From Aurantiochytrium sp. KH105 (taxonomy: Eukaryota > Sar > Bigyra > Thraustochytrida > Thraustochytriidae), in contig BGKB01000017.1 in assembly GCA_003116975.1 (NCBI GenBank), positions 496,001-560,000 of the forward strand: a DNA stretch of 64,000 nt, in the 5' to 3' direction. The notes beneath the pieces were generated by a model. That model was not told where the DNA came from and made no database searches. It saw only the letters and a list, made by a program, of their open reading frames with translations. Positions within the stretch are counted from its first letter, which is position 1. Each line of letters begins with the position of its first letter. Positions 1 through 64,000 of the stretch are shown piece by piece. A program made the translations under genes and the position numbers.

Positions 1-200
1 CGCGGCGCGGCGCGCGAACGTCGGGGCAGAGGGCGGCCGGCTAGCCAGCGCGCGGGGGTCGACGGCTTTAGCGGCGGGACGATCTCAATCTGTTGCAAGA
101 TCTACCACGGGCCCGCCGTCGCGATCTGTCCGTCTAATATGATATGAAGTGCACGACCGGGAGAGACGAGCGTCTCTTCTACCCGAGCTGAGAGCCAAGC

Positions 201-261
201 CGAGCAGAGCAGAGCTGAGCCGAGCCGAGCAGTGCAGAGCAGAGCAGAGCAGAGCAGAGCG
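201..261. repeat. AGAGC/AGCCG pentamer microsatellite
   Basis: An imperfect 5-bp tandem repeat that becomes a pure AGAGC run at about 233-260. It belongs to the pentanucleotide repeats seen repeatedly in the intergenic DNA of this window. Confidence 0.85.
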
Positions 262-2186
262 AGGGCGGCGGCGGCTTCGACGAGCCCGAAGCGGGACCGA
301 AGCGGCGCGGCGCGGAGCGCGAGAACGCCTGCGAGCGGCGCGCAGCGCCGGCGACCGCCCTGGCTCCCGACGCGACGCGCGTTTGGGGCGAGCGGGGCCC
401 CCAAGATCGAGGTCCAAGAAACGCTCCAACGATGAACCCGTGCTCGGCCGGCCAATTAAGCCAACCAAGCCAAGCCAAGCCAAACGAAGCGAAGCAAACC
501 TGGCGACGCTACGACGCCGCCGCCGCGACGCAGCAGGTCGCGAGGAAGGAGGACCGCCGCGAAGCGAGCTAGCGAGCGAGCGAGCGAGCGAGCGCGGCAG
601 GCGGAGCCGGCGTGCGCGCGCGAATTGACCCTCCCCGAAGAGTCTCGCGGGGCCCAGTGCACACAGACACACACGCGGAAAGCGGTCCCGCTCCCGCGGC
701 GCTTTGGCGGCGAGCTCGCCCGCCGCGAGAGATTGCGTGCGTGCGTGCGTACGTGCGAGGGAGCGAGCGAGCGAGCGCGAAAGCGGGAGAGACAGCAGGA
801 GAGGCCGCGAGCCGCGCTCGAGGCGGTGGAGCGCGCGGCTGTGCGCGCAGGTCTGAGCGACGGGGAGGAGAGACCGACGTGAAAATGCAAAATGCAAAAA
901 TTGCAAATTGCGCCAGCGTCTTGGGTCTGCTTCCCTTGCTTGCCAGCTTGTGAGCGAGTACGTGCGTGCAGAGGACAGAGTTAGGGTAATGCAAGCAAGC
1001 ATGCAAGCATGCAAGTATGCACGCAAGCAAGTTGTTTGCACGCCCTGCTTTGCCTCCTCACGCTCGATCAAGGGGAGTTAAAGACCCGCCATGCACGGGA
1101 CGCTGGGAGGGAGGATGGATCATGGGCGCCAGCGATGCGGAGCTGCGGTGCGTCCCGAGCACCCCATTCGTTTCACTCGCCCACAGGTGCGCTCGGCGCG
1201 CCGCCAGCTACGAGTGGCTACGTGCGCTTATAGCAAGCACCGTAGAGGGTGTGCGCGCAAGTCCCCCGAAATGGTCCGCCTCTCGCGGGCGGGCACTGCA
1301 TTGCACTGCACTGCCCTGGACTGCACAGCACGAAACGCCGCGCCATATCCTCGCGGCTGGAAAGCCTCGCTGGCTGTCAAAATGTCGCCGGTCTGCCCGA
1401 CCGACTGGGTCCCTTTTTCGGGTGCCGCGAGCGAGCGAGCGAGCGAGCGAGCGGAAAGTCACTGGAAAACGTCGCCCCGGAAAAGCCAACGTAGCGGAGT
1501 GCATGCACGCGGGCAGTCGCTGCTACTGGCGGCAGGGGGATTTAGAGATGTAGTGTATACATGGGGCAGGCTCGCGACGGGGCGAGGTAAAGACGTTTTG
1601 CGTTGGGTAGACGGACGTCTGAGTGTGAATTCGTTGACCCCCATGGAGCGACACGAGGTCCCCGGAGCGCACGCGCGAATGTGACGGAGGTCCCTTCCCG
1701 CGGGAGAGGGGTACAAGTCAGCTCTTGGTCTGGATCACTGCAACGTGCGGCGAGGTCCTGGCCGCAGCCTTTGGCGCTTTTCCAAGAGTCGGTCCTCCCT
1801 CCCCTTTATTCACAGTCAGAAAGGCCTCGGGAACGTAAGCGTGGTCGCGCCGTGTGAGGCGTCTTCTGGTACTCCATGGCATCGCCTCGGTGCTGCATGC
1901 GCGCGCAGGGCGTGCAGAAGTTTGCGACCAGCAAAATGTTCTGTCTTTTTGCGCGACTTAAACGTTGACACGGGACCGTAGCGACGTTCTTCCTCACTTT
2001 GGCATTGCCGCGAGTCGGAACGGGCTCGATGCGTACTAGTAGCACGCCAAGACCAATGACAGTCGGCCTGGAAGAGCGTCACTCACTGTCAGCCATTCTT
2101 GGGATTGTTTCACTCGTTTTTTCTTAAAAGCAACCGCGAGAGCCGCCGGGCTAGCTGCCGACAGTGACCGCCAAATTCCATCCGAG

Positions 2187-2370
2187 GCATGGCATCGCAT
2201 GGCATGGAATGCTATGGACTATAATGGAATATTATGGCATCGCATGGAATATTATGGCATGGCATGGAATGCTATGGAATATCATGGCATCGCACGGCAT
2301 GGAATATCATGGCATCGCATGGCATCGCATGGAATCTTATGGCATGGCATGGTATGGCTGGCATCGCATG
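2187..2370. repeat. Degenerate GGCAT/GGAAT pentamer satellite
   Basis: About 180 bp made almost only of 5-bp units reading GGCAT, GGAAT, CGCAT and variants such as CTATG or TTATG. The unit resembles the GGAAT simple satellite of animals, but here the array is short and interspersed. It lies about 0.3 kb upstream of the JMJD6-like gene and is AT-richer than its surroundings. Confidence 0.85.
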
Positions 2371-2629
2371 AGCCACAATACTACTCACTAGCAGCAGACA
2401 CACGAGGCCAGAGTCCGAGCAACGGCAGAAGGAAGCTCCGTCAAGCTCTCACGAATCTCGGCCGCGCGGATATGTCTCGGCAGGCGTGGCATGTTCCTGA
2501 CGGCTTCGCCAGCTAGCTTCCCGTGCATCATTCGATCAGCTGCAGAAGGCGCGGCGCGGTCTCGACGGGCGACGGGCTCTCCGCCGGTGATTCAGATCGA
2601 TCGAGTGATGTCGTGGCCTCGGATGTGCA

Positions 2630-2679
2630 TGCGTGAATGAGTGGCCAGTTCTTGGCCGTAATACTGATTCATTCACGCA
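2630..2679 (+). promoter_or_regulatory. Hairpin in the 5' leader of the JMJD6-like gene
   Basis: Two perfect 11-base arms (2630-2640 and 2669-2679) are inverted repeats. The loop contains a second 5-base stem (GGCCA paired with TGGCC). The structure buries the upstream ATG at 2637 and ends 27 bases before the ATG at 2706, so it could affect start choice. The pairing is seen directly; a regulatory role is inference. Confidence 0.45.
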
Positions 2680-2705
2680 GCGCAGGCGCGAGAGGCCGCG
2701 GCGCG

Positions 2706-4457
2706 ATGACGAGCACGGCGGCGGGCGCGGGGCGGCAGAGCGCGGGCGGCGCGACGCGCGAGGCGGCGGCGGCCAAGCAGGCGGGCGCGGAGGCAGAGGC
2801 GGAGCGGGATGGCGCGATGGCTGGCGGCGCTCCGAAGATGGACGCGGGCGCTCGCGCTCGCGCTCGCGTCCCTGGCGGCGGAAGCGAGGCCGGCAGCAAG
2901 GGCAGCGAGGACCAGACGCCCCGCGCAGACTCCCCGGCGGGCGCAAGGGCCGCCGCCACGAGGAAAGGCGCCGCAGCGCAGGAGGACGCCGAGCCGGCGT
3001 GCCCCTCGGGCGAGGACACGCTGCTCCAGCGCAGCGAGGCGCTCTGGGCCGCGTTCTACACCGACGAACTCGAGGGCCTCGTGGGCAAGCCCTTCGGCGG
3101 GCGCACGGCCAAGATCATGCGCAGCGCGAAGCGGGAGCACAGAACAGACATGTCCGCACGCGGGTGGGACAAGTATGGCCATCACAAACGCTGGGAAAAG
3201 GTCCGCGCCACGCTCAAGGAGAGGAACCTCGACAATGTGCGGCGCATCCACGGCGATTGCTACTCGCTCGAGCGCTTCCGCAAAGAGTTCGAACTCCCCG
3301 CGCAGCCTTGCCTCATTCATGGCCTCGCTGACGCCTGGCCTGCGCGCACAGAGTGGGGGCTCAAGCGTCTGCGCGAGGACTTTGGCGAGCGCAAGTTCAA
3401 GTGTGGCGAGGATGACGAGGGCTATGCAATCAAAGTCAAACTCAAGCATTTTCTGCGCTACATGAACAGCGACAACGAGGATGGCGCCAAGCTCGACGAT
3501 AGCCCTCTCTATATCTTTGACTCCCACTTTGACGACGACCGCATTAGCAAGCAGCTTCTTCAAGAGTATAGCGTGCCACATCTTTTCCAAGAGGATCTCT
3601 TTCGCCATGTCGGCGAGCGCCGCAGGCCTCCTTACCGGTGGATCCTCATTGGCTCCGAGCGCTCTGGCAGCGGTGTGCACGACGACCCGCTCGGGACTTC
3701 GGCCTGGAACACTCTTGTTCGTGGCCACAAGCTGTGGACTCTCTTTCCCCCCGACGTCCCGCGTTCCGTCGTCAAGGGCAAGTCCCTCGTCGACTGGAAT
3801 AAGGAAGATGACGAGCCCGTCGACTGGAACGAGTTCATCCTCCCACGTATTCTGGAAAAGGGCGGGCCCGAGCTGCGCTCCAAAATGATTCAATTCATTC
3901 AAAAGCCCGGCGAGACCGTCTTTGTGCCGTCGGATTGGTGGCATGCGGTGCTTAATCTCGATACCACCGTGGCGGTGACGCAGAACTTTTGCAGTACCGG
4001 CAACTTTGATCGCGTATGGCGTCAGACGCGGACGGGACGCCGCAAAATGGCTCGCACCTGGCGCCGCACCTTGCAGCTCGAACGCGACGACCTTGCCAAG
4101 CGCGCGTACGAACTCGACAAGATGGACGACTTTGATCTTGATCAAGAGATTGAGGCCGCAGACGAACGTCGGCGGCGTCGCAAGATCGCGAAAAAGGAGG
4201 CAAAAAAGCGCAAACGCCAGCAGCAGCACAAGCAACACAAACTCGCCAAGAAGAGCGACCCTTCTGACGGCAACGAAGCTGACGACGACCAGGACGACAA
4301 CGATGGCAGCGCCAAAGATCCCAAGAGCACGGGCAGTGGCAGCGGTAGCAGCGACAGCGAGAGTGCAGACGGTAGCGGTAGTGGTAGCGAAAGTGGGAGT
4401 GGTGATGAAAGCGACGACAACGATGACAACAAGACCAAGAACAACAGCAACAATTGA
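2706..4457 (+). CDS. JMJD6: JMJD6-like JmjC-domain 2-oxoglutarate oxygenase
   Basis: Encodes about 583 residues of the JMJD6 family, Fe(II)/2-oxoglutarate enzymes reported as lysyl hydroxylases of splicing factors and as arginine demethylases, normally nuclear. After a low-complexity Ala/Gly/Glu-rich N-terminus comes the JmjC core, with the iron-ligand pair HxD in VHDDPLGTSAW (His near residue 325), a GHKLWTLFPP stretch, and the distal ligand in SDWWHAVLN (near 413). The family element TQNFCS follows. The C-terminus is a basic coiled stretch and then a Ser/Asp/Gly/Asn acidic tail, much like the polyserine tail of animal JMJD6. An in-frame ATG at 2637 would add 23 residues but sits inside a leader hairpin, so 2706 is preferred. 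Tail-to-tail with RPB3, 399 bp apart. Confidence 0.93.
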   Translation: MTSTAAGAGRQSAGGATREAAAAKQAGAEAEAERDGAMAGGAPKMDAGARARARVPGGGSEAGSKGSEDQTPRADSPAGARAAATRKGAAAQEDAEPACPSGEDTLLQRSEALWAAFYTDELEGLVGKPFGGRTAKIMRSAKREHRTDMSARGWDKYGHHKRWEKVRATLKERNLDNVRRIHGDCYSLERFRKEFELPAQPCLIHGLADAWPARTEWGLKRLREDFGERKFKCGEDDEGYAIKVKLKHFLRYMNSDNEDGAKLDDSPLYIFDSHFDDDRISKQLLQEYSVPHLFQEDLFRHVGERRRPPYRWILIGSERSGSGVHDDPLGTSAWNTLVRGHKLWTLFPPDVPRSVVKGKSLVDWNKEDDEPVDWNEFILPRILEKGGPELRSKMIQFIQKPGETVFVPSDWWHAVLNLDTTVAVTQNFCSTGNFDRVWRQTRTGRRKMARTWRRTLQLERDDLAKRAYELDKMDDFDLDQEIEAADERRRRRKIAKKEAKKRKRQQQHKQHKLAKKSDPSDGNEADDDQDDNDGSAKDPKSTGSGSGSSDSESADGSGSGSESGSGDESDDNDDNKTKNNSNN

Positions 4458-4856
4458 ACACCAACTACACAACATGACCGTATAACCGAGAGGCGAGAAA
4501 GCTTGCAACGCAACATTGCACAGCTGTTCTTTTCTTTTCTTCTCGTTGTGTTTCTCGTTGTATTCAGAACAAAAGTATTCGAGGAAATTAGCCCAAAACA
4601 GATTAGTTTCCTTCTTTTTCTTATTCCTGGCATCAGCTATCGCGTTGTGCTTTCTTTTTTCCTTCACAAACTAAAGAAAAGAAGAGAAAGTATAAGGTCG
4701 ACGAGAACGAGCCGTCCAGGCCCGAACGGTTGCGGATCAGAGCGCGAGCGCGTGCGCGTGAAGAACAAAGACAACGTGCAGCAATTTCTTTTTTCCTTCT
4801 TCTTCTTCTTCTTCTTCTTCTTCTTCCTTTTTATTTCTTGTTTGTTTGTTTTTCAC
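4458..4856. other. Convergent 3' intergenic region with a CTT microsatellite
   Basis: Separates the 3' ends of the JMJD6-like gene and RPB3. It is AT-richer than the flanks and T-rich on the plus strand, with a (CTT)n tract at about 4796-4827. It presumably holds both 3' UTRs and polyadenylation signals. No gene is seen. Confidence 0.7.
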
Positions 4857-5876
4857 TCAAATAAAGCCGCCCGTATCTACAAAGCCGCCCTGGTTTTCCT
4901 TGAGCGGGACCTCCTGGACTTCAGGCGGGATCTCTGACAAATGCCGACCAATAAGCGTCAACTTGTCCTGCAAAACCTTGAGGGCCGAAAAGACAGCTTC
5001 GTCTGGCTTCAAGGCCCCCGTGGTCTCGACGCTAAAGATGAAGCGGTTAGGGACCTGCGACACCGAAACCACATTGTCCTCCTCGTGGCTTCGCTTCCAG
5101 GTCTCGCCGAGCTTGACGCACTCGTCACAAAACATGCACGCAGAGCGCTTCGAGACAGAAACCTTTTCAGTCTGCTCGTCAAGATTAAAGACATCAGCCG
5201 GGCACGACTTGACAAACTCCTGCTTCTTGGCCAAATCGAGCTCGTCCATGAGAGCATCGTTAAGCTCGATCTCCGGATCATACGCAAACGTCGCCACGCT
5301 CACAGGGCACCACTTGGCGTGGATCTTACTAATGCCCTTGAACGCGATGCAGTCGCACTTGATCCGCTGCCCCGGTCCAAGCTTAACAATCGTAATGCCC
5401 GAGGGCAGATCTGGGTTCGTCTCCTTGACAAAGTCGTCCTCCTCCGTCGACGAGTACTGCACAGCAAACGCCGAGTCTGACTTGAGATCTGCGCTCGTTA
5501 CAATACGCACAGCCTCGTCCGGGTCGTCGTGGCTCACGTCCAAGGTGAACTTGACCGAGCACCGCGGGCACATTGAGTCGCAAAAGCAGTCCTGCTTGTA
5601 GTTCATACCGCTCACGCCCTCTTGCGAGGAAATACGGATCGGGATCAGACCCAGCCGGTGCGCAATAAACTCATCGTGCAGCGCCGAAGAGTTTTCGGCA
5701 ATCTCCACAAGGTCGATCGCCACCGTCGGCGTCTCGGCGATGAGCACCCGTCGCAGCGCGTTCGCCACGCTCGCGTCCGTATCCGAAAGCACGAACTTAA
5801 TGTAGTCCTCCTTCAGCTCCAGCACCTCAATCTTCGGGTCCCGCGCCGCCCGCGCGAGCGGCTTGGCCTGCTCCAT
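4857..5876 (-). CDS. RPB3: DNA-directed RNA polymerase II subunit RPB3
   Basis: A 339-residue homologue of RPB3 (POLR2C), the alpha-like subunit that pairs with RPB11 to nucleate Pol II assembly in the nucleus. The N-terminal alpha motif is clear, with SDTDASVANALRRVLIAE at about 31-48 and AHRLGLIPI at 72-80. A four-cysteine zinc loop follows at C97, C99, C103 and C106, the CxCx3Cx2C pattern typical of Rpb3. The second half keeps the alpha dimerisation fold (AKWCPVSVATFAYDPEIE) and ends with the family-like PNRFIFSVETTGAL segment. Length is close to the usual 270-320 residues plus a short C-terminal extension. The ATG at 5876 is the only sensible start. The upstream region is shared head to head with IBA57. 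Confidence 0.95.
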   Translation of the reverse strand: MEQAKPLARAARDPKIEVLELKEDYIKFVLSDTDASVANALRRVLIAETPTVAIDLVEIAENSSALHDEFIAHRLGLIPIRISSQEGVSGMNYKQDCFCDSMCPRCSVKFTLDVSHDDPDEAVRIVTSADLKSDSAFAVQYSSTEEDDFVKETNPDLPSGITIVKLGPGQRIKCDCIAFKGISKIHAKWCPVSVATFAYDPEIELNDALMDELDLAKKQEFVKSCPADVFNLDEQTEKVSVSKRSACMFCDECVKLGETWKRSHEEDNVVSVSQVPNRFIFSVETTGALKPDEAVFSALKVLQDKLTLIGRHLSEIPPEVQEVPLKENQGGFVDTGGFI

Positions 5877-6189
5877 CGTGCGCGCTCGCCGTCGCCGTCG
5901 CGGTCGTTGGTGCCGCTCGCCACTCGCTCGCTACCCGCCCGATGCCCCGAGCTGCTGCTGCAGCTGCTGCTGCTGCGGCGGCGGCGGCGGCGGCGGGCGT
6001 TCGTCGCAGTCAGCGGCGCGCGGGCTCTGCACGAGGACCGCGCGTGCGCGATCGGCTGCGGCGACGCGACGATGGGCTGCACGGCTATCGCGCTCTGCTG
6101 CTGCTGCGGCGGCGCCCCAAATCGAGATATTTTTTTGAGGCTTTTTTTCACCGGTTTTGGTTGGGTTGTGGCAGCGCTCATGACGTTTC

Positions 6190-6246
6190 CAGAGAGAGAG
6201 CGAGAGAGCGAGAGAGCGAGCGAGCGAGAGAGCGAGCGAGCGAGCG
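6190..6246. repeat. GAGA/GAGC tetramer microsatellite
   Basis: An alternating GAGA and GAGC run about 0.3 kb upstream of the RPB3 start. GAGC tetramers also occur near 566-596, 763-776, 1427-1453 and 39578-39600. Confidence 0.85.
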
Positions 6247-6898
6247 GCTCGGCAAAGATTGATATCAGATCAATGGTGCGACAAGCAAGTTGACTTTCTG
6301 TGTCTGTTGCGCATCGCCGTGGGAGAATATTTGTCATTGGATTTGGTGGGCGAGTTTGATCTCAGCATGACATTCGCAGCGGGCGGGCGAGCTTATCTGT
6401 CAAGAGCGAGACAAGATTGGACTCGTGTCAAGTAAGACCACCGTGGAGTTTGGCTAATACCTTATCTCGAATGAATTACTTTTGCGCAGAGAAGCTGCTG
6501 CAGATACATGGACCTGCTTTATTTAGTGAACCCGAGCTAAAAGAATTAAGCTTGCCCGAGCGGAATGCTTGCTTTGGCTTTCGACACGCAACCAACTCCC
6601 CCGCTCTCAACTAAACGAACCGGACCAAGGAGGAACGACGACGTTCTCGGAGCAAGCAACGTCCTTTTTTCCTTTCGCTGCATGCATGCACGCTCGTTCG
6701 CCCAGAACTTTAGCGCAACTCTCGTTCTCGGACCCTTTCCACCCCCCAAAGACAAAATCTCCAGAACATCGGAGCCACGAGCAGCCGCATCCTCGTGTAG
6801 TTCCCGGGTCCCGCGCGGTTCTCTCGAAGGCCGATGCCGGCGATGGCGTCCTCGAGATGTGGCGCAGAAGAAGAACGAGACGAAAAGCGACTGCAAAG

Positions 6899-6968
6899 CT
6901 GCGTAAAGCAAAGCTACGCAAAGCCAAAGCAAAGCAACGCAAAGCAAAGCAAAGCAAAGCAAAGCAAA
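6899..6968. repeat. AAAGC pentamer microsatellite
   Basis: About 14 imperfect 5-bp units, pure (GCAAA)n towards the end, located about 120 bp upstream of the IBA57 start. Confidence 0.85.
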
Positions 6969-7085
6969 ACCAAGTCGTGACCATCGTGACCTCAGCTTCG
7001 CGCGGGACGAGAGCGCGCGCGGGAGGGAGAGAGCGACGGCGGCGGCGGCGGCGGCGGCGGCAGGCGGGCAGAGCGCGCCGCGAAG

Positions 7086-8333
7086 ATGGGCGCCATGCGA
7101 GGCCTGCTCCGTGCCGGCGTCTCCAGGGCGACGGGCAACATGGGCCTGGCGAGGACGACGGCGGCGGCGATGCCGACGGCGACGGCGGCTCCGGCTTCGG
7201 CGGCGGCGGCGGCGGTGAGGGCGACGACGACGACGACGCCGGCGGGAGCCCTGGGGCCCGCCGCGACGAGACTCAGACCCTGGCCCGGCGCGCCGAGGGG
7301 ACTGCGGATGCTGTCCTCGTCGACGGATGGAGCCCGGCCCGAGACGGACTCGGCCATGTATCGCAAGTTGCTTGACAGAACCGTCGTTGAGGTGAGCGGA
7401 CCGGACGCGACGCATTTCCTGCAGGGTATTGTGACGAACGATGTCTCCAAGCTCGAAAATGAGGGCGAGGCTCAGTACGCTGCCTTTCTCAACAACAAGG
7501 GCCGCATGGTCGCAGAAACCATTATTCATCGCGCCGCCGAGGACGCCTACTTGCTCGACCTGCACCAAGATGTTGTCAACAAGGTTCTCAAGCTCCTAAA
7601 AATGTTCAAGCTCCGCTCCAAAGTCTCCATTGAAGACGCCAAAGGGCGCTACAACGTCTGGGCCATCATGGGCGGCGACGAAGAGACAAAGGCTGGACTC
7701 AACGATATTCACGCGGGCGCCGTCATTGCCGATCCTCGCGACGCCTCGCTGGGCTATCGCGTAGTGGCCTCCGCCAAGCACGAAGAGGCCACACGCAAGG
7801 TGCTCGAAAAGCTCGGACTCAAGGAGAGTTCGGGCCACTTTTACGATCAGTTCCGCTATCTGTGCGGCATCCCCGAGGGCCTCGAGGTGGATGGCGGCAT
7901 CCCCCTCGAGTACAACCTCGAAAAGCTCAATGGCGTCAACTTCCACAAGGGATGCTACACGGGCCAAGAACTTGTGGCGCGAACGCATCACAAGGGTCTC
8001 GTCCGCAAGCGTGTCGTCCCGCTCACGATTGGGGAACACACGGTCCAGGAACGTGGCATTCTCGAAGGCGTCAAGCTGGGAGGTGCCCCGCAGGGCCTCG
8101 AGCTGGAAATCCCTTCACCTGTGGAGTGGGGCAAGGACGCACCCGAGCCCGAGTCGAAGCGCTCGCCGGGCAAGCTCATTGCCTTTTCATCCGATGCTAG
8201 CATTGGCCTGGCCGTCATGCGTCTCGAAGATGACGCAGAGACAAAGTGGTTGCAAGATGGCGTCTTTCAAGTTAATGGCCACGCGGCCCAAGTCCCTAAA
8301 TTCCCCTCCTGGTGGAACAAGGTCGTCGAGTAA
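7086..8333 (+). CDS. IBA57: Mitochondrial iron-sulfur assembly factor IBA57 (YgfZ/GcvT family)
   Basis: A 415-residue member of the folate-binding YgfZ/GcvT family. IBA57 works with ISCA1/ISCA2 to mature mitochondrial 4Fe-4S proteins such as aconitase and lipoate synthase. The first ~80 residues are rich in Arg, Ala, Ser and Thr with almost no acidic residues, a mitochondrial presequence by composition. The conserved core begins at about residue 95 (KLLDRTVVEVSGPDATHFLQGIVTND). The family signature KGCYTGQE starts at residue 288, with its invariant cysteine at 290. A divergent C-terminal barrel follows, containing IGLAVMRLE. Size matches eukaryotic IBA57. The gene converges on the CFAP46-like gene with 139 bp between stops. 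Confidence 0.92.
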   Translation: MGAMRGLLRAGVSRATGNMGLARTTAAAMPTATAAPASAAAAAVRATTTTTPAGALGPAATRLRPWPGAPRGLRMLSSSTDGARPETDSAMYRKLLDRTVVEVSGPDATHFLQGIVTNDVSKLENEGEAQYAAFLNNKGRMVAETIIHRAAEDAYLLDLHQDVVNKVLKLLKMFKLRSKVSIEDAKGRYNVWAIMGGDEETKAGLNDIHAGAVIADPRDASLGYRVVASAKHEEATRKVLEKLGLKESSGHFYDQFRYLCGIPEGLEVDGGIPLEYNLEKLNGVNFHKGCYTGQELVARTHHKGLVRKRVVPLTIGEHTVQERGILEGVKLGGAPQGLELEIPSPVEWGKDAPEPESKRSPGKLIAFSSDASIGLAVMRLEDDAETKWLQDGVFQVNGHAAQVPKFPSWWNKVVE

Positions 8334-8472
8334 TGATCAACAGCTGTCGCTCCCCTAATCGACAGCCAGCCTCTGACAGTGATATCAAATACGTATATCT
8401 TCTCTGATAGTCTACCAACGAAAGCTTTGCACGAGTGCTAGCAATCTCACACACCTGGTCTTAAAGAACCTC

Positions 8473-11400
8473 TCACAAGAGTGGCACGCCGTAGAATGCT
8501 GCATTTGCCTTGACGCGAAGTTTGCGCGAGTCGTCGTCTGCACTATGCATTGCGTCCACCAAAAGAGGTGCCGTCGCCCCTTGCTTCATGCATGAGGCCA
8601 AGCGAGTCTGCATTTCAATGGCACGGTGAACCGTGCATGCCCACTGGTGCTGAACGATAGCATTTACACCGCACAGAGACAAGAGTGCAGCGGTCTCCAC
8701 GGGCTGTTTCAGTTGCAGCGCTGCGGCGCTCAAACTCGCCTCTTGCTCGCTTTGGAAACGGTACGAGGCGTCGTTCACGGCGCGATCAATCAGCACAGCG
8801 CTCCAGCAATGCCGCATGTCCAACGCGGCCACAGCGCCCGGGTCTACTTGCGCAAGGAAAGATCCGAGACCACTGAATAGGAACTGCTTATCATCCCCAC
8901 TTGCCAAAAGCGCCTGCCAGTCGCCTCGACTAGGAACGCCCATTTCGGCACCCACATGTCCCTGCCATGCGGTATCGGCTGTGAAGTTGTCCCGAAGACC
9001 GCTTTCTTCGCTCCGTGGGTCCACAACGTACCGTACACTTGTTGGACGTTGGCTCAAACGAACCTGGAAAGCTTCGTTGGCAGCCACCGCTTCTTGTAGA
9101 CCCGGCACCATCGACTGCATCCGTTGGTGAAACAGATGCAGCGAAAAGTCTCGAGATACGGAGAGGTACCGTTTCTGCATACGCGTCTGGAACGCTACGC
9201 AATCCTGAGCCCTCTCTTGGTCCTCGCCCTCGTCCTGGTCCTGATCTTCACCCTCTCCATCAATGGTTTTCGCCTCTTCTTCCTGTGGTTCTTGCTCGAA
9301 TAGAAGCTCAAGCGGTAGACGCGCGAGCAGAGGATCCGCCAGAATCACCAGTCGCTCCGAAGGCTCGGCGTCATCCTGTACTGGGGTAGCGTCGTTCTCA
9401 GCGTCGGCATTATCTCCTTCTCCCTCCGCTCGCAATATGGGGATTGCAGGCGCGAGCAATCGTCGCATTCGACGTGTGATGGCCTCAATGTCCTCCGAAG
9501 CCTTGTCCTCGAGCTTGCTTGCGCTGTCTTCAAAGCTCGCATCTTGGGTGCGACTCAGCAACTGAGAGCTCATCCTCTTCCGGCATGTCGAGATTTCTCG
9601 CACGAGAGAATGGAGCTCCTCTGCCTCTTCGGCAGCAAGAGGAAATTTGTTTGCTTTTGCTTTGACTTCATTGCGCTCGGTATCGTAGGATTTGCCATCA
9701 AGATGCGCACTGTACAGCACGCGGCCATTTTCGGACAAGGAGAGAACCAGGAACTCGACTGCGTCCGGCAACGACTTGAGCAAGGATGACACGCGCTGGC
9801 GACAGCTCAAGCGCTGGAGCTGCACACTCTCCCGAAGGAACTTGCTGACATCGGCATAGGGCCAACGTACTTTGGCATCTTTCTCTGCAGCCGATGCGTC
9901 CTCGCCTGCGGTCTTGGAGAGGTCCCCCGGAGAAAACAAACTTGCCTCAATGTGTGTTTGCAATCTCAGGAACTGACTCAACTTGCCCTCTCCGTCCAGC
10001 GCCGTTTCTTTGAGTAAATTGAACATCCACGCGCGAGCCCGACACGCTTGGTACAGTACCAGTGCCTCCGCCGACTCGTGCCCGAGTACGAGCTCGTGCG
10101 CTGCAATCTTCGCCAAATCGTAGTCATCGTGCGCCAACGCAGCCTCGATTCCATCGTAAAGGACTTTCTGGGCCCGCGCATCTTTGTTGCGGCAGAGACC
10201 CTGGCCAGCGGCAACCAGCGCGACCGCGGCACGTGCCGGCATATGATGAAGGTGCTTGTACGTACCCATAAAGTAGCTGCACGCACGCTGCGCGGCACCT
10301 GGATGGAGTTCCGCAAGTGTAGGAGGCGGGACGGGAGCAGTCTCCATGAGCCAGCGCTCGGCGGGATTCAGCTGTTCGATGCGTTCCGCTTCGCGCGCAG
10401 CAGATGATACTGCGGGCAATGGATTGCAAAAGGCGTCGTGGAGCAGCTCAATGCTTCCAAGCATGTTCTGCACGCGTCCCACGTATCGCTCAAGCGGAAG
10501 ATTCACCTCGTTCATGCCTGTGCAAAAAAGTTCAGAAGTCGGCAGCACCATTTGCAGCATGGCCTCACCACAACGACTCGCGCGAGATAAACCATCTACA
10601 ATCCGCGAAAAGGCCACGTGCTCCTGCTCCATGGCTTGCGTCTTGTACACCTCCATCCACATGGCACAGTGCATGAGCAAAATGTCCATCGTTGCAACGG
10701 ACGCACACTGCGGCTTGGTGGCAATGAGAATTCGGTCCTGTGCGTTGCGCAAGTGTTTCTGGCACTGTACCCATTCATCGCGCCAATTCGCGCCCTGCAG
10801 CGCCCTGACCTTGACTTCGGCAAAGAGCTGCTCTGCAACAAGCGTCTCCACGTAGCTTGTGGCGACTTCGAGGTCCAAGTCTTTGAGCGTGCCCATATTC
10901 TGAAGCTTGCTATTGTACACGGCAAGCGCCTTCTTCATGAGGGTGCTGGCGTCCGCACTGCGGTTTGCGCCACGCAAACAGGCCACAATTTCGCGAATGC
11001 AATGCAACCAATCGTTGACGTTTCCTCCGCGATGCTCATTAAGTGCGCCCATGGCTTCCACGGCGCGAGCAAGGGCTGCGCTCTCTTTGCCCTCGAGTAG
11101 TGCCACCTTTGCTGCCACAGTGGCCGCCCGAAAGGTGTTCTCCTTGTCCTCATATGCGTCATTGTGCAACGCGACCTCGTGCAAAAGCACCTTGCCTTCA
11201 AAGATGTAGCCCAGATCGACCAACTCGGATGCAAGGCGCGCCCACACTTCGCGAATCTTCATTGGGCCAAGCATGCGGCGCCTCGTGGGTTGTACGCCCG
11301 ACTTTGTCACGATTGCGTCCGGATCCTCGTCAAGCTCAGCAGATTCGGTGGAGCCGTCTGTTGGCGCGGACTCGATGCTGGCTCTTCTTGCGCGCTGTCG

Positions 11401-14400
11401 CACGGAGCGGTGCTGCAAGAGCTGCTCCACTTCGACCCCAAACCGGATGCGCTCCTCCTCGTTCAAGGAAATATCAATTTCGTTCATCTTGCTTCTCGCA
11501 GCAGCGCCCAGATTGATGAGAGACAGCGCTCGCACCGTCTTGAGCGCGGCGAGCGTGGCAAACGTGCGATCCTGGATCACATCGGCGCAGATTCGCTCCA
11601 TCATCACATAGCACGTGATGGCGAGAGCGTCCTGACCGCACTCTTGCAACAATGAGCCAAGCTCCAGGAGGTAATGAACGACAAGGTACGGTCGCTCGAT
11701 CGTCGCGGCTGCTGCGGCTGGAATCTTCGAGATCTTGGCATCCTCATTCTCTTCCGATCCCTCGTTTGCGTCCGCCAGGTCGGCACCTATGACCGTCAAT
11801 AGATTGCACTTGGACCCGGGTGCTACAAAACGCGTCCATGCAGAGGATAAATGCTCATGCGCAATAAGTGCCATGTCTGCCCGAATTTTAGAGTGCGGCA
11901 CAGAGCGTGCAAGCATGGCAAAGATCTGCACAAGTTTGAGCAGATCTCCAAGACGCAGCTCCCTCGGTGCATCTGCGCAAGGCTCCCCTAGCTCACGTGT
12001 TGCCTTGACGTTACGCTTTGGACTCGCAGAACGAATGGATCGACGCGAGTTTGACGTGACGAGTGAGCTAGGCGACTTCGGGGACATGGCTCCCTTGGCG
12101 CGAGCTTCTGCGGCTGCCTGCGCGCGCTTCTGCGCGGCGACCTCAACATCCAAGATTTGGTCCGCTGCAGAAACCAGACACTGCGTCACATCATCTCGAG
12201 AAAAGTGGTTGGCATGCAGCCATTCTGCAAACTCAATGAGGTACTCGACACGCTCGTACGAGCCTTCCAAGAGACTGAGCGCCTGCACATGTGCCTGCAA
12301 CTGATCCTCCTGATTCGCAGATGAAGTTGCCAAGGTCATCCAGGCCTTGGCTTGCAGAGACTTGTTGCCTTCCTTCATCTTGTGCAGACCTGCGGCAACA
12401 TCCTTGTTCAGTTTGCTGTTGAAAATAACCCGCGCGGCCCACAGTCGCTTTTGCAGACTCTGCGGTACGATGCGAAAAGCTTCATCGACCGCTTTAAGAC
12501 CTCCCTTCCAATCCTTAGTATCCTTGAAACACTCGAAAAGTGCCGCGTACATGGACACACGCAGCGCCATTTCAGATTTCTCCGACACAGCCGCGAGACA
12601 TTGTAGCATAGCTCGCAAAGGTTCGAATAGAATGCTACGTGTCCCGGCAGACCCGACAAGCGTAGTAGCCACATTCCAGAGCTCCTTGGCAGCATCCAGG
12701 ACGAGAGCGCCAACTTTGGCCCGTACACCGTGCTCCGCTGCACTGCGAAACATGCGCAAGCTCTCCTCACGAAGCATGTCCTGCGTTGTTTTGTCGTGCG
12801 TAATGGCTGCGGCACGCGCAGCCGCAACTTGTCCCTTGACGCACGAGCAAATGGCGTACCATCGCCAGAATTCCACGGGAACCTTGTGCGGCTGCACCTT
12901 TTGCTGAAAGCTCTGCGCAGATGGCGTCGTCATTCTGTCTTCTCCGTCCTGCGCCTTTCGCTGCTGGGATTGACCGTGTGAAGCGAGCGTCCGAAGGGCT
13001 GCTGAGCAAATGGTATCGGCAATATCCAGATTACCAATCTGGAAACTTTGTCGCCCGAGCCGCGTCCACACTTCGGTTGCCACGAGCTGGTCCGACCGGT
13101 CTGCGGCATGCAGGAGAAGGTCCTCCTGGCCTTGTATTTGACCCACGAAGGACTCCAAAAGTGATTGTTTCTCTTCCGGTGCAACAAAGCCCCCTTCGAG
13201 GCGTAAAAGCTCAATGACTGCAAATCCTCGGGCAAGAAGATCATCTGGAAGTGGCTGCGGCGACTTTCTCCGACGCTGGACGCGCTGCAGCGTGGAAATG
13301 AGCTCCTTGGCAATCCTCGGCGATTTGTCTGCAAGAGTTTGCATGCACACTTCCGCGGCACGACGCAAATCATCATCTGCATTTGCAGTCTGGCTCTGCA
13401 GCATTTGAGTTCGAAGAGCACGGCCTTCGAGACTTTGGGCGAGAGCACAGGCGACTGCACAGTACATTGTGTCATTGCGTTCCTCAGGGTCGAGCTCGGC
13501 AAGTGCAGAGACGACCTCTTGCAGGCCGTCGATGAGAGCATCCGTGACAAATTGAAAGCGCTGAATAGGCCCATTGAAGACATGAAGGTGAAAATTCCAC
13601 AGATAAGTGGCTGCGTTTTCAACGAGCCAGGATTCGCAAAGCGTGCTGCCGATCTTGAGAGCAGCAACAATTTGCTTCACCACCTCATCTTTGCGCTGAG
13701 GCAGGTCTTCTGGGAATGGAGCGTCTTGCCACGGTAGCCAGTCAAAAGTCAAGTCCGCGGGCGAGACAATGTTTCTGCTCTCTTCGGTGACTCTATTTGC
13801 GTCTTCCGGGTCCTCATCGAGCGAATCGTCAATCGCCTCCGGGTTCTCGATGGGTGTTGGAACAAGGAGGCCCAGAGTCCGAATGTGCATGTTTGCAACC
13901 TTGGGAACGAGGTCGTCCACAGGAACGGTCTGCAGCTGCCGCGCGAGGGCGTCTGCGAAGACAAAGTGCACACGAGCGCGCTGTAAAGACCACGATTTGG
14001 CATCGACACCTTCGGGTAAGTCTGTGGTATCCTCTTCGTTGTCGGAAACCAGCACGTGCTGCGCTGCGCGCTCGGTGAGTGGTAAAAGACGAAGAGTAGA
14101 AGCTAGTTGGGCGATCTCGGCCCAGAGCGCGATGCTTGTGACGTTGTGAGCAATCTGCTCGGGTGCACGGGCATCGGCGTCTTGACTTGCCGCTACTGCC
14201 CCTTCCTCCTTGTCCTCCGCCGCCGTTCCGGTATGATTGTGCTGCTCCCGACTCGACTGCTCGAGACTCTCGTCATGATGCTGATCCAGAAATGCTGCAG
14301 CGCGCATCAAAAGAGAAGCCTTGAGGTGCTTTTCTCCAGCATCTTTGGCCTGTTCGACCTGAAGAATGGCTTGCTCAAGCGGGTTCTCGGGCTCGTTGTA

Positions 14401-16065
14401 AATACTGGACTTGAGACGCAGTTTCTCTTGCATGGGTTTCAGAAAGCGAGTGAGGTCGCTATTGTTCTCGGCATTGGACTCTTGGTTCATTTGGCTGCTT
14501 CGTTGCAGGTGCATAGCCTTTTCTACCTGATCATTTGCGCGCTGCAAAAAGTCAGACGCCATCTCGCACTTTGCGAGCTCACTGTGAAGATGTGCGCGCA
14601 GCTCGAGCAGTGGCGAGTCAACCTCTTCGAGTGCGCTTGCAGCACTGGTAAATGCCTTGTGAACATGCGTCCGAAGATGCGGCTGCAAGAGTGGCAAGCC
14701 AATGTTCCAGGTCACGAGGCAAGTTTCCTCAAGAAGACCAGGCTGATGAAGGCGCAGACACAGAGAGATGCACCGGTCGAGAAGTCTCATGGCTTGGATG
14801 CGCTTCGCGAGGTTCATGGCCCGAGCCGTCTTTTCCGACGTCGCGGCGGCACCACTGCCTTTCGAACCCGAAAGTGGCCGTTGTCCCGTGCTCGCCATCT
14901 CCACCGTGGCAGTGGGACACTCTGCCAGCCATTCGGCGCGAAAGAGGTCAAGATCAACTTCGTCCACAGCCGTCCTGACACGAGCAGGCAAACGCACAGC
15001 AAGCGACATGCACTCTTCGCTCAGTTCGTAGAGGTGTGCGCGAAGTGCAGCGCGCCCTACACCAATGACCCCAATACTGGTGCGAGCATTTCTCGTCTTC
15101 GTTTCGTCATCTTGGTTGTCGCCATCCTCCGCGGCCTGGTTTCCTGCAGCCACAACAGTTTTCAGCGATTCTTGAAGTTCTGCCTCGATTCCTGCCTGAT
15201 CAGCGATAATCCCTGACCGAATGCATTGAAGAATGGGCCGCACGTCTCCCTGCGTGCGCGCCGTTTTCGCTGCCGCAAGTGCGCCTTGTTGCTGAATATG
15301 AACGCAGAGTGCATTTGTTTCACGCGCAATTTCGCTCGTAGGATCGACTTCTTGCACGAGGTCGAGAGCACGCTTCGCTTCGGCCTGGGCAGGGGCCTGG
15401 GCCCCGACCTCATTATGCGCCAGCGCGAGGGCCAGGCCGAGCCGCGCACGCCATGCCTTATGCGGGTCGTCAGCGGCATTGAGAGCCTCGCAGAGCTTGG
15501 AGAGGAGCTTGAGAGTGTGATGGCGGCACCCCTGACGCATGATTGGTCTCATGACCTGCCACGCGATCACTGAAGCGTTGTAGACGAGAAAGGAGTACGC
15601 GTCCTTGCGTACGGGATCAAGACAAACATCAACAGCGGCGTCAATATGCTTGGATGCAGAAAGTGCTCGTGACAGAACATCGCCTCGTTGCGGCGACTTG
15701 TGCTCGATGAGCGCTTTGACAAAGAGAGCTCGGCAATAGAACTGATCTCGTACCTTGCCTCGCGTGAAGCAAAGCTCTGCGCTCCTTTCTGCAATGACTA
15801 GCGCATCGAACTTAAGCGCTGCTTCCGCACAAATGACGAGTAGCTCCACGGCGATCCTCGGCTCGCCATTGTACTCGCACAAGAGCGCAAAGCAGGCCTC
15901 GAGTTCGTGTCGCGCTCTCGCGTGTTTGTCGGTCTCGTCTTCGCCGCTGTTTGTCTCTGGATGCTGCTCTTTTGCTTGCGCGCGACCACTGTCGGCACCT
16001 TCGATTCCAGCAACTTGAGCGTCTTCGCCGACGCGCAGTAGCCTCACGCGAAGTGCGTCCTCCAT
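8473..16065 (-). CDS. CFAP46: Cilia- and flagella-associated protein 46-like TPR protein
   Basis: A single 7.6-kb exon encodes 2530 residues, close to CFAP46/TTC40 (about 2700 in animals). CFAP46 is a scaffold of the C1d projection of the axonemal central pair. The N-terminal 400 residues hold helical TPR-like repeats and a CFAP46-type segment at about 153-190 (YSFLVYNASVIAWQVMRPI). Helical repeats continue through most of the chain, broken by acidic, disordered inserts. The last ~450 residues form a mixed alpha/beta domain with a CHAT-like layout (see findings). The C-terminus ends in a hydrophobic stretch, YGVPLL. The start is an ATG at 16065 with no in-frame alternative nearby. It is head to head with the IQ/SFI1-like gene across 801 bp. 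Its presence suggests the organism makes motile flagella. Confidence 0.82.
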   Translation of the reverse strand: MEDALRVRLLRVGEDAQVAGIEGADSGRAQAKEQHPETNSGEDETDKHARARHELEACFALLCEYNGEPRIAVELLVICAEAALKFDALVIAERSAELCFTRGKVRDQFYCRALFVKALIEHKSPQRGDVLSRALSASKHIDAAVDVCLDPVRKDAYSFLVYNASVIAWQVMRPIMRQGCRHHTLKLLSKLCEALNAADDPHKAWRARLGLALALAHNEVGAQAPAQAEAKRALDLVQEVDPTSEIARETNALCVHIQQQGALAAAKTARTQGDVRPILQCIRSGIIADQAGIEAELQESLKTVVAAGNQAAEDGDNQDDETKTRNARTSIGVIGVGRAALRAHLYELSEECMSLAVRLPARVRTAVDEVDLDLFRAEWLAECPTATVEMASTGQRPLSGSKGSGAAATSEKTARAMNLAKRIQAMRLLDRCISLCLRLHQPGLLEETCLVTWNIGLPLLQPHLRTHVHKAFTSAASALEEVDSPLLELRAHLHSELAKCEMASDFLQRANDQVEKAMHLQRSSQMNQESNAENNSDLTRFLKPMQEKLRLKSSIYNEPENPLEQAILQVEQAKDAGEKHLKASLLMRAAAFLDQHHDESLEQSSREQHNHTGTAAEDKEEGAVAASQDADARAPEQIAHNVTSIALWAEIAQLASTLRLLPLTERAAQHVLVSDNEEDTTDLPEGVDAKSWSLQRARVHFVFADALARQLQTVPVDDLVPKVANMHIRTLGLLVPTPIENPEAIDDSLDEDPEDANRVTEESRNIVSPADLTFDWLPWQDAPFPEDLPQRKDEVVKQIVAALKIGSTLCESWLVENAATYLWNFHLHVFNGPIQRFQFVTDALIDGLQEVVSALAELDPEERNDTMYCAVACALAQSLEGRALRTQMLQSQTANADDDLRRAAEVCMQTLADKSPRIAKELISTLQRVQRRRKSPQPLPDDLLARGFAVIELLRLEGGFVAPEEKQSLLESFVGQIQGQEDLLLHAADRSDQLVATEVWTRLGRQSFQIGNLDIADTICSAALRTLASHGQSQQRKAQDGEDRMTTPSAQSFQQKVQPHKVPVEFWRWYAICSCVKGQVAAARAAAITHDKTTQDMLREESLRMFRSAAEHGVRAKVGALVLDAAKELWNVATTLVGSAGTRSILFEPLRAMLQCLAAVSEKSEMALRVSMYAALFECFKDTKDWKGGLKAVDEAFRIVPQSLQKRLWAARVIFNSKLNKDVAAGLHKMKEGNKSLQAKAWMTLATSSANQEDQLQAHVQALSLLEGSYERVEYLIEFAEWLHANHFSRDDVTQCLVSAADQILDVEVAAQKRAQAAAEARAKGAMSPKSPSSLVTSNSRRSIRSASPKRNVKATRELGEPCADAPRELRLGDLLKLVQIFAMLARSVPHSKIRADMALIAHEHLSSAWTRFVAPGSKCNLLTVIGADLADANEGSEENEDAKISKIPAAAAATIERPYLVVHYLLELGSLLQECGQDALAITCYVMMERICADVIQDRTFATLAALKTVRALSLINLGAAARSKMNEIDISLNEEERIRFGVEVEQLLQHRSVRQRARRASIESAPTDGSTESAELDEDPDAIVTKSGVQPTRRRMLGPMKIREVWARLASELVDLGYIFEGKVLLHEVALHNDAYEDKENTFRAATVAAKVALLEGKESAALARAVEAMGALNEHRGGNVNDWLHCIREIVACLRGANRSADASTLMKKALAVYNSKLQNMGTLKDLDLEVATSYVETLVAEQLFAEVKVRALQGANWRDEWVQCQKHLRNAQDRILIATKPQCASVATMDILLMHCAMWMEVYKTQAMEQEHVAFSRIVDGLSRASRCGEAMLQMVLPTSELFCTGMNEVNLPLERYVGRVQNMLGSIELLHDAFCNPLPAVSSAAREAERIEQLNPAERWLMETAPVPPPTLAELHPGAAQRACSYFMGTYKHLHHMPARAAVALVAAGQGLCRNKDARAQKVLYDGIEAALAHDDYDLAKIAAHELVLGHESAEALVLYQACRARAWMFNLLKETALDGEGKLSQFLRLQTHIEASLFSPGDLSKTAGEDASAAEKDAKVRWPYADVSKFLRESVQLQRLSCRQRVSSLLKSLPDAVEFLVLSLSENGRVLYSAHLDGKSYDTERNEVKAKANKFPLAAEEAEELHSLVREISTCRKRMSSQLLSRTQDASFEDSASKLEDKASEDIEAITRRMRRLLAPAIPILRAEGEGDNADAENDATPVQDDAEPSERLVILADPLLARLPLELLFEQEPQEEEAKTIDGEGEDQDQDEGEDQERAQDCVAFQTRMQKRYLSVSRDFSLHLFHQRMQSMVPGLQEAVAANEAFQVRLSQRPTSVRYVVDPRSEESGLRDNFTADTAWQGHVGAEMGVPSRGDWQALLASGDDKQFLFSGLGSFLAQVDPGAVAALDMRHCWSAVLIDRAVNDASYRFQSEQEASLSAAALQLKQPVETAALLSLCGVNAIVQHQWACTVHRAIEMQTRLASCMKQGATAPLLVDAMHSADDDSRKLRVKANAAFYGVPLL

Positions 16066-16866
16066 GGTTCTTGGGAGGCTCCAATTCTTGCTACGGAAGG
16101 AGCCAAGGCCGACTGGTCTGCTCGCGAGCCAAGACGAGGGCTCCTGCCTCCGTTCGATCTGACAATGAGGCGGCCAGGCCGGCAGGCACGCAGCTGCAGG
16201 CTGCAGAGCTCGACGACACCCAGGTCCTGGGCCCTCGCTCGCTTGGTCCTTTCAAGTTGACAAGGCAAGCAAGCAGGCTTGGGCCTTCATTTGCTTGCTT
16301 GTTGCCGTTGCACGCCGCGGATGGTTACATGGCTCGCTCGCGTGCGACCGAACCTTGCTTCCGGTACATTATGTTCTTTTTCCGTATCTGGCACAATCAA
16401 TTCCCTGCCGCCAGAACGTGCTCGCACGTGCCTCCCGGCCGCTCGCTCGGCGTCGCGAACAACACGCTCGGCCGCGTTGCTGCGCCTCGCTGCGTCGCCG
16501 CTGTTGTGAGTGAAATGAGAGGCAATGAAGAGAAGAGAGAGCTGCAGTGCAAAACTTTGTTGCTGCGTCCTTTTTAGCGTAGGAGACATGAATCAAGTGT
16601 CCTGAAAGTACGCCCAACTCACTGTCAAGGAAGGCTTGCTTGACAGAAGTAGCACACACTGTTCTTGGGCACACGTTCGATCGGCGAGAACACAGCGAAA
16701 GCGCACGCGGTGAGTCGTCAAGCGAAACGCTGTACGTGAGCAGCTGCAGCGACAGCTGCAGCTGCATCACAATTATCGTCATTATTATCATCTGCGGCGG
16801 CAGCAGCACCGCCAGCACCACCACCAGGAGCACGAGCACCACCACCAGCAATAGCGGCGACGGCAG
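16066..16866. other. Divergent promoter region between CFAP46-like and IQ/SFI1-like genes
   Basis: About 0.8 kb without a convincing gene. Near the plus-strand start it contains CAGCTG-rich and CAC/AGC trinucleotide runs (about 16738-16860). It presumably drives both flanking genes. Confidence 0.55.
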
Positions 16867-19608
16867 ATGCGGCTCGCGAGCTCGCGCAAAAGACAGCGGG
16901 CAAGCAGCGGTATTAGCGATGGAGGCGGAAGCAGAAATCGGTCTCGCCGACGTGCCCCACTAAGCAACGATGAACTGGCCATGACAAGACCGCCACGGCC
17001 ACGCGAAATCTTGCGGCCGCCAGAGGTGAACCTCTTGACCAAGTTCGGCGTAGAGACGCGCAGACGCGGTGCAGAGCACCAGCTCTCGGGGACGCTCTTC
17101 GACTTTCATCAGACAGACGTCAATGATATCTATAGGAGCGGCAAACTGGCGAAAACCCTCAACAATCGATGCTTGCGCTGCTCGACGGACACGGCGCTCG
17201 GCCTGCGAAAAAGCAACGGGAGACCGCCTGTCGAGCGCACAAGCCGAGAAGCGTGCGACGAGTGTTGTCGCTTGGAAAGAGAAGAAACGGAACGCAGACG
17301 CATCGCAGAAGAACTTGCCGAGGAGGAAAACCGCAAATTTGATCAGGAAATTGCGCAGCGACGCGCCAAGGAGAAACGTGAAGGTTTTTCGTCCATGTTC
17401 AAGCCAAAGCTCAGCCCACTGAAAAGCAAGAGTCTCACCAGTATTGTAGATGACGACGACGACATCGACGACATCGAAGAAGGCGGAGGAGGAGGAGGAC
17501 GACGAGAGCCTCACGAGGGTTCGAGTGCAGGACTCGATGCGGGCGGAAGCAGTGGACTCACAAGCGCGAGCGCCTTCTATGGTGATGGAGATTCCGACGA
17601 TGAGAATGACAAGGAACACGAAATGTTTTTGCCACCACCAGCTCAGCTTGAATCGCTTCTGCCCGTGCCAATGGGATCCAAGCAAGAATTCCTTCGCACA
17701 TTGCGTGCATACAAAAAGAGTCAAGAGGAGCTTCACAGGGTGCGAATCCGCGAAAAGAGACGACTACGCGATCTCGCGGAACAGAGACGGAGACTCATCG
17801 AGGATGAGAAACGCAGGCTTCGACACGAAGCCCTCTTGCGTCATGCCGTAGCGCGCATGCGAAATCGAGGCCTGTACACGGCGTTCGTGGGCTGGCACGA
17901 GCATGTCAAGCTCGAGAAGCGCCGACGCCTCCTCGCAGGGTTCTCAAGCTCGTACATGAAAGAATGGACGTTTGGACATTGGCACTCCTGGGTGCGAAAG
18001 TCAAAAGAAGACCGACTTTGTAGCGCACTCATTGTCCAGGCATCATGGCGACGATTCCTAGCCCAGCAAGAACTTGCGCGTCGGCGTCGCAATCTTCAGG
18101 CGACGCTCACGATTCAGGCTTTCGCTCGCACAGTACTCGCAAAGGTCGTACTCAAGCTCGCAAGACGAAAGATTGCCCACCAGGAAAAGCTTGTACGACG
18201 AATGCTTTTACGCATGTCTTCGAACGCTAAGTTCCGCACCTTTTCCGGGTGGAAACGTTTCGTGCGCGTTCGACAGCACGTACGTGTCTTGGCGGGCAGG
18301 GCTGACGGCCACCGCGTTCGCTATAGCTGGGACATGTGGCGTCGCAATGCTGCGACAATTCGAAGGGAGCGGCACAAAGCAGCGGTGCGCGATATACAAC
18401 GTGTCGGTCGCGGCTTTGTGGGCCGACTCGAGACGCGTCGGAAACGTCGTGACCGGAATGCAGCGATTATTATTCAGCAAATGGTGCGCGCAAGAATTGC
18501 GCGCAACGTTTTACGAACCAAGCTACGACAACGTCGAGTCATCAAGCGCAAACTTGCAAAGATTTTCGGAGAGCGCAAACGCGCTCGATTTGCGTCATGG
18601 AAAACCTTTATAATCCAGCGAAAAACGCTGCGGCGTATGATGCAGGGCAGTCGTTTCCGGACCATAGAGGGAGCCTTTGCGCGCTGGTCGTCGCGTTATC
18701 ACGCCAGTCTAGATATCCAGAGGTTCTTTCGTGGATATCTAGGTCGCCAAGCCTTTATGGCGCGACAGCAAGAGTACCTCTTTGAAATGGCCGAGGGTGG
18801 CTGTCGGACACTCGGTGAAAGACAAAAGATGAAGCTCCTTTTTGATGAACGGTACTCGTCGCCGTTGCTGACTGAACTACGCAAGAACCTCTTGCACATC
18901 AAACGGCTGGCGCTTGTGATGGAGCGCAAGCGCAGCGCAGAAGCGCTTCTAGAAGCACGACGCGAGAGTGATCAGGGCGGGCGCGTGCCGCTGTGGCAGC
19001 TCTCGCGACACTCCAGAGACGGCGCCTTTATGACTCGCGAAGAGCAAGAGGCGGAAAATCTATTAAAAGGATTCACGCAGGAGGAACTCGAGCACGATGG
19101 TATTGTGGTCATGTGGGTGCACGGCGCACCGCAGCGCTTTGATGTTGAGACACACGCTGCTTTTCTGGAAGACATACTCATGAAGGACATTCAAAAGGAG
19201 ATTGCGCGCTTGCAGCGGGAAATGAACGAAAGCGCGGAGACGATGCGACGCGAGGACGCCGAGTGGAAGGAGACGCTCGAGCGTTACTTGCATCGCAAGA
19301 AACACCTTTTGAACATGACGGACGTTCGTCTTTACCCAAATGCTGGCAAGTCGTTCGAGTTGTCGTTTACAGACCCAGAAGAGGTACGCGAGACAATTTG
19401 CTCCTGGCTGGACATGGTGGAAAAAGAGTTTATCTCACGCTGGACGTTGCTCGCATGGGTCGCTCACGGTATGATTTTACGGAGAGGGATCCGTGCAAAG
19501 GAGCGTCTCCTCATTTGGGGAGTCCTTATGGAGGAGCTCGAGCCGAGTCTTGTCGACGAGCTCGCTGCCCTCATGCTCCAAATCATGACTGCCCAAGACA
19601 GCGCCTGA
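16867..19608 (+). CDS. IQ-motif protein with SFI1-like Trp repeats
   Basis: A 913-residue protein not matched to a named family. Order: basic N-terminus; two CxxC pairs at about 102-140 (LRCSTD, CDECCRLE); a coiled coil; an acidic Gly-rich linker at about 195-250; a basic helical region at about 285-640; a charged helical C-terminal domain. The basic region mixes IQ-type calmodulin-binding motifs (near 388, 414, 509, 534 and 616, for example DIQRVGRGFVGR) with aromatic repeats of the form F-x2-W (Trp near 343, 375, 462, 490, 579, 607), spaced 28-33 within pairs as in SFI1 centrin-binding repeats. A calmodulin- or centrin-binding role at basal body or axoneme is inferred. The ATG at 16981 is an alternative start. 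The 3' end overlaps the opposite-strand mannosyltransferase by 132 bp. Confidence 0.8.
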   Translation: MRLASSRKRQRASSGISDGGGSRNRSRRRAPLSNDELAMTRPPRPREILRPPEVNLLTKFGVETRRRGAEHQLSGTLFDFHQTDVNDIYRSGKLAKTLNNRCLRCSTDTALGLRKSNGRPPVERTSREACDECCRLEREETERRRIAEELAEEENRKFDQEIAQRRAKEKREGFSSMFKPKLSPLKSKSLTSIVDDDDDIDDIEEGGGGGGRREPHEGSSAGLDAGGSSGLTSASAFYGDGDSDDENDKEHEMFLPPPAQLESLLPVPMGSKQEFLRTLRAYKKSQEELHRVRIREKRRLRDLAEQRRRLIEDEKRRLRHEALLRHAVARMRNRGLYTAFVGWHEHVKLEKRRRLLAGFSSSYMKEWTFGHWHSWVRKSKEDRLCSALIVQASWRRFLAQQELARRRRNLQATLTIQAFARTVLAKVVLKLARRKIAHQEKLVRRMLLRMSSNAKFRTFSGWKRFVRVRQHVRVLAGRADGHRVRYSWDMWRRNAATIRRERHKAAVRDIQRVGRGFVGRLETRRKRRDRNAAIIIQQMVRARIARNVLRTKLRQRRVIKRKLAKIFGERKRARFASWKTFIIQRKTLRRMMQGSRFRTIEGAFARWSSRYHASLDIQRFFRGYLGRQAFMARQQEYLFEMAEGGCRTLGERQKMKLLFDERYSSPLLTELRKNLLHIKRLALVMERKRSAEALLEARRESDQGGRVPLWQLSRHSRDGAFMTREEQEAENLLKGFTQEELEHDGIVVMWVHGAPQRFDVETHAAFLEDILMKDIQKEIARLQREMNESAETMRREDAEWKETLERYLHRKKHLLNMTDVRLYPNAGKSFELSFTDPEEVRETICSWLDMVEKEFISRWTLLAWVAHGMILRRGIRAKERLLIWGVLMEELEPSLVDELAALMLQIMTAQDSA

Positions 19609-21408
19609 GGCTTGAGTTCGGTCCTCGGACGACGTCATTGCGGCGTCCAAATCGTCGAGTCTAATTTTGTGTAATTCGAGCCGCAGATCCTGCAACGATC
19701 GAGGGGGGCGTTCGCCTGAAAAGTGCGGAAAGAAGGACGCAACGGGTGCCTGATCAGCACACTTTGGAAAGTCCTCGCAAGCTGACGCGGGCATGATAAA
19801 GTACCATTCTTCGCCCGGACAACCCGCGTCACGGAGAATGCTGGGAATCCGTGCGGGTGCGGTTCCCATGAGGTCTACAGTGGTGACATTGTGGTCCGTG
19901 AGCAAGAAGCGCGGCATCATGTACGTTTCGTACGAGGCGATGCATCGAATCGTCCGTTGTGACTCGAAGAGCTCGCCTTCAATCGCCAACAGCGCAGGCA
20001 CCACGCCTCCTTGATGCACAAATCCATAAAAAACACCGAGAATAATGTTGAAGACAAGCCAGAAGAATTGCGCATGGCCATTGCGAGTGACAACTTCCGT
20101 GGTAAGCACTGCGATGGGGAGAATGAGAGGCATGAGGAAACGTGGTTCCTGGTGTGGGGCCAGTGAGAGCGTGCAAAGCCCGCACATGATCACTGCAACC
20201 ATGACGGCCCGCTTTGAGGTTGCAAAGGCTGACCGGCGTAAAAGAGCGAAAATCCAAAGCGGGGAGAAGAGGAGCTGCATGTTAACTGCCGCATGCAAGT
20301 AATGTGGGTGCAGACCATGCTGGGCTAGGTTATCGAAGCGGGTGTTGTAGATGAGGTTGTTTAGGGGCGTCAGCGTGAGCTGGATGCCCTCGCGGCCAAG
20401 GGGTTCACGCAGCCATGACGGTAGGGGTGATGTCTCTGAACGGCAGTCCTCCATCGCGTTAACATAGATGGAGTCTGCGCTCACAAAGACAAGAACGCAA
20501 AGCCCCGCGCCGAGCAAGGCCCTAGCCAGACGCGGTACGAGAGCGCGCAACAGGTACACCACATTTCCCTGTTGAGGTTGTACCCATGCGTCTTTGCTCG
20601 CGCAAGTGTCTTCATTTTCCTGGGACGGCGCTTCGAGGGCGTGCAGCGCTTCGAGATATACCCAGAAGAAGGCAATCGGGAGAACAAAGGCCGGGAATGT
20701 GACGTGTATAAAAATGCCAGCTGCGGCGCAGGCGCCCAAGGTTGCTGGCCGGCGCATAAAGCCAGCATAGGCACAGAACACAAACAAGAGGACAGCGAGT
20801 GAGTTTGCGAGAGGTCTGGCCAAAAGAACAATGCTGACCCATGACGAGCGGTACACGAAGAATGTGCGCTCGCCGAACACGCGACGGACGCACCAATCTG
20901 CAACGAGGGAGAGTCCAAATACGAAAAGGCGTGGTAAAACAAGCGCCCAGAGGCTCGAAGCGTGAAGCCATGTATGTTTGAGCAGGCAAAATGGCACTCC
21001 GCAGCTTACAAGTGGTGGCACGACGCTTCTGTACAGCAGCCCGTCATGCTCACACGAGAACTCCCAGGGAACAAAAGTGTCATAGCCGAGGATCCACTTG
21101 GATGCGACCTCTTGCGTTTGGAAGAATTCATCTGCGTTTTTTCATGCGTCGGTGAGGATCATGTATTTGTGAGAAAGGTCAGCGTCATTTTGATGATGTT
21201 CGATAAGGCCGCAATTGTAACACGACACGATCGGGCAAGCCGAGTTGGCAGGCCAAGCATGCGAGCAAAAGATGCGAGCCCACGAGCTCGCGGTAATTTG
21301 GAAAACAAACGCACCCGGATGCAAATACCCCGGCGCAAAGATCATCATGAGTCGCAGCAGCACTCCGAAGGGGACATCGCTCGCGTACGAAGTCCGCAGC
21401 ACACCCAT
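19477..21408 (-). CDS. PIGZ: GPI mannosyltransferase 4 (PIG-Z/SMP3 type), two exons
   Basis: Glycosyltransferase family 22 member that would add a fourth, side-branch mannose to the GPI core in the ER, using dolichol-phosphate mannose. Proposed exons are 21408-21315 and 21131-19477, giving 582 residues (human PIG-Z is similar). Exon 1 starts at an ATG and carries a hydrophobic N-terminus. Splicing rebuilds the GT22 lumenal motif HPDEFFQ exactly across the junction, followed by GYDTFVPWEF. Later elements are family-typical: PLNNLIYNTRFDNLAQHGLHP at about 308-328 and the HQEPRFL motif near 383. Several hydrophobic helices lie between. The last ~45 residues are hydrophilic and overlap the convergent IQ/SFI1-like gene by 132 bp. 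The intron is inferred from motif restoration and consensus GT/AG ends. Confidence 0.88.
21132..21314 (-). other. Spliceosomal intron, 183 nt
   Basis: The donor reads GTGCGT at 21314 and the acceptor reads CGCAG ending at 21132, both on the minus strand. Removal joins a CCGG exon end to an ATGAATTC exon start in phase 1 and creates the catalytic HPDEFFQ motif of GT22 enzymes. This is strong internal evidence that the genome uses canonical introns even though most genes here lack them. Confidence 0.85.
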
Positions 21409-21751
21409 AGCCGCTGCTGCGAGTTGGGCCGCCGGACGTGAACAGGGCTTTCTTTGCTCGCAACGGGGACGCTCGGTCCGCGTCTGCAGCGGGGCGAATT
21501 GCCTTCGCTTTCGCCTTCGCGTTTGCCTTTGCCTTTGCGTCTGCGTCTGTGTCGCGCAGCTCTCTCTCGCCAAAGCGGCCGGCCAGCATCAGCGGAACCT
21601 TTGCGTCGCCGCTGCCGCTGCCTGCGGCCACGGAGAATGGTTCTGCGCGACGGTAATCGTTCGACGAGCGGGATCGATCGAGAGCCGCGATAACTCCGAG
21701 ACCCAAAGGAACGGGAACGAGAACAAAAAGAACGAGTTGGACTCCCCTAGT

Positions 21752-21770
21752 GACGGTCACGGTGACCGTC
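21752..21770. promoter_or_regulatory. 19-bp palindrome upstream of the PIG-Z gene
   Basis: Perfect 9-bp arms GACGGTCAC and GTGACCGTC around a single central base. A related GACCGTGAC lies about 20 bp further on. It sits about 345 bp upstream of the mannosyltransferase start, where a dimeric transcription factor site is plausible. Function is unproven. Confidence 0.3.
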
Positions 21771-22132
21771 GCGAGCCGCGGCCAGCGACCGTGACTTGGG
21801 ATTGGGGTTGCTTTTGCTGCGAAAGAATGAACCGCCATGGGTAATGCTCGAGGCAGCCAACGTAGAATACGAATCTCCATGCCTAGGATGAGCTCTGGAT
21901 AATCAAGAGATGATGATGTCATCTCTTCTTCCCTTATAAGATAGATGCAAAATCGTATGTTTGGACTGAAATCGGTGGTTGAATCAGAGATGAGTTTGCT
22001 CGTTCGAAGTCGGAAAAACTGTTATATGTCGAAATGGTGTCGTGCCGCAATCGACTCGATTGAGCACAAAGACAATTCACGTTCTCAGAAAGCGCTTCAA
22101 CCTGTTTTCCGGCAATTGTGAATTGTCAATTT

Positions 22133-22984
22133 TTAAAGAACGCGCTTCAGCCAGGTACTTTGGCAACGCATGTAGGTTTGTCGAGAGCTCTTTGGAAGAT
22201 ACGGATTGGTCCAGCGCGTGCCAAGAAGGCTGGCCAGCTCCAACATCTCAGCATTGACTTGCTGAATGAGCGCCGGACCGCAGCTCTCTGCATTCACCAC
22301 GAGAGCGCTGACAATATTCGTCCGCTTGAAAGTCGCTCGTCCCTCGCTCATTGACTCCCTCATCCTAAAGTTCTCAAAAGGCATGCCTCGGAGAGATGTA
22401 AGAAATCATTCACAATCTCCAGCAGCTTCAAACTCATGAACATGTACCCGTTGTAGATCAGCTCTATTGCTAGGGCTAAGTCCCTCCCGTGCAGGGTCGC
22501 AGCGACGATTTTCGCATCTTCATCAAGAAGCTGGGCTAAAGAAAAATACCTTAGGTGTGCACTAGATGCTGATCGAGATGGTTGCCAGGAAAGCAAAGAT
22601 CAAGACAAATCTATCAAAAGCGTCCATCGGCTCAGTCGAGAGCTCCATGCAACGCATCACGCATACTACGCATGCGGATGCGAGTTTCGGTTGTGCAACC
22701 TCATTGAAGTCAGCGTGACTCAAGGACTTGGCACTAGCCTCAAGCAAGATTTGCTGAAGGCTGGAAGGGAGGATGCAACGCAAGCAGCCGGCAAGCGCAG
22801 CGATGACTGACTGGGACAAGGTGCCGCGAATAGCGCTCTTTGTTTCCGCCTCGATAAGATGGGTCGCCAGGGTGGCCCATCTCTTGCGCACTTCTTCTGG
22901 GTCCGATGCCTCTTCGCGCGCGGCGCCAGAGGTGACCAGAGCAAGCACTGACGAGCGCTTCACATTGTGATTCATGCGTGCCAT
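22133..22984 (-). CDS. Possible multi-exon hypothetical gene (weak)
   Basis: Three consecutive minus-strand open frames (140, 78 and 83 residues, in different frames) have mixed, helix-like composition rather than repeat-driven bias. The first starts with an ATG at 22984. Together they may be exons of one small gene, but I could not find a consistent set of splice junctions. T-rich stretches before AG dinucleotides exist near 22535. No family is recognised. Treat this as a pointer only. Confidence 0.15.
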
Positions 22985-23513
22985 GCAAGAGAGAATATTG
23001 GCTGCACCGGCGGATCGTTCGAGCTTACATGTTCATTGGCAACGCAATCGAGCGGTGCGTCGAACGCGATCATCTGGACGCGATCTCTCGCAAGGATTCT
23101 CCCTTCATTGTGCATCGCATCGCGAGCTGGGTGCATTCAAGGTCGCGCTCGATGTGGCACATTGAGTGCACGATACAGGCTTCCGCGATAACACGAACGG
23201 CCATCGGGGCCATCCGCAGCGACGTGGTTCACAAAGGCACGCAGGAATTGATCGAAACCATCCCGTTCGGATGATTCCGCCTTTGTCGGGATCAGTCTCG
23301 CGACCGATCTGTCTGCCACTGTTCACATTACCGAGGAAGACAAGCGATCGATGCATGCAGCAGCAGCAGCAGCAGGCTGTTGATCGATCGATACAGACCT
23401 TTTGGCCTCCCACCTTGCTCGTCTCCTTGCCCTAAAGCGCGCGAGCTGGCTGACGGGCGCGTGCAGGGGGTGGCATACACGGTATTAGGGTGCGAGGCGG
23501 GCGACGGAAATGG

Positions 23514-23520
23514 CTATAAA
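23514..23520 (+). promoter_or_regulatory. TATA-box-like element
   Basis: CTATAAA followed about 30 bp later by an initiator-like TCACTTC and then a pyrimidine-rich leader (about 23563-23596). This is a well-formed core promoter about 1.1 kb upstream of the cytidylyltransferase ORF. A first ATG in good context at 23655 opens an 17-codon frame ending at 23708, so it may be a uORF or a short first exon. Confidence 0.35.
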
Positions 23521-23679
23521 CCCGCGCGCCCACTGTCACTTCAGCTTTTGTATCCGGCACTTTCTTTCTTTCCTTCCTTTCGCCCCTCGAGGCAATTTCT
23601 GACATCGCCTCATCTCAAGAAACTTCGTGGGCTCCGCGCGAGCGCAGGCCCGCCATGGCTGCCGGCAAGACACGTCTTA

Positions 23680-23742
23680 CAAGGCAAGACAAGGCTAGGC
23701 AAGGCTAGGCAAGGCTAGGCTAGGCTAGGCAAGGCAAGGCAA
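23680..23742. repeat. AAGGC/TAGGC pentamer microsatellite
   Basis: About 12 imperfect 5-bp units. The same AAGGC unit forms the array at 50872-50905. Confidence 0.85.
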
Positions 23743-24041
23743 GATCTGATCTTGCGGTCAGTCGGACCCAGGGGTATGACAACGTGACGTTTGTGAGGTA
23801 TGGATGCCAGGGTGGCTGGCTGTCTCTGGCAGGTAGTAGTAGGCCTAGTAGTAACTCTTGGCAGCAGCCGAGGTTATCAGCGACCCGGACCCGACTCCGC
23901 TCGCCGCTGCTCGCCTCGACGCGAGACCCGAGCGCCGCCCGGCGTCGCGCGCGACCGTGAGCGGGCCCTGCGCTCGCGCGTCCGCCCCCTCTGCGCCCGC
24001 TCGCCGGTGCTCTTGCTCGCCGCCCGGTCGTCGTCTCTCGG

Positions 24042-24301
24042 TCGTCTCGTCTCGTCTCGTCTCGTCTCGTCTCGTCTCGTGCTGCTTGTCGGCACTGTCT
24101 GTTGCGCTGTTGGACGTCCATCGATCGCCCTGCGTCGCCAAACCCGAAACCTGCATCGCGCGCGCCCCGACGCCACGAGCCCGGCCGCCCGCGCGCAGCC
24201 GAGCGCAGAGCGCGCCGAGGAGAGCAGCCCGAGCGCGCGCGCGCGCGCGAGCGAGCCCGCGCCGGAGGAGGCGAGGCGAGGCGAGGCGAGGCGAGGCGAG
24301 C
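24042..24301. repeat. Two pentamer tracts, GTCTC and GGCGA
   Basis: (GTCTC)n at about 24042-24080 and (GGCGA)n at about 24267-24301, with CpG-rich low-complexity DNA between. Both lie in the presumed 5' region of the cytidylyltransferase gene. Confidence 0.8.
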
Positions 24302-24596
24302 CCAGCGCGAGAGGTAGCGCAGCGCGGCTGGCAGAGCGATAACAAGCTTGGCGAGCGCGCGACCAACCAGCGCGAGGACGGCGAGGAGGAGGTGCGCGAG
24401 GAGGGCAGCAGCAGCGGCAGCGGCGGCAGCAGCGCAGCGTAGGGTGGACGCGCGCCTGCGAGCGGACGGAGCAGCGTACCGTCCGTGCGGCCCGCAGGCG
24501 GAAGCGGCGAGCGGAAGAGGAGAAGAGGGGCAAGTATCTTTGGAGGCCAGCGAGTCTTGACGAGGCGGGCAGGCGAGCAGGCCTGTGGAAGAGACG

Positions 24597-26141
24597 ATGG
24601 CGGGCGCGTCGGAGAGCATGCGGCAGGCTGTGCAGGCCGGTCGCGGGCTGGTCAAGGACGTGGTGGACGCTCGGAGCGTGGAGCCCATGTACGAGGCCTT
24701 CAAGCAGTCGGAAACGATGCGCAACCTGAAACGCGGCGTGGACCGCCTGCTCAAGGCTGGAGGCTACACGGAGCCGTACCCCACGGAGGAGCAGCTGTTG
24801 GCGACCTTGAGTATCATGGCGCTTACGCTAATGCTGTACTATATCTTCTTCGGAAAGCGGCACCAGCACAAACGCGCCATCTTGGCCAACAAGCTGGCCG
24901 AGGCCGAACGCAAGGTGGCGGAGCTCGAACGGCAAATGGACGATCTCGACTCGGAGGACGAACTTTTCTGCGACGACGACAGGCCGATCCGTGTCTGGAT
25001 GGACGGTGCCTTTGACATGATGCACTACGGACACATGAACGCTTTCCGCCAGGGTCGTTCGCTGGGCAACTACCTCGTGGTTGGCATCAACAGCGACGAG
25101 AGCATCAAAGAGTGCAAGGGCACGGCGCCCGTCATGAACGACCAGGAGCGCTGCGGCGCCGTCAAGGGCTGCAAGTGGGTCGATGAGATTGTGCCCGGCG
25201 CCCCGTACGTGATGACCCCCGAGTATCTGAACTACGTCATCAAAAAGTACAAGATCGACTACGTGGTCCACGGCGATGATCCTTGCATCGTGGATGGCAA
25301 GGATGTGTACGAGGACGCCAAGCGACGCGGCATCTACCGGAGCATTCCGCGCACCGAGGGTGTGTCCACGACGGACATTGTGGGCCGGATGCTCTACCTT
25401 TCGCGCGACCACCACGAAAAGGGCCAGCACGAACGCCCCGACCTTGTTTCCCGCGAGCGCAAGCGGAGCAACTCAATGTCTTCAGTCACGTCGGAGGGCT
25501 CGTTGAACCCGGATGGGACCGTGAGCAGCGGATTCTTCCGGCCGTCGCGATTCTTGACGACCTCGCGCATGTTGCGAATCTTTTCTGCGGGCGCGCGCGA
25601 CCCGCCACCGGGCGCCCGCGTCGTCTACATTGACGGCGCCTGGGACATGTTCCACATGGGCCACGTCAAGACGCTGCAGCGCGCGCGCGAGCTTGGCGAC
25701 TACCTCATTGTGGGCGTCCATGGCGACAAGGTGGTCAACGAGCGCCGCGGCAAGAACTTCCCCATCATGAACCTCAACGAGCGTCTGCTGAGCGTGCTCG
25801 GATGCCGTTACGCGAGTGATGTGCTCATTGATGCGCCATGGCACATTACGCGGGAGATGATTGCGTCATTGCGAATTGACGTAGTGGCTCGTGGTACGGT
25901 GAGCGACCACCCGTATGACGTCGTCGAGACTTCATCGGCGTACAAGGTGCCCAAGGAGATGAAGATTTTGGAAACGATCAAGTCCGAGTCCGATCTTTCC
26001 GTGGAGGCGATCGTCAAGCGTATCCTCACGAATGAGGAAGTCTTCGCCAACAAGGTCGACAAGAAGATGAAGGCCGAGGGCGAGTACTATGCCAAGCGCT
26101 ATGGATTCGAGGCTGATGCAGACGCCGATGCCGACGAATGA
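24597..26141 (+). CDS. PCYT2: Ethanolamine-phosphate cytidylyltransferase with N-terminal membrane anchor
   Basis: A 514-residue ECT/PCYT2, the rate-limiting enzyme of the CDP-ethanolamine (Kennedy) pathway; it makes CDP-ethanolamine from CTP and phosphoethanolamine. Two cytidylyltransferase folds are present. The first has the CTP-binding HYGH motif at about 142 and the RTEGVSTTDIVGRML signature at about 255-269. The second has HMGH at about 352 but lacks the RTxGxSTT signature, as is usual for PCYT2. A hydrophobic helix at about 64-85 (LATLSIMALTLMLYYIFF) precedes the catalytic part, as in plant PECT1, so membrane tethering is likely. The inter-domain linker is Ser-rich (RKRSNSMSSVTSEGS). 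The ATG at 24597 is the first in frame. Confidence 0.95.
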   Translation: MAGASESMRQAVQAGRGLVKDVVDARSVEPMYEAFKQSETMRNLKRGVDRLLKAGGYTEPYPTEEQLLATLSIMALTLMLYYIFFGKRHQHKRAILANKLAEAERKVAELERQMDDLDSEDELFCDDDRPIRVWMDGAFDMMHYGHMNAFRQGRSLGNYLVVGINSDESIKECKGTAPVMNDQERCGAVKGCKWVDEIVPGAPYVMTPEYLNYVIKKYKIDYVVHGDDPCIVDGKDVYEDAKRRGIYRSIPRTEGVSTTDIVGRMLYLSRDHHEKGQHERPDLVSRERKRSNSMSSVTSEGSLNPDGTVSSGFFRPSRFLTTSRMLRIFSAGARDPPPGARVVYIDGAWDMFHMGHVKTLQRARELGDYLIVGVHGDKVVNERRGKNFPIMNLNERLLSVLGCRYASDVLIDAPWHITREMIASLRIDVVARGTVSDHPYDVVETSSAYKVPKEMKILETIKSESDLSVEAIVKRILTNEEVFANKVDKKMKAEGEYYAKRYGFEADADADADE

Positions 26142-26358
26142 AACAACGACTGACTTGTAAAAAGTCGCAGATCGATAGGCGTACGCGCCCTGCTTTTTCG
26201 TCTTTTCTTTTTCTTTTCTTTCAAAGATCAGCGAGGTTGTGCGCAAAACCACCGTTGACGTGAGAGCGCCAACATCTGTGGTGGCAGCACGTTGCGTGCT
26301 TCCTCGTAAACGTGAAGTTGGATAGGTATGGTGAGGCGGAGAACAAGTGTGTGTGTGA

Positions 26359-26375
26359 GGGGGGGGGGGGGGGGG
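26359..26375 (+). repeat. Poly-G run of 17
   Basis: Seventeen consecutive G preceded by (GT)n. Its length is prone to sequencing error. It could form a G-quadruplex between molecules, but no function is evident. Confidence 0.9.
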
Positions 26376-27750
26376 AATTTATGGGGTCCGGGGAAAGCTG
26401 AGAAAGATTCAAGGAAGCAAAGGGAAAATGCAAACAAAAGAAAAGCACCGTCGGGCGATTTTGACCCTGCGCCTCGCACGTGCCACATTTTCTCACCCCA
26501 CCATAAACGAGGTGTGGGTGAAGAGAACTTCTATTCGCTTGCATGCCGTACCGCCACTTGAGTGAGCCAGCTGACAAGGATGGGAAGTGAAGGAAAACGT
26601 TTCTTTGTTCGGTTGCTGCCGGTGTGTCGCGACGACCCGTGAGCTAGACAATGGTAGTTTCCGACCGGACCAAAAAAAAGATATTGGATTATGATTGATT
26701 TGTTTGTTCGCGTTTCTTGCACCACCGGAAGGACAAGTATTTTATTTGTTAATTTTTTTGCGTGCAGCCTCTCGACTTCTTTTGTTCTTGCTGCTGCAGA
26801 GCCAAAAGTCCGTCGCTCCCATTTGCGGTCTCTCCTCCGATGGACCCCGCCGCCTGGTTGACCAAAAAGTATAACCACCACTCAAACCTAACCACGCGCG
26901 GCGCGCCGCGTCCGCGCCCAATTCGGTTTTACGCCGCTGGGTGCTTGCCAGTATTGTTATCAGATCAGTAGAGCTACCGACCCAGCGGCGCGGGAGGCCG
27001 GCCGAAGGCCACAATATGCGGTTAGGTTTGGAGGGAGAAAGGAGGGGAAAAAAACACCCGCGCGGTGCGAGGCGGAGGGTGGGAAGGGGGGGAGGGCGCG
27101 CAAGTGGAGAATGGTGCGGCGCACAGTGAAGAATGGCGCGACGCGCAGTGGAGAATGCGCGCGCGCAAGGGCGGCGAGGGTCCCTCGTCTCTGCGGACTT
27201 TCGAAAAAAGACAAACAACAAAAAGAACACAAAAACTTTACTCCGACTATCGCGGTGCGTACCGCACTATAGAGCTATTCGCGCATACAGTGGAGGAAAG
27301 AGGCGCGGTACGGGGCGAGGCGGTGCCTCGCGTGTATGTATACTATTAGCAGGGCGCGCATAGTCCGGGCAGAAAGGGGGATAATAAGGGGCGAGAAAAA
27401 ACGCGGCGGCAGAGCGGGAAGAGGCGAGCGCGGGCCGGGTGCGGCCTCGAGCGCGCGGGCGAGCGGCGCGGAGGCGCGGGGCGGAGCGGCGCGGGCGGGC
27501 GCGCGGCGGGCGGCGGGGAGCGGCCAGCCGCCTCGGGCGCGCGCAGCGGGCAGGCGCGCGAGGCGCGGGCGCGCGGGCGCGCGGCGGCGCTTCGGCCGGG
27601 TTTGGGTTTTCAAAACGCGGCGGAGAAAGCAAGGCGGGCAAGCAGGCGAGCGAATTTGAATTCGAAGGGGCCAATAGGAAAGAGAAAAAAGCAAGCAGAG
27701 AAAGGGAGAAAGCAGAGAAACGAGCGCGGCGGCGGCGCGAGGGCTCGCGC

Positions 27751-27751
27751 N
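27751..27751. other. Ambiguous base (N)
   Basis: The only unresolved base in the window, inside extremely GC-rich repeats. This is an assembly uncertainty, not a biological feature. Confidence 0.95.
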
Positions 27752-28352
27752 CGCCGGCGCGACGCTTTGCCGCCGCCACCGCCGCTCGCGCGCTCGCGCG
27801 CCTGCTTGCGCGCTTGCGTGCGGACGCAAGCGCGGGGCCTGCGGCGCGGCGAGGCGCGGACGGAGCGGCGAGCGCTCGCACGCCGCCCCCGCCCCTGCCC
27901 TCCCGCCGGCGCGAGCGAGCCGCCGAGCGGTGGACGAGACGACCGTGGTGGCCACGGCAACAACAGCAAAAACAGCAACAACCGCGGGCGGGACACGCGC
28001 GCGCGAGCACTTCGGTGCCGCGCCTCGCCCCAGCCCGGGCGAGCGGAGGAGAGACGCCGGACGCGCAGCCGCGGAGCGGAGGACCGCCCCGCTAGCCCAG
28101 CGCGAGCGCCACCGCGACGTGCTCATCGCGAGCCGCCAGCGTCGATCGTTGTCGTCCCGAGGATCTATCTTTTTTTTTAATATTTTTTTCCCTCCTCGAC
28201 CCAGGTCGACCCGACTCGAGTTCATTGCTCGCTGCGAGGACGCGAGAGCGCGAGAGAGGCGGGCGTGCGCGAATAAGGTAAACGCACGACGCAGAGTAAG
28301 ACAAACGGGATTTTGCCGCCCGCCAACGATTGATCTTCGTGGCTGACGGTAG

Positions 28353-31300
28353 ATGAGCAGCGAGTCCGTACCTGTCGCGCCTGCCCCGGGGCAAGAGACC
28401 CATATGGACCCCAAGGCGGCTTCTGCCAGCAGCAACAGTAACAACTCCGACGGCGCGAACAATACGAACAATATGGCCAACGGTGTGCAGGCCAACAACA
28501 CGGATGCCTCGGGAAGCGCGGAGAATCAGCACCCACGTCTCGGAGATCCTGGGACGCAGGGACTTTCGGGGGGCGACCCATCAGCGCCCGCGCCTACCGA
28601 CACCTTTGGAGGTGCGGTCAGCAACATGGACTTTAATACGGATATGGCCGACGTGCACGGGAATGGCGTGTCACCTCTGCCGGCGGTTTCCCCGCCGCCT
28701 ATGAATAGTACAATGTCTGCAATGTCGATGGATCTCGGCGACTTTGGCATGCCCAGCTCCGATAATCTTGGAGGGATCTCTCCATTAGACACCCCCGCAC
28801 ATACAGACGCAGGCGCACCAAATGACTCCAATGCTGGGCCCGGGAGCAGCAGCAGCAACAACAACAACAACAACAACTATTCCTTAAATGGATCTGGTTC
28901 TGGACCTGATGGCGCATCTCAATCTGCGGCGGGCGCGTCCAATGCTGCGGCGCATGGCTCCGCGCCCGGAGGGTCCGGGCCCGGACAGGGGCCAAGTCAG
29001 GCAAACGCCGGCGGAGCTAATGCCCCTGCAGCAGCTTCATCAACGCCCTCTTCTGCTGGCGCATTAGGCTCTGGGCCAACTGCTGCCGACCCACCGGGCA
29101 GCAATGCTTCCTCGTCCTCGAATCACCCCAACGCTGGCCCTGGGCAGTCAGGAGCAGCACAAGGGGCCGGTGCTTCGAATGCGAACAACACAGCCGGCGG
29201 GAGCGCGCAGCAGAATGCATCTTCTTCTTCTGCTGCTGCTGCCGCTGTACCTCCTGCTACTGCCGCTGGCGCTGGCGCTGCTGCCCCGGGCGCCCCGTCA
29301 GCACCGGGTAGCAACTCTTCTTCTGCCGCGACAGCGCCGTCCGCTGCATCTTCCTCCGGAGGGGCAGGCCCTCAACAAAGCGGTGCTGCAGGCCAGCAGC
29401 CAAACGCGGCGAACCAGCCGTCAACACAGCAGAACAACAAAAACGCAGCAGACGGTGACGTGCAAATGCAAGATGCGCAAGGGCAGTCGCTACCAGGCGC
29501 ACCTGGAGCTGGGCCGAACACCAAGGGAAGGGAAACTGGAAGTGGCGGACCCGCTCCCGCCGGCCCCGTGGGCCCCGGCGGGCCTGCCGTGCCGCCATCC
29601 CCTGCAGCGCTCATTGGCAAACAGTCCATGCCAACGCCACAGCCACTGGCAAAGTCCAGCTCTAGCTCCAGCAGCAGTAGCAGCAGCAGCAGCAGGACTG
29701 GCCTGAAGCGGTCGGCAAGCTCAAGTCTGCGTGGAAACGCCTTCAAGATCCAGGCGCGCGCCAACAAACGATATGCTCAGTCGCGGGAGGCCATCATGGG
29801 ACTCGTGGCGCCCTATTGCGATCTCAAGACAATGGTAGCTCTGACGATTGTTTCGAAACGTGTCAAGGATGCAGTGGTGCACACCAAGGAATGGAAAATG
29901 AAGGCTATGTCTCTGGCAAAAGATCTGCGCGGGCACATTGGTCCCATCAATGTTCTCATCAAGGTGAGCAACTTTGTCTTTAGCGGATCGGCCGATGGCA
30001 AGATCAAGATTTGGAACACACGCACATGGGCCTGCGAGCGGACGGTGAACGTCTCGCCCCTGCCCACGCAGCAGCCTGGGTCGCAGCAGAGCATGGTGCC
30101 CCAAGGCTCTCAGCCAAAGGGCGGGAGGTCTCAGGACGAAAGCGAGCGCACCAACGCAGTGACAGCCCTCACTGTGCTCGAAAAGGTCCTCTTCATTGGC
30201 CTCGAGGACGGCAATCTCATCATCCGCATGATCATGGAATCCCGCGATACGCGACAGGAAAACCGCAAAATTAAGGCGCATGATGGCGCCATCAAGGCGA
30301 TTGCCGTGCATCCTCGTCTGGAAAAGATCTTTACCGGTGGCGCAGACCGCAAGATCAAAATATGGGACTCGAAAAAGTACGAACCAGTTCACACTTTTGA
30401 AAAGCACACGGACATGGTGACTGCCCTCGAGGTCTGCGGAAACAAGCTGTTCAGCGGTGGCCGCGACTGTAAACTCATGGTCTGGAACGGGCAAACGAAT
30501 AAGCACGAGAAACAGCTCGAGCGTCCGGCGTCGGAGCGCGACCGTCGCTCCTTTGGCATCATTACCGCTCTGGCCTCTCATGATAACAAGGTCTTTTCGG
30601 CGTCGTGGGATTGCTACATCCGCGTGTGGGACGCCAAGAAGCTCACACTGATCAACGAAACCTTCATTTGGCCCGTCGGTGTCTGTTGGTCGCTCGCTGT
30701 GCGCGTCGTCAAGGGTTACCCGACGACTCTTGTTTGCGGCATTCGCGATGGCGACATCGAGCTGCGCCTCATTGATGATAACCATATGCTCGAGCGCGTG
30801 CAGTCGCTCGAGGAGGATAAGTGGTGCACGAAATTGCAAAAGCACGAGGACTGGATCCTATGCGTCTTGCCCTTGCAGGATGGCAGCATCGTCACGGGTT
30901 CGGAGGACTGGATGGTCAAGGTCTGGGACTACCGCTTCAAGAAGCAAGAAGTCCCACGCCCCATGGCGCGCGCCGGTTCTTCGGCAGCTGGACGCGGACG
31001 AGGCCGCGGCCACCCTGTTGGCGCCCCTGGAGCCGGACCTCGCCCGCATCCAGGACCGCATCCGCCAGGTGCTCGCCCACGTGGTGTTCCTGGAGTTGGC
31101 TACCAGCCCATGCACGGTGCTGGGCCACCTCCGCGGGGTTATCCGGCACGGGGACCTCCGGGTCCCGGCGGGCCGTCACCACGTGGGGCCATGCCTGCGA
31201 AACCGGGTGGCTACTATGATGCTAGCGGCCGCCCTACGGGCTATGCGGCGCAGGGGCCGCCGGGCTCTGCTTCGGGCTCGGCGTCAGGCTACCCAATGCA

Positions 31301-31688
31301 CGGCCAGCCTTCGGCGGCTTCGCAGGGCCAGGGTCACCCGGGGATGGGCCCTGGGGGGCCGCGCCAGGGCTATGGTCACCCTCCGCATCAAGTGCCGCCA
31401 TATGGCCAGCATCCGCACTCGGGAAGCTACGCGCGACCCGCCGTGCGCGGCATGTACCCGCAGCAGGGCCAGCAGGGCCAAGGCCAGGGCCCGAACACAC
31501 AGCAGCTTTCGCAACAGCAGATGCAAGTGAACCAGCGTCGTATGTATCAAGCACCTGGCGCATCTGGATATGCTGGCCAGCCTCCGCCTCAGGGTCAAGG
31601 CTATTCTTCGCAGGGCAGCTACTCGCAGGGTGGCTACCAGCAGTCTTCCCAGCCGCCTTCTCAGCCGCCGTCCTCACAAGGGTATTGA
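28353..31688 (+). CDS. WD40-repeat protein with F-box-like segment and prion-like flanks
   Basis: A 1111-residue protein in three parts. Residues 1-480 are low complexity (Ser, Ala, Gly, Pro, Asn, Gln), with an Asn run near 170 and a Ser run near 435-448. Residues about 482-520 resemble an F-box-like helical lead-in (LVAPYCDLKTMVALTIVSKR). Residues about 525-870 are a WD40 propeller with clear units at 527, 641, 683, 730 and 829 (for example FSGSADGKIKIWNTRTW). The final ~240 residues are GRG/PG/QG-rich, like RNA-binding prion-like tails. A role as substrate receptor of an SCF ubiquitin ligase or as an RNP scaffold is inferred; the family name is not certain. The ATG at 28353 is the start. 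It converges on the EF-hand gene. Confidence 0.85.
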   Translation: MSSESVPVAPAPGQETHMDPKAASASSNSNNSDGANNTNNMANGVQANNTDASGSAENQHPRLGDPGTQGLSGGDPSAPAPTDTFGGAVSNMDFNTDMADVHGNGVSPLPAVSPPPMNSTMSAMSMDLGDFGMPSSDNLGGISPLDTPAHTDAGAPNDSNAGPGSSSSNNNNNNNYSLNGSGSGPDGASQSAAGASNAAAHGSAPGGSGPGQGPSQANAGGANAPAAASSTPSSAGALGSGPTAADPPGSNASSSSNHPNAGPGQSGAAQGAGASNANNTAGGSAQQNASSSSAAAAAVPPATAAGAGAAAPGAPSAPGSNSSSAATAPSAASSSGGAGPQQSGAAGQQPNAANQPSTQQNNKNAADGDVQMQDAQGQSLPGAPGAGPNTKGRETGSGGPAPAGPVGPGGPAVPPSPAALIGKQSMPTPQPLAKSSSSSSSSSSSSSRTGLKRSASSSLRGNAFKIQARANKRYAQSREAIMGLVAPYCDLKTMVALTIVSKRVKDAVVHTKEWKMKAMSLAKDLRGHIGPINVLIKVSNFVFSGSADGKIKIWNTRTWACERTVNVSPLPTQQPGSQQSMVPQGSQPKGGRSQDESERTNAVTALTVLEKVLFIGLEDGNLIIRMIMESRDTRQENRKIKAHDGAIKAIAVHPRLEKIFTGGADRKIKIWDSKKYEPVHTFEKHTDMVTALEVCGNKLFSGGRDCKLMVWNGQTNKHEKQLERPASERDRRSFGIITALASHDNKVFSASWDCYIRVWDAKKLTLINETFIWPVGVCWSLAVRVVKGYPTTLVCGIRDGDIELRLIDDNHMLERVQSLEEDKWCTKLQKHEDWILCVLPLQDGSIVTGSEDWMVKVWDYRFKKQEVPRPMARAGSSAAGRGRGRGHPVGAPGAGPRPHPGPHPPGARPRGVPGVGYQPMHGAGPPPRGYPARGPPGPGGPSPRGAMPAKPGGYYDASGRPTGYAAQGPPGSASGSASGYPMHGQPSAASQGQGHPGMGPGGPRQGYGHPPHQVPPYGQHPHSGSYARPAVRGMYPQQGQQGQGQGPNTQQLSQQQMQVNQRRMYQAPGASGYAGQPPPQGQGYSSQGSYSQGGYQQSSQPPSQPPSSQGY

Positions 31689-32041
31689 ATGAAAGAATGA
31701 TTGTTCTCGGACACCAGCCTCCACATTTCTTGTTTATAGCTTCCATGTGTACTTGTGTTCAGAATTCGCGCAGCCTTTTTTGGGTATGTGCTCGACTGCA
31801 TTATGAGCGCTGTTTCATTCATCCATGCATGATGCCTTGCAGTACTCAAAAAGCGAAGACTTTCGCCTTTCACATTTTGGATTTTGCTTGCTGAACATCG
31901 ACATTTTGCTAAAATACAAGATTGGTGGATTCTTTATTCCAAAGTCTGACTCTGATGACAGACTGATCAGGCAAAGTATTGATGAGGTCATCCATGCCCG
32001 TGTATACATCCTCTAGCACTTTTTTTTTTCCCCAAAAAAGT
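31689..32041. other. Convergent 3' intergenic region
   Basis: An AT-richer stretch between the WD40 and EF-hand stops, with a T-run near 32018-32028. Presumably 3' UTRs. No gene seen. Confidence 0.7.
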
Positions 32042-33094
32042 TTACTTGGCCCGGACCTGGCAAAAATCTACCACAAGTTTGCCTTGAAAGTCGGTGTGTC
32101 CCAAGACGCGGATGAAGTCCTCGCGAATGATAAACTCTCGGTCCGCGCTCGCTTCCTCAAAGGCAAGATCCACTACTTGATTCAAGACTCCTGCTGTCTC
32201 GAGCTTTTTGATGCGATCCTCGTAGCGACGCTTTTCCTCCGGGTCCACTTTGGTTTTCTTCTCCGCAGCTGCTTCTCGCAAAGCTGATAGCTGCTTTTGG
32301 TTCCATTCCAGTCGCTTCTGCACGCTTTTACCCGCTCCGGCGGCCTCCTCGGCCTCTTGACAGCGGCGTTCTTGTGCAAGTTCTGAAGCTGAGCGCGTGA
32401 ATGCCGTAACGTCCTTCAAATATGCACGGAGATCGTCCTTGCTGATTTTTTCATCTCCATCGTAATCATGCATTTTAAAGGCAAGGCCCAACTTCTTCTC
32501 GCGAGGCCCATTCGGGCTAAAGTTGGATGCTGTAATAATGAATTCCCGAAAGTCCACAAAGCCTTCCTCGTCAGACTCGAAGCACGCAACGACGCGATGA
32601 CGGAGCGGGTTGTTTCGAAGCTCTTTCAATTCCGCAATCATGTTTTTATCCACCCACTCACTATCGCCAGCGACGTCTTTAAATCGGAGTCGAAGAATCT
32701 TTACTTCCCGCTCATCAAAAACGCTCAGCATCCGCAGCTCTTCGATCTCCTCGCTGTTCAGATCGCACAACGAGAGGTCCCACGTGCGTTCCGGAGCTTT
32801 GGGCTCTCCGAATATGGCAGCCTTGAGCTTGGCGAAGAACCCTTCGGGCGCAGGGACGCTTGACGGGCCTTCTTTGGCCTCGATACCCTTTTGATTTGCC
32901 TGCATTGCTGTCGACGGCTCCGGGGCAGGGTTTACCGCCGCGGAGGTTGCACTGCCAGAAGCACTCTTGCTGTTTCTTCGTGACTCATTCTCATCCTTTG
33001 CGTGGTTCGCTGGTTCCTTGTCTTCCCGCAAGGAGGTATCAGGATTTCCTTCCTGTCGATTGGTTTCTTCGCTTGCTCCTCCCTCCTGGGCCAT
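32042..33094 (-). CDS. EF-hand protein related to calcineurin B/CIB
   Basis: A 350-residue protein. The first ~95 residues are disordered and charged. From about 110 there is a helical EF-hand core: a degenerate pair with DEEGFVDFREFIITAS (an EF-like loop with an atypical Glu-rich start), then a canonical-looking loop DYDGDEKISKDDL near 213-225. A helical, charged insertion of about 60 residues separates this from a last degenerate EF-hand that ends GKLVVDF, reminiscent of the calcineurin B C-terminus. Domain order fits the calcineurin B/CHP/CIB group, but only one loop looks able to bind calcium well. A Ca2+ sensor or phosphatase-regulatory role is inference. The ATG lies in a CCATGG palindrome. 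Confidence 0.75.
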   Translation of the reverse strand: MAQEGGASEETNRQEGNPDTSLREDKEPANHAKDENESRRNSKSASGSATSAAVNPAPEPSTAMQANQKGIEAKEGPSSVPAPEGFFAKLKAAIFGEPKAPERTWDLSLCDLNSEEIEELRMLSVFDEREVKILRLRFKDVAGDSEWVDKNMIAELKELRNNPLRHRVVACFESDEEGFVDFREFIITASNFSPNGPREKKLGLAFKMHDYDGDEKISKDDLRAYLKDVTAFTRSASELAQERRCQEAEEAAGAGKSVQKRLEWNQKQLSALREAAAEKKTKVDPEEKRRYEDRIKKLETAGVLNQVVDLAFEEASADREFIIREDFIRVLGHTDFQGKLVVDFCQVRAK

Positions 33095-33510
33095 GGCCTC
33101 GACCAGGGAGCGCTTGCGCTTCGAGGCGCCAGAGTCGTTCTTCTACAACTTTACACTCCTGGAAGCTTTTTCCGATCCTGCACTCGTGACGCCTCACGCT
33201 TTCTACGCGCGGACAGATCAGCACAAGCTCACGAGCTTTGCTTTGCTTTGTCGTCGACGCGGCTAAATCTGGGCTCTCTCTTTCTCTTATTGTCGCAGGA
33301 CTTACTTGCTTGGCGCCACGAAGTTCCGTTACGAAAACGGCGTCTGTACACTCGAGCGAGCGCACACCGCTCGCTCCATGTCCCGACCGTGGAGCCCAAA
33401 GACCCAAGTCTCTCTGCTTGACTCCGCTCGCGCGGCTGCGCGGCAGCGCGAGCGCACGGAGCGAGTGAGAAAACGATCGAAAAGACGAGCAGGCAAGCTA
33501 CGGGACCGCC
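33095..33510. other. Divergent promoter region with a possible cryptic exon
   Basis: Shared upstream DNA of the EF-hand (-) and protease (+) genes. On the plus strand an ATG at 33093 (sharing the CCATGG with the minus-strand start) opens 57 codons of balanced composition. A strong 3' splice-site-like tract (pyrimidine-rich, then GTCGCAG) ends at about 33299. No matching donor in the right phase was found, so no gene is called. Confidence 0.4.
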
Positions 33511-35223
33511 ATGGCCGGCCCCACCTGCGCGGGCGTGTGCTCGGTGGCCTCGCTGCGCATCGTCGGCGAGCTCACGCAGGACGACACGGACCTCGACGAG
33601 GACGTGCTCGGCCTCGACGACGAGGACGGGGAAGACGTCTACAGCGAGGCGTCGAGCACCTCGTCAAGATCTGTCGAGCTCACGAGCTCCTCCTCGTTCT
33701 CCTCCTCTTCCTCGACAACAAGTATAGCCTCGAAGGTGGTTCTAACGCGGGACGTAATCGAGCACTCGAACGGGACTACTGAGGTTGTCGTGCACAAGCA
33801 CAATGTGCCGCTCAGTAGCTCGCAGCGGTCACAAACTGTCGACGATAGGCGCCGACTCGAAATCTATAGCAACTTGGCCACGTGGAACAGAATCTCAAAG
33901 CGAATATGGCCATACTCAGCGATCGGCCGCATCCGCATTGTAGAAAACGGTCTAGAATACTCGTGCACGGGAACGCTCGTTGCGCCCAACATCGTGCTCA
34001 CCGCAGGTCACTGCGCCATCAATCAGGACACGGGGGAGGTTCTGGAGGAAATTTATTTCGAGCCTGATCTCATCAATGGCGAAACCTTCGAAGAGTACTC
34101 TATTGTTGGAATGTACGGTTTCATGGGCGATGAATCTTTCTTGTACAATAGTAATCGCGACTGGATGTTCCTTTTCACGCGTGAATCTGTCGGCACGCGG
34201 TATGGGTGGCTGAGTATAAGATCCTCTGTTCCTTTTGATAGCAACGGAGAGCTCGATGTCAGGGTCAGCGGCTACGCCATTCATTCCCAGTGTAACAGCG
34301 GGTATTCGCTGTGCGAAGGCGAGGGCACGATGACGCGTCGTGACAATGGTAATGAGGGCTCATACAAAATCAATACTGCCAGTGGCTCAAGCGGTGGACC
34401 CATCACTCTTTGGGGTGATGATGGGTCCGTGGAGATTGTTGGCGTTCATGTGAAGACCGTGACGTTGTCTCGCATCAACGTTGGCATTCTCTCGTCCGAA
34501 ATTCACTCCTACCTGCAAGAGGCGAAACGGCGCTCGTATTCTTCAGATGCCGCGGATCAGTACAAGGTGAGGGGAATCGTTTGCACGGCACACGACAACT
34601 GCGACGATTCGGCATTTTGCGCAAACATTAATGGCGGGCGGTGTTTTCGATGCGACGCCACAGGCGACGTCAACAGTACGGTCTCTACTTTTGATGGTAG
34701 CGATTATCCGCTCAAGTGCGCGAGCAGCTCAGGAAGCGGTTCGAACGTTGACCTCGACACAGACTGCGATATTTCGATTAATGGCGCGTCTGTCGAAGGC
34801 GACGTGTCCGTGTGTGTAAGCAACAATTCGCTTTGCATCGGAGAGACGAGTTGCGGGGCCTCTGGCAGTCTCTCGGAGAGCTCGGACCCCACCGTCTATG
34901 TCTACTTGCAGGGGGTCTACATCTCAACAAAGTACGTGGACGTCTTTGAGGTTACGCAAGATGAGTTTGATTCTTTTGATCAGGATGCAAACCTCTTGGC
35001 CCGTGCACGTGGCTACCGTGGGGGGGCGCTTAACGATACGCTGACGGTCGTCGCCTTTGGGAGCGTCCAGGCCGTCACGGATGACCTTGATCTAATCGTG
35101 AGCTCCATTTCGCCATCATCGGTCGCCGACCCGACGGAAGGGGTGATATTCCTCACGCTCACTTTCGTGCTTGGCACCATCTTGCTCATGACGTACGCGC
35201 GCTGGCGCATTGCACAAATATGA
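33511..35223 (+). CDS. Trypsin-like (V8/S1-type) serine protease with C-terminal membrane anchor
   Basis: A 570-residue protein with an S1-type protease domain at about 140-345. The catalytic triad is visible: His167 in LTAGHCA, Asp217 in NRDWMFL, and Ser294 in GSSGGP. The spacing and the GHC/RDW style resemble glutamyl-endopeptidase-like proteases. An acidic, Ser-rich N-terminal segment of about 100 residues comes first and could be a propeptide; no clear signal peptide is visible at this start. After the protease comes a Cys-rich stretch (about 355-470, roughly ten Cys), a beta-rich region, and a hydrophobic helix at about 545-565 followed by basic residues (VIFLTLTFVLGTILLMTYARWR), suggesting a cell-surface or endomembrane anchor. 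The start has good context (GCCATGG). Confidence 0.88.
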   Translation: MAGPTCAGVCSVASLRIVGELTQDDTDLDEDVLGLDDEDGEDVYSEASSTSSRSVELTSSSSFSSSSSTTSIASKVVLTRDVIEHSNGTTEVVVHKHNVPLSSSQRSQTVDDRRRLEIYSNLATWNRISKRIWPYSAIGRIRIVENGLEYSCTGTLVAPNIVLTAGHCAINQDTGEVLEEIYFEPDLINGETFEEYSIVGMYGFMGDESFLYNSNRDWMFLFTRESVGTRYGWLSIRSSVPFDSNGELDVRVSGYAIHSQCNSGYSLCEGEGTMTRRDNGNEGSYKINTASGSSGGPITLWGDDGSVEIVGVHVKTVTLSRINVGILSSEIHSYLQEAKRRSYSSDAADQYKVRGIVCTAHDNCDDSAFCANINGGRCFRCDATGDVNSTVSTFDGSDYPLKCASSSGSGSNVDLDTDCDISINGASVEGDVSVCVSNNSLCIGETSCGASGSLSESSDPTVYVYLQGVYISTKYVDVFEVTQDEFDSFDQDANLLARARGYRGGALNDTLTVVAFGSVQAVTDDLDLIVSSISPSSVADPTEGVIFLTLTFVLGTILLMTYARWRIAQI

Positions 35224-35647
35224 TTTTATTTGGTGTCTTTTTTCTTCTTCGTTGTCCTCGTCGCTGTCGTAGGGGTTTCCGAAGCGAATGAACTCTATAC
35301 AAACGGTGACAACACGCCATCGTATACTGCGCAGTAGTCAATGACTGCACTGCTGTTCCTGGTGGCGCCTTTTGTGAATATCCTTGTGGTCGCTCCTAAT
35401 TTGCAAAGGAAGAGCGCAAAAGGGTGAAAATCAATGAAACATGAAATGCTCGCGGTCCTTGTGCGCAATCGCGAGTGCTGCTGGGTGGATCTCAGGCTTC
35501 CCCAAGTAGTAGTACGTTCTACTTTCACGAACGCGACGGACGCAGTTCTTCTTCAAGTTCAAGTTGGATTGCGTTGTGCATCAAAGCCTCACGCGACGGA
35601 CGAGAGACGGGAGGAGCGAGCGAGCGCGTAGCGAGCGGCTGGAAAGG

Positions 35648-36274
35648 ATGGACGGCCTCATGACGTTGGCGGTGCGGCCGCTGTACCTGCTTTTGGACGC
35701 GGCGCAGACGACCGCAGCGGTGGTGTTCGCGGCGGGACCCCTCATGGTGGCCATCCTGCGCGACCCGCGCGTTGTGCAGGACCACGCGCGGCTCTTCAAG
35801 ACGCTCTCGCCGGTGCCGTGGCGCGCGCACGTATTCAAGCTCCTGACCATGTTTATGGCGCCCTACTCGGCGAGCTGCGAACCGCTGCTTCAACGCCTCG
35901 ACGCGGAGCCCAAGACCGGCAACGTCAGCTGCGAGGCCACCATGACGGAGCGGCCATGGCTCAAGAACCCCTTTAATTCGCTGCACGCGGTCGCGCTTAC
36001 CAACCTCGGCGAATTCACGGGCGGCGTCGCGATGCTCACGCTACAGCAGCAGATTGCGCGCCTCGAGGACCGCAAGTTGCGCGGGATTGTCACACGTCTC
36101 GAGACCAAGTTTGTTGCAAAGGCGCGCGGCACTATTACCGCCACGTGCGATGTTGACGCCTCCAAGGTCCCGGCCGAGGGCGAGAGCTCGGTACTTGTCG
36201 TTGATACCACATTGCGCAACGAAAAGGGTGAGGTTGTAGCAACCGTTTCCGCCGAATGGTCCCTGCAGGCCTAA
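35648..36274 (+). CDS. Hotdog-fold thioesterase-like protein (DUF4442 type)
   Basis: A 208-residue protein. The N-terminus has a hydrophobic helix (about 5-37, ending in MVAIL), followed by a single hotdog-like domain. The segment NSLHAVALTNLGEFTGGVAM near 110-130 is typical of DUF4442/PaaI-like proteins, in which the Asn/His and the acidic residue sit on the long hotdog helix. Beta strands at the end (ATCDVDASK, VLVVDTTLRNEKGEVVATVSAEW) complete the fold. An acyl-CoA thioesterase or lipid-related role is inferred; substrate unknown. The ATG at 35648 is preferred; no upstream in-frame ATG is evident. The region downstream is non-coding. Confidence 0.7.
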   Translation: MDGLMTLAVRPLYLLLDAAQTTAAVVFAAGPLMVAILRDPRVVQDHARLFKTLSPVPWRAHVFKLLTMFMAPYSASCEPLLQRLDAEPKTGNVSCEATMTERPWLKNPFNSLHAVALTNLGEFTGGVAMLTLQQQIARLEDRKLRGIVTRLETKFVAKARGTITATCDVDASKVPAEGESSVLVVDTTLRNEKGEVVATVSAEWSLQA

Positions 36275-37883
36275 ATGTTTTCCTCGTCTCCGCCTGCCAC
36301 TGCCAGTCAGATCGCTGCAAGTTCACAAACTATAGTTTCTCAAAAATTGGAATTAAAAATTGGACGTGCTGCTCTGCGTCAATCCTGCAGCCAGCAAAGA
36401 TCGCCCAGGGGGGGCGACAAGATTCTCCGGCAACCTAGCCACCAATGCTCATTACCCTGGCAAGTAAACAAATGCGCAATTGAATATCTCTTTTCTGTCA
36501 TTTTCCCGTTCTCTCTCTCTCTCTAACTTCAAGATTTCGCGGGGCTTTGGGCATACTTTCTCTTGCACAATCTGTCCCGCCGCAAGTCAGCGATCGGCAG
36601 CCAGACTCAGACTATCAGTGCGCTAAACATCGTGATCTTGTCAGACCCCAGCAACCAGCCTTCGCGGGTGAGCAGTGGTGCTAAGAGAGGCAACATAGGC
36701 GTCTTCGCGCTCCCCGGCGTCCAGATCGATCAAACTACAGCACGGTTGCTGCAGTATGCGAGGGACGGACGCGTCGTTGCGACCTCCAAGATCGCGCTCA
36801 GCCACCAATGGCGCGAACATGGAAAAACGGCCCTCTTTGCTCTGCTTCCGATGATGCACACGTGCCTAGGCCAACAGCGCAGCAATCGATCGGCGTCTCG
36901 CACATTTATCTTACTTCTCCCTCATGCTGCAATCAAACTTCAAATCCCCGATACAGGAGCCTTCTCTGGCTGCCAACTTGATGTATGGACCGACCAAGCC
37001 AGTCATACTATGCGGAAGAAGTAGACGGCAGGCTGCTTCCTTCGGGCCGACTTTTCTTCCGCGCCTCTATTTCTCCCGCGAGTTCGCCAGCCTCAAATGA
37101 ATGGATACACAACTTGAGATCTGCCAGCGGGTTGGCGCGTGCACCCACAGTGCGCTGGAAAAGGTCCCGCAGTGGGGCCGCTTTAGAATTCAATTGCTCG
37201 CTCTCCTCGGGGCTGCACCCAGTCAATCAGACAGTCAGGTCGCCCATGGTCAGTCCCACGAGTCCTCTCGCGAGGGACCGAGATCGGTAAAGCGCGATGT
37301 GTCGCCATGAGAGAGCGTGCTCGCCGCAAACCCCTGGCTGGGCGTAGACCTGGGTCAGGTTTGGCGGACGACCTTGGCGCGCGAGTGCGGGTCTCCGAGC
37401 CCGCTCAGAGATGGTGCCGTCGAGGAGAAGCGAGGCCAGACCGAGTGCGATGACGACCCCGCTGTCGTCGACAAAAGAGCGAGGCAAGGCACACAAGCGA
37501 ACCACCTCGCGGTCGACCAGGGTCTACTGGCCGGCCACGGAAGAAGGGAAGGATGGGAAATAGAAGACGCGGGAGGCTGAGAGAAGCGTGGCCCGCGAGG
37601 ACACCTGGGGATTGGACCGCCTCCTCTTCGCTGCTGCCGAGCGCAGCCTGTCTGAGCGAGATCTTCGAGCTCCCCGTCTTCCAGGTCTTCCAGTTCTTCT
37701 TGTTCTTCTTGTTCTTCTCCTTTCGATCTTATTGGAGCGCAGGGACGAGCGCAGGTCAACAATCAACGATTTGCCGGAGATGGCGTCGAGGCTGGGCAAG
37801 CAAACCCGCAAGCAATCGCTCGCTGGCAGCCCGAATCGAAAGTACAGACGACAATCAATCAAGGAAATTTGGTGGCGAGAAAT
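36275..37883. other. Intergenic region, no supported gene
   Basis: About 1.6 kb. Scattered open frames on both strands (up to about 270 codons on the minus strand near 37524-38336, which runs into the secreted-protein gene) show no recognisable motifs. A CT microsatellite lies near 36512-36523 and a TTCTTG run near 37695-37720. The last part is the leader of the Cys-rich gene. Confidence 0.5.
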
Positions 37884-39074
37884 ATGCAGCCTCGCAAGCT
37901 GCTCGCGATGGCGCTGGTGTGTGCGATGGGTTTTGCAATGCAAGGGACGCAGATGGTCGCGCAAGGGGCAAAAGTCTGCGCGAGCGATAAGTTGTGCACG
38001 TTCACGGGCGGGACGTGCCTCTCCGGTACCGATAGCTCGACGCACACGTGCTCGACCCTGAGCATGTGCGGCAATTCCAACGAGTGTCAGTGCTGCAGCG
38101 AGATTGCCAAGCCCGCGTGCAAGCAGAATGAGAAATGCACGGATCAGGGCGGCGAATGTAGCCTTCATGAGGAGTGTCCCGAGACGGACAAGTGGGATTA
38201 CGAATTGTGTGATGACAGCGAATCCGGAGATTGTGGGTGCTGCTTTCCTAGCTGCGTCCAGAACGAAAAATGTTCCGCGACAGGGGGCAAGTGCACTCTC
38301 ATTGAAGCTTGTCCAGACTCGAGCAAGTGGGACCATGAATTGTGTGAAAACGGCGAGGGAGGCGATTGCGGATGCTGTATTCCGGAAAAAACGCCGGGAC
38401 CTACATTGGCACCTACGAACTACCCTTCAAAGACGCCTACGGACCGACCTACTAAACCTTGTGAGATCACAGAACCTTGTGCAAGGAAGAACGGCGAGTG
38501 CCTTTTGCGCGAGGATTGCCCAGATACGCACATCTGGAATCATCCCCTGTGCGAGACTGGCGAGGGCGGTTGGTGCGGATGCTGCTATCCCAAAACGCCG
38601 TCACCGACAACAGCGCCCACGCCATTTCCAGTTACGGAAAAGCCAACGCCAAACCCGGCGCTGCCTTGCGAAACGACCGAGCTGTGCAAGTCCATGAACG
38701 GAGACTGTGTATTCAAGAAGGACTGCGCAAAGAACGTTTGGGACCCTGACATGTGCGAGGATGTCGAGGGAGGCGCCTGCGGCTGCTGTTATTCTGAGAA
38801 GGAGTGCACCTTGACTGCCTACTGTAAGGAGAGAGGAGGATGGTGCATGTCTCCCAATGAATGCCGAGACCCAATGGTCTGGGAGGAAGGTCTATGCAAG
38901 AATGGAGACCAAGACGAGTGCGAGTGCTGCGTCGACCCAGCCTGCGAGCCTTCGCCCGATTGCATGGACCTTGGAGGTATTTGCCTCTCGCACGCCTCCG
39001 AATGCCCGTATGGCTACAAGCTCGACCCCAAGCTTTGCCCTGGCGACAGCTGCCAGTGCTGCTTCATGCCCTAG
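37884..39074 (+). CDS. Secreted protein with seven 8-cysteine modules
   Basis: A 396-residue protein not matched to a named family. The ATG at 37884 begins a signal peptide (basic start, then LLAMALVCAMGFAM). The mature chain is seven Cys-rich modules of about 45-60 residues. Modules 2, 3, 4 and 6 share the spacing C-x5-C-x6-C-x5-C-x10-C-x7-C-x1-C-C, with a conserved GG or NG before Cys3, a Trp or aromatic in the x10 loop, and a terminal GCC or ECC. Module 5 differs by one residue; modules 1 and 7 are variants with the same cysteine count. Thr/Pro-rich linkers (TPGPTLAPTNYPSKTPT) separate modules 3 to 5. A cell-wall, adhesion or extracellular role is likely. It is a paralogue of the gene at 40022. 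Confidence 0.85.
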   Translation: MQPRKLLAMALVCAMGFAMQGTQMVAQGAKVCASDKLCTFTGGTCLSGTDSSTHTCSTLSMCGNSNECQCCSEIAKPACKQNEKCTDQGGECSLHEECPETDKWDYELCDDSESGDCGCCFPSCVQNEKCSATGGKCTLIEACPDSSKWDHELCENGEGGDCGCCIPEKTPGPTLAPTNYPSKTPTDRPTKPCEITEPCARKNGECLLREDCPDTHIWNHPLCETGEGGWCGCCYPKTPSPTTAPTPFPVTEKPTPNPALPCETTELCKSMNGDCVFKKDCAKNVWDPDMCEDVEGGACGCCYSEKECTLTAYCKERGGWCMSPNECRDPMVWEEGLCKNGDQDECECCVDPACEPSPDCMDLGGICLSHASECPYGYKLDPKLCPGDSCQCCFMP

Positions 39075-40021
39075 GTCTCTGGTAGACCCTGGAGCTCATC
39101 GCAGCGCCTGCCACTAACATGATACATTCCATTTCATTTCATTTCAATTCATTTCTGCCGCCGGCCACTGCCAGGACCCCTAATGCTTGCTCGCCTTCGA
39201 TGGCCCCCGAGGCCGAGCAAAGCTTTCCGAGACATTTTCCAGCCCATGCCGGTCGCCGAACGGAGCCTTGCGAAGCGGCGCAGACGGACCTTTTAGGTTC
39301 TTTGCGGCCGCCGCGGCCGTCTCCGCCCCGAGTTCCAGTCCGGCATGCGCCAGCCCGCACCGCTGCGCAGAAAGGGAAAGCGTGTGCAAGAAGGGCGAGA
39401 CTCGAGCGTCTTTCGAGGGGTTTCTATCATGAGGGCACGTGTGCATGCGTCCCCACACCTGGCCACGCCGCAGCCGCCAGGCTAATAATGGTCCTCATTC
39501 GCGCGGATGGGACGACCCGAGCGGCCACCACTCCGCGGTCCCGCTCCTTCCCTCGCTCGCTCGCTCCCTTTGGCCAGGCAAGCGAGCGAGCGAGCGAGCG
39601 TTTCCGCCTGGCCGCGAAGGACATTGCTCGCTGGGCATTTTCGACATCGTCGATAGAGCATGCTGGCGCTGGTTGATAAAGTGCGAGTTTGGCATTGTGC
39701 ACGCAAAGGACAAGATGGCCCGCGAGGCCGCCCCCATGGGGCGCTACCGCCGTCGCATGAACGTGGCCGCGCGGCCCACCTCGTGCTGGCTCGCTCGCGT
39801 CGTTTTTTGCACGAAGACTGCCTCTCCGGGGCGATAGAGGTAATGGCGGTAGGTATTGCGACTCGAGGGCAAGGGTCGGCCGGCCCTGCCGGACACGGCT
39901 GCGTCTTGGCACAGACGTGGAAGAAGGTGAAGGTGGTCACCCGCTCGCCACCAAGAAGCGAGCCGGTGATCTGGAGCAGCAAACCCCGAACCGAACAGAG
40001 AGACTTGAGCGAAACGTCACG
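39075..40021. other. Intergenic region between the two Cys-rich paralogues
   Basis: No supported gene. It contains an ATTTC pentamer tract (about 39127-39158) just after the upstream stop, GC-rich mixed sequence, and a GAGC tract (about 39578-39600). The last ~100 bp form the leader of the downstream paralogue. Confidence 0.55.
39127..39158. repeat. ATTTC pentamer microsatellite
   Basis: Five or six imperfect units, about 55 bp after the stop of the first Cys-rich gene. Confidence 0.75.
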
Positions 40022-41917
40022 ATGAGAGCCTCGCTCCTCCAAGCGATAGGCCTGCTGCTGACGCAAGGAAGCTTGCTGCTGCATCACGCACAGCAGGTGC
40101 ATGGCGCAGAGGTCTGCGCCGTCGATAAAGAATGTGCGCTTGCTGGAGGCACTTGCTTGTCTGGGGTCGATGCTTCGACGCACGAGTGCTCCACATTGAA
40201 TTTGTGCGGCGACTTCAAGGACTGCAGTTGCTGCAGAGAGATTGAGCCTGCTTGCGTGCAGACTGACGAATGCAAGCTCGAGGGAGGAAAATGCATGTTG
40301 TATGACCAGTGCCCGCTAGATTCCAACACGTGGGTGCCGAAACTGTGCAAGAGCGGCGAAGCTGGCGAATGCGGATGCTGCATCCCCAAAGATGAATGTC
40401 CACTCACCGACGAGTGCAAGCAGAAGGGTGGACACTGTACGCCGTTTGAAGAGTGCCCCAAGCCCAACAGCTGGGTTTACGATCTCTGCAAGCAAGGAAA
40501 CTATGACGGCGATTGTGGTTGCTGTTTCACTGAAATCACGCCGACCCGAGATCCCACGCCGTACCCGACGCCTGGATGCGACGACACGGATGAGTGTCTG
40601 GCCGAAGGAGGCGAGTGCATCCCGCGCGAAGAGTGCAAGGAACCCAACAAGTGGGTTTCTGATCTCTGCACGGATGATTCAACAATCGATTGCGGTTGCT
40701 GCATTCCTGAGGGGACGCCAACCAGAGATCCCACGCCGTACCCGACGCCTGGATGCGATGACACAGATGAGTGCTTGGCTGAAGGAGGCGAGTGTATTCC
40801 GCGCGAAGAGTGCAAGGAGCCCAACAAGTGGGTCTTTGAGCTCTGTGGCCAGGACCCGGACATCGACTGCGGCTGCTGCATTCCCGAGATGACGCCGACC
40901 AAGAAACCGACGCCGTACCCGACGCCTGGATGCGATGACACGGATGAGTGTCTGGCCGAAGGAGGCGAGTGTATTCCGCGTGAAGAGTGCAAGGAGCCGA
41001 ACAAGTGGGTCTTTGAGCTCTGTGGTCAGGACCCGGACATTGACTGCGGCTGCTGCATTCCCGAGGTGACGCCGACCCGAGATCCCACGCCATTCCCGAC
41101 GCCTGGATGCGATGACACGGATGAGTGCCTGGCCGAAGGAGGCGAGTGCATTCCGCGCGAAGAGTGCCAGGAGCCGAACCAATGGGTCCCTGATCTCTGC
41201 ACGGATGATTCAACTATCGACTGCGGCTGCTGCATTCCCGAGGTGACGCCGACCAAGAAACCTACGCCGTACCCGACGCCTGGATGCGATGACACGGATG
41301 AGTGTCTGGCCGAAGGAGGCGAGTGTATCCCGCGTGAAGAGTGCAAGGAGCCCAACAAGTGGGTCTTTGAGCTCTGTGGCCAGGACCCGGACATCGACTG
41401 CGGCTGCTGCATTCCCGAGGTGACGCCGACAAAGAAACCTACGCCATTCCCAACGCCTGGATGCGACGAGACGGATGAGTGCCTGGCCGAAGGAGGCGAG
41501 TGCATTCCGCGCGAAGAGTGCCAGGAGCCGAACCAATGGGTCTTTGAGCTCTGTGGCCAGGACCCGGACATCGACTGCGGCTGCTGCATTCCCGGTGTGA
41601 CGCCGACCAAGAAACCCACGCCGTTCCCAACGCCTGGATGCGATGACACGGATGAGTGCTTGGCTGAAGGAGGCGAGTGTATCCCGCGCGAAGAGTGCAA
41701 GGAGCCGAACAAGTGGGTCTTTGAGCTCTGTGGTCAGGACCCGGACATCGACTGCGGCTGCTGCATACCTACGCTTGAATGCCCAATCACTGATGAATGC
41801 AAGGACCATGGCGGTGTATGTATGGGACAAAGTGAATGCCCTGAACCAAGCATCTGGGAAGAAAGTCTCTGTGAGAACGGAGCTGCTGGTTGTGGCTGCT
41901 GCTTCAATCAGGGTTGA
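40022..41917 (+). CDS. Secreted protein with eleven 8-cysteine modules
   Basis: A 631-residue paralogue of the neighbour at 37884. The ATG at 40022 starts a signal peptide (MRASLLQAIGLLLTQGSLLL). Module 1 (variant spacing, CALAGGTCLSG) matches module 1 of the paralogue closely. Modules 2 and 3 are diverged. Modules 4 to 10 are seven near-identical copies encoded by an exact 177-bp (59-residue) tandem repeat. Module 11 is diverged and ends the protein after GCC. The 8-Cys core spacing is C-x5-C-x6-C-x5-C-x10-C-x7-C-x1-C-C. Linkers are TPTxxPTPxPTPG, suited to O-glycosylation. There is no transmembrane helix or GPI signal, so secretion to the wall or medium is likely. Function unknown. Confidence 0.88.
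   Translation: MRASLLQAIGLLLTQGSLLLHHAQQVHGAEVCAVDKECALAGGTCLSGVDASTHECSTLNLCGDFKDCSCCREIEPACVQTDECKLEGGKCMLYDQCPLDSNTWVPKLCKSGEAGECGCCIPKDECPLTDECKQKGGHCTPFEECPKPNSWVYDLCKQGNYDGDCGCCFTEITPTRDPTPYPTPGCDDTDECLAEGGECIPREECKEPNKWVSDLCTDDSTIDCGCCIPEGTPTRDPTPYPTPGCDDTDECLAEGGECIPREECKEPNKWVFELCGQDPDIDCGCCIPEMTPTKKPTPYPTPGCDDTDECLAEGGECIPREECKEPNKWVFELCGQDPDIDCGCCIPEVTPTRDPTPFPTPGCDDTDECLAEGGECIPREECQEPNQWVPDLCTDDSTIDCGCCIPEVTPTKKPTPYPTPGCDDTDECLAEGGECIPREECKEPNKWVFELCGQDPDIDCGCCIPEVTPTKKPTPFPTPGCDETDECLAEGGECIPREECQEPNQWVFELCGQDPDIDCGCCIPGVTPTKKPTPFPTPGCDDTDECLAEGGECIPREECKEPNKWVFELCGQDPDIDCGCCIPTLECPITDECKDHGGVCMGQSECPEPSIWEESLCENGAAGCGCCFNQG
40574..41812 (+). repeat. Seven-copy 177-bp coding tandem repeat
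   Basis: Copies begin at 40574, 40751, 40928, 41105, 41282, 41459 and 41636, all exactly 177 bp apart and highly similar at nucleotide level. Each encodes one 8-Cys module plus a Thr/Pro linker; the last copy loses similarity after its GCC (about 41765). Two variant tails (CTDDSTID and CGQDPDID) recur in non-adjacent copies, a sign of shuffling by unequal exchange or gene conversion. Confidence 0.95.
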
Positions 41918-42844
41918 GAACCGGCGCTTCAGCACCTCGATCTCGGCGGATGATGATTTTAATTAATTAAAAAATTCCGAGTGTTATCGAGACCCACGTC
42001 TTCACCTGAGAAAAGAAAACCTTTCGCTTCGCAATTCAATTTTAATATTTTTCCGATGTTCTCCTTCTACGAGATGCCGTGTTCAAATTGGCGCCCCTTT
42101 CCTTCTCTTTCCATCACAAAATACAACAAGCATCGCGAGAGGTGGAGCCGCAGCTGTTAGGAAAACCCGAAAAGAAGCGACATTTCGCCGCAAGCGCGAC
42201 AACCTCCTCGTCTCCTCCAGTCAGACCTGGAAAAAAGAAGAAGAGAAAAAGAGAGCAACCTGTGAAGGGAAGCAACGTTCTAAAAACTTTCGACAATCAA
42301 ACAGGGGAAATCTGCGCAACGCAAATTGAGCAGCAAGATTTTTCGCCGTTATCGTTCTGTGAAGCAAAGATACGCGAGAGCAAATCCCGATTCCACGCCC
42401 GCGTCTGACTGTGACCCGGCAACTCAAGGTACGTCCTGCCGCGCTGCGAGAGAGGCGCCGCGACGGCGCGCGCTGCGCTGCGCCGCGTCGCAGGGCAGCG
42501 CACGTCGATCACTGCCGGCTGCTCGTCACGGAGTGGCGAGTTGGACGGCGGATGGAGACATGGATAGCAAGCGGCGAAGAGGCAAAAGCTCGAGCGGGTC
42601 CGTGAAGCCCAAACGGACGCCGACGACTCAGAAGAAGACAGAAGACGCACGCGGTCAGAGCTGGGTCGTTTGAGGAGAACAGCGGGGAGGACACAGAGCG
42701 CAAAGCCGGCGCAGGGAGCGGCGAGAGAGGCGCAGAGAACTAACCTTGCTGACGCGATTTCCTGGCAAAAAGGAAAAAGATACTATCCATTCCTTCCACA
42801 GAGTGTCTTCTCCAAACCCTCAACGTCAAGCGCAACAAGGAAAG
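41918..42844. other. Intergenic region, no supported gene
   Basis: AT-rich just after the upstream stop (AATTAATTAA near 41960), then mixed sequence with A/G-rich runs. It contains the presumed promoter and leader of the small secreted gene at 42845. No gene is seen. Confidence 0.55.
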
Positions 42845-43267
42845 ATGATGCAGCAAGTCCAGCTTATTGTGGCCGTTCTCGCCATCTGCGTGGTGGCGGC
42901 GCTCGGCGGGAGCTTCAAGACGCTCGTCGTTGACGAACCCAAGCCCGAGCTCATGGAGCTGACGATCTTGCCGGCCTTCCTTGGCGGCACGCATTACGGG
43001 GATCCGGCCGAAGGCTGCAAGCAGGACGAGGTGGCTGTGCGCATTCAGGGCATTGAAGGCGCTCTTTGCTCGCCGAAATGCAGCGCAATGCAGTGCCCGA
43101 GCGACGTTCCGGATGGCTGCGACGCCAAGCCTCAGTGCATCCTTCAAGATGCTGGCTCCGGCAACAAGTACTGTGCTCTCGCTTGCGGCAAGGGTACTGA
43201 CTGCGGCGAAGGCGCCTCCTGCCAAATCATCTTCACTGGCATCGGAATTTGTACCTACTCGGACTAA
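42845..43267 (+). CDS. Small secreted cysteine-rich protein
   Basis: A 140-residue protein. The ATG at 42845 starts a clean signal peptide (QLIVAVLAICVVAALGG) with probable cleavage near residue 22. The mature protein is about 115 residues. It is free of Cys for the first ~35 and then has ten cysteines in a compact domain (CSPKCSAMQCPSD, CDAKPQC, CALACGKGTDCGEGASC, ending GICTYSD). The spacing differs from the 8-Cys module of the upstream paralogue pair, so it is not simply a third member, though it lies on the same strand next to them. Family not recognised; an extracellular or cell-surface role is inferred. Confidence 0.8.
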   Translation: MMQQVQLIVAVLAICVVAALGGSFKTLVVDEPKPELMELTILPAFLGGTHYGDPAEGCKQDEVAVRIQGIEGALCSPKCSAMQCPSDVPDGCDAKPQCILQDAGSGNKYCALACGKGTDCGEGASCQIIFTGIGICTYSD

Positions 43268-44633
43268 ACACAAGATGAGAGATTCATGCTCTCGTGATGG
43301 TTGCTGGCTGCTGCTGATTGCCGCCATCAAACCGTGACCTTGGGGTCGCCTTGCGTTCCAAAAGATGCAACGGCGTTTAGTACAATGTCCATCAATTTAA
43401 GAAAAGGAAATTTTTTCTTGTTTCGCTCGTCCACCCAAAAGACTCGCAAAGCTATGTCGCATTGTTGAAAGCGTCCCATTTTCGTTTCAAACCCGTACCC
43501 TTTTTGCCTTGCGAGGACTCGAATATGGTCATTCTTGCTCATCTTGTGCGTAATCGATTCCCTCGTGCGAAGTCGACCTGGCGTGATCTGCGCGGCGGTG
43601 GGAGTGTCGCGGCTTGGGATGAAAAATGACCAGGCAAGTACTTTGCGAGGTCTTCTAGCTGTCCCAAGCATATAGTCTTACACGAGAGGAGGCGAACGAC
43701 ACACGGAAAATCGCAAACTTTCGCGTTCACATGAAGGGGGCGATAAACCATGCCAAGGACTATACCATTGCCTCACTCGGATTTTAAAAATTAAAAATAC
43801 TGGTAAGCAGGGGGGAGGGCCTTGCGAGGAAATCGATCAGAGCTAACTTACTGTTTCAGTATTTTAGCAGACTGCCTGCGCGCTGGAAGCGCGAGAGTAG
43901 GCACGTTTGCGGGCGCAAAAGCAGCAAGCGCGTAGAATCAAGAAGCGTACTCTCGTGTCGTCATGGGCGTCACGGACCTGCTCAATTTGATGCTCCCCTT
44001 GATCTTTCATTCACTTTCTTATTGGCGTCGATACAAAAGTCATCTTACATGGTATAAATCGTGCTCCTGCAGATACACCATGGTGAGGCCTAGTCCAACT
44101 GCAATTTTTTTGACGAACCCCAACGTGCCGTTTTACACCATGAGCGCCGATGAGCGCCGAAAGATAAAATGAGAATGTTGCAATCGCCGATGTCTTCTGA
44201 CCTGTCGTGAACAGACTCTCCCCCAATAATCATTGGCGTGGCAGAGAAGCAAGATGTCAAATAGGATTAGGTCAGTGTCTCTACGCCCCATACTTTAGGT
44301 GCTCCATGGTGCTCCACTTCAAATCATAAGAAGCGTGGCAAACGTTGCAGAATTTTTCTCGCGCGTAAGCGCGTAAAACCCCTTTCTTGCAGTGCCGGCA
44401 AGTTGAGCGCGGTCGCGAACGCGGTCGCGTTTCGCTGACGCGGTCCATAGTCACTGACGGGTCGGAGCTGCATCGGCAGTGCGTCTGCCGCGCGCCTGCG
44501 CGCGCCGCCGTCTTGACGGCGGCGAGCCGTGTTAGTAGGCGCAAGATCGTCGCCACGCAGGTCCGGGTGCCCTTCCTTCTCTCTCGCTCGTCGCGGCAGC
44601 CTCGCTCGGGGACGCGAGCAGCAACCTCTCGCG
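43268..44633. other. Intergenic region, no supported gene
   Basis: About 1.4 kb. A plus-strand frame at 43963-44172 (69 codons) starts with a hydrophobic segment and sits by a TATA-like element (TATAAA, 44053-44058), but it lacks homology and is too short to call. The last 200 bp are the leader of the golgin gene. Confidence 0.5.
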
Positions 44634-47600
44634 ATGTGGAGCAACGTCTCTTCGTTCGCGTCCAAAGTTGTGCAGGGTGTAATCGACGAAGCCGCAGAAT
44701 ACCAGGCACAATTGGATGAAGAACGCGAAAACTACAACCGCGAGTACTATGATGACGCTGAGGACAACAGCCAATTCCTCGCGCAAGGCGAGGGCGAAGA
44801 CGCGCATGGAGAAGAGGCGACTGAAAGCTCCATCGACGCCGTCGACCAAGTAGCAAAAGAAGCTGACGAAAAGGCATCCGAACAAGGGTGGGACGACGAT
44901 GACGATGATTTGGACGTCGATGATGACGAAGTGATTGACGACAATAACAACGACGAGGAGGCGGAAGAGACTGACGATGTGGGCGAAGCTGTCGCCGCCA
45001 GCGATGAGAGCGATGTTGTCGAATTCGAAACTGAGAGCCCCGGACCGGCGGGTTCAGCAGCGACAAGCTCTGCTGCAATTGACGACAGCCGGATGAGCAT
45101 GCTCGAAGAAACTCTCGAGACGCTCAAAGCCAAGGAAAGGCGACATGTGGCAATGATGATGGCCAAAAATCAGGAGCTGGAGACGGCCCGTCTTGAAATT
45201 CAAAAGGCGCGTGCAGAGACCGCAAAGACTCGAGAAGCTCTCGCAGCATCGCAAGCCGAAACACAGGAGGCCCTCGCGTCTTGTCGAGCCGCGCAAAGCA
45301 ATGTGGAAGATCTTGAGGTGACGACGCGCGATCAAACGCGTGCACTCGCAGATGTACAGCGCGAACTCGATGAGATCGCTGAGGATAATGTAGCGCTCAT
45401 GTCTATGGAACAAGAGTTGAGAGAGTTTGTGAAGAGCAAGGACGCAGAGCTTGTCGAAGCGAACAAAGCTGTCGAAGACTTGCGACGAGAGCTGCAAGAG
45501 GTCCATGGGTCGTCGTCGCGCAGTGGTGGCGCTGAGGCGCTTGAGCACGAGGAAGCGCTCACGGCATCGAAAAGTGCACTCGCAGATGTACAGCGCGAAC
45601 TCGATGAGATCGCTGAGGATAATGTAGCGCTCATGTCCATGGAACAAGAGTTGAGAGAGTTTGTGAAGAGCAAGGACGCAGAGCTTGTTGAAGCGAACAA
45701 AGCTGTCGAAGACTTGCGCCGAGAGCTGCAAGAGGTCCATGAGTCGTCGTCGCGCAGTGGTGGCGCTGAGGCGCTTGAGCACGAGGAAGCGCTCACGGCA
45801 TTGAAAAGCTCTCATGCTCGGGACGTGGAGGCGTTGCGTCAAATGCTGTCGGAGAGAGAGGAATCGATCGCCGAGCACAAAGAAGGCCTCGAGGCGTTGA
45901 AGAGAACCCATGCGCAGGAAGTTGCGGCAATGCGACAGGCCCTGTCGGAAGCTGAAGATAAGATTGCTTTGCAAGCCCGCGAGCTGGACGCCGCGCGCGT
46001 TGTCTCGCAAACAGGTGAAGAAACAGGCCAGAGCGAAGAGCATGCGCGAGAGCTTGCTGATCTTTCTGCCAAATACCAAGATGATGTGGAGCGAGTCGAA
46101 AAGGAGGCTGCCGAGAGGCTTGAGGCTGCCGTTGCCAAGGTCCGTCGCGAAATGGAGGCCAAGAAGGAGGCCGAAGCGAAGCGGCACGAAGTCGAACTTC
46201 GCCACGGGGATGCTGAGGCCAAAGCGAAACAGGCAAGCATTACTGAGGCGCTCGATAATGCGGCGCTCGAACACGCAGCTGAGCTGGAGACAGCGCGAGA
46301 AGATCTCGAAGACAAGCACGCTCGCGCTCTGGAGCAAGCTCGGTCAGAACATCAGATTGCTCTCGAAAACCTACGCAACGAACTTGAGATTGGTACCGCT
46401 GATCGACTGAGCAAGCTGGAGCAGGACGCTGCTGCCAAGGCTGAAAAAAGCCATAGTGAGCATCTCGAGCAAGTTTCCCGCCTTGAGGCAGATCTCGAGG
46501 CCGCCAAGACGGAACTCGACGCGTTGCGCAATGACGCTGGAGTCGCGTCTGCCACTCAAACAGAAGAATTCCTTCGTCTCGAGGCACGAGTAGAGGAGCT
46601 GACGCAAAGCAGCACGAGTCTGGAAGAAGCGCGAGAGGCGTTGTCTGCCGAAGTCGATCGTCTGGAATCAAGTCTCGCGGTGGTTTCCAAGGAGCGAGAT
46701 GCCCTACGCGCCGAAGCGCAAGGGAGCTCTGAAGAAGCGCATGCGGAGCTTGCGCGTCTCGGATCTCGCGTGGAGGAGCTCACGCTTGAAGCAAAGTCGC
46801 TCGAGGAAGAGCGGCGCCAAGTGACGCGAGAACGCGACGATGTTCAAGAACGTTTGGCATCACTCAATGCGGCATTTGACAAGCTCCAGGAGAATTCACG
46901 CGTGACTCTTGAATCAGAGAACGAGCTGCGCGACAAGTGCGCCGAATACGAAGAGATTCTGGATGAGATGGAAGCGGAATCGCAAGAGCTCAAGGAAAAG
47001 TACCACGAAGCGGATGAAGAAAGACATCAGCTGCGACAGCAAGTCAAGAATTTGCAGTCCGAGGTGAAAAAGCTGTCGCAGACGCAAAAGCAGGGCGTGA
47101 GCACAATGACAGGCCAGCTGGGCGAAATTGAGCGTTTACGCAAAGAGGTGGAGAATCTGGAATCGAGGGAAGCTTCGTTGCGAGCCGAGATCGCGCAGCA
47201 CACGGGTCAGCAGCAGCAGGTCCACAAGCTCTCTGACGAGCTTCAGGTGACACAGGCCGAGCTGCGGGTTACCGAGACGGATCTGCAGCAGCTGCGCTCG
47301 GAGCGCGAGTCTCTAAACGCTGCGCTCTTGCAGCTTAATGCAGAGGCGGACCAGCGGGCGCACGTGTACAAGCGAAAGATTGACGACTTGCGGCGCGAGG
47401 TCCAGGAACACCGACAGTCAATGGAGGAGAACAAGCAGCGCTTCGAGGTTGACCGCGTCGAACTTGCAAAAGAGGCGCATGAAATGCGCCTTGCTGCTGC
47501 CGCTGCAGATCGAACGATTGAAGTTCTTCGCGCTGAGGTGGATGCGCTCAAGCGGGCCGAGGAAGACTGGTCGAATTCGCAGGAGGCTGCACGGCAGCAG

Positions 47601-48218
47601 GAGCTGCAGCGGCAGCAGTCGAGCGAGCTTGACCCATCTGCGCTCGAGGAAATCGAAAAAACGGTGGGAGGCCAGCAGCACCTTTCTGGTGACGGAGGTG
47701 ATACCGAGGGTGTGGACCAAGGGGGTTCCTCTGCACATGAGCTGCTTACAGAAAAGGAAACATCAGGCAGGGACAAGGAAGGGGGCCAGCCGCGGCAGCA
47801 GCAGGCAGGTTCCGAAGCAGCTGCAGATGATGATGGACGCGTCGATCGCGAAGTGATGAAGAAGCTTGTGGTAACGTACTTTGTGCAAAAGCAGTCGGGA
47901 AGTTTCCACTCGCAGCGCGAACTTTTGACGCTGCTTGCAAATCTGCTCAACATGGGGCAATCGGACCGCGAGGCGCTTGGGCTGTCACTTCCGCGACGGT
48001 CTTCAACGGGTGGCTCCTTTTTCGGGGGTGATGGAACTCAAGGTGGCTCACTGTCTTCGGGTGATAGTATGTCTCTGCTGAAAAAGGTCATCTTTGGGGA
48101 CGCAGACCAGGATTCGGAGCGCGCCAAACGCGAGGTGGACTGGGAGGCCATCGAGAAGGCGGTCACGGTGAAGCCTTTTACCGACCTCTGGCAAGACTTT
48201 CTTTCGAACGATTTGTAA
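44634..48218 (+). CDS. GMAP-210/Rud3-like golgin (coiled coil with GRAB-like domain)
   Basis: A 1194-residue coiled-coil protein. The N-terminus (WSNVSSFASKVVQGVIDEA) is an amphipathic, Ser-rich helix that could act like the ALPS curvature sensor of GMAP-210. A very acidic stretch follows at about 80-115, then an almost unbroken coiled coil to about residue 1010. Near 1069-1120 is a helical segment (MKKLVVTYF, LLTLLANLLNM, REALGL) matching the layout of the GRIP-related Arf-binding (GRAB) domain of GMAP-210/Rud3, which binds Arf1 at the cis-Golgi. The short C-terminal tail is unassigned. A vesicle-tethering role at the Golgi is inferred. The coil contains a 234-bp tandem duplication. The ATG at 44634 is the first in frame. 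Confidence 0.78.
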   Translation: MWSNVSSFASKVVQGVIDEAAEYQAQLDEERENYNREYYDDAEDNSQFLAQGEGEDAHGEEATESSIDAVDQVAKEADEKASEQGWDDDDDDLDVDDDEVIDDNNNDEEAEETDDVGEAVAASDESDVVEFETESPGPAGSAATSSAAIDDSRMSMLEETLETLKAKERRHVAMMMAKNQELETARLEIQKARAETAKTREALAASQAETQEALASCRAAQSNVEDLEVTTRDQTRALADVQRELDEIAEDNVALMSMEQELREFVKSKDAELVEANKAVEDLRRELQEVHGSSSRSGGAEALEHEEALTASKSALADVQRELDEIAEDNVALMSMEQELREFVKSKDAELVEANKAVEDLRRELQEVHESSSRSGGAEALEHEEALTALKSSHARDVEALRQMLSEREESIAEHKEGLEALKRTHAQEVAAMRQALSEAEDKIALQARELDAARVVSQTGEETGQSEEHARELADLSAKYQDDVERVEKEAAERLEAAVAKVRREMEAKKEAEAKRHEVELRHGDAEAKAKQASITEALDNAALEHAAELETAREDLEDKHARALEQARSEHQIALENLRNELEIGTADRLSKLEQDAAAKAEKSHSEHLEQVSRLEADLEAAKTELDALRNDAGVASATQTEEFLRLEARVEELTQSSTSLEEAREALSAEVDRLESSLAVVSKERDALRAEAQGSSEEAHAELARLGSRVEELTLEAKSLEEERRQVTRERDDVQERLASLNAAFDKLQENSRVTLESENELRDKCAEYEEILDEMEAESQELKEKYHEADEERHQLRQQVKNLQSEVKKLSQTQKQGVSTMTGQLGEIERLRKEVENLESREASLRAEIAQHTGQQQQVHKLSDELQVTQAELRVTETDLQQLRSERESLNAALLQLNAEADQRAHVYKRKIDDLRREVQEHRQSMEENKQRFEVDRVELAKEAHEMRLAAAAADRTIEVLRAEVDALKRAEEDWSNSQEAARQQELQRQQSSELDPSALEEIEKTVGGQQHLSGDGGDTEGVDQGGSSAHELLTEKETSGRDKEGGQPRQQQAGSEAAADDDGRVDREVMKKLVVTYFVQKQSGSFHSQRELLTLLANLLNMGQSDREALGLSLPRRSSTGGSFFGGDGTQGGSLSSGDSMSLLKKVIFGDADQDSERAKREVDWEAIEKAVTVKPFTDLWQDFLSNDL
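45341..45808 (+). repeat. 234-bp tandem duplication in the golgin coil
   Basis: Two copies (45341-45574 and 45575-45808) are nearly identical at DNA level and each encode 78 residues. This is a recent in-frame duplication that adds about 11 heptads. Confidence 0.9.
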
Positions 48219-48842
48219 ATGAGGTGAGGGGCGACCGAGAGAAGGGGGATGCGTAAGCAGTAGTAACACGAGCTTTGCAGTGGCGCAAGAACGAGTATTG
48301 AATTATCAAACACCGTTCCAGTCCGGTCGTCCCGCCGAGTGGGCTCTCTGCAGAAGGTGGCTAAGCTCTTTCTTTCTGCGTAACCAAGAACTGACTCATC
48401 ACACACCATCGGGCCACTTTCTCGGAACAGTTTGCTTGCGCTCCCGACTTGTTTCGTAGATAGGCCTAGTTCCAAAAAGGGCACATGAACCAAACGGACG
48501 AATCTCAGGCCGAGCCAGCCCAGGGCAAGTTGCAGAAAGGACTTTTCTCTCAGAGGAGCGGCTTGGCTCTTTTGGCACGCACTGGCAGACAAGAGCGAGC
48601 AAGAGAAGGAGGAGAAGAAAGGAGCAAAAGAAATGGTCACAAAAGTAAATTAGAGGTTGATTGTTACGATGAGTGCACGGGTGCTATTCACAGAGCAATC
48701 TCCGCTTTTGCAAGAAGAACAAAGCGGCTGTGACTTGACGACTCCAAAGAGTTGGAAAATGTAAAAGAGAAAAAAAAAGGAAGGGGTAAGAGAGCGAAAA
48801 AGGGAAGAGGGACTGAAGTGCAAGGCGAGGACTCGGCAAGCT
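48219..48842. other. Convergent 3' intergenic region
   Basis: Between the golgin stop and the MPC fusion stop. Low-complexity A/G-rich near 48595-48800. An 82-codon plus-strand frame at 48485-48733 shows no features. No gene is called. Confidence 0.6.
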
Positions 48843-49601
48843 TTACTTGGCCGCAGCCGGCGCCGTCTCGGACGAACCCATTTGGCTCTTGATCTTGCGG
48901 GCCAGCTGGTACGATCCAGTGACGGCGAGACTGCAGTTGACAGCAAAGAGGTTGTAGTTGACCGGGTTGATGACCATGCTGTAGCGCGACCAGATGAAGC
49001 CCGTGGCGGTGAGTGCGAGCTGCTGCGTGGTGCTGATGTTTTCGACGGGGCGGTCAAAGTCGACAATGTTGGACACGGAAAGCATCCACTTGAAGCTGGG
49101 CGCCCAAAAGTGGATCGTAAAGGGTCCGGCGGGGTGCTTCAAGAAGTTGGTGACGGGTGCCGGCATGTTGGCGCTGAGCGCGGCGGACTGGATACGGCCG
49201 CCAGAGAGACCAGCGCCGATGGCGGTGGCAACGACGGCGCCGTAGCCGAGCACGCTAAAGTTGCTCGTGCGAGGCTTGCCCTGTGCCTCGAGCTCATTCT
49301 GGTACTCGATGCCGCGCTTGAGCTGCACGAGCTGCGCGGCCTCGTTGAAGCCGTGGCAGGCGAAGAGCAGGTAGTTTCGGGGCTGCACGCGCCACGCGAA
49401 GAGCATGAAGAGGCCCGAGTAGATGGTCATCGTCGCCGTCATGGGCAGCGAGATCACCTCGGGGCCTTTGGTGCTCATGTCGAGCGCCGCTGCCGCCACG
49501 ATGCCCCAGTTGGCCACGGGGCCCCAGAAGTGCGTCGTTTTCCACCCATACTCCGGGTGCAGGAGCGCCGCCCGCGCCGCCGCCACGCTAAAGTTGGACA
49601 T
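48843..49601 (-). CDS. Fused mitochondrial pyruvate carrier, MPC1-MPC2 in one chain
   Basis: A 252-residue protein containing both carrier subunits. Residues about 15-100 are MPC1: THFWGPVANWGI, a Met/Thr-rich helix, and VQPRNYLLFACHGFNEAAQL. Residues about 148-236 are MPC2: HPAGPFTIHFWAPSFKW, then ATGFIWSRYSMVINPVNYNLFAVN. They are joined by a linker with an extra hydrophobic helix at about 114-134 (FSVLGYGAVVATAIGAG). Normally MPC1 and MPC2 are separate proteins that heterodimerise in the inner mitochondrial membrane to import pyruvate. This chain would carry both, in a 3+1+3 helix layout. The ATG at 49601 is clear and no stop interrupts the two halves. A lipoyl-domain protein is encoded upstream on the same strand. 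Confidence 0.95.
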   Translation of the reverse strand: MSNFSVAAARAALLHPEYGWKTTHFWGPVANWGIVAAAALDMSTKGPEVISLPMTATMTIYSGLFMLFAWRVQPRNYLLFACHGFNEAAQLVQLKRGIEYQNELEAQGKPRTSNFSVLGYGAVVATAIGAGLSGGRIQSAALSANMPAPVTNFLKHPAGPFTIHFWAPSFKWMLSVSNIVDFDRPVENISTTQQLALTATGFIWSRYSMVINPVNYNLFAVNCSLAVTGSYQLARKIKSQMGSSETAPAAAK

Positions 49602-49967
49602 CTCCTCCTAGCCGTCTGCGCTGCGCCCTTTCTCCTCTGCCTCGCTCGCTCCCTCGCGCGCCTCTGCTCGCGCGCCCGGCCTGCTTGCTTGCTTGCGCTC
49701 GCGCCTGCGCCTGCGCCTGCGCCTGCGCAGCTCTCGACGCAGCGGACTGTCTCGGCCTGGTCCGGGACGGACGATCGATCCGCTACACCCCGCTCGTGCC
49801 CGCGCGCTCCGCCTGGCCCCGCGGTCCTCGAGACGGCCCCGCTCCCCGCCGCTCCGCTGCCTCCCGCCCGCGAGCGCGACGTGCGCGGCGACGCTGCTGT
49901 GCTGCTCGGCGCCGAGCGAGACGGAGCTGCGATAGGATACTGCTCGTCGTCATCCGCGTCGCCTCCG

Positions 49968-50010
49968 CCATCGCATCGCATCTCATCGCCTCGCATCGCG
50001 TCGCATCGCG
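49968..50010. repeat. ATCGC pentamer microsatellite
   Basis: Imperfect 5-bp units (CATCG, CCTCG, CGTCG) within the GC-rich 5' flank of the MPC fusion. Confidence 0.8.
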
Positions 50011-50187
50011 CCACCCGAGCCGGCCGCGGCCGCCTTCCGCCTTCCGGCGCCGCGCCGCGCCGAGCTCGCCGGCTCGCCGCGCCGCGCTCGCCGGGCCCGA
50101 GCCCCGCGTCGCCGCGCGGACCCGATGTTTGCCCGACGGCGGCGACGAGGACGCGCCGGAAGGAAGACATCGACGGCGTCGCCGGAC

Positions 50188-50226
50188 CAGCAGCTGCAGC
50201 TGCTGCTGCAGCTGCTGCAGCTGCAG
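50188..50226. repeat. Self-complementary CAG/CTG tract
   Basis: A run of CAG, CTG and CAGCTG units that is nearly its own reverse complement, so it could fold into hairpins on either strand. Confidence 0.8.
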
Positions 50227-50871
50227 TGCTCGCGCGGCAGGCGAGGCGAGCGGCGATGGCGCCCGGAGCCCTGGGCAGCGGGCCCGGGGCGAGGATGGGG
50301 CGAGGCGAGCGGCCGGGGCGGCGGAGGCCACGCGCGGCGCGACTGCGAGCGCGCGCTGCGCGTCATTGGCGACGTAGGCGGCGGGAAGAGCGACGGGCGG
50401 GACTCACAAACACGCGCACACCAGCAGCTGCAGCGGCACAAGCAGCACGAGCACGGCGAGGGAACAGGAGGGAGAGGGGCCAGGGGTGGCCGGGTCCTGT
50501 GGTGAGATTGCGACAGGGAAGAAGCTGGTCAACGACAAGAGGGTAGAAATAGATAAGAGGTCAGGACGCGGGAAACAAGGCTGGCTGACTGACTGACTAA
50601 CTGGGGATCACAGAGAAAGGCTGCTGGTTGGTTCGTTTATTCATAGACACGGGCACGGCGAGCGCGCCCGAGACGAGACGATCGTCGACGGATGCTCGAA
50701 AGGCGGCAGCCTGTCACACACATTCATTCGCAGACCAGCCGGATACTTGTTCTACCAAGCCCAAGGCGATGGCAGGCACGTAGAGAACTTGATCTCTCTA
50801 TTCTATAGTCTTCTCCGCACGCCCGTGCAATGATGTATGTATGTATCCAGCCAAAAGAAACGCGACGATCA

Positions 50872-50930
50872 AGGCAAGGCAAGGCAAGGCAAGGCAAGGC
50901 AAGGCGATGCGATGCGATGCGATGCGATGC
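50872..50930. repeat. AAGGC then GATGC pentamer array
   Basis: About seven AAGGC units followed directly by five GATGC units. The unit switches but the 5-bp period does not. Confidence 0.9.
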
Positions 50931-51007
50931 CAGAGCAGGGCCCCGCCGATGCCAGAAAGGCGAGAGGCCCGACCCTTTTACGCGCTATTCGTGTCGTTAC
51001 GACCACC

Positions 51008-51718
51008 TTACGCCGAAGGGGTGGCAGACTTGTGCTGGCGCATGCCAGTGATGCCAAACTGGGCCTCAAAGTCGGTCTGCGACTTGTCGAGGATGGCCTG
51101 CAGCGGCGACTTCATCTTGGGGAGATCCTGCTTGGGGCGCTTGGGAGCGGCCTTGGGCTCCTCCTTGGGGGCCTCCGGGGCAGGCGGCGCCGGCGCCGGC
51201 GCGGGGGCGGGCGCGGCCTCCTTCTTGGGCTCTTCCTTCTTGGGCTCCTCCTTCTTGGGGGCCTCGGCGGCCTTGGGCTCCTCCTTCTTGGGGGCCTCCG
51301 CCGGAGCGGCGCCGCCGGCGTCGGCGGCGGTAAAGTCCTTGAAGGCCTCGATGTCGCCTTCGTCCTCGACCATGACACCGATGGGCGTGCCGACGGCGAC
51401 GTCCGAGGTGCCGGCCTCGACGAGGATCTTGGCAAGAAATCCATCATCCTGGGCCTCGAAGTCCACGGTGGCCTTGTCGGTCTCGACCTCGCAGATGGAC
51501 TCGCCGGGGCTGATGGCATCGCCCACCTTGAGCGTCCACCCGGCCACGCCGCCGCTCTCCATGGTCGGCGACAGCGCCGGCAGCGTCAGCACCGTGTGGC
51601 TCGGCCACGACGCCATGCTGCGCGCCGCGAGCGCGCGCGTCGCGCCGCCCATCGTCCTGCCGGCCGCGCGCCGCGCGCCATAGGCGCGGGCGGCGCCGCG
51701 TCCTGCCACGCGGAGCAT
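51008..51718 (-). CDS. Mitochondrial lipoyl-domain protein lacking the E2 catalytic domain
   Basis: A 236-residue protein. The first ~35 residues are an Arg/Ala-rich mitochondrial presequence. Residues about 42-120 are a biotinyl/lipoyl domain ([17 protein letters not shown]), with the lipoylated lysine K82 in [12 protein letters not shown], as in pyruvate dehydrogenase E2 or E3-binding protein. A Glu/Lys/Pro/Ala-rich mobile linker follows (about 135-195), then a short C-terminal segment ([19 protein letters not shown]). There is no peripheral-subunit-binding domain and no acyltransferase domain. It may be a swinging-arm or assembly component of pyruvate dehydrogenase, or a lipoyl carrier of its own. 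The ATG at 51718 was chosen because the frame upstream is low-complexity. The MPC fusion lies downstream on the same strand. Confidence 0.85.
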
Positions 51719-52275
51719 GCTCCCTTTCCGCCGCTGCTGCTGCTGCTGCCCCGCCGCTTCTCGCCGCTCGCCGCGCTGCTGCCGCTGCAGATGCCGCGCG
51801 ATCTGCTGCTGCTGCCCGCCGGAGATCGCGTTCTGGCCGCGGCCACCAGCGCCGCCGTCGTCGCCGCCTCCATCGCCTCCATCGCCGCCGTTCTGGGCGG
51901 CCTCTTTTGTGCTTGCCGCCGCCACAAACTGCGCCCCGCGCAGTCGCACCGCGTCTGCACCGCCGCCTCCGCGCCTCTGCCGCGCCGCGCCGCGCCGCGC
52001 CGCGCCGCCCCTCGCGCGCGGACGCGCCGCCGCGGCGTGCCGCGCAAGCACGGGCGGCGCAGGTCGTGCATGCCGCGTGGAGAAGAAGCCCGGGCGGGCC
52101 GAGGAGGCCGGGCGCAGGCGCCTTGGCCTCGCTGCTCGGCCCGGCGGAAACAATGTTCGATGTCGAGAGCCCGGGACCAAAGCCAAGAGCAACGCAAAGC
52201 AAATCGATCGATCACGAAGGGAAGAAAGCCCTCCAGCCTAAAGCGGTTGGACTTAAGGGATAGAACGGACGCACG
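51719..52275. other. GC-rich low-complexity upstream region of the lipoyl gene
   Basis: GCC/GCTGCT/CGCCG trinucleotide and pentamer repeats (GCCGC near 51988-52010). Open frames on both strands are compositional. The promoter of the lipoyl gene is presumably here. Confidence 0.6.
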
Positions 52276-52930
52276 TCTTCGTGGATGAAGACGCGGAGGA
52301 CCGCTTTGCAATCGTAGACATCGAGAACAAGGACCTAATAGGGCCTCTATATATGCGCCGTGAACGCCACCTGGTTTGTACATGAGGTGACTGGAGACAT
52401 CATCGTAGGGAACGACCCTACGTGGCTCAACGATGGCGAGCGCTGACACTTCATCAAGATAGTGTTGGCCTTCTTTGCCGGCTCCGACAAGCTTGTGGCC
52501 AGACAACATCAATGGCAACTTCATATCCAGGAAGTGCGCAAGATGGAAGCTGAGTCCTTTTACGACCGCCAAGCCTTCATGGAGCGGATTTACGCCCAGA
52601 TGTACGCCAACATGATTGCCGCGTATACGTGCCTGACGAGGTGGAAAGCGACCACCGCTTCCGCCCGCTCGAGATGATCCCCGTAAACAAGATCAAAGGG
52701 ATGTGGGCGGACTGCTAAGACAGCGCAGACAACGCCAGCTTCGCTAAACGTCTCGTGGCCTTTGCCATCTTCGAGAAAGTCTTCTTCTCCGCTGCTTTTA
52801 GGAGCGCGGTCTCCTGAAGGGACTGTGCACCTCCAACGACCTGATCTCACGCGACGAGGCGCTGCACTGCCTTTTCGCATGTCTCCTGTACAGCAAGCAA
52901 GTCGAGAAGCTGCCGGAAATTGTGCAGACC
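52276..52930 (+). pseudogene. Decayed ribonucleotide reductase small subunit (R2)
   Basis: Frames shift but the similarity runs in order along canonical eukaryotic R2: a vestige of the N-terminal region (FAIVDIENKDL), TWFVHEVTGDIIVG, HFIKIVLAFFAGSDKLV, ESFYDRQAFMERIYAQMY, VNKIKGMWADC, DNASFAKRLVAFAIFEKVFFSAAF, and [39 protein letters not shown]. At least four frame changes and several stops are visible (for example after ERLVCT and before HFIK). The metal-ligand His in the second motif is Tyr. Similarity fades after about 52930. This is the host's own gene copy, closer in the RDEALH region to canonical eukaryotic R2 than the intact gene at 58554 is. Confidence 0.85.
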
Positions 52931-54473
52931 ATCGCCAGCGTCCTAACGCGGCTCATTGACGCTGGCGCGATTGATCACAAGGAATGGGCAAAGTTTGACA
53001 TGGCTCCGAAGCGAGGTGTCCTTCCTGACACGAGAGAGGTGAGCGTCGACAGCTTTGAACCTTGGGTTTTCCTGCTGCCAAGCAGGGCATCCCTCTTTTT
53101 TTCCATCCGCACCCAAACTGGTAAATGCAGAACCGTGATCTTCCCCCCTTCGTCAGGAAAGTACACAAAGTCGCTGCCATCAATCATAAACTTTTGAACA
53201 CAGTCAAGCGCAAGATCGTTGAAATAATAGCGTATGGTCGATCAAGTACGAACGCGCAGGAAAAGAACTTGCGACCGAGGCAGCGATCGTGAGAGACTTG
53301 AGAGGACTTTTGCGCATGCGACGCAGGGTGCTCTCGACCTTCCACTACTTCAAGTCATCAGGTCGCGCCACAAGTCCGACCGACAAAGGCTCGGAGTCTG
53401 CAAGAGACACGGTCCGAATGGAAAGGTCAGAATGAAAAATTTGTTGTTGTTTCTGAAGATGCTGCTGGGCCCTGATGATGATGATGATGAGGAGGAGGAG
53501 GAGGAGGAGGAGGAGATGGAAGCGGTCGCGGAGTGGCGGCTGGTGCCGTGCATGTTCTGTCTCTACTACAGTTTGCGTTGTATGAGTTATCTATGTTTGC
53601 AGCGTCTTCTTCTGCTCGGGAGCCTCCCGTAACTTTTATATAGTAGTAACACTCTTCGCTATCAGTTCCTCTTGCTCCCAGACTGACTGGCCGACTGACC
53701 GACTGACCGACTGACCGACCGGTCTATCACTATCAAATCGACCAAAACCAGACCCACACCCTCTTGAATCTTGAATCTTAAAAATCTTCATTTCCTGATT
53801 CTTGATGCAAAACGCACTCGCAATCGGTCTCGGCAGACGATTCTTCGGGAGACGGAGAAACCACAATCACAGTCACAGGTGAGTCTCATCGCATACTGCC
53901 CGACGAGCGCAGCCGTACTGCAAGCGCTCTGACGGTCCGCAACAGGATCGTAGAAAGCGTCGACACGCGCAAATACAAATTTAGTAAGGCCAAAAGAAGA
54001 TGATTTGTAAAGTGGATTATAATCCATTTTAGAACCTTTAGGATATGGTGCATCTAATAAAAAAATGTCGTAATGTTGACAAAGGATGACATTAACGACC
54101 AAGATTCCGCGAGGAGATGACACTGTATAGCTGGGTGCTCCAGTCAGGTTGCGCAACAGTAAAAGTTTACCTTTTGCGGTGCCAGTGATGACAAAGTCGC
54201 TTTGCCTGCCGCCCTGCTCGGCGCTCAGTTTGCGGGCTATTCAAGGCGCGTAAGCAAGCCCGCGGCTGCGAACAGGCCTTCCAGCAGGTCGCTTGCGCTG
54301 GTGAACAAGGCCGAGTGGCCCTAGGGGCGTAGCCCGCTGGCGCAGCAAGCACCACGCGCAGCACGAGCATCGAAGACGACATCTTCGTGGAGCCTGCGAT
54401 CTAACCATCACTCTAACCACCGCAACCTGGCCGAGCGCAGGTAACGCGACGCAACGGAGAACCTGAAAAATCG
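52931..54473. other. Intergenic region around the decayed R2 and upstream of the piggyBac-like ORF
   Basis: No supported gene. It contains a GAT/GAG trinucleotide tract (about 53474-53516), a GACT/GACC tetramer tract (about 53690-53722), and an AT-richer stretch (about 53950-54180) whose minus strand reads as an orphan protein-like frame of about 100 residues. No terminal inverted repeat was found here for the downstream element. Confidence 0.5.
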
Positions 54474-57400
54474 ATGGAAGCCGTGAGGTGCAATGCGTGC
54501 AACGAGTTTGGGCACAAACGTTCAAATCACAAGGATTGTAGAATGAACAAGAAACGTAGAACAGACTCTGCCGTCGAAGGGCCATCGTCTTCAAACACCT
54601 CAAGCACGGTACGCAACACCAGCTTCCAGAGTGGTTCATCCCGTACCGCGCCTTGTTCATTGTCGACCTCTGCTTCGAATTGCGTAGCTGCATCTGCACC
54701 AGCTGTGACGGTCTCGAACGCGCCAATTTCGTCAGCAACAGCGCCAATGCAGGCAGCAACCGGAACAAGCTTTCGCCAAACGTGGATGAAGCTCCACCAA
54801 GAACCTCTCAAACTCGTCTCGCGGGAGGAAGCTGCGAGGCTGTGCGGCGTGGACGTTACGGCCAAGCATCATGTTGACTCGATCCTTGACACTCTCGACA
54901 GTGTGTGTCGTGAAAAGAACAACGCCGAGCCTTGGGACGAAACGAGCCTTTTTCTCACAATTCTTGGTGCTGACGGCAAGCATCATCTCCTTCACTCGAT
55001 GTGTCAAAGCCTACTCGCGGCGGATAAAGCTGAAATCCATGAATGGGAGTTTCTTGCCTTCCTTGCCCAGCTCTTCTGGACCACGGGATACACCAAAGCG
55101 ACAAAGAAAGAGTCTTTCGAGCTTCTTTCAACTTTTATGAAGATGAAAGGATATGACGGTACGGACGTACTCGTAGACTTGACGCGATTCAACACTCTGC
55201 AAAAGCACTTTCGAGGATTCGCACCGCAAGCATCGGCAAACGCTTCGAGTCATCTCGATGAGACGGACAATGCAGCAAAGATGCACTCTCTTGAGGAAAA
55301 GCTTGCTGAAATCACGCTACGATTGTTTGCTAACAAATACCTTCGAGTCACTATCGATGACAGAAATCGTGGAACTGTTTCCACGAGTCATCCGGTGAAC
55401 TCGTACCGTCCGCGCAAGCGCCACCAGAACGGCGCCGGCTCAGATGCAGGTGCAGACGCTATATTTCGTGTGAAGCTGTTTAGCCAGCTCAATGACCGCC
55501 AGTACAACCAGGCTCAGGTCCTTGAAAAGATTCTGCAACGCATCAAGGATGCTGCTGGCGGGGATGTTGCTGGAGTACAGATTTGCCTTGGACGAGGCAA
55601 TCCGTCGGAAGAGCTATACAAGCTCTGTGCAAGGCTTGGATTCGGCCTTATTGTGATCAACGATAAAGAGAGGCATCAGGGGAATCCATTCCTATCGCCC
55701 ACTGCTCACAAAGATACCCGAGCCAAGTACGTACACCGTGGGTGGGCAACGTCAAATCTCAACATCCATCCCGAATACCTTGTCGACGATGCTCCCAAAC
55801 TTGGCAGCGAGATTTTTGCTGCAAGTAAGAGACTGACGTGTGACTCTGGTCGATCAAACGTCATTGCTCATGCATATGCTGTTCGCGAGTATGGTGACGC
55901 CAAGCAATCACGCATCCATCGCTTTGTTTCAATGCTGCCGTCCGATATAGAGGACGCCTTTAAAAACACTTTCGTCTTTGAGTCCTTCGGTCGCGTTCCT
56001 GAAAGCATTGCGCAGACATGGCTGTTCTACCCTGCTTCAAAATTTCGCCGTCCTACACCGATAGTGACAGCTGTTTCTGAGGACGACATGGAGACTTCGA
56101 GTGTTGGAGAGAGTTGTCTCGATGATGGCGACATTCCTCTTGACGGCGATGACTACGAGGACGAAGAATACGAAAGCAATAGTGAGGTCTGTGAAGGCGA
56201 AGAGAACCCTGAAGATGCTAGTGCATGCGTGGCACGTTGTGATGACGAAATTTGCGATGCTTTACAATCCGATCGAGACAGAACGACCAACCCCTCTCAC
56301 ACCGAGGACACGGAGCCTCTCCCGAACGAGCCTATGGCGGATGCAATGCGAAGAATATCTGAGGCCCCTTCACCTGAGCGCAAGGACGTGGAAGCGCACA
56401 TCTCCGCGTCGGTTGTCCCATTAACAGCAGGCCAACGCTGTGCAGATTGGTTCATGTTCAAGATGCTCCTTATCACGGGCACGTCAGCTCAGCGAATTGC
56501 AAATGAGGACGTTGGATGTAGGCCTTTTCTGTACGAGGACCCCACGCGCGCAAAGCCCCCCCAGGTCCTGACCTCGAGTGCGCTGGGCAGGATGCTATGC
56601 GCCGGGTGGTTCCAGGACAGAAAACCAGACAAAAGTAAGGCAAACCGGGCAATGGCGATTGGGATCATCAATAAGTCAGAAATTACCCGGCAACTACGCA
56701 AGGAAAAGTTCGTGAATGCTGTGTTTGAAATTGGCTTGGTCCAAAAGAAGGGAAGACCGGGTCTCGGAGTGAGCGCTGACAATATCATTGTCATTCGCCC
56801 GCCTGGAGAGACAAACCCCGCTGCTCGCATCGTGGCACCATTAAAAATGATGACGAAAGTCTCGCCACGCACCCAAGCTCGTTTAACTAAGGTTTCTAGG
56901 AGACACGGGCCATATTTCTGCTGCAATGTGGGTTCTGCAATCTGGTTCGAGGCCGTCCCGACCGAGTATCGTGGTCACCTCCTTCACCAGGCGGCCATTT
57001 ACGATTCTGAATATGTGGTGTTTTGCGTCGGAACCACAAGGACAATTAACTACGTGGTCCTTGTTCGATCGCCTCTTAAAACTCGCCAGAAGTGGCTTCA
57101 AGCGTTTGAGGAGGTGGAGCATCGGTTTATCAACTGGGCTTACGCTGCCTCTCCTGCCTTATCATCGTCGTCCATTCCTTGCGCTTACTTAGAGGAAGAT
57201 CGGGAGCTTCTCGCCTCCCGTCTTCCTCTTTGGAGCGCCTATCACTCGCGCCTTAAGTCATGTGGGGTTTTCGTCCCTGTCCGGCTAACACGCTCATTGG
57301 TGCAGTATTACTACAGCGCCTCAAAGCAAGGGGTGGATGGCCTTGATGATTTGTCAGAGCGCTTTGAATCTCGCGCTTTGAAAACCGATTGGGAGACCAA

Positions 57401-58220
57401 TGCGGTAATTGGCATGGTTACCGACGTGTTGATCAATGCGCTAATCGTGTGGCGGATCATTATTACATCGAATTCTCTCGGTGGTGAATGGCAGAGATTG
57501 AAAAAATTCCAACAAAAGTGCTCAAAGAGCTGCCACGTCAGCGGATTTGTGAAGCAGGTTACGCTGGGCCTTCTCGCCAAAGCGAGTGGGCTCAAGTGGG
57601 GCCTTTCAAATGACAATGTCATTGGCAATGCAACGGAGTTGGGACGGCCGGTACAGGAGAAGAATGGCCATGTCACCACAAGGAGGCTCACAAATGACGA
57701 ACATGCCAAGCTGAGAATTCCGAATGGAAAGCGTGACGTCATTCAAAGCGCGAATACGAACAGTGTGAAGACACTTCGTCTCAGCGGGAATTCTCATCCA
57801 GAGGTAGGGTGCAACCAGAAACGATGCGTAGTGTGTGGCGAAGGTTCCCGAAAACGTTGTAGTTTTTGTAATGTTACCCTCCACGTCAGGCTTAAAACCT
57901 CAACAAGCCAGACCAAGACCTGTTGGCGGCAGTGGCATGAGGATGACATTGTTCGGCGCCGCAACTATGCTCGTCGGTCACCCACCGCGTCTTCAAGCCA
58001 TTCGGGAACAGTACACCGCAATCTTCGCATCACTCGGGTTCAAGCACGCCATGCTCTCATAGTCATCCTAGCGCGCCTTAGGCTTGCAACCAGCACGTTG
58101 AGTATGAGCACAGTTTACGCAGTGCCATGGCAGAGTTTCTCGCCTTTCGAACATAACAACTTGAACCAAACCTTAAAAATGATCCACATGGAAATTTCGA
58201 GCTCCAAACTTGCTCTGTAG
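54474..58220 (+). CDS. piggyBac-like transposase ORF with inserted YqaJ-like nuclease domain
   Basis: A 1248-residue uninterrupted ORF. The N-terminus has a small Cys/His cluster (C6, C9, H14, C22). From about 180 to 400 the layout follows piggyBac transposases: FLAFLAQL, an RFNTLQKHFRGF segment, a first acidic site in VTIDDRNRG (about 292), and a second-site region at about 365-385 reading CLGRGNPSEEL, where Gly stands in place of the expected Asp. An acidic linker follows (about 545-640). Residues about 655-865 resemble a YqaJ-type exonuclease (DWFMFKMLLITGTSA, FEIGLVQKKGRPGLGVSADN, HLLHQAAIYDSEYVVFCVG). Then comes the piggyBac third-site region YYYSASKQGVDGLDDL (about 944) and a C-terminal Cys-rich finger (about 1112-1140). 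Terminal repeats and TTAA duplications were not found. Confidence 0.6.
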   Translation: MEAVRCNACNEFGHKRSNHKDCRMNKKRRTDSAVEGPSSSNTSSTVRNTSFQSGSSRTAPCSLSTSASNCVAASAPAVTVSNAPISSATAPMQAATGTSFRQTWMKLHQEPLKLVSREEAARLCGVDVTAKHHVDSILDTLDSVCREKNNAEPWDETSLFLTILGADGKHHLLHSMCQSLLAADKAEIHEWEFLAFLAQLFWTTGYTKATKKESFELLSTFMKMKGYDGTDVLVDLTRFNTLQKHFRGFAPQASANASSHLDETDNAAKMHSLEEKLAEITLRLFANKYLRVTIDDRNRGTVSTSHPVNSYRPRKRHQNGAGSDAGADAIFRVKLFSQLNDRQYNQAQVLEKILQRIKDAAGGDVAGVQICLGRGNPSEELYKLCARLGFGLIVINDKERHQGNPFLSPTAHKDTRAKYVHRGWATSNLNIHPEYLVDDAPKLGSEIFAASKRLTCDSGRSNVIAHAYAVREYGDAKQSRIHRFVSMLPSDIEDAFKNTFVFESFGRVPESIAQTWLFYPASKFRRPTPIVTAVSEDDMETSSVGESCLDDGDIPLDGDDYEDEEYESNSEVCEGEENPEDASACVARCDDEICDALQSDRDRTTNPSHTEDTEPLPNEPMADAMRRISEAPSPERKDVEAHISASVVPLTAGQRCADWFMFKMLLITGTSAQRIANEDVGCRPFLYEDPTRAKPPQVLTSSALGRMLCAGWFQDRKPDKSKANRAMAIGIINKSEITRQLRKEKFVNAVFEIGLVQKKGRPGLGVSADNIIVIRPPGETNPAARIVAPLKMMTKVSPRTQARLTKVSRRHGPYFCCNVGSAIWFEAVPTEYRGHLLHQAAIYDSEYVVFCVGTTRTINYVVLVRSPLKTRQKWLQAFEEVEHRFINWAYAASPALSSSSIPCAYLEEDRELLASRLPLWSAYHSRLKSCGVFVPVRLTRSLVQYYYSASKQGVDGLDDLSERFESRALKTDWETNAVIGMVTDVLINALIVWRIIITSNSLGGEWQRLKKFQQKCSKSCHVSGFVKQVTLGLLAKASGLKWGLSNDNVIGNATELGRPVQEKNGHVTTRRLTNDEHAKLRIPNGKRDVIQSANTNSVKTLRLSGNSHPEVGCNQKRCVVCGEGSRKRCSFCNVTLHVRLKTSTSQTKTCWRQWHEDDIVRRRNYARRSPTASSSHSGTVHRNLRITRVQARHALIVILARLRLATSTLSMSTVYAVPWQSFSPFEHNNLNQTLKMIHMEISSSKLAL

Positions 58221-58553
58221 ACCTGCTATACATAGCTTAATTTCAGCACAATCATCGCCTACATGAAGCGAGCAAACACGACGCCATCGGCCCATTCAAA
58301 CGTTAGTTAGCTGTGAAACGCGTGCACGACACAATCTCAAGTAGCTTGCCTTGAGGACCGTAGCTGATCCGCACGAACTCCGCCGCTTGGCGACGCCGAG
58401 ACGCGGTAGAGTTCGTGCAGAAGAGCTGGAGCGGAGCTAGCGGAGCGGAGTTGAGGCGAGGAACTTGGGAACGATGGGGCTAGGGTGATTGTTGATTGAG
58501 AGCGCAAGTAAGGCCTATCTATCTATCGATCTGATGCGGTGGCTCGGGTGGGA
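58221..58553. other. Intergenic region with an inverted repeat
   Basis: Between the piggyBac-like stop and the R2 stop. It holds the perfect inverted repeat at 58371-58418 and no gene. Confidence 0.7.
58371..58418. repeat. Inverted repeat with 10-bp arms
   Basis: GCACGAACTC at 58371-58380 and its exact complement GAGTTCGTGC at 58409-58418, with a 28-bp loop containing a smaller GGCG/CGCC pairing. It might be a subterminal repeat of the mobile element or an RNA hairpin near the R2 3' end. Confidence 0.6.
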
Positions 58554-59723
58554 CTAGAACGTGGCTGCCTCGTCAAAGAGACTCTGCTTGTCAGAGGACA
58601 CCGTCTGGTACTCGGTGGCGCGTACCTCAAAGAAGTTTGGCTTCGTCACCAGTGCACTGCGCCTCATGAAGTCCAGCGGGTTGTTGGCCTCGTAGATCTT
58701 GCTGTAACCCATGTGCACGAGCCAAAAGTCTGCAACGTAGCGAATGTACTCGACCATGTCGCCATTTCGAAGCCCCACCAAGTTCACGGGCAGGGCCTCG
58801 GTGAGGAAGGTCTCTTCGAGGGCCACAGCAGTTCGGAAAATCTCGTGCACCTCGCTCTCAGGAAGACGCTCCTTGAGGAGCGCGTAAACTTCGATGGCGA
58901 AGCGAACATGAAGAGTCTCGTCACGTTGGATGTAGTCATTCGCCTGAGAAAGGCCACGAAGGAGGCCTCTGCTGCGAAAGTAGAAGATGGACGCGAATGA
59001 CCCAGCAAACATGATGCCCTCAAGGCAAATGAATGCGACGAGGCGCTTCGCGAAGGACGACGACTCGCGATGCGAGAACCCAAGAGCCCACTGGGCTTTG
59101 GCTGCAATGACAGGCATTGAGCGAACTGCGTCAAACACAAAGGCTTTCTCCGCGGCATCGTCGAAGTAGGTGTCGATGATCGTCGCATACGTCTCAGCGT
59201 GGATCTGCTCGTTGAATGCCTGCCACTGGTAGAACATGGTGATCTCAAGGACCTTGAGCTCCTCGACAAAGTTAATCGAGAGGTTCTCTGCAACAACAGA
59301 GTCCATGCCAGCAAAAAAGCACAGGACATGCTTGAGGAAATGACGCTCATTGTCCGTGAGCTTTTCCTTCCAGTCTTTGAGGTCATTCGACAAGTCGATG
59401 TCGTCTGCGAACCAGGTACTTGGGAGCGCTTCATCCTTGTAGATCCTCCACAGGTCGGGATTAAGGATTGGAAAACAGCTGGAGCGCGACGGCTTGTCTC
59501 GGACGACGAGCGGGTACGCGTCATCTTGCTGCAACTTCCTTGCTATGGCTCGCTCACCTTGCACTGGCGGCTGTTGAGTAGCTCGTGACTCGGAGCTTGC
59601 TCTGGCTTGTGGTCTGGTCGTCAAGCTCGTTGGGGTCTTGCTGCTGGTGAATGTGGTGGTGGGGGTGGGGCGTGTGGGCTCGGGTTGGGCCCAAGCACCG
59701 TAGACTGACAGGCTGGCAGACAA
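58554..59723 (-). CDS. Ribonucleotide reductase small subunit (R2), divergent but intact core; 5' end unresolved
   Basis: Class Ia R2, which supplies the tyrosyl radical to the R1 subunit for dNTP synthesis. All diiron ligands and the radical tyrosine are present (D141, E172, H175, Y179, E235, E269, H272 in this frame, each +2 relative to mouse R2). The motifs are AFNEQIHAETY, CLEGIMFAGSF and QRDETLH. The C-terminus ends SLFDEAATF rather than the usual FTLDADF-type tail. The first ~80 residues are low complexity and contain no Met: the frame opens at a TTG and its first ATG is at residue 140, so true N-terminal exon(s) must lie upstream. A GTGAGT donor-like site at 59730 and AG-ending tracts near 59644 support an intron. 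The sequence is clearly different from the decayed R2 at 52276. Confidence 0.88.
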   Translation of the reverse strand: MSASLSVYGAWAQPEPTRPTPTTTFTSSKTPTSLTTRPQARASSESRATQQPPVQGERAIARKLQQDDAYPLVVRDKPSRSSCFPILNPDLWRIYKDEALPSTWFADDIDLSNDLKDWKEKLTDNERHFLKHVLCFFAGMDSVVAENLSINFVEELKVLEITMFYQWQAFNEQIHAETYATIIDTYFDDAAEKAFVFDAVRSMPVIAAKAQWALGFSHRESSSFAKRLVAFICLEGIMFAGSFASIFYFRSRGLLRGLSQANDYIQRDETLHVRFAIEVYALLKERLPESEVHEIFRTAVALEETFLTEALPVNLVGLRNGDMVEYIRYVADFWLVHMGYSKIYEANNPLDFMRRSALVTKPNFFEVRATEYQTVSSDKQSLFDEAATF

Positions 59724-59854
59724 AACTCACGGAAGCGCGTGAAGTGCTTGTAGGTAGGTCAATGCGTATATGATCTCAACGCCCTCGCGTTATGGCCATG
59801 ATGAGTCAGTCAAGTCAAGTGTGGGCATTGCATAAACGTTAAATCATCGTCATA

Positions 59855-60400
59855 ATGACTTCTTTAACCAGACTCGAGCAGTGCCTTCTCAAGGCGGACG
59901 CGGCACTGTCGCGAGCGCACGGTAGGCAAGTTCGGAGCCACCCCGATGGCCAACTCTCGGGAGCTTCGAACAGGGAGCAACAACTGCAGCAGCAGAAGGA
60001 TCGTCAGCTTGCACACATCTCAGCGCTCAACTCGGAGGAAAGCAGGTGGGGAAAGGCCACAAAGCGGACTCGGCAAGATGCTGCCATCGAGGACATGGAA
60101 ATGCTGTTTCAGGAGGTCATTGTGGACTTGGACTACAAAGAAGCGACCCCAATCTTCAGGACATTTGTTGATCCAAACTTCTACGTAAGACTTTCCCTGA
60201 ATCAAGATCATCCAAGCCACCTCAGTCTCCTCAACGCGGTCGTCGAGTATCGCGGTCTCATCAAGGAAGGTGAGCGAATCATGAGTATCGGTAGAGGCGA
60301 TGCTTTGCGAAACTTTCTCGCTGGGCCGTTTTCAAGGTTCCTCTGCAACTACGCTCAGATGATTTTCTTATTTGAGCTTCAGACAAGCTCCGAAACCTAG
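59855..60400 (+). CDS. Hypothetical protein
   Basis: A 181-residue ORF from an ATG at 59855, head to head with the R2 gene. The N-terminal third is Gln/Ser-rich and helical (REQQLQQQKDRQLAHISAL). The rest is mixed alpha/beta with an acidic patch (MEMLFQEVIVDLDYKE) and a Phe/Leu-rich C-terminus. No family recognised. Composition and length suggest a real gene, possibly with further exons downstream. Confidence 0.4.
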   Translation: MTSLTRLEQCLLKADAALSRAHGRQVRSHPDGQLSGASNREQQLQQQKDRQLAHISALNSEESRWGKATKRTRQDAAIEDMEMLFQEVIVDLDYKEATPIFRTFVDPNFYVRLSLNQDHPSHLSLLNAVVEYRGLIKEGERIMSIGRGDALRNFLAGPFSRFLCNYAQMIFLFELQTSSET

Positions 60401-60701
60401 GGAGGGCCAGAATCTGGCGAAGCAAGAAAAACGCACCAAAACAACAGCATTTCGAACGTTAAGGGCGACATTCATCCCAGTTTCTTTTGCACCCTGTAAG
60501 ACCCTCCGTCGGTGGTGACCATTCTTTCTGCCCATCTACATGCGCTGTCTTTGTTTGCCACCCTTGCGAGGATCGCAAAGCGCTGCACACTGCCCGTTCT
60601 CCTCAAGCAAACAACATTTGCAGCAAGACGCTCGCGCGGCTGGACATCATCCAAAGCGAGAAGCTACAAGATCGCATTTACAAAGAAGTTCGTCGTCGGC
60701 G

Positions 60702-61004
60702 ATGCTACCCACAGCAGCGATTGCTGGCAACGGCCAAGAGCCAACAAATGCGGCGGCAACGACGTCTGCAGCAAGACGCGAGGCGAGTCACGAGAGGGCA
60801 ACATGGTCAGTAGAGAGAATTCTCGCAAAGCTTGACAGAGACATTGAAGCATACTGCGTGCTTTTGAATGACGTTGACGAGCTCGCTAGACTCATTACCG
60901 AGACAAGTCAGGGCCATATTTTGGCCTTCAATACAATCTTCACCTCGATAAGTCGCGAGCTCAAGGAACTCAGGGATGGTGTCGCCCCGCGTGCTCCGAA
61001 GTGA
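60702..61004 (+). CDS. Hypothetical helical ORF, possible exon
   Basis: About 100 residues from an ATG at 60702. The C-terminal two thirds read as a plausible amphipathic helical protein (WSVERILAKLDRDIEAYCVLLNDV, NTIFTSISRELKELRD). It is followed almost at once by another small frame (61019) and preceded by the ORF at 59855, so all three may belong to one spliced gene. No motif identifies it. Confidence 0.25.
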   Translation: MLPTAAIAGNGQEPTNAAATTSAARREASHERATWSVERILAKLDRDIEAYCVLLNDVDELARLITETSQGHILAFNTIFTSISRELKELRDGVAPRAPK

Positions 61005-61018
61005 ATCGACGTCTTCTG

Positions 61019-61273
61019 ATGGACGAGCTGGATGCGCGACGCGATGCTCTGCAGTTCGTGACACGAGCCAAGGGCAAGCTCATTGTCAAACGCTTAAAAA
61101 CACTGCGGAGGAAAATCGCCTCCACATCCTCCTCCTCTCCCAACACCGCAGACATTTACATGGAAAGGTCCTACAACCAGCTTGTGACGATTCTTCGGTT
61201 CCGATACAACACAATCAGAAAGGAGAATTTCTCATGGCGCCCAACAAATCATTCCCAAGTCCGCACCTCATGA
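61019..61273 (+). CDS. Hypothetical basic helical ORF, possible exon
   Basis: An 84-residue ORF (ATG at 61019) rich in Arg, Lys and Leu (DALQFVTRAKGKLIVKRLKTLRRK). No family recognised. It ends 52 bp before the convergent stop of the TPR gene. Confidence 0.25.
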   Translation: MDELDARRDALQFVTRAKGKLIVKRLKTLRRKIASTSSSSPNTADIYMERSYNQLVTILRFRYNTIRKENFSWRPTNHSQVRTS

Positions 61274-61324
61274 AAGAAAAGCACTTTGTAAAGAAGAAAA
61301 AACACAGAACGAGATAATTTGTCT

Positions 61325-64000
61325 TTATCGGCGGAAAGGTTTCTTGCTCCAACAGAAAAGAGCCGAGACCTTGAGAGGCAGGCGTTTGGCCGTTAATCTC
61401 CGGAGCTGTTCTTCTGACTTGACTGTCAATGGATGTTCGGCACCCAATTTATCTTGACGAATGGAAAGTGCCCGCTGTGACACGGCAGCGTCATGCGTCG
61501 CCTCTGCGAGCCAGTATAGCGATTCTGCGGTCGAATCGTGATCCACGCCCAAGCGTTCTTCCCGAATCTCCAAGGACTTTTGCATCGCAGCAACAGCCTC
61601 GCCACGCCTAGCACCGCCTAAACCCATCAGAGCACGACCCTTGGCGAGCCAGGCAAAGCTAAGGCGGGGGTGTGAGTCGTCGGACGCAAAAACGATGCTT
61701 AGAATTTCCAAGGACGCGTCAGCATTCTCAAGAGCCTCATCGAATCGCATGAGGTCAGACAATGTGAATGACATCCAGTACTGCACAAAGGCCACACCAT
61801 CATTCCTTGGCCCACACTTTTCTATTTTGATACTGAGAGCCTCCTTGTACAGCTTAAGAGCTTCGTTGTACTGCCCCTGGAAGGAAAGAACATTGGCCAT
61901 ATTGTACATTATAGTTGCCGTTTCAGGGTGCTTCGCTCCATATTTCTCCTTAAAGATCTCCAAAACCTCACGGTATAGCTTGAGGGCTGCGTCATAATGG
62001 CCTCGACGATAGAGAACGACGGCCATGTTATTCATTGTGCTTGCTGTTCCAGGGTGCCTCGGCCCGAGCTTTTCCTTTTTGATCTCGAGAACTTGCTGGT
62101 CCAGCTCGATCGCTGCCTCATACTGACCCTGCGAATCGAGCACGCCAGCAATGCTGGCCATCGTCGCGGCCGTTGAATCATGGGTTGGCCCGAGCTTTTC
62201 TTTTCTGATTTCCAGCACCTCATAATACAGCTCGAGCGCTGCGTCGTACTGGGCCTGCAAATAGAGCACGTTAGCAATATTGGCCATCGTCGTCGCCGTT
62301 GAAGGGTGCCTCGGTCCGAGCTTTTCTTTTTGGATCTCAAGAACCTCATAATACAGCTCGAGCGCTGCATCGTACTGGGCCTGCGATTTGAGCACGCCAG
62401 CAATATTGGCCATCGTCGTCGCCGTTGACGGGTGCCTCGGTCCGAGCTTTTCTTTTTCGATCTCAAGAACCTCATAATACAGCTCGAGCGCTGCATCGTA
62501 CTGGGCCTGCGAATGGAGCACGCCAGCGATGTTGTACATCACCGCCGCCGTTGAATCATGGGTTGGCCCGAGCTTTTCTTTTCTGATTTCCAGCACCTCA
62601 TAATACAGCTCGAGCGCTGCATCGTATTCGCCCTGCGAATCGAGCACGCCAGCGATGCACTCTATCGTCATCGCCGTCGACGGGTGCCTCGGTCCGAGCT
62701 TTTCTTTTTCGATCTCAAGAACCTCATAATACAGCTCAAGCGCTGCGTCGTACTGAGCCTGCGAATGGAGCACGCCAGCGATGTAGTACATCACCGCCGC
62801 CGTTGAATCATGGGTTGGCCCGAGCTTTTCCTTTCTGATTTCCAGCACCTCATAATACAGCTCGAGCGCTGCGTCGTACTGGGCCTGCGACTCCAGCACG
62901 CCAGCAATATTTGACATCGTCGTCGCCGTGTCAACGTGCTTCGGCCCGAGCTTTTCCTTTCTGATTTCCAGCACCTCATAATACAGCTCGAGCGCTGCGT
63001 CGTACTGGCCCTGCGTACGCAACACAAGAGCAATACCGGCCATCGTCGTCGCAGTATAAGGGTGCCTCGGTCCGAGCTGTTCCTTTCTAATTTCCAGCAC
63101 CTCTTGGTAAAGCTTCAATGCTGCGTCGTATTGGCCCTGCGAATACAACACACCAGCCATATTGTGCATCATCGTCGCCGTTTCAGGATGTCTCGATCCG
63201 AGCTTTTCCTTGTCGATCTCGAGAACTTGTTGGTATAGCTCGAGCGCTGCGTCGTCCTGGCCCTGGGATCTAAGAACGATGGCAATATCGGCCATCGTCG
63301 TCGCCGTGCAAATATGTCTCGGCCCGAGCTTTTCCTTGCGAATCTCAAGAACTTCTTGAAAAATTTTTAGCGCTGCGTCGTACTGGCCCTGGGATCTAAG
63401 AACGCGAGCGAGACAATTCATCGTGTTTGCCGTTACTGGGTGCCGCGGTCCGAGAATTTCTTTTTCTATCTCGAGAACGTCTTGGTGCAGCTCCAGGGCT
63501 GCGTCATACTGACCCTGCAAATCTCGCATGTCAGCAATGCTGTGCATCGCCCCCGCCGTTGATGGGTGCTTTGGCCCAAGCATTTCCTTGTTAATCTCGA
63601 GGACTTGCTCGTACAGCTCGAGCGCTGCGTCGTACTGGCCCTGCGAATGCAGCACGCCAGCAATATCGGTCATCGTCGTCGCCGTGCCAGGATGTCTCGG
63701 CCCGAGCTTTTCCTTGCGAATCTCGAGGACTTGCTGGTATAGCTCGAGCGCTGCGTCGTACTGGCCCTGCGAATGCAGCACGCAAGCGGTACATGCCATT
63801 GTGTTTGCCGTTGCTGGGTGCCGCGGCCCGAGACTTTCTTTTTGTATCTCGAGAACGTCTTGGTGCAGATCCAGGGCTGCGTCATACTGACCCTGCACGT
63901 TTAGTATGTCAGCAATCATGTGCATCGCCACCGCGGTTGACGGGTGTCTCGGCCCCAAATTTTCTCTGTCGATCTCAAGAACCTGCTGAAAAAGCCCGAG
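61325..64000 (-). CDS. Kinesin-light-chain-type TPR protein (5' end beyond window)
   Basis: At least 891 residues, open to the window edge, so the N-terminus is missing. It is built of about 18 TPR units of 42 residues, of the kinesin light chain/nephrocystin-3 type, each reading roughly LGPRHPxTATTMxNIAGVLxSQGQYDAALELYxEVLEIxKEK. The DNA repeats with a period of 126 bp and high identity. Units 10-13 show a dimeric pattern. The last ~150 residues diverge (ASDDSHPRLSFAWLAKGRAL and a final TPR-like pair) and end in a basic tail (AKRLPLKVSALFCWSKKPFRR). These proteins act as peptide-binding scaffolds; with no other domain in view, the specific function is unknown. N-terminal domains such as NB-ARC may lie beyond 64000. 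Confidence 0.9.
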   Translation of the reverse strand, partial: LGLFQQVLEIDRENLGPRHPSTAVAMHMIADILNVQGQYDAALDLHQDVLEIQKESLGPRHPATANTMACTACVLHSQGQYDAALELYQQVLEIRKEKLGPRHPGTATTMTDIAGVLHSQGQYDAALELYEQVLEINKEMLGPKHPSTAGAMHSIADMRDLQGQYDAALELHQDVLEIEKEILGPRHPVTANTMNCLARVLRSQGQYDAALKIFQEVLEIRKEKLGPRHICTATTMADIAIVLRSQGQDDAALELYQQVLEIDKEKLGSRHPETATMMHNMAGVLYSQGQYDAALKLYQEVLEIRKEQLGPRHPYTATTMAGIALVLRTQGQYDAALELYYEVLEIRKEKLGPKHVDTATTMSNIAGVLESQAQYDAALELYYEVLEIRKEKLGPTHDSTAAVMYYIAGVLHSQAQYDAALELYYEVLEIEKEKLGPRHPSTAMTIECIAGVLDSQGEYDAALELYYEVLEIRKEKLGPTHDSTAAVMYNIAGVLHSQAQYDAALELYYEVLEIEKEKLGPRHPSTATTMANIAGVLKSQAQYDAALELYYEVLEIQKEKLGPRHPSTATTMANIANVLYLQAQYDAALELYYEVLEIRKEKLGPTHDSTAATMASIAGVLDSQGQYEAAIELDQQVLEIKKEKLGPRHPGTASTMNNMAVVLYRRGHYDAALKLYREVLEIFKEKYGAKHPETATIMYNMANVLSFQGQYNEALKLYKEALSIKIEKCGPRNDGVAFVQYWMSFTLSDLMRFDEALENADASLEILSIVFASDDSHPRLSFAWLAKGRALMGLGGARRGEAVAAMQKSLEIREERLGVDHDSTAESLYWLAEATHDAAVSQRALSIRQDKLGAEHPLTVKSEEQLRRLTAKRLPLKVSALFCWSKKPFRR

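Follow-up and report, generated by a model that had tools for sequence, protein, structure and literature searches.

A thraustochytrid open reading frame predicted to encode a natural single-chain MPC1-MPC2 pyruvate carrier

MPC1 and MPC2 normally pair as a heterodimer that brings pyruvate into mitochondria. The manner in which these subunits assemble was disputed (PMC10216714 and PMC12007569, both cited here from excerpts). Cryo-EM of human MPC1L/MPC2 has shown the parallel three-helix subunits on which the original prediction for this locus relied, and the orientation proposed for the carrier reverses earlier proposals (PMC12007569). The same excerpts name bacterial semiSWEET as the closest structural resemblance to MPC, and state that an extra helix links the domains of SWEET and cystinosin. 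Single-chain forms of the carrier are also on record. Medrano-Soto et al. 2020 (PMC7176098, likewise excerpted) report several 7-TMS MPC proteins with a 3+1+3 layout, including C5K6B0 (UniProt; TC 2.A.105.1.8), in which the best match is an MPC1 homologue for TMSs 1-3 (46.7%) and an MPC2 homologue for TMSs 5-7 (55.3%).

The gene analyzed here has the same order, and most likely the same layout, as these proteins in their published description, with an MPC1-like part first, an MPC2-like part second and one predicted central TMS between them in a 3+1+3 arrangement. The single-chain MPC1-MPC2 layout is therefore not new, having been described in 2020, and because such 7-TMS MPCs have been reported (PMC7176098) the gene belongs to a kind already in print. 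Our literature search found no published work on the pyruvate carrier of thraustochytrids or of Perkinsus, nor any when worded for a fusion. Accessions beginning with C5K, we presume, are those of Perkinsus marinus.

The window, by which we mean the whole 64-kb stretch of Aurantiochytrium sp. KH105 DNA that was analyzed, has a GC content of 57% and contains long open frames; no tRNA (bacterial code) or Rfam matches were found within it. The open reading frame had been predicted at exactly the right coordinates and is unbroken, and its strand, which had been left unstated, is minus (Table 1). The start codon ATG occupies 49601-49599 and the stop codon TAA 48845-48843, with an in-frame TAG at 49608-49610, 9 bases (three codons) 5' of this ATG.

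Table 1. Coordinates of the fusion gene and its parts within the window
Feature	Position	Strand	Remarks
MPC1-MPC2 fusion gene	48843..49601	minus	single unbroken ORF, 252 codons/252 aa, no internal stop
N-terminal segment, residues 1-21	49539..49601	minus	helix expected from comparison with human MPC1
MPC1 unit, residues 22-102	49296..49538	minus	three transmembrane helices expected
H83 codon, equivalent of essential His (MPC1 H84, MPC1L H86)	49353..49355	minus	by alignment
Linker, residues 103-144 (42 aa)	49170..49295	minus	between MPC1 and MPC2 units
Linker helix, residues 115-133, predicted fourth transmembrane helix	49203..49259	minus	by hydropathy
MPC2 unit, residues 145-235	48897..49169	minus	three transmembrane helices expected
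K171 codon, equivalent of essential Lys (MPC2 K49)	49089..49091	minus	by alignment

A Pfam scan of the protein matches PF03650 (MPC) in two stretches with 213.5 bits (E 5.8e-64) against a cut-off of 27, far exceeding chance. No other Pfam family is found at E up to 1, including the SWEET (PF03083) and PQ-loop models, and NCBIfam, a prokaryote library, assigns no family. When the PDB was searched by sequence (E up to 0.01), all ten distinct sequences matched were MPC proteins, among them the human MPC entries 9mnw, 8yw6 and 9giv. Residues 22-102 align with MPC1 and residues 145-235 with MPC2, the best E being about 9e-25 for both halves. All four motifs named in the prediction are present: FWGPVANWG at residues 25-33, QPRNYLLFACH at 73-83, FWAPSFKW at 165-172 and GFIWSRYS at 201-208.

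Such a frame could in principle arise from an assembly join between separate genes, or could yield two products if translation of an MPC2 protein began separately at M146. That codon does have A at -3, and the fusion is known here from one sequence. However, the frame runs through the join without a stop, and the linker itself reads as coding. Using a codon table built from six ORFs of the window, the linker, with a GC3 of 0.81, scores 0.31 per codon in frame and the parts on either side of it 0.20 and 0.19; in the other five frames the linker scores 0.22 or less. Initiation at M146 would have to contend with four in-frame ATGs after M1 (M42, M54, M58 and M66) and two out-of-frame ATGs that precede it. 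A search of the ORF for GTRAG and GTAT finds two GTAT only (0-based positions 50 and 406), and proteins with such a layout have already been published (PMC7176098, in excerpt). We consider a join or a second product highly improbable. Removal of the linker by splicing is likewise thought unlikely, given its coding-like codon use and the absence of donor-like sites other than the two GTAT.

The plus strand carries an ORF of 554 codons at 48882-50546 that runs antisense over almost all of the fusion gene. In each of the three segments its codon score is lower than the score of the MPC frame, and it is most likely a shadow of high GC3.

The identity of each half was assessed by alignment. The MPC1 unit is identical to human MPC1 in 47 of 81 alignment columns, and the MPC2 unit to human MPC2 in 45 of 91. 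The N half scores 235 against human MPC1 and 109 against human MPC2, whereas the C half scores 237 against human MPC2 and 103 against human MPC1; this half-by-half scoring uses only the human MPC1 and MPC2 fragments from the PDB search. The predicted order of MPC1 followed by MPC2 is thus borne out, with each half scoring about twice as high against its own human type and with PF03650 occurring twice. Because these own-type scores compare with just 79 between the halves (26 of 89 alignment columns identical), the halves by this measure are two old paralogues. For the same reason, a recent tandem duplication of one unit was rejected.

An older duplication inside one gene, in which a 4-TMS precursor was doubled and its first helix lost, is the origin that Medrano-Soto et al. 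favored for the 7-TMS proteins, while leaving a fusion of types 1 and 2 possible (PMC7176098, in excerpt). The homology of the halves is in keeping with such an event. On the other hand, each half is nearer to its own human type than to the other half, as far as human fragments can tell, and the split between the halves is thus probably as old as that between MPC1 and MPC2. We regard duplication as unlikely for this gene. Fusion fits better, since each half is clearly of one type, and this assignment of the halves is a point that the present analysis adds to the published description.

A further addition is that both halves of a fused MPC retain pocket residues defined by the 2025 structure. 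The pocket as listed in the excerpted text of PMC12007569 comprises 12 residues: S35, L38, Y64, F68, F71, L82 and H86 of MPC1L, which correspond to N33, L36, Y62, F66, F69, L80 and H84 in human MPC1, and K49, T78, W82, N100 and L96 of MPC2. The fusion protein shares 11 of these 12 with human MPC1 or MPC2, the exception being a Leu-to-Ile change (MPC1 L36 = I34). Those retained include the equivalents of MPC2 K49 and MPC1L H86, the two human residues whose replacement by alanine fully abolishes the pyruvate-binding signal (PMC12007569, in excerpt). Also kept are MPC2 Y85 and both prolines described as cis (MPC1 P75 and MPC2 P91). Several other positions have changed. Two cavity residues taken from a figure legend of PMC12007569 are replaced (MPC1L L61 by M58, MPC2 V103 by L225), as are MPC2 G51 (by M173) and G56 (by N178), and K66 of the human E51-K66 salt bridge reads N188.

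Near-complete retention of the pocket also bears on whether the fusion might be an extra, diverged or silent copy, with separate MPC1 and MPC2 genes elsewhere doing the work. Our comparison covered the 64-kb window, which leaves room for copies elsewhere in the genome. Searched against these 64 kb, neither half finds anything beyond itself and the other half except two short weak matches (E 0.034 and 0.72). Nearly all pocket residues are kept and codon use is coding-like along the ORF, features that would together argue for constraint, and we judge it improbable that the fusion is such a redundant copy.

The original prediction also placed a hydrophobic helix at residues 114-134, and this holds as a hydropathy peak. 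The Kyte-Doolittle mean over 19 residues reaches its maximum for the whole protein, 1.55, at 115-133; the best values elsewhere are 1.47 in the MPC1 part and 1.16 in the MPC2 part. By a second scale, for membrane insertion, the linker helix ranks second to the helix at 54-72 with a window of 19, first at 21 and equal at 23. Residues 112-135 form a run of 24 without charge, bounded by R111 and R136. For residues 115-132 the mean Eisenberg hydrophobicity is 0.69 with a moment of 0.13, values that do not fit an amphipathic helix lying on the membrane surface.

The height of the peak is unusual, but by itself is not beyond chance. When the linker is shuffled, 735 of 20000 versions reach 1.55, as do 388 of 5000 random linkers with the same position-specific base make-up. 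So do 317 of 9084 segments from ten other hand-picked ORFs of the window, 221 of these coming from one mannosyltransferase-like ORF. Such hydropathy therefore cannot be called rare for coding DNA rich in GC. Among 20000 linker shuffles, 1157 contain 24 consecutive residues without charge. The peak carries weight because of its position: joining two parallel three-helix units calls for an odd number of membrane crossings in the connecting segment, where a single strong candidate lies.

A linker that lies on the membrane surface or is re-entrant, with the MPC2 unit inverted or paired with the MPC1 unit of another chain in a swapped dimer, would be compatible with the frequency of such peaks among the random linkers. 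Loop charges also provide no support for the parallel layout. With loop boundaries set by us, K/R number 9 and D/E 7 in the four loops assigned to the matrix, compared with 6 and 1 in the four assigned to the intermembrane space, such that a positive matrix side is not shown under the proposed topology. AlphaFold models are of low confidence, with a mean pLDDT of 34 for the protein alone without relatives and 46 for residues 1-144 with residues 140-252 as a second row. Both models draw a separate helix in the linker, at 115-132 or 118-132; this is weak evidence because the first of them also shows strands within the opening helix of the MPC2 unit. Against a linker that does not span the membrane stand its high mean hydrophobicity, low moment and 24 residues without charge. 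Moreover, the human pocket, nearly all of which is identical here, demands parallel units, and 42 residues with one helix suit a single crossing. We therefore consider a non-spanning linker quite unlikely.

The 3+1+3 layout is most likely, as predicted from the one uncharged, non-amphipathic hydrophobic helix that the linker holds. The earlier claim of exactly one extra crossing is supported in that a single strong hydrophobic linker helix is present, although the loop charges lend the layout no support and the low-confidence models do not confirm it. Overall, the observation underlying the original prediction is confirmed and its interpretation is supported.

Human MPC1/MPC2 and MPC1L/MPC2 (PMC12007569, in excerpt) share with the fusion protein both units, the conserved pocket and the essential Lys and His. 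They differ in consisting of two chains with no linking helix, and in having an amphipathic helix before each unit. In the fusion protein, residues 1-18 are calculated to be weakly amphipathic (mean hydrophobicity 0.21, moment 0.21), and the low-confidence AlphaFold models draw a helix at 3-14 or 6-12. Ahead of the MPC2 unit, the human helix-turn-helix network of D18, E21, N33 and R39 reads A, S, K and F, the equivalents of D18 and E21 being placed by ungapped extension past the aligned part; this network is absent from the fusion, as is salt-bridge residue K66. Such a loss is what one would expect were a membrane helix to stand in place of the amphipathic one, and the absence of this MPC2 turn network where the linker helix precedes the MPC2 unit is likewise new here. 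SWEET and cystinosin resemble the predicted protein in that units are joined in one chain by an extra transmembrane helix (PMC12007569, in excerpt), but the fusion has no sequence match to them and is assigned by Pfam to MPC only. Bacterial semiSWEET, unlike the fusion, is a homodimer of separate chains and carries sugars. The protein, SWEET-like in its predicted layout, is an MPC by family membership.

Searches for relatives covered viral, plasmid, phage, bacterial and archaeal DNA, and therefore say little on eukaryotes. In viral and genome contigs, none was confirmed for the whole protein (6 and 28 pattern candidates) or for the MPC1 half (6 and 29), and none for the MPC2 half in viral contigs (36 pattern candidates). 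Comparison with plasmids and phages by tblastn yielded no confirmed relative.

Other ORFs of the window were also noted. A minus-strand ORF at 51008-52237, which lies upstream of the MPC gene at a distance of about 1.4 kb, contains a lipoyl domain closest to that of pyruvate dehydrogenase E2 (E 1e-53). Pfam finds no E2 catalytic domain in this ORF, and the motif HxxxDG (with I, L or V as the fourth residue) does not occur on the minus strand in the interval that separates the ORF from the MPC gene. Its stop codon overlaps GTAAGG, a possible splice donor. The ORF is a candidate for a lipoyl-only or X-like subunit adjoining the pyruvate carrier gene. Farther away, a minus-strand ORF of 2592 codons (8476-16251) matches the N-terminal TPR domain of ciliary CFAP46, a match that, in so long a frame, suggests a flagellated eukaryote with few introns. 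A long TPR array on the minus strand at 61328-64000 (TPR_12 in 16 stretches, also nephrocystin-3 TPR) runs off the window end. The plus-strand ORF at 24561-26138 has two cytidylyltransferase-like stretches, which we take to be the arrangement of ethanolamine-phosphate cytidylyltransferase.

We conclude that the gene very probably encodes a natural single-chain mitochondrial pyruvate carrier, in which one transmembrane helix would link an MPC1 subunit to the MPC2 subunit that follows it, and that the protein is most likely a pyruvate/proton carrier. Its likeliest origin would be fusion of existing MPC1 and MPC2 genes. By homology, and in the orientation proposed in PMC12007569, the chain would begin in the intermembrane space and cross the membrane three times as the MPC1 unit, which would end in the matrix. 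The linking helix would then bring the chain back to the intermembrane space, allowing the MPC2 unit to enter parallel to MPC1, make three crossings and end in the matrix. The two units would pack on each other like those of the human heterodimer, and pyruvate would be moved with a proton by rocker-switch alternating access. In such a mechanism, K171 would provide a fixed positive charge that attracts pyruvate, and H83 would act as the proton-sensing residue that takes up and releases the proton.

If the chain is made whole, it follows that 1:1 stoichiometry is fixed, and a natural covalent MPC1-MPC2 chain would impose this pairing by its own build. Such a chain could be used in transport and structural studies with no need to co-express two subunits. 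It is a serious possibility, although not the outcome we would expect, that the protein is the sole pyruvate carrier of the organism and acts as a self-sufficient seven-helix monomer, and that protist single-chain MPCs are old or of more than one origin, a mitochondrial repeat of the semiSWEET-to-SWEET step. If functional, this carrier would show a route from a two-chain to a one-chain transporter of SWEET layout.
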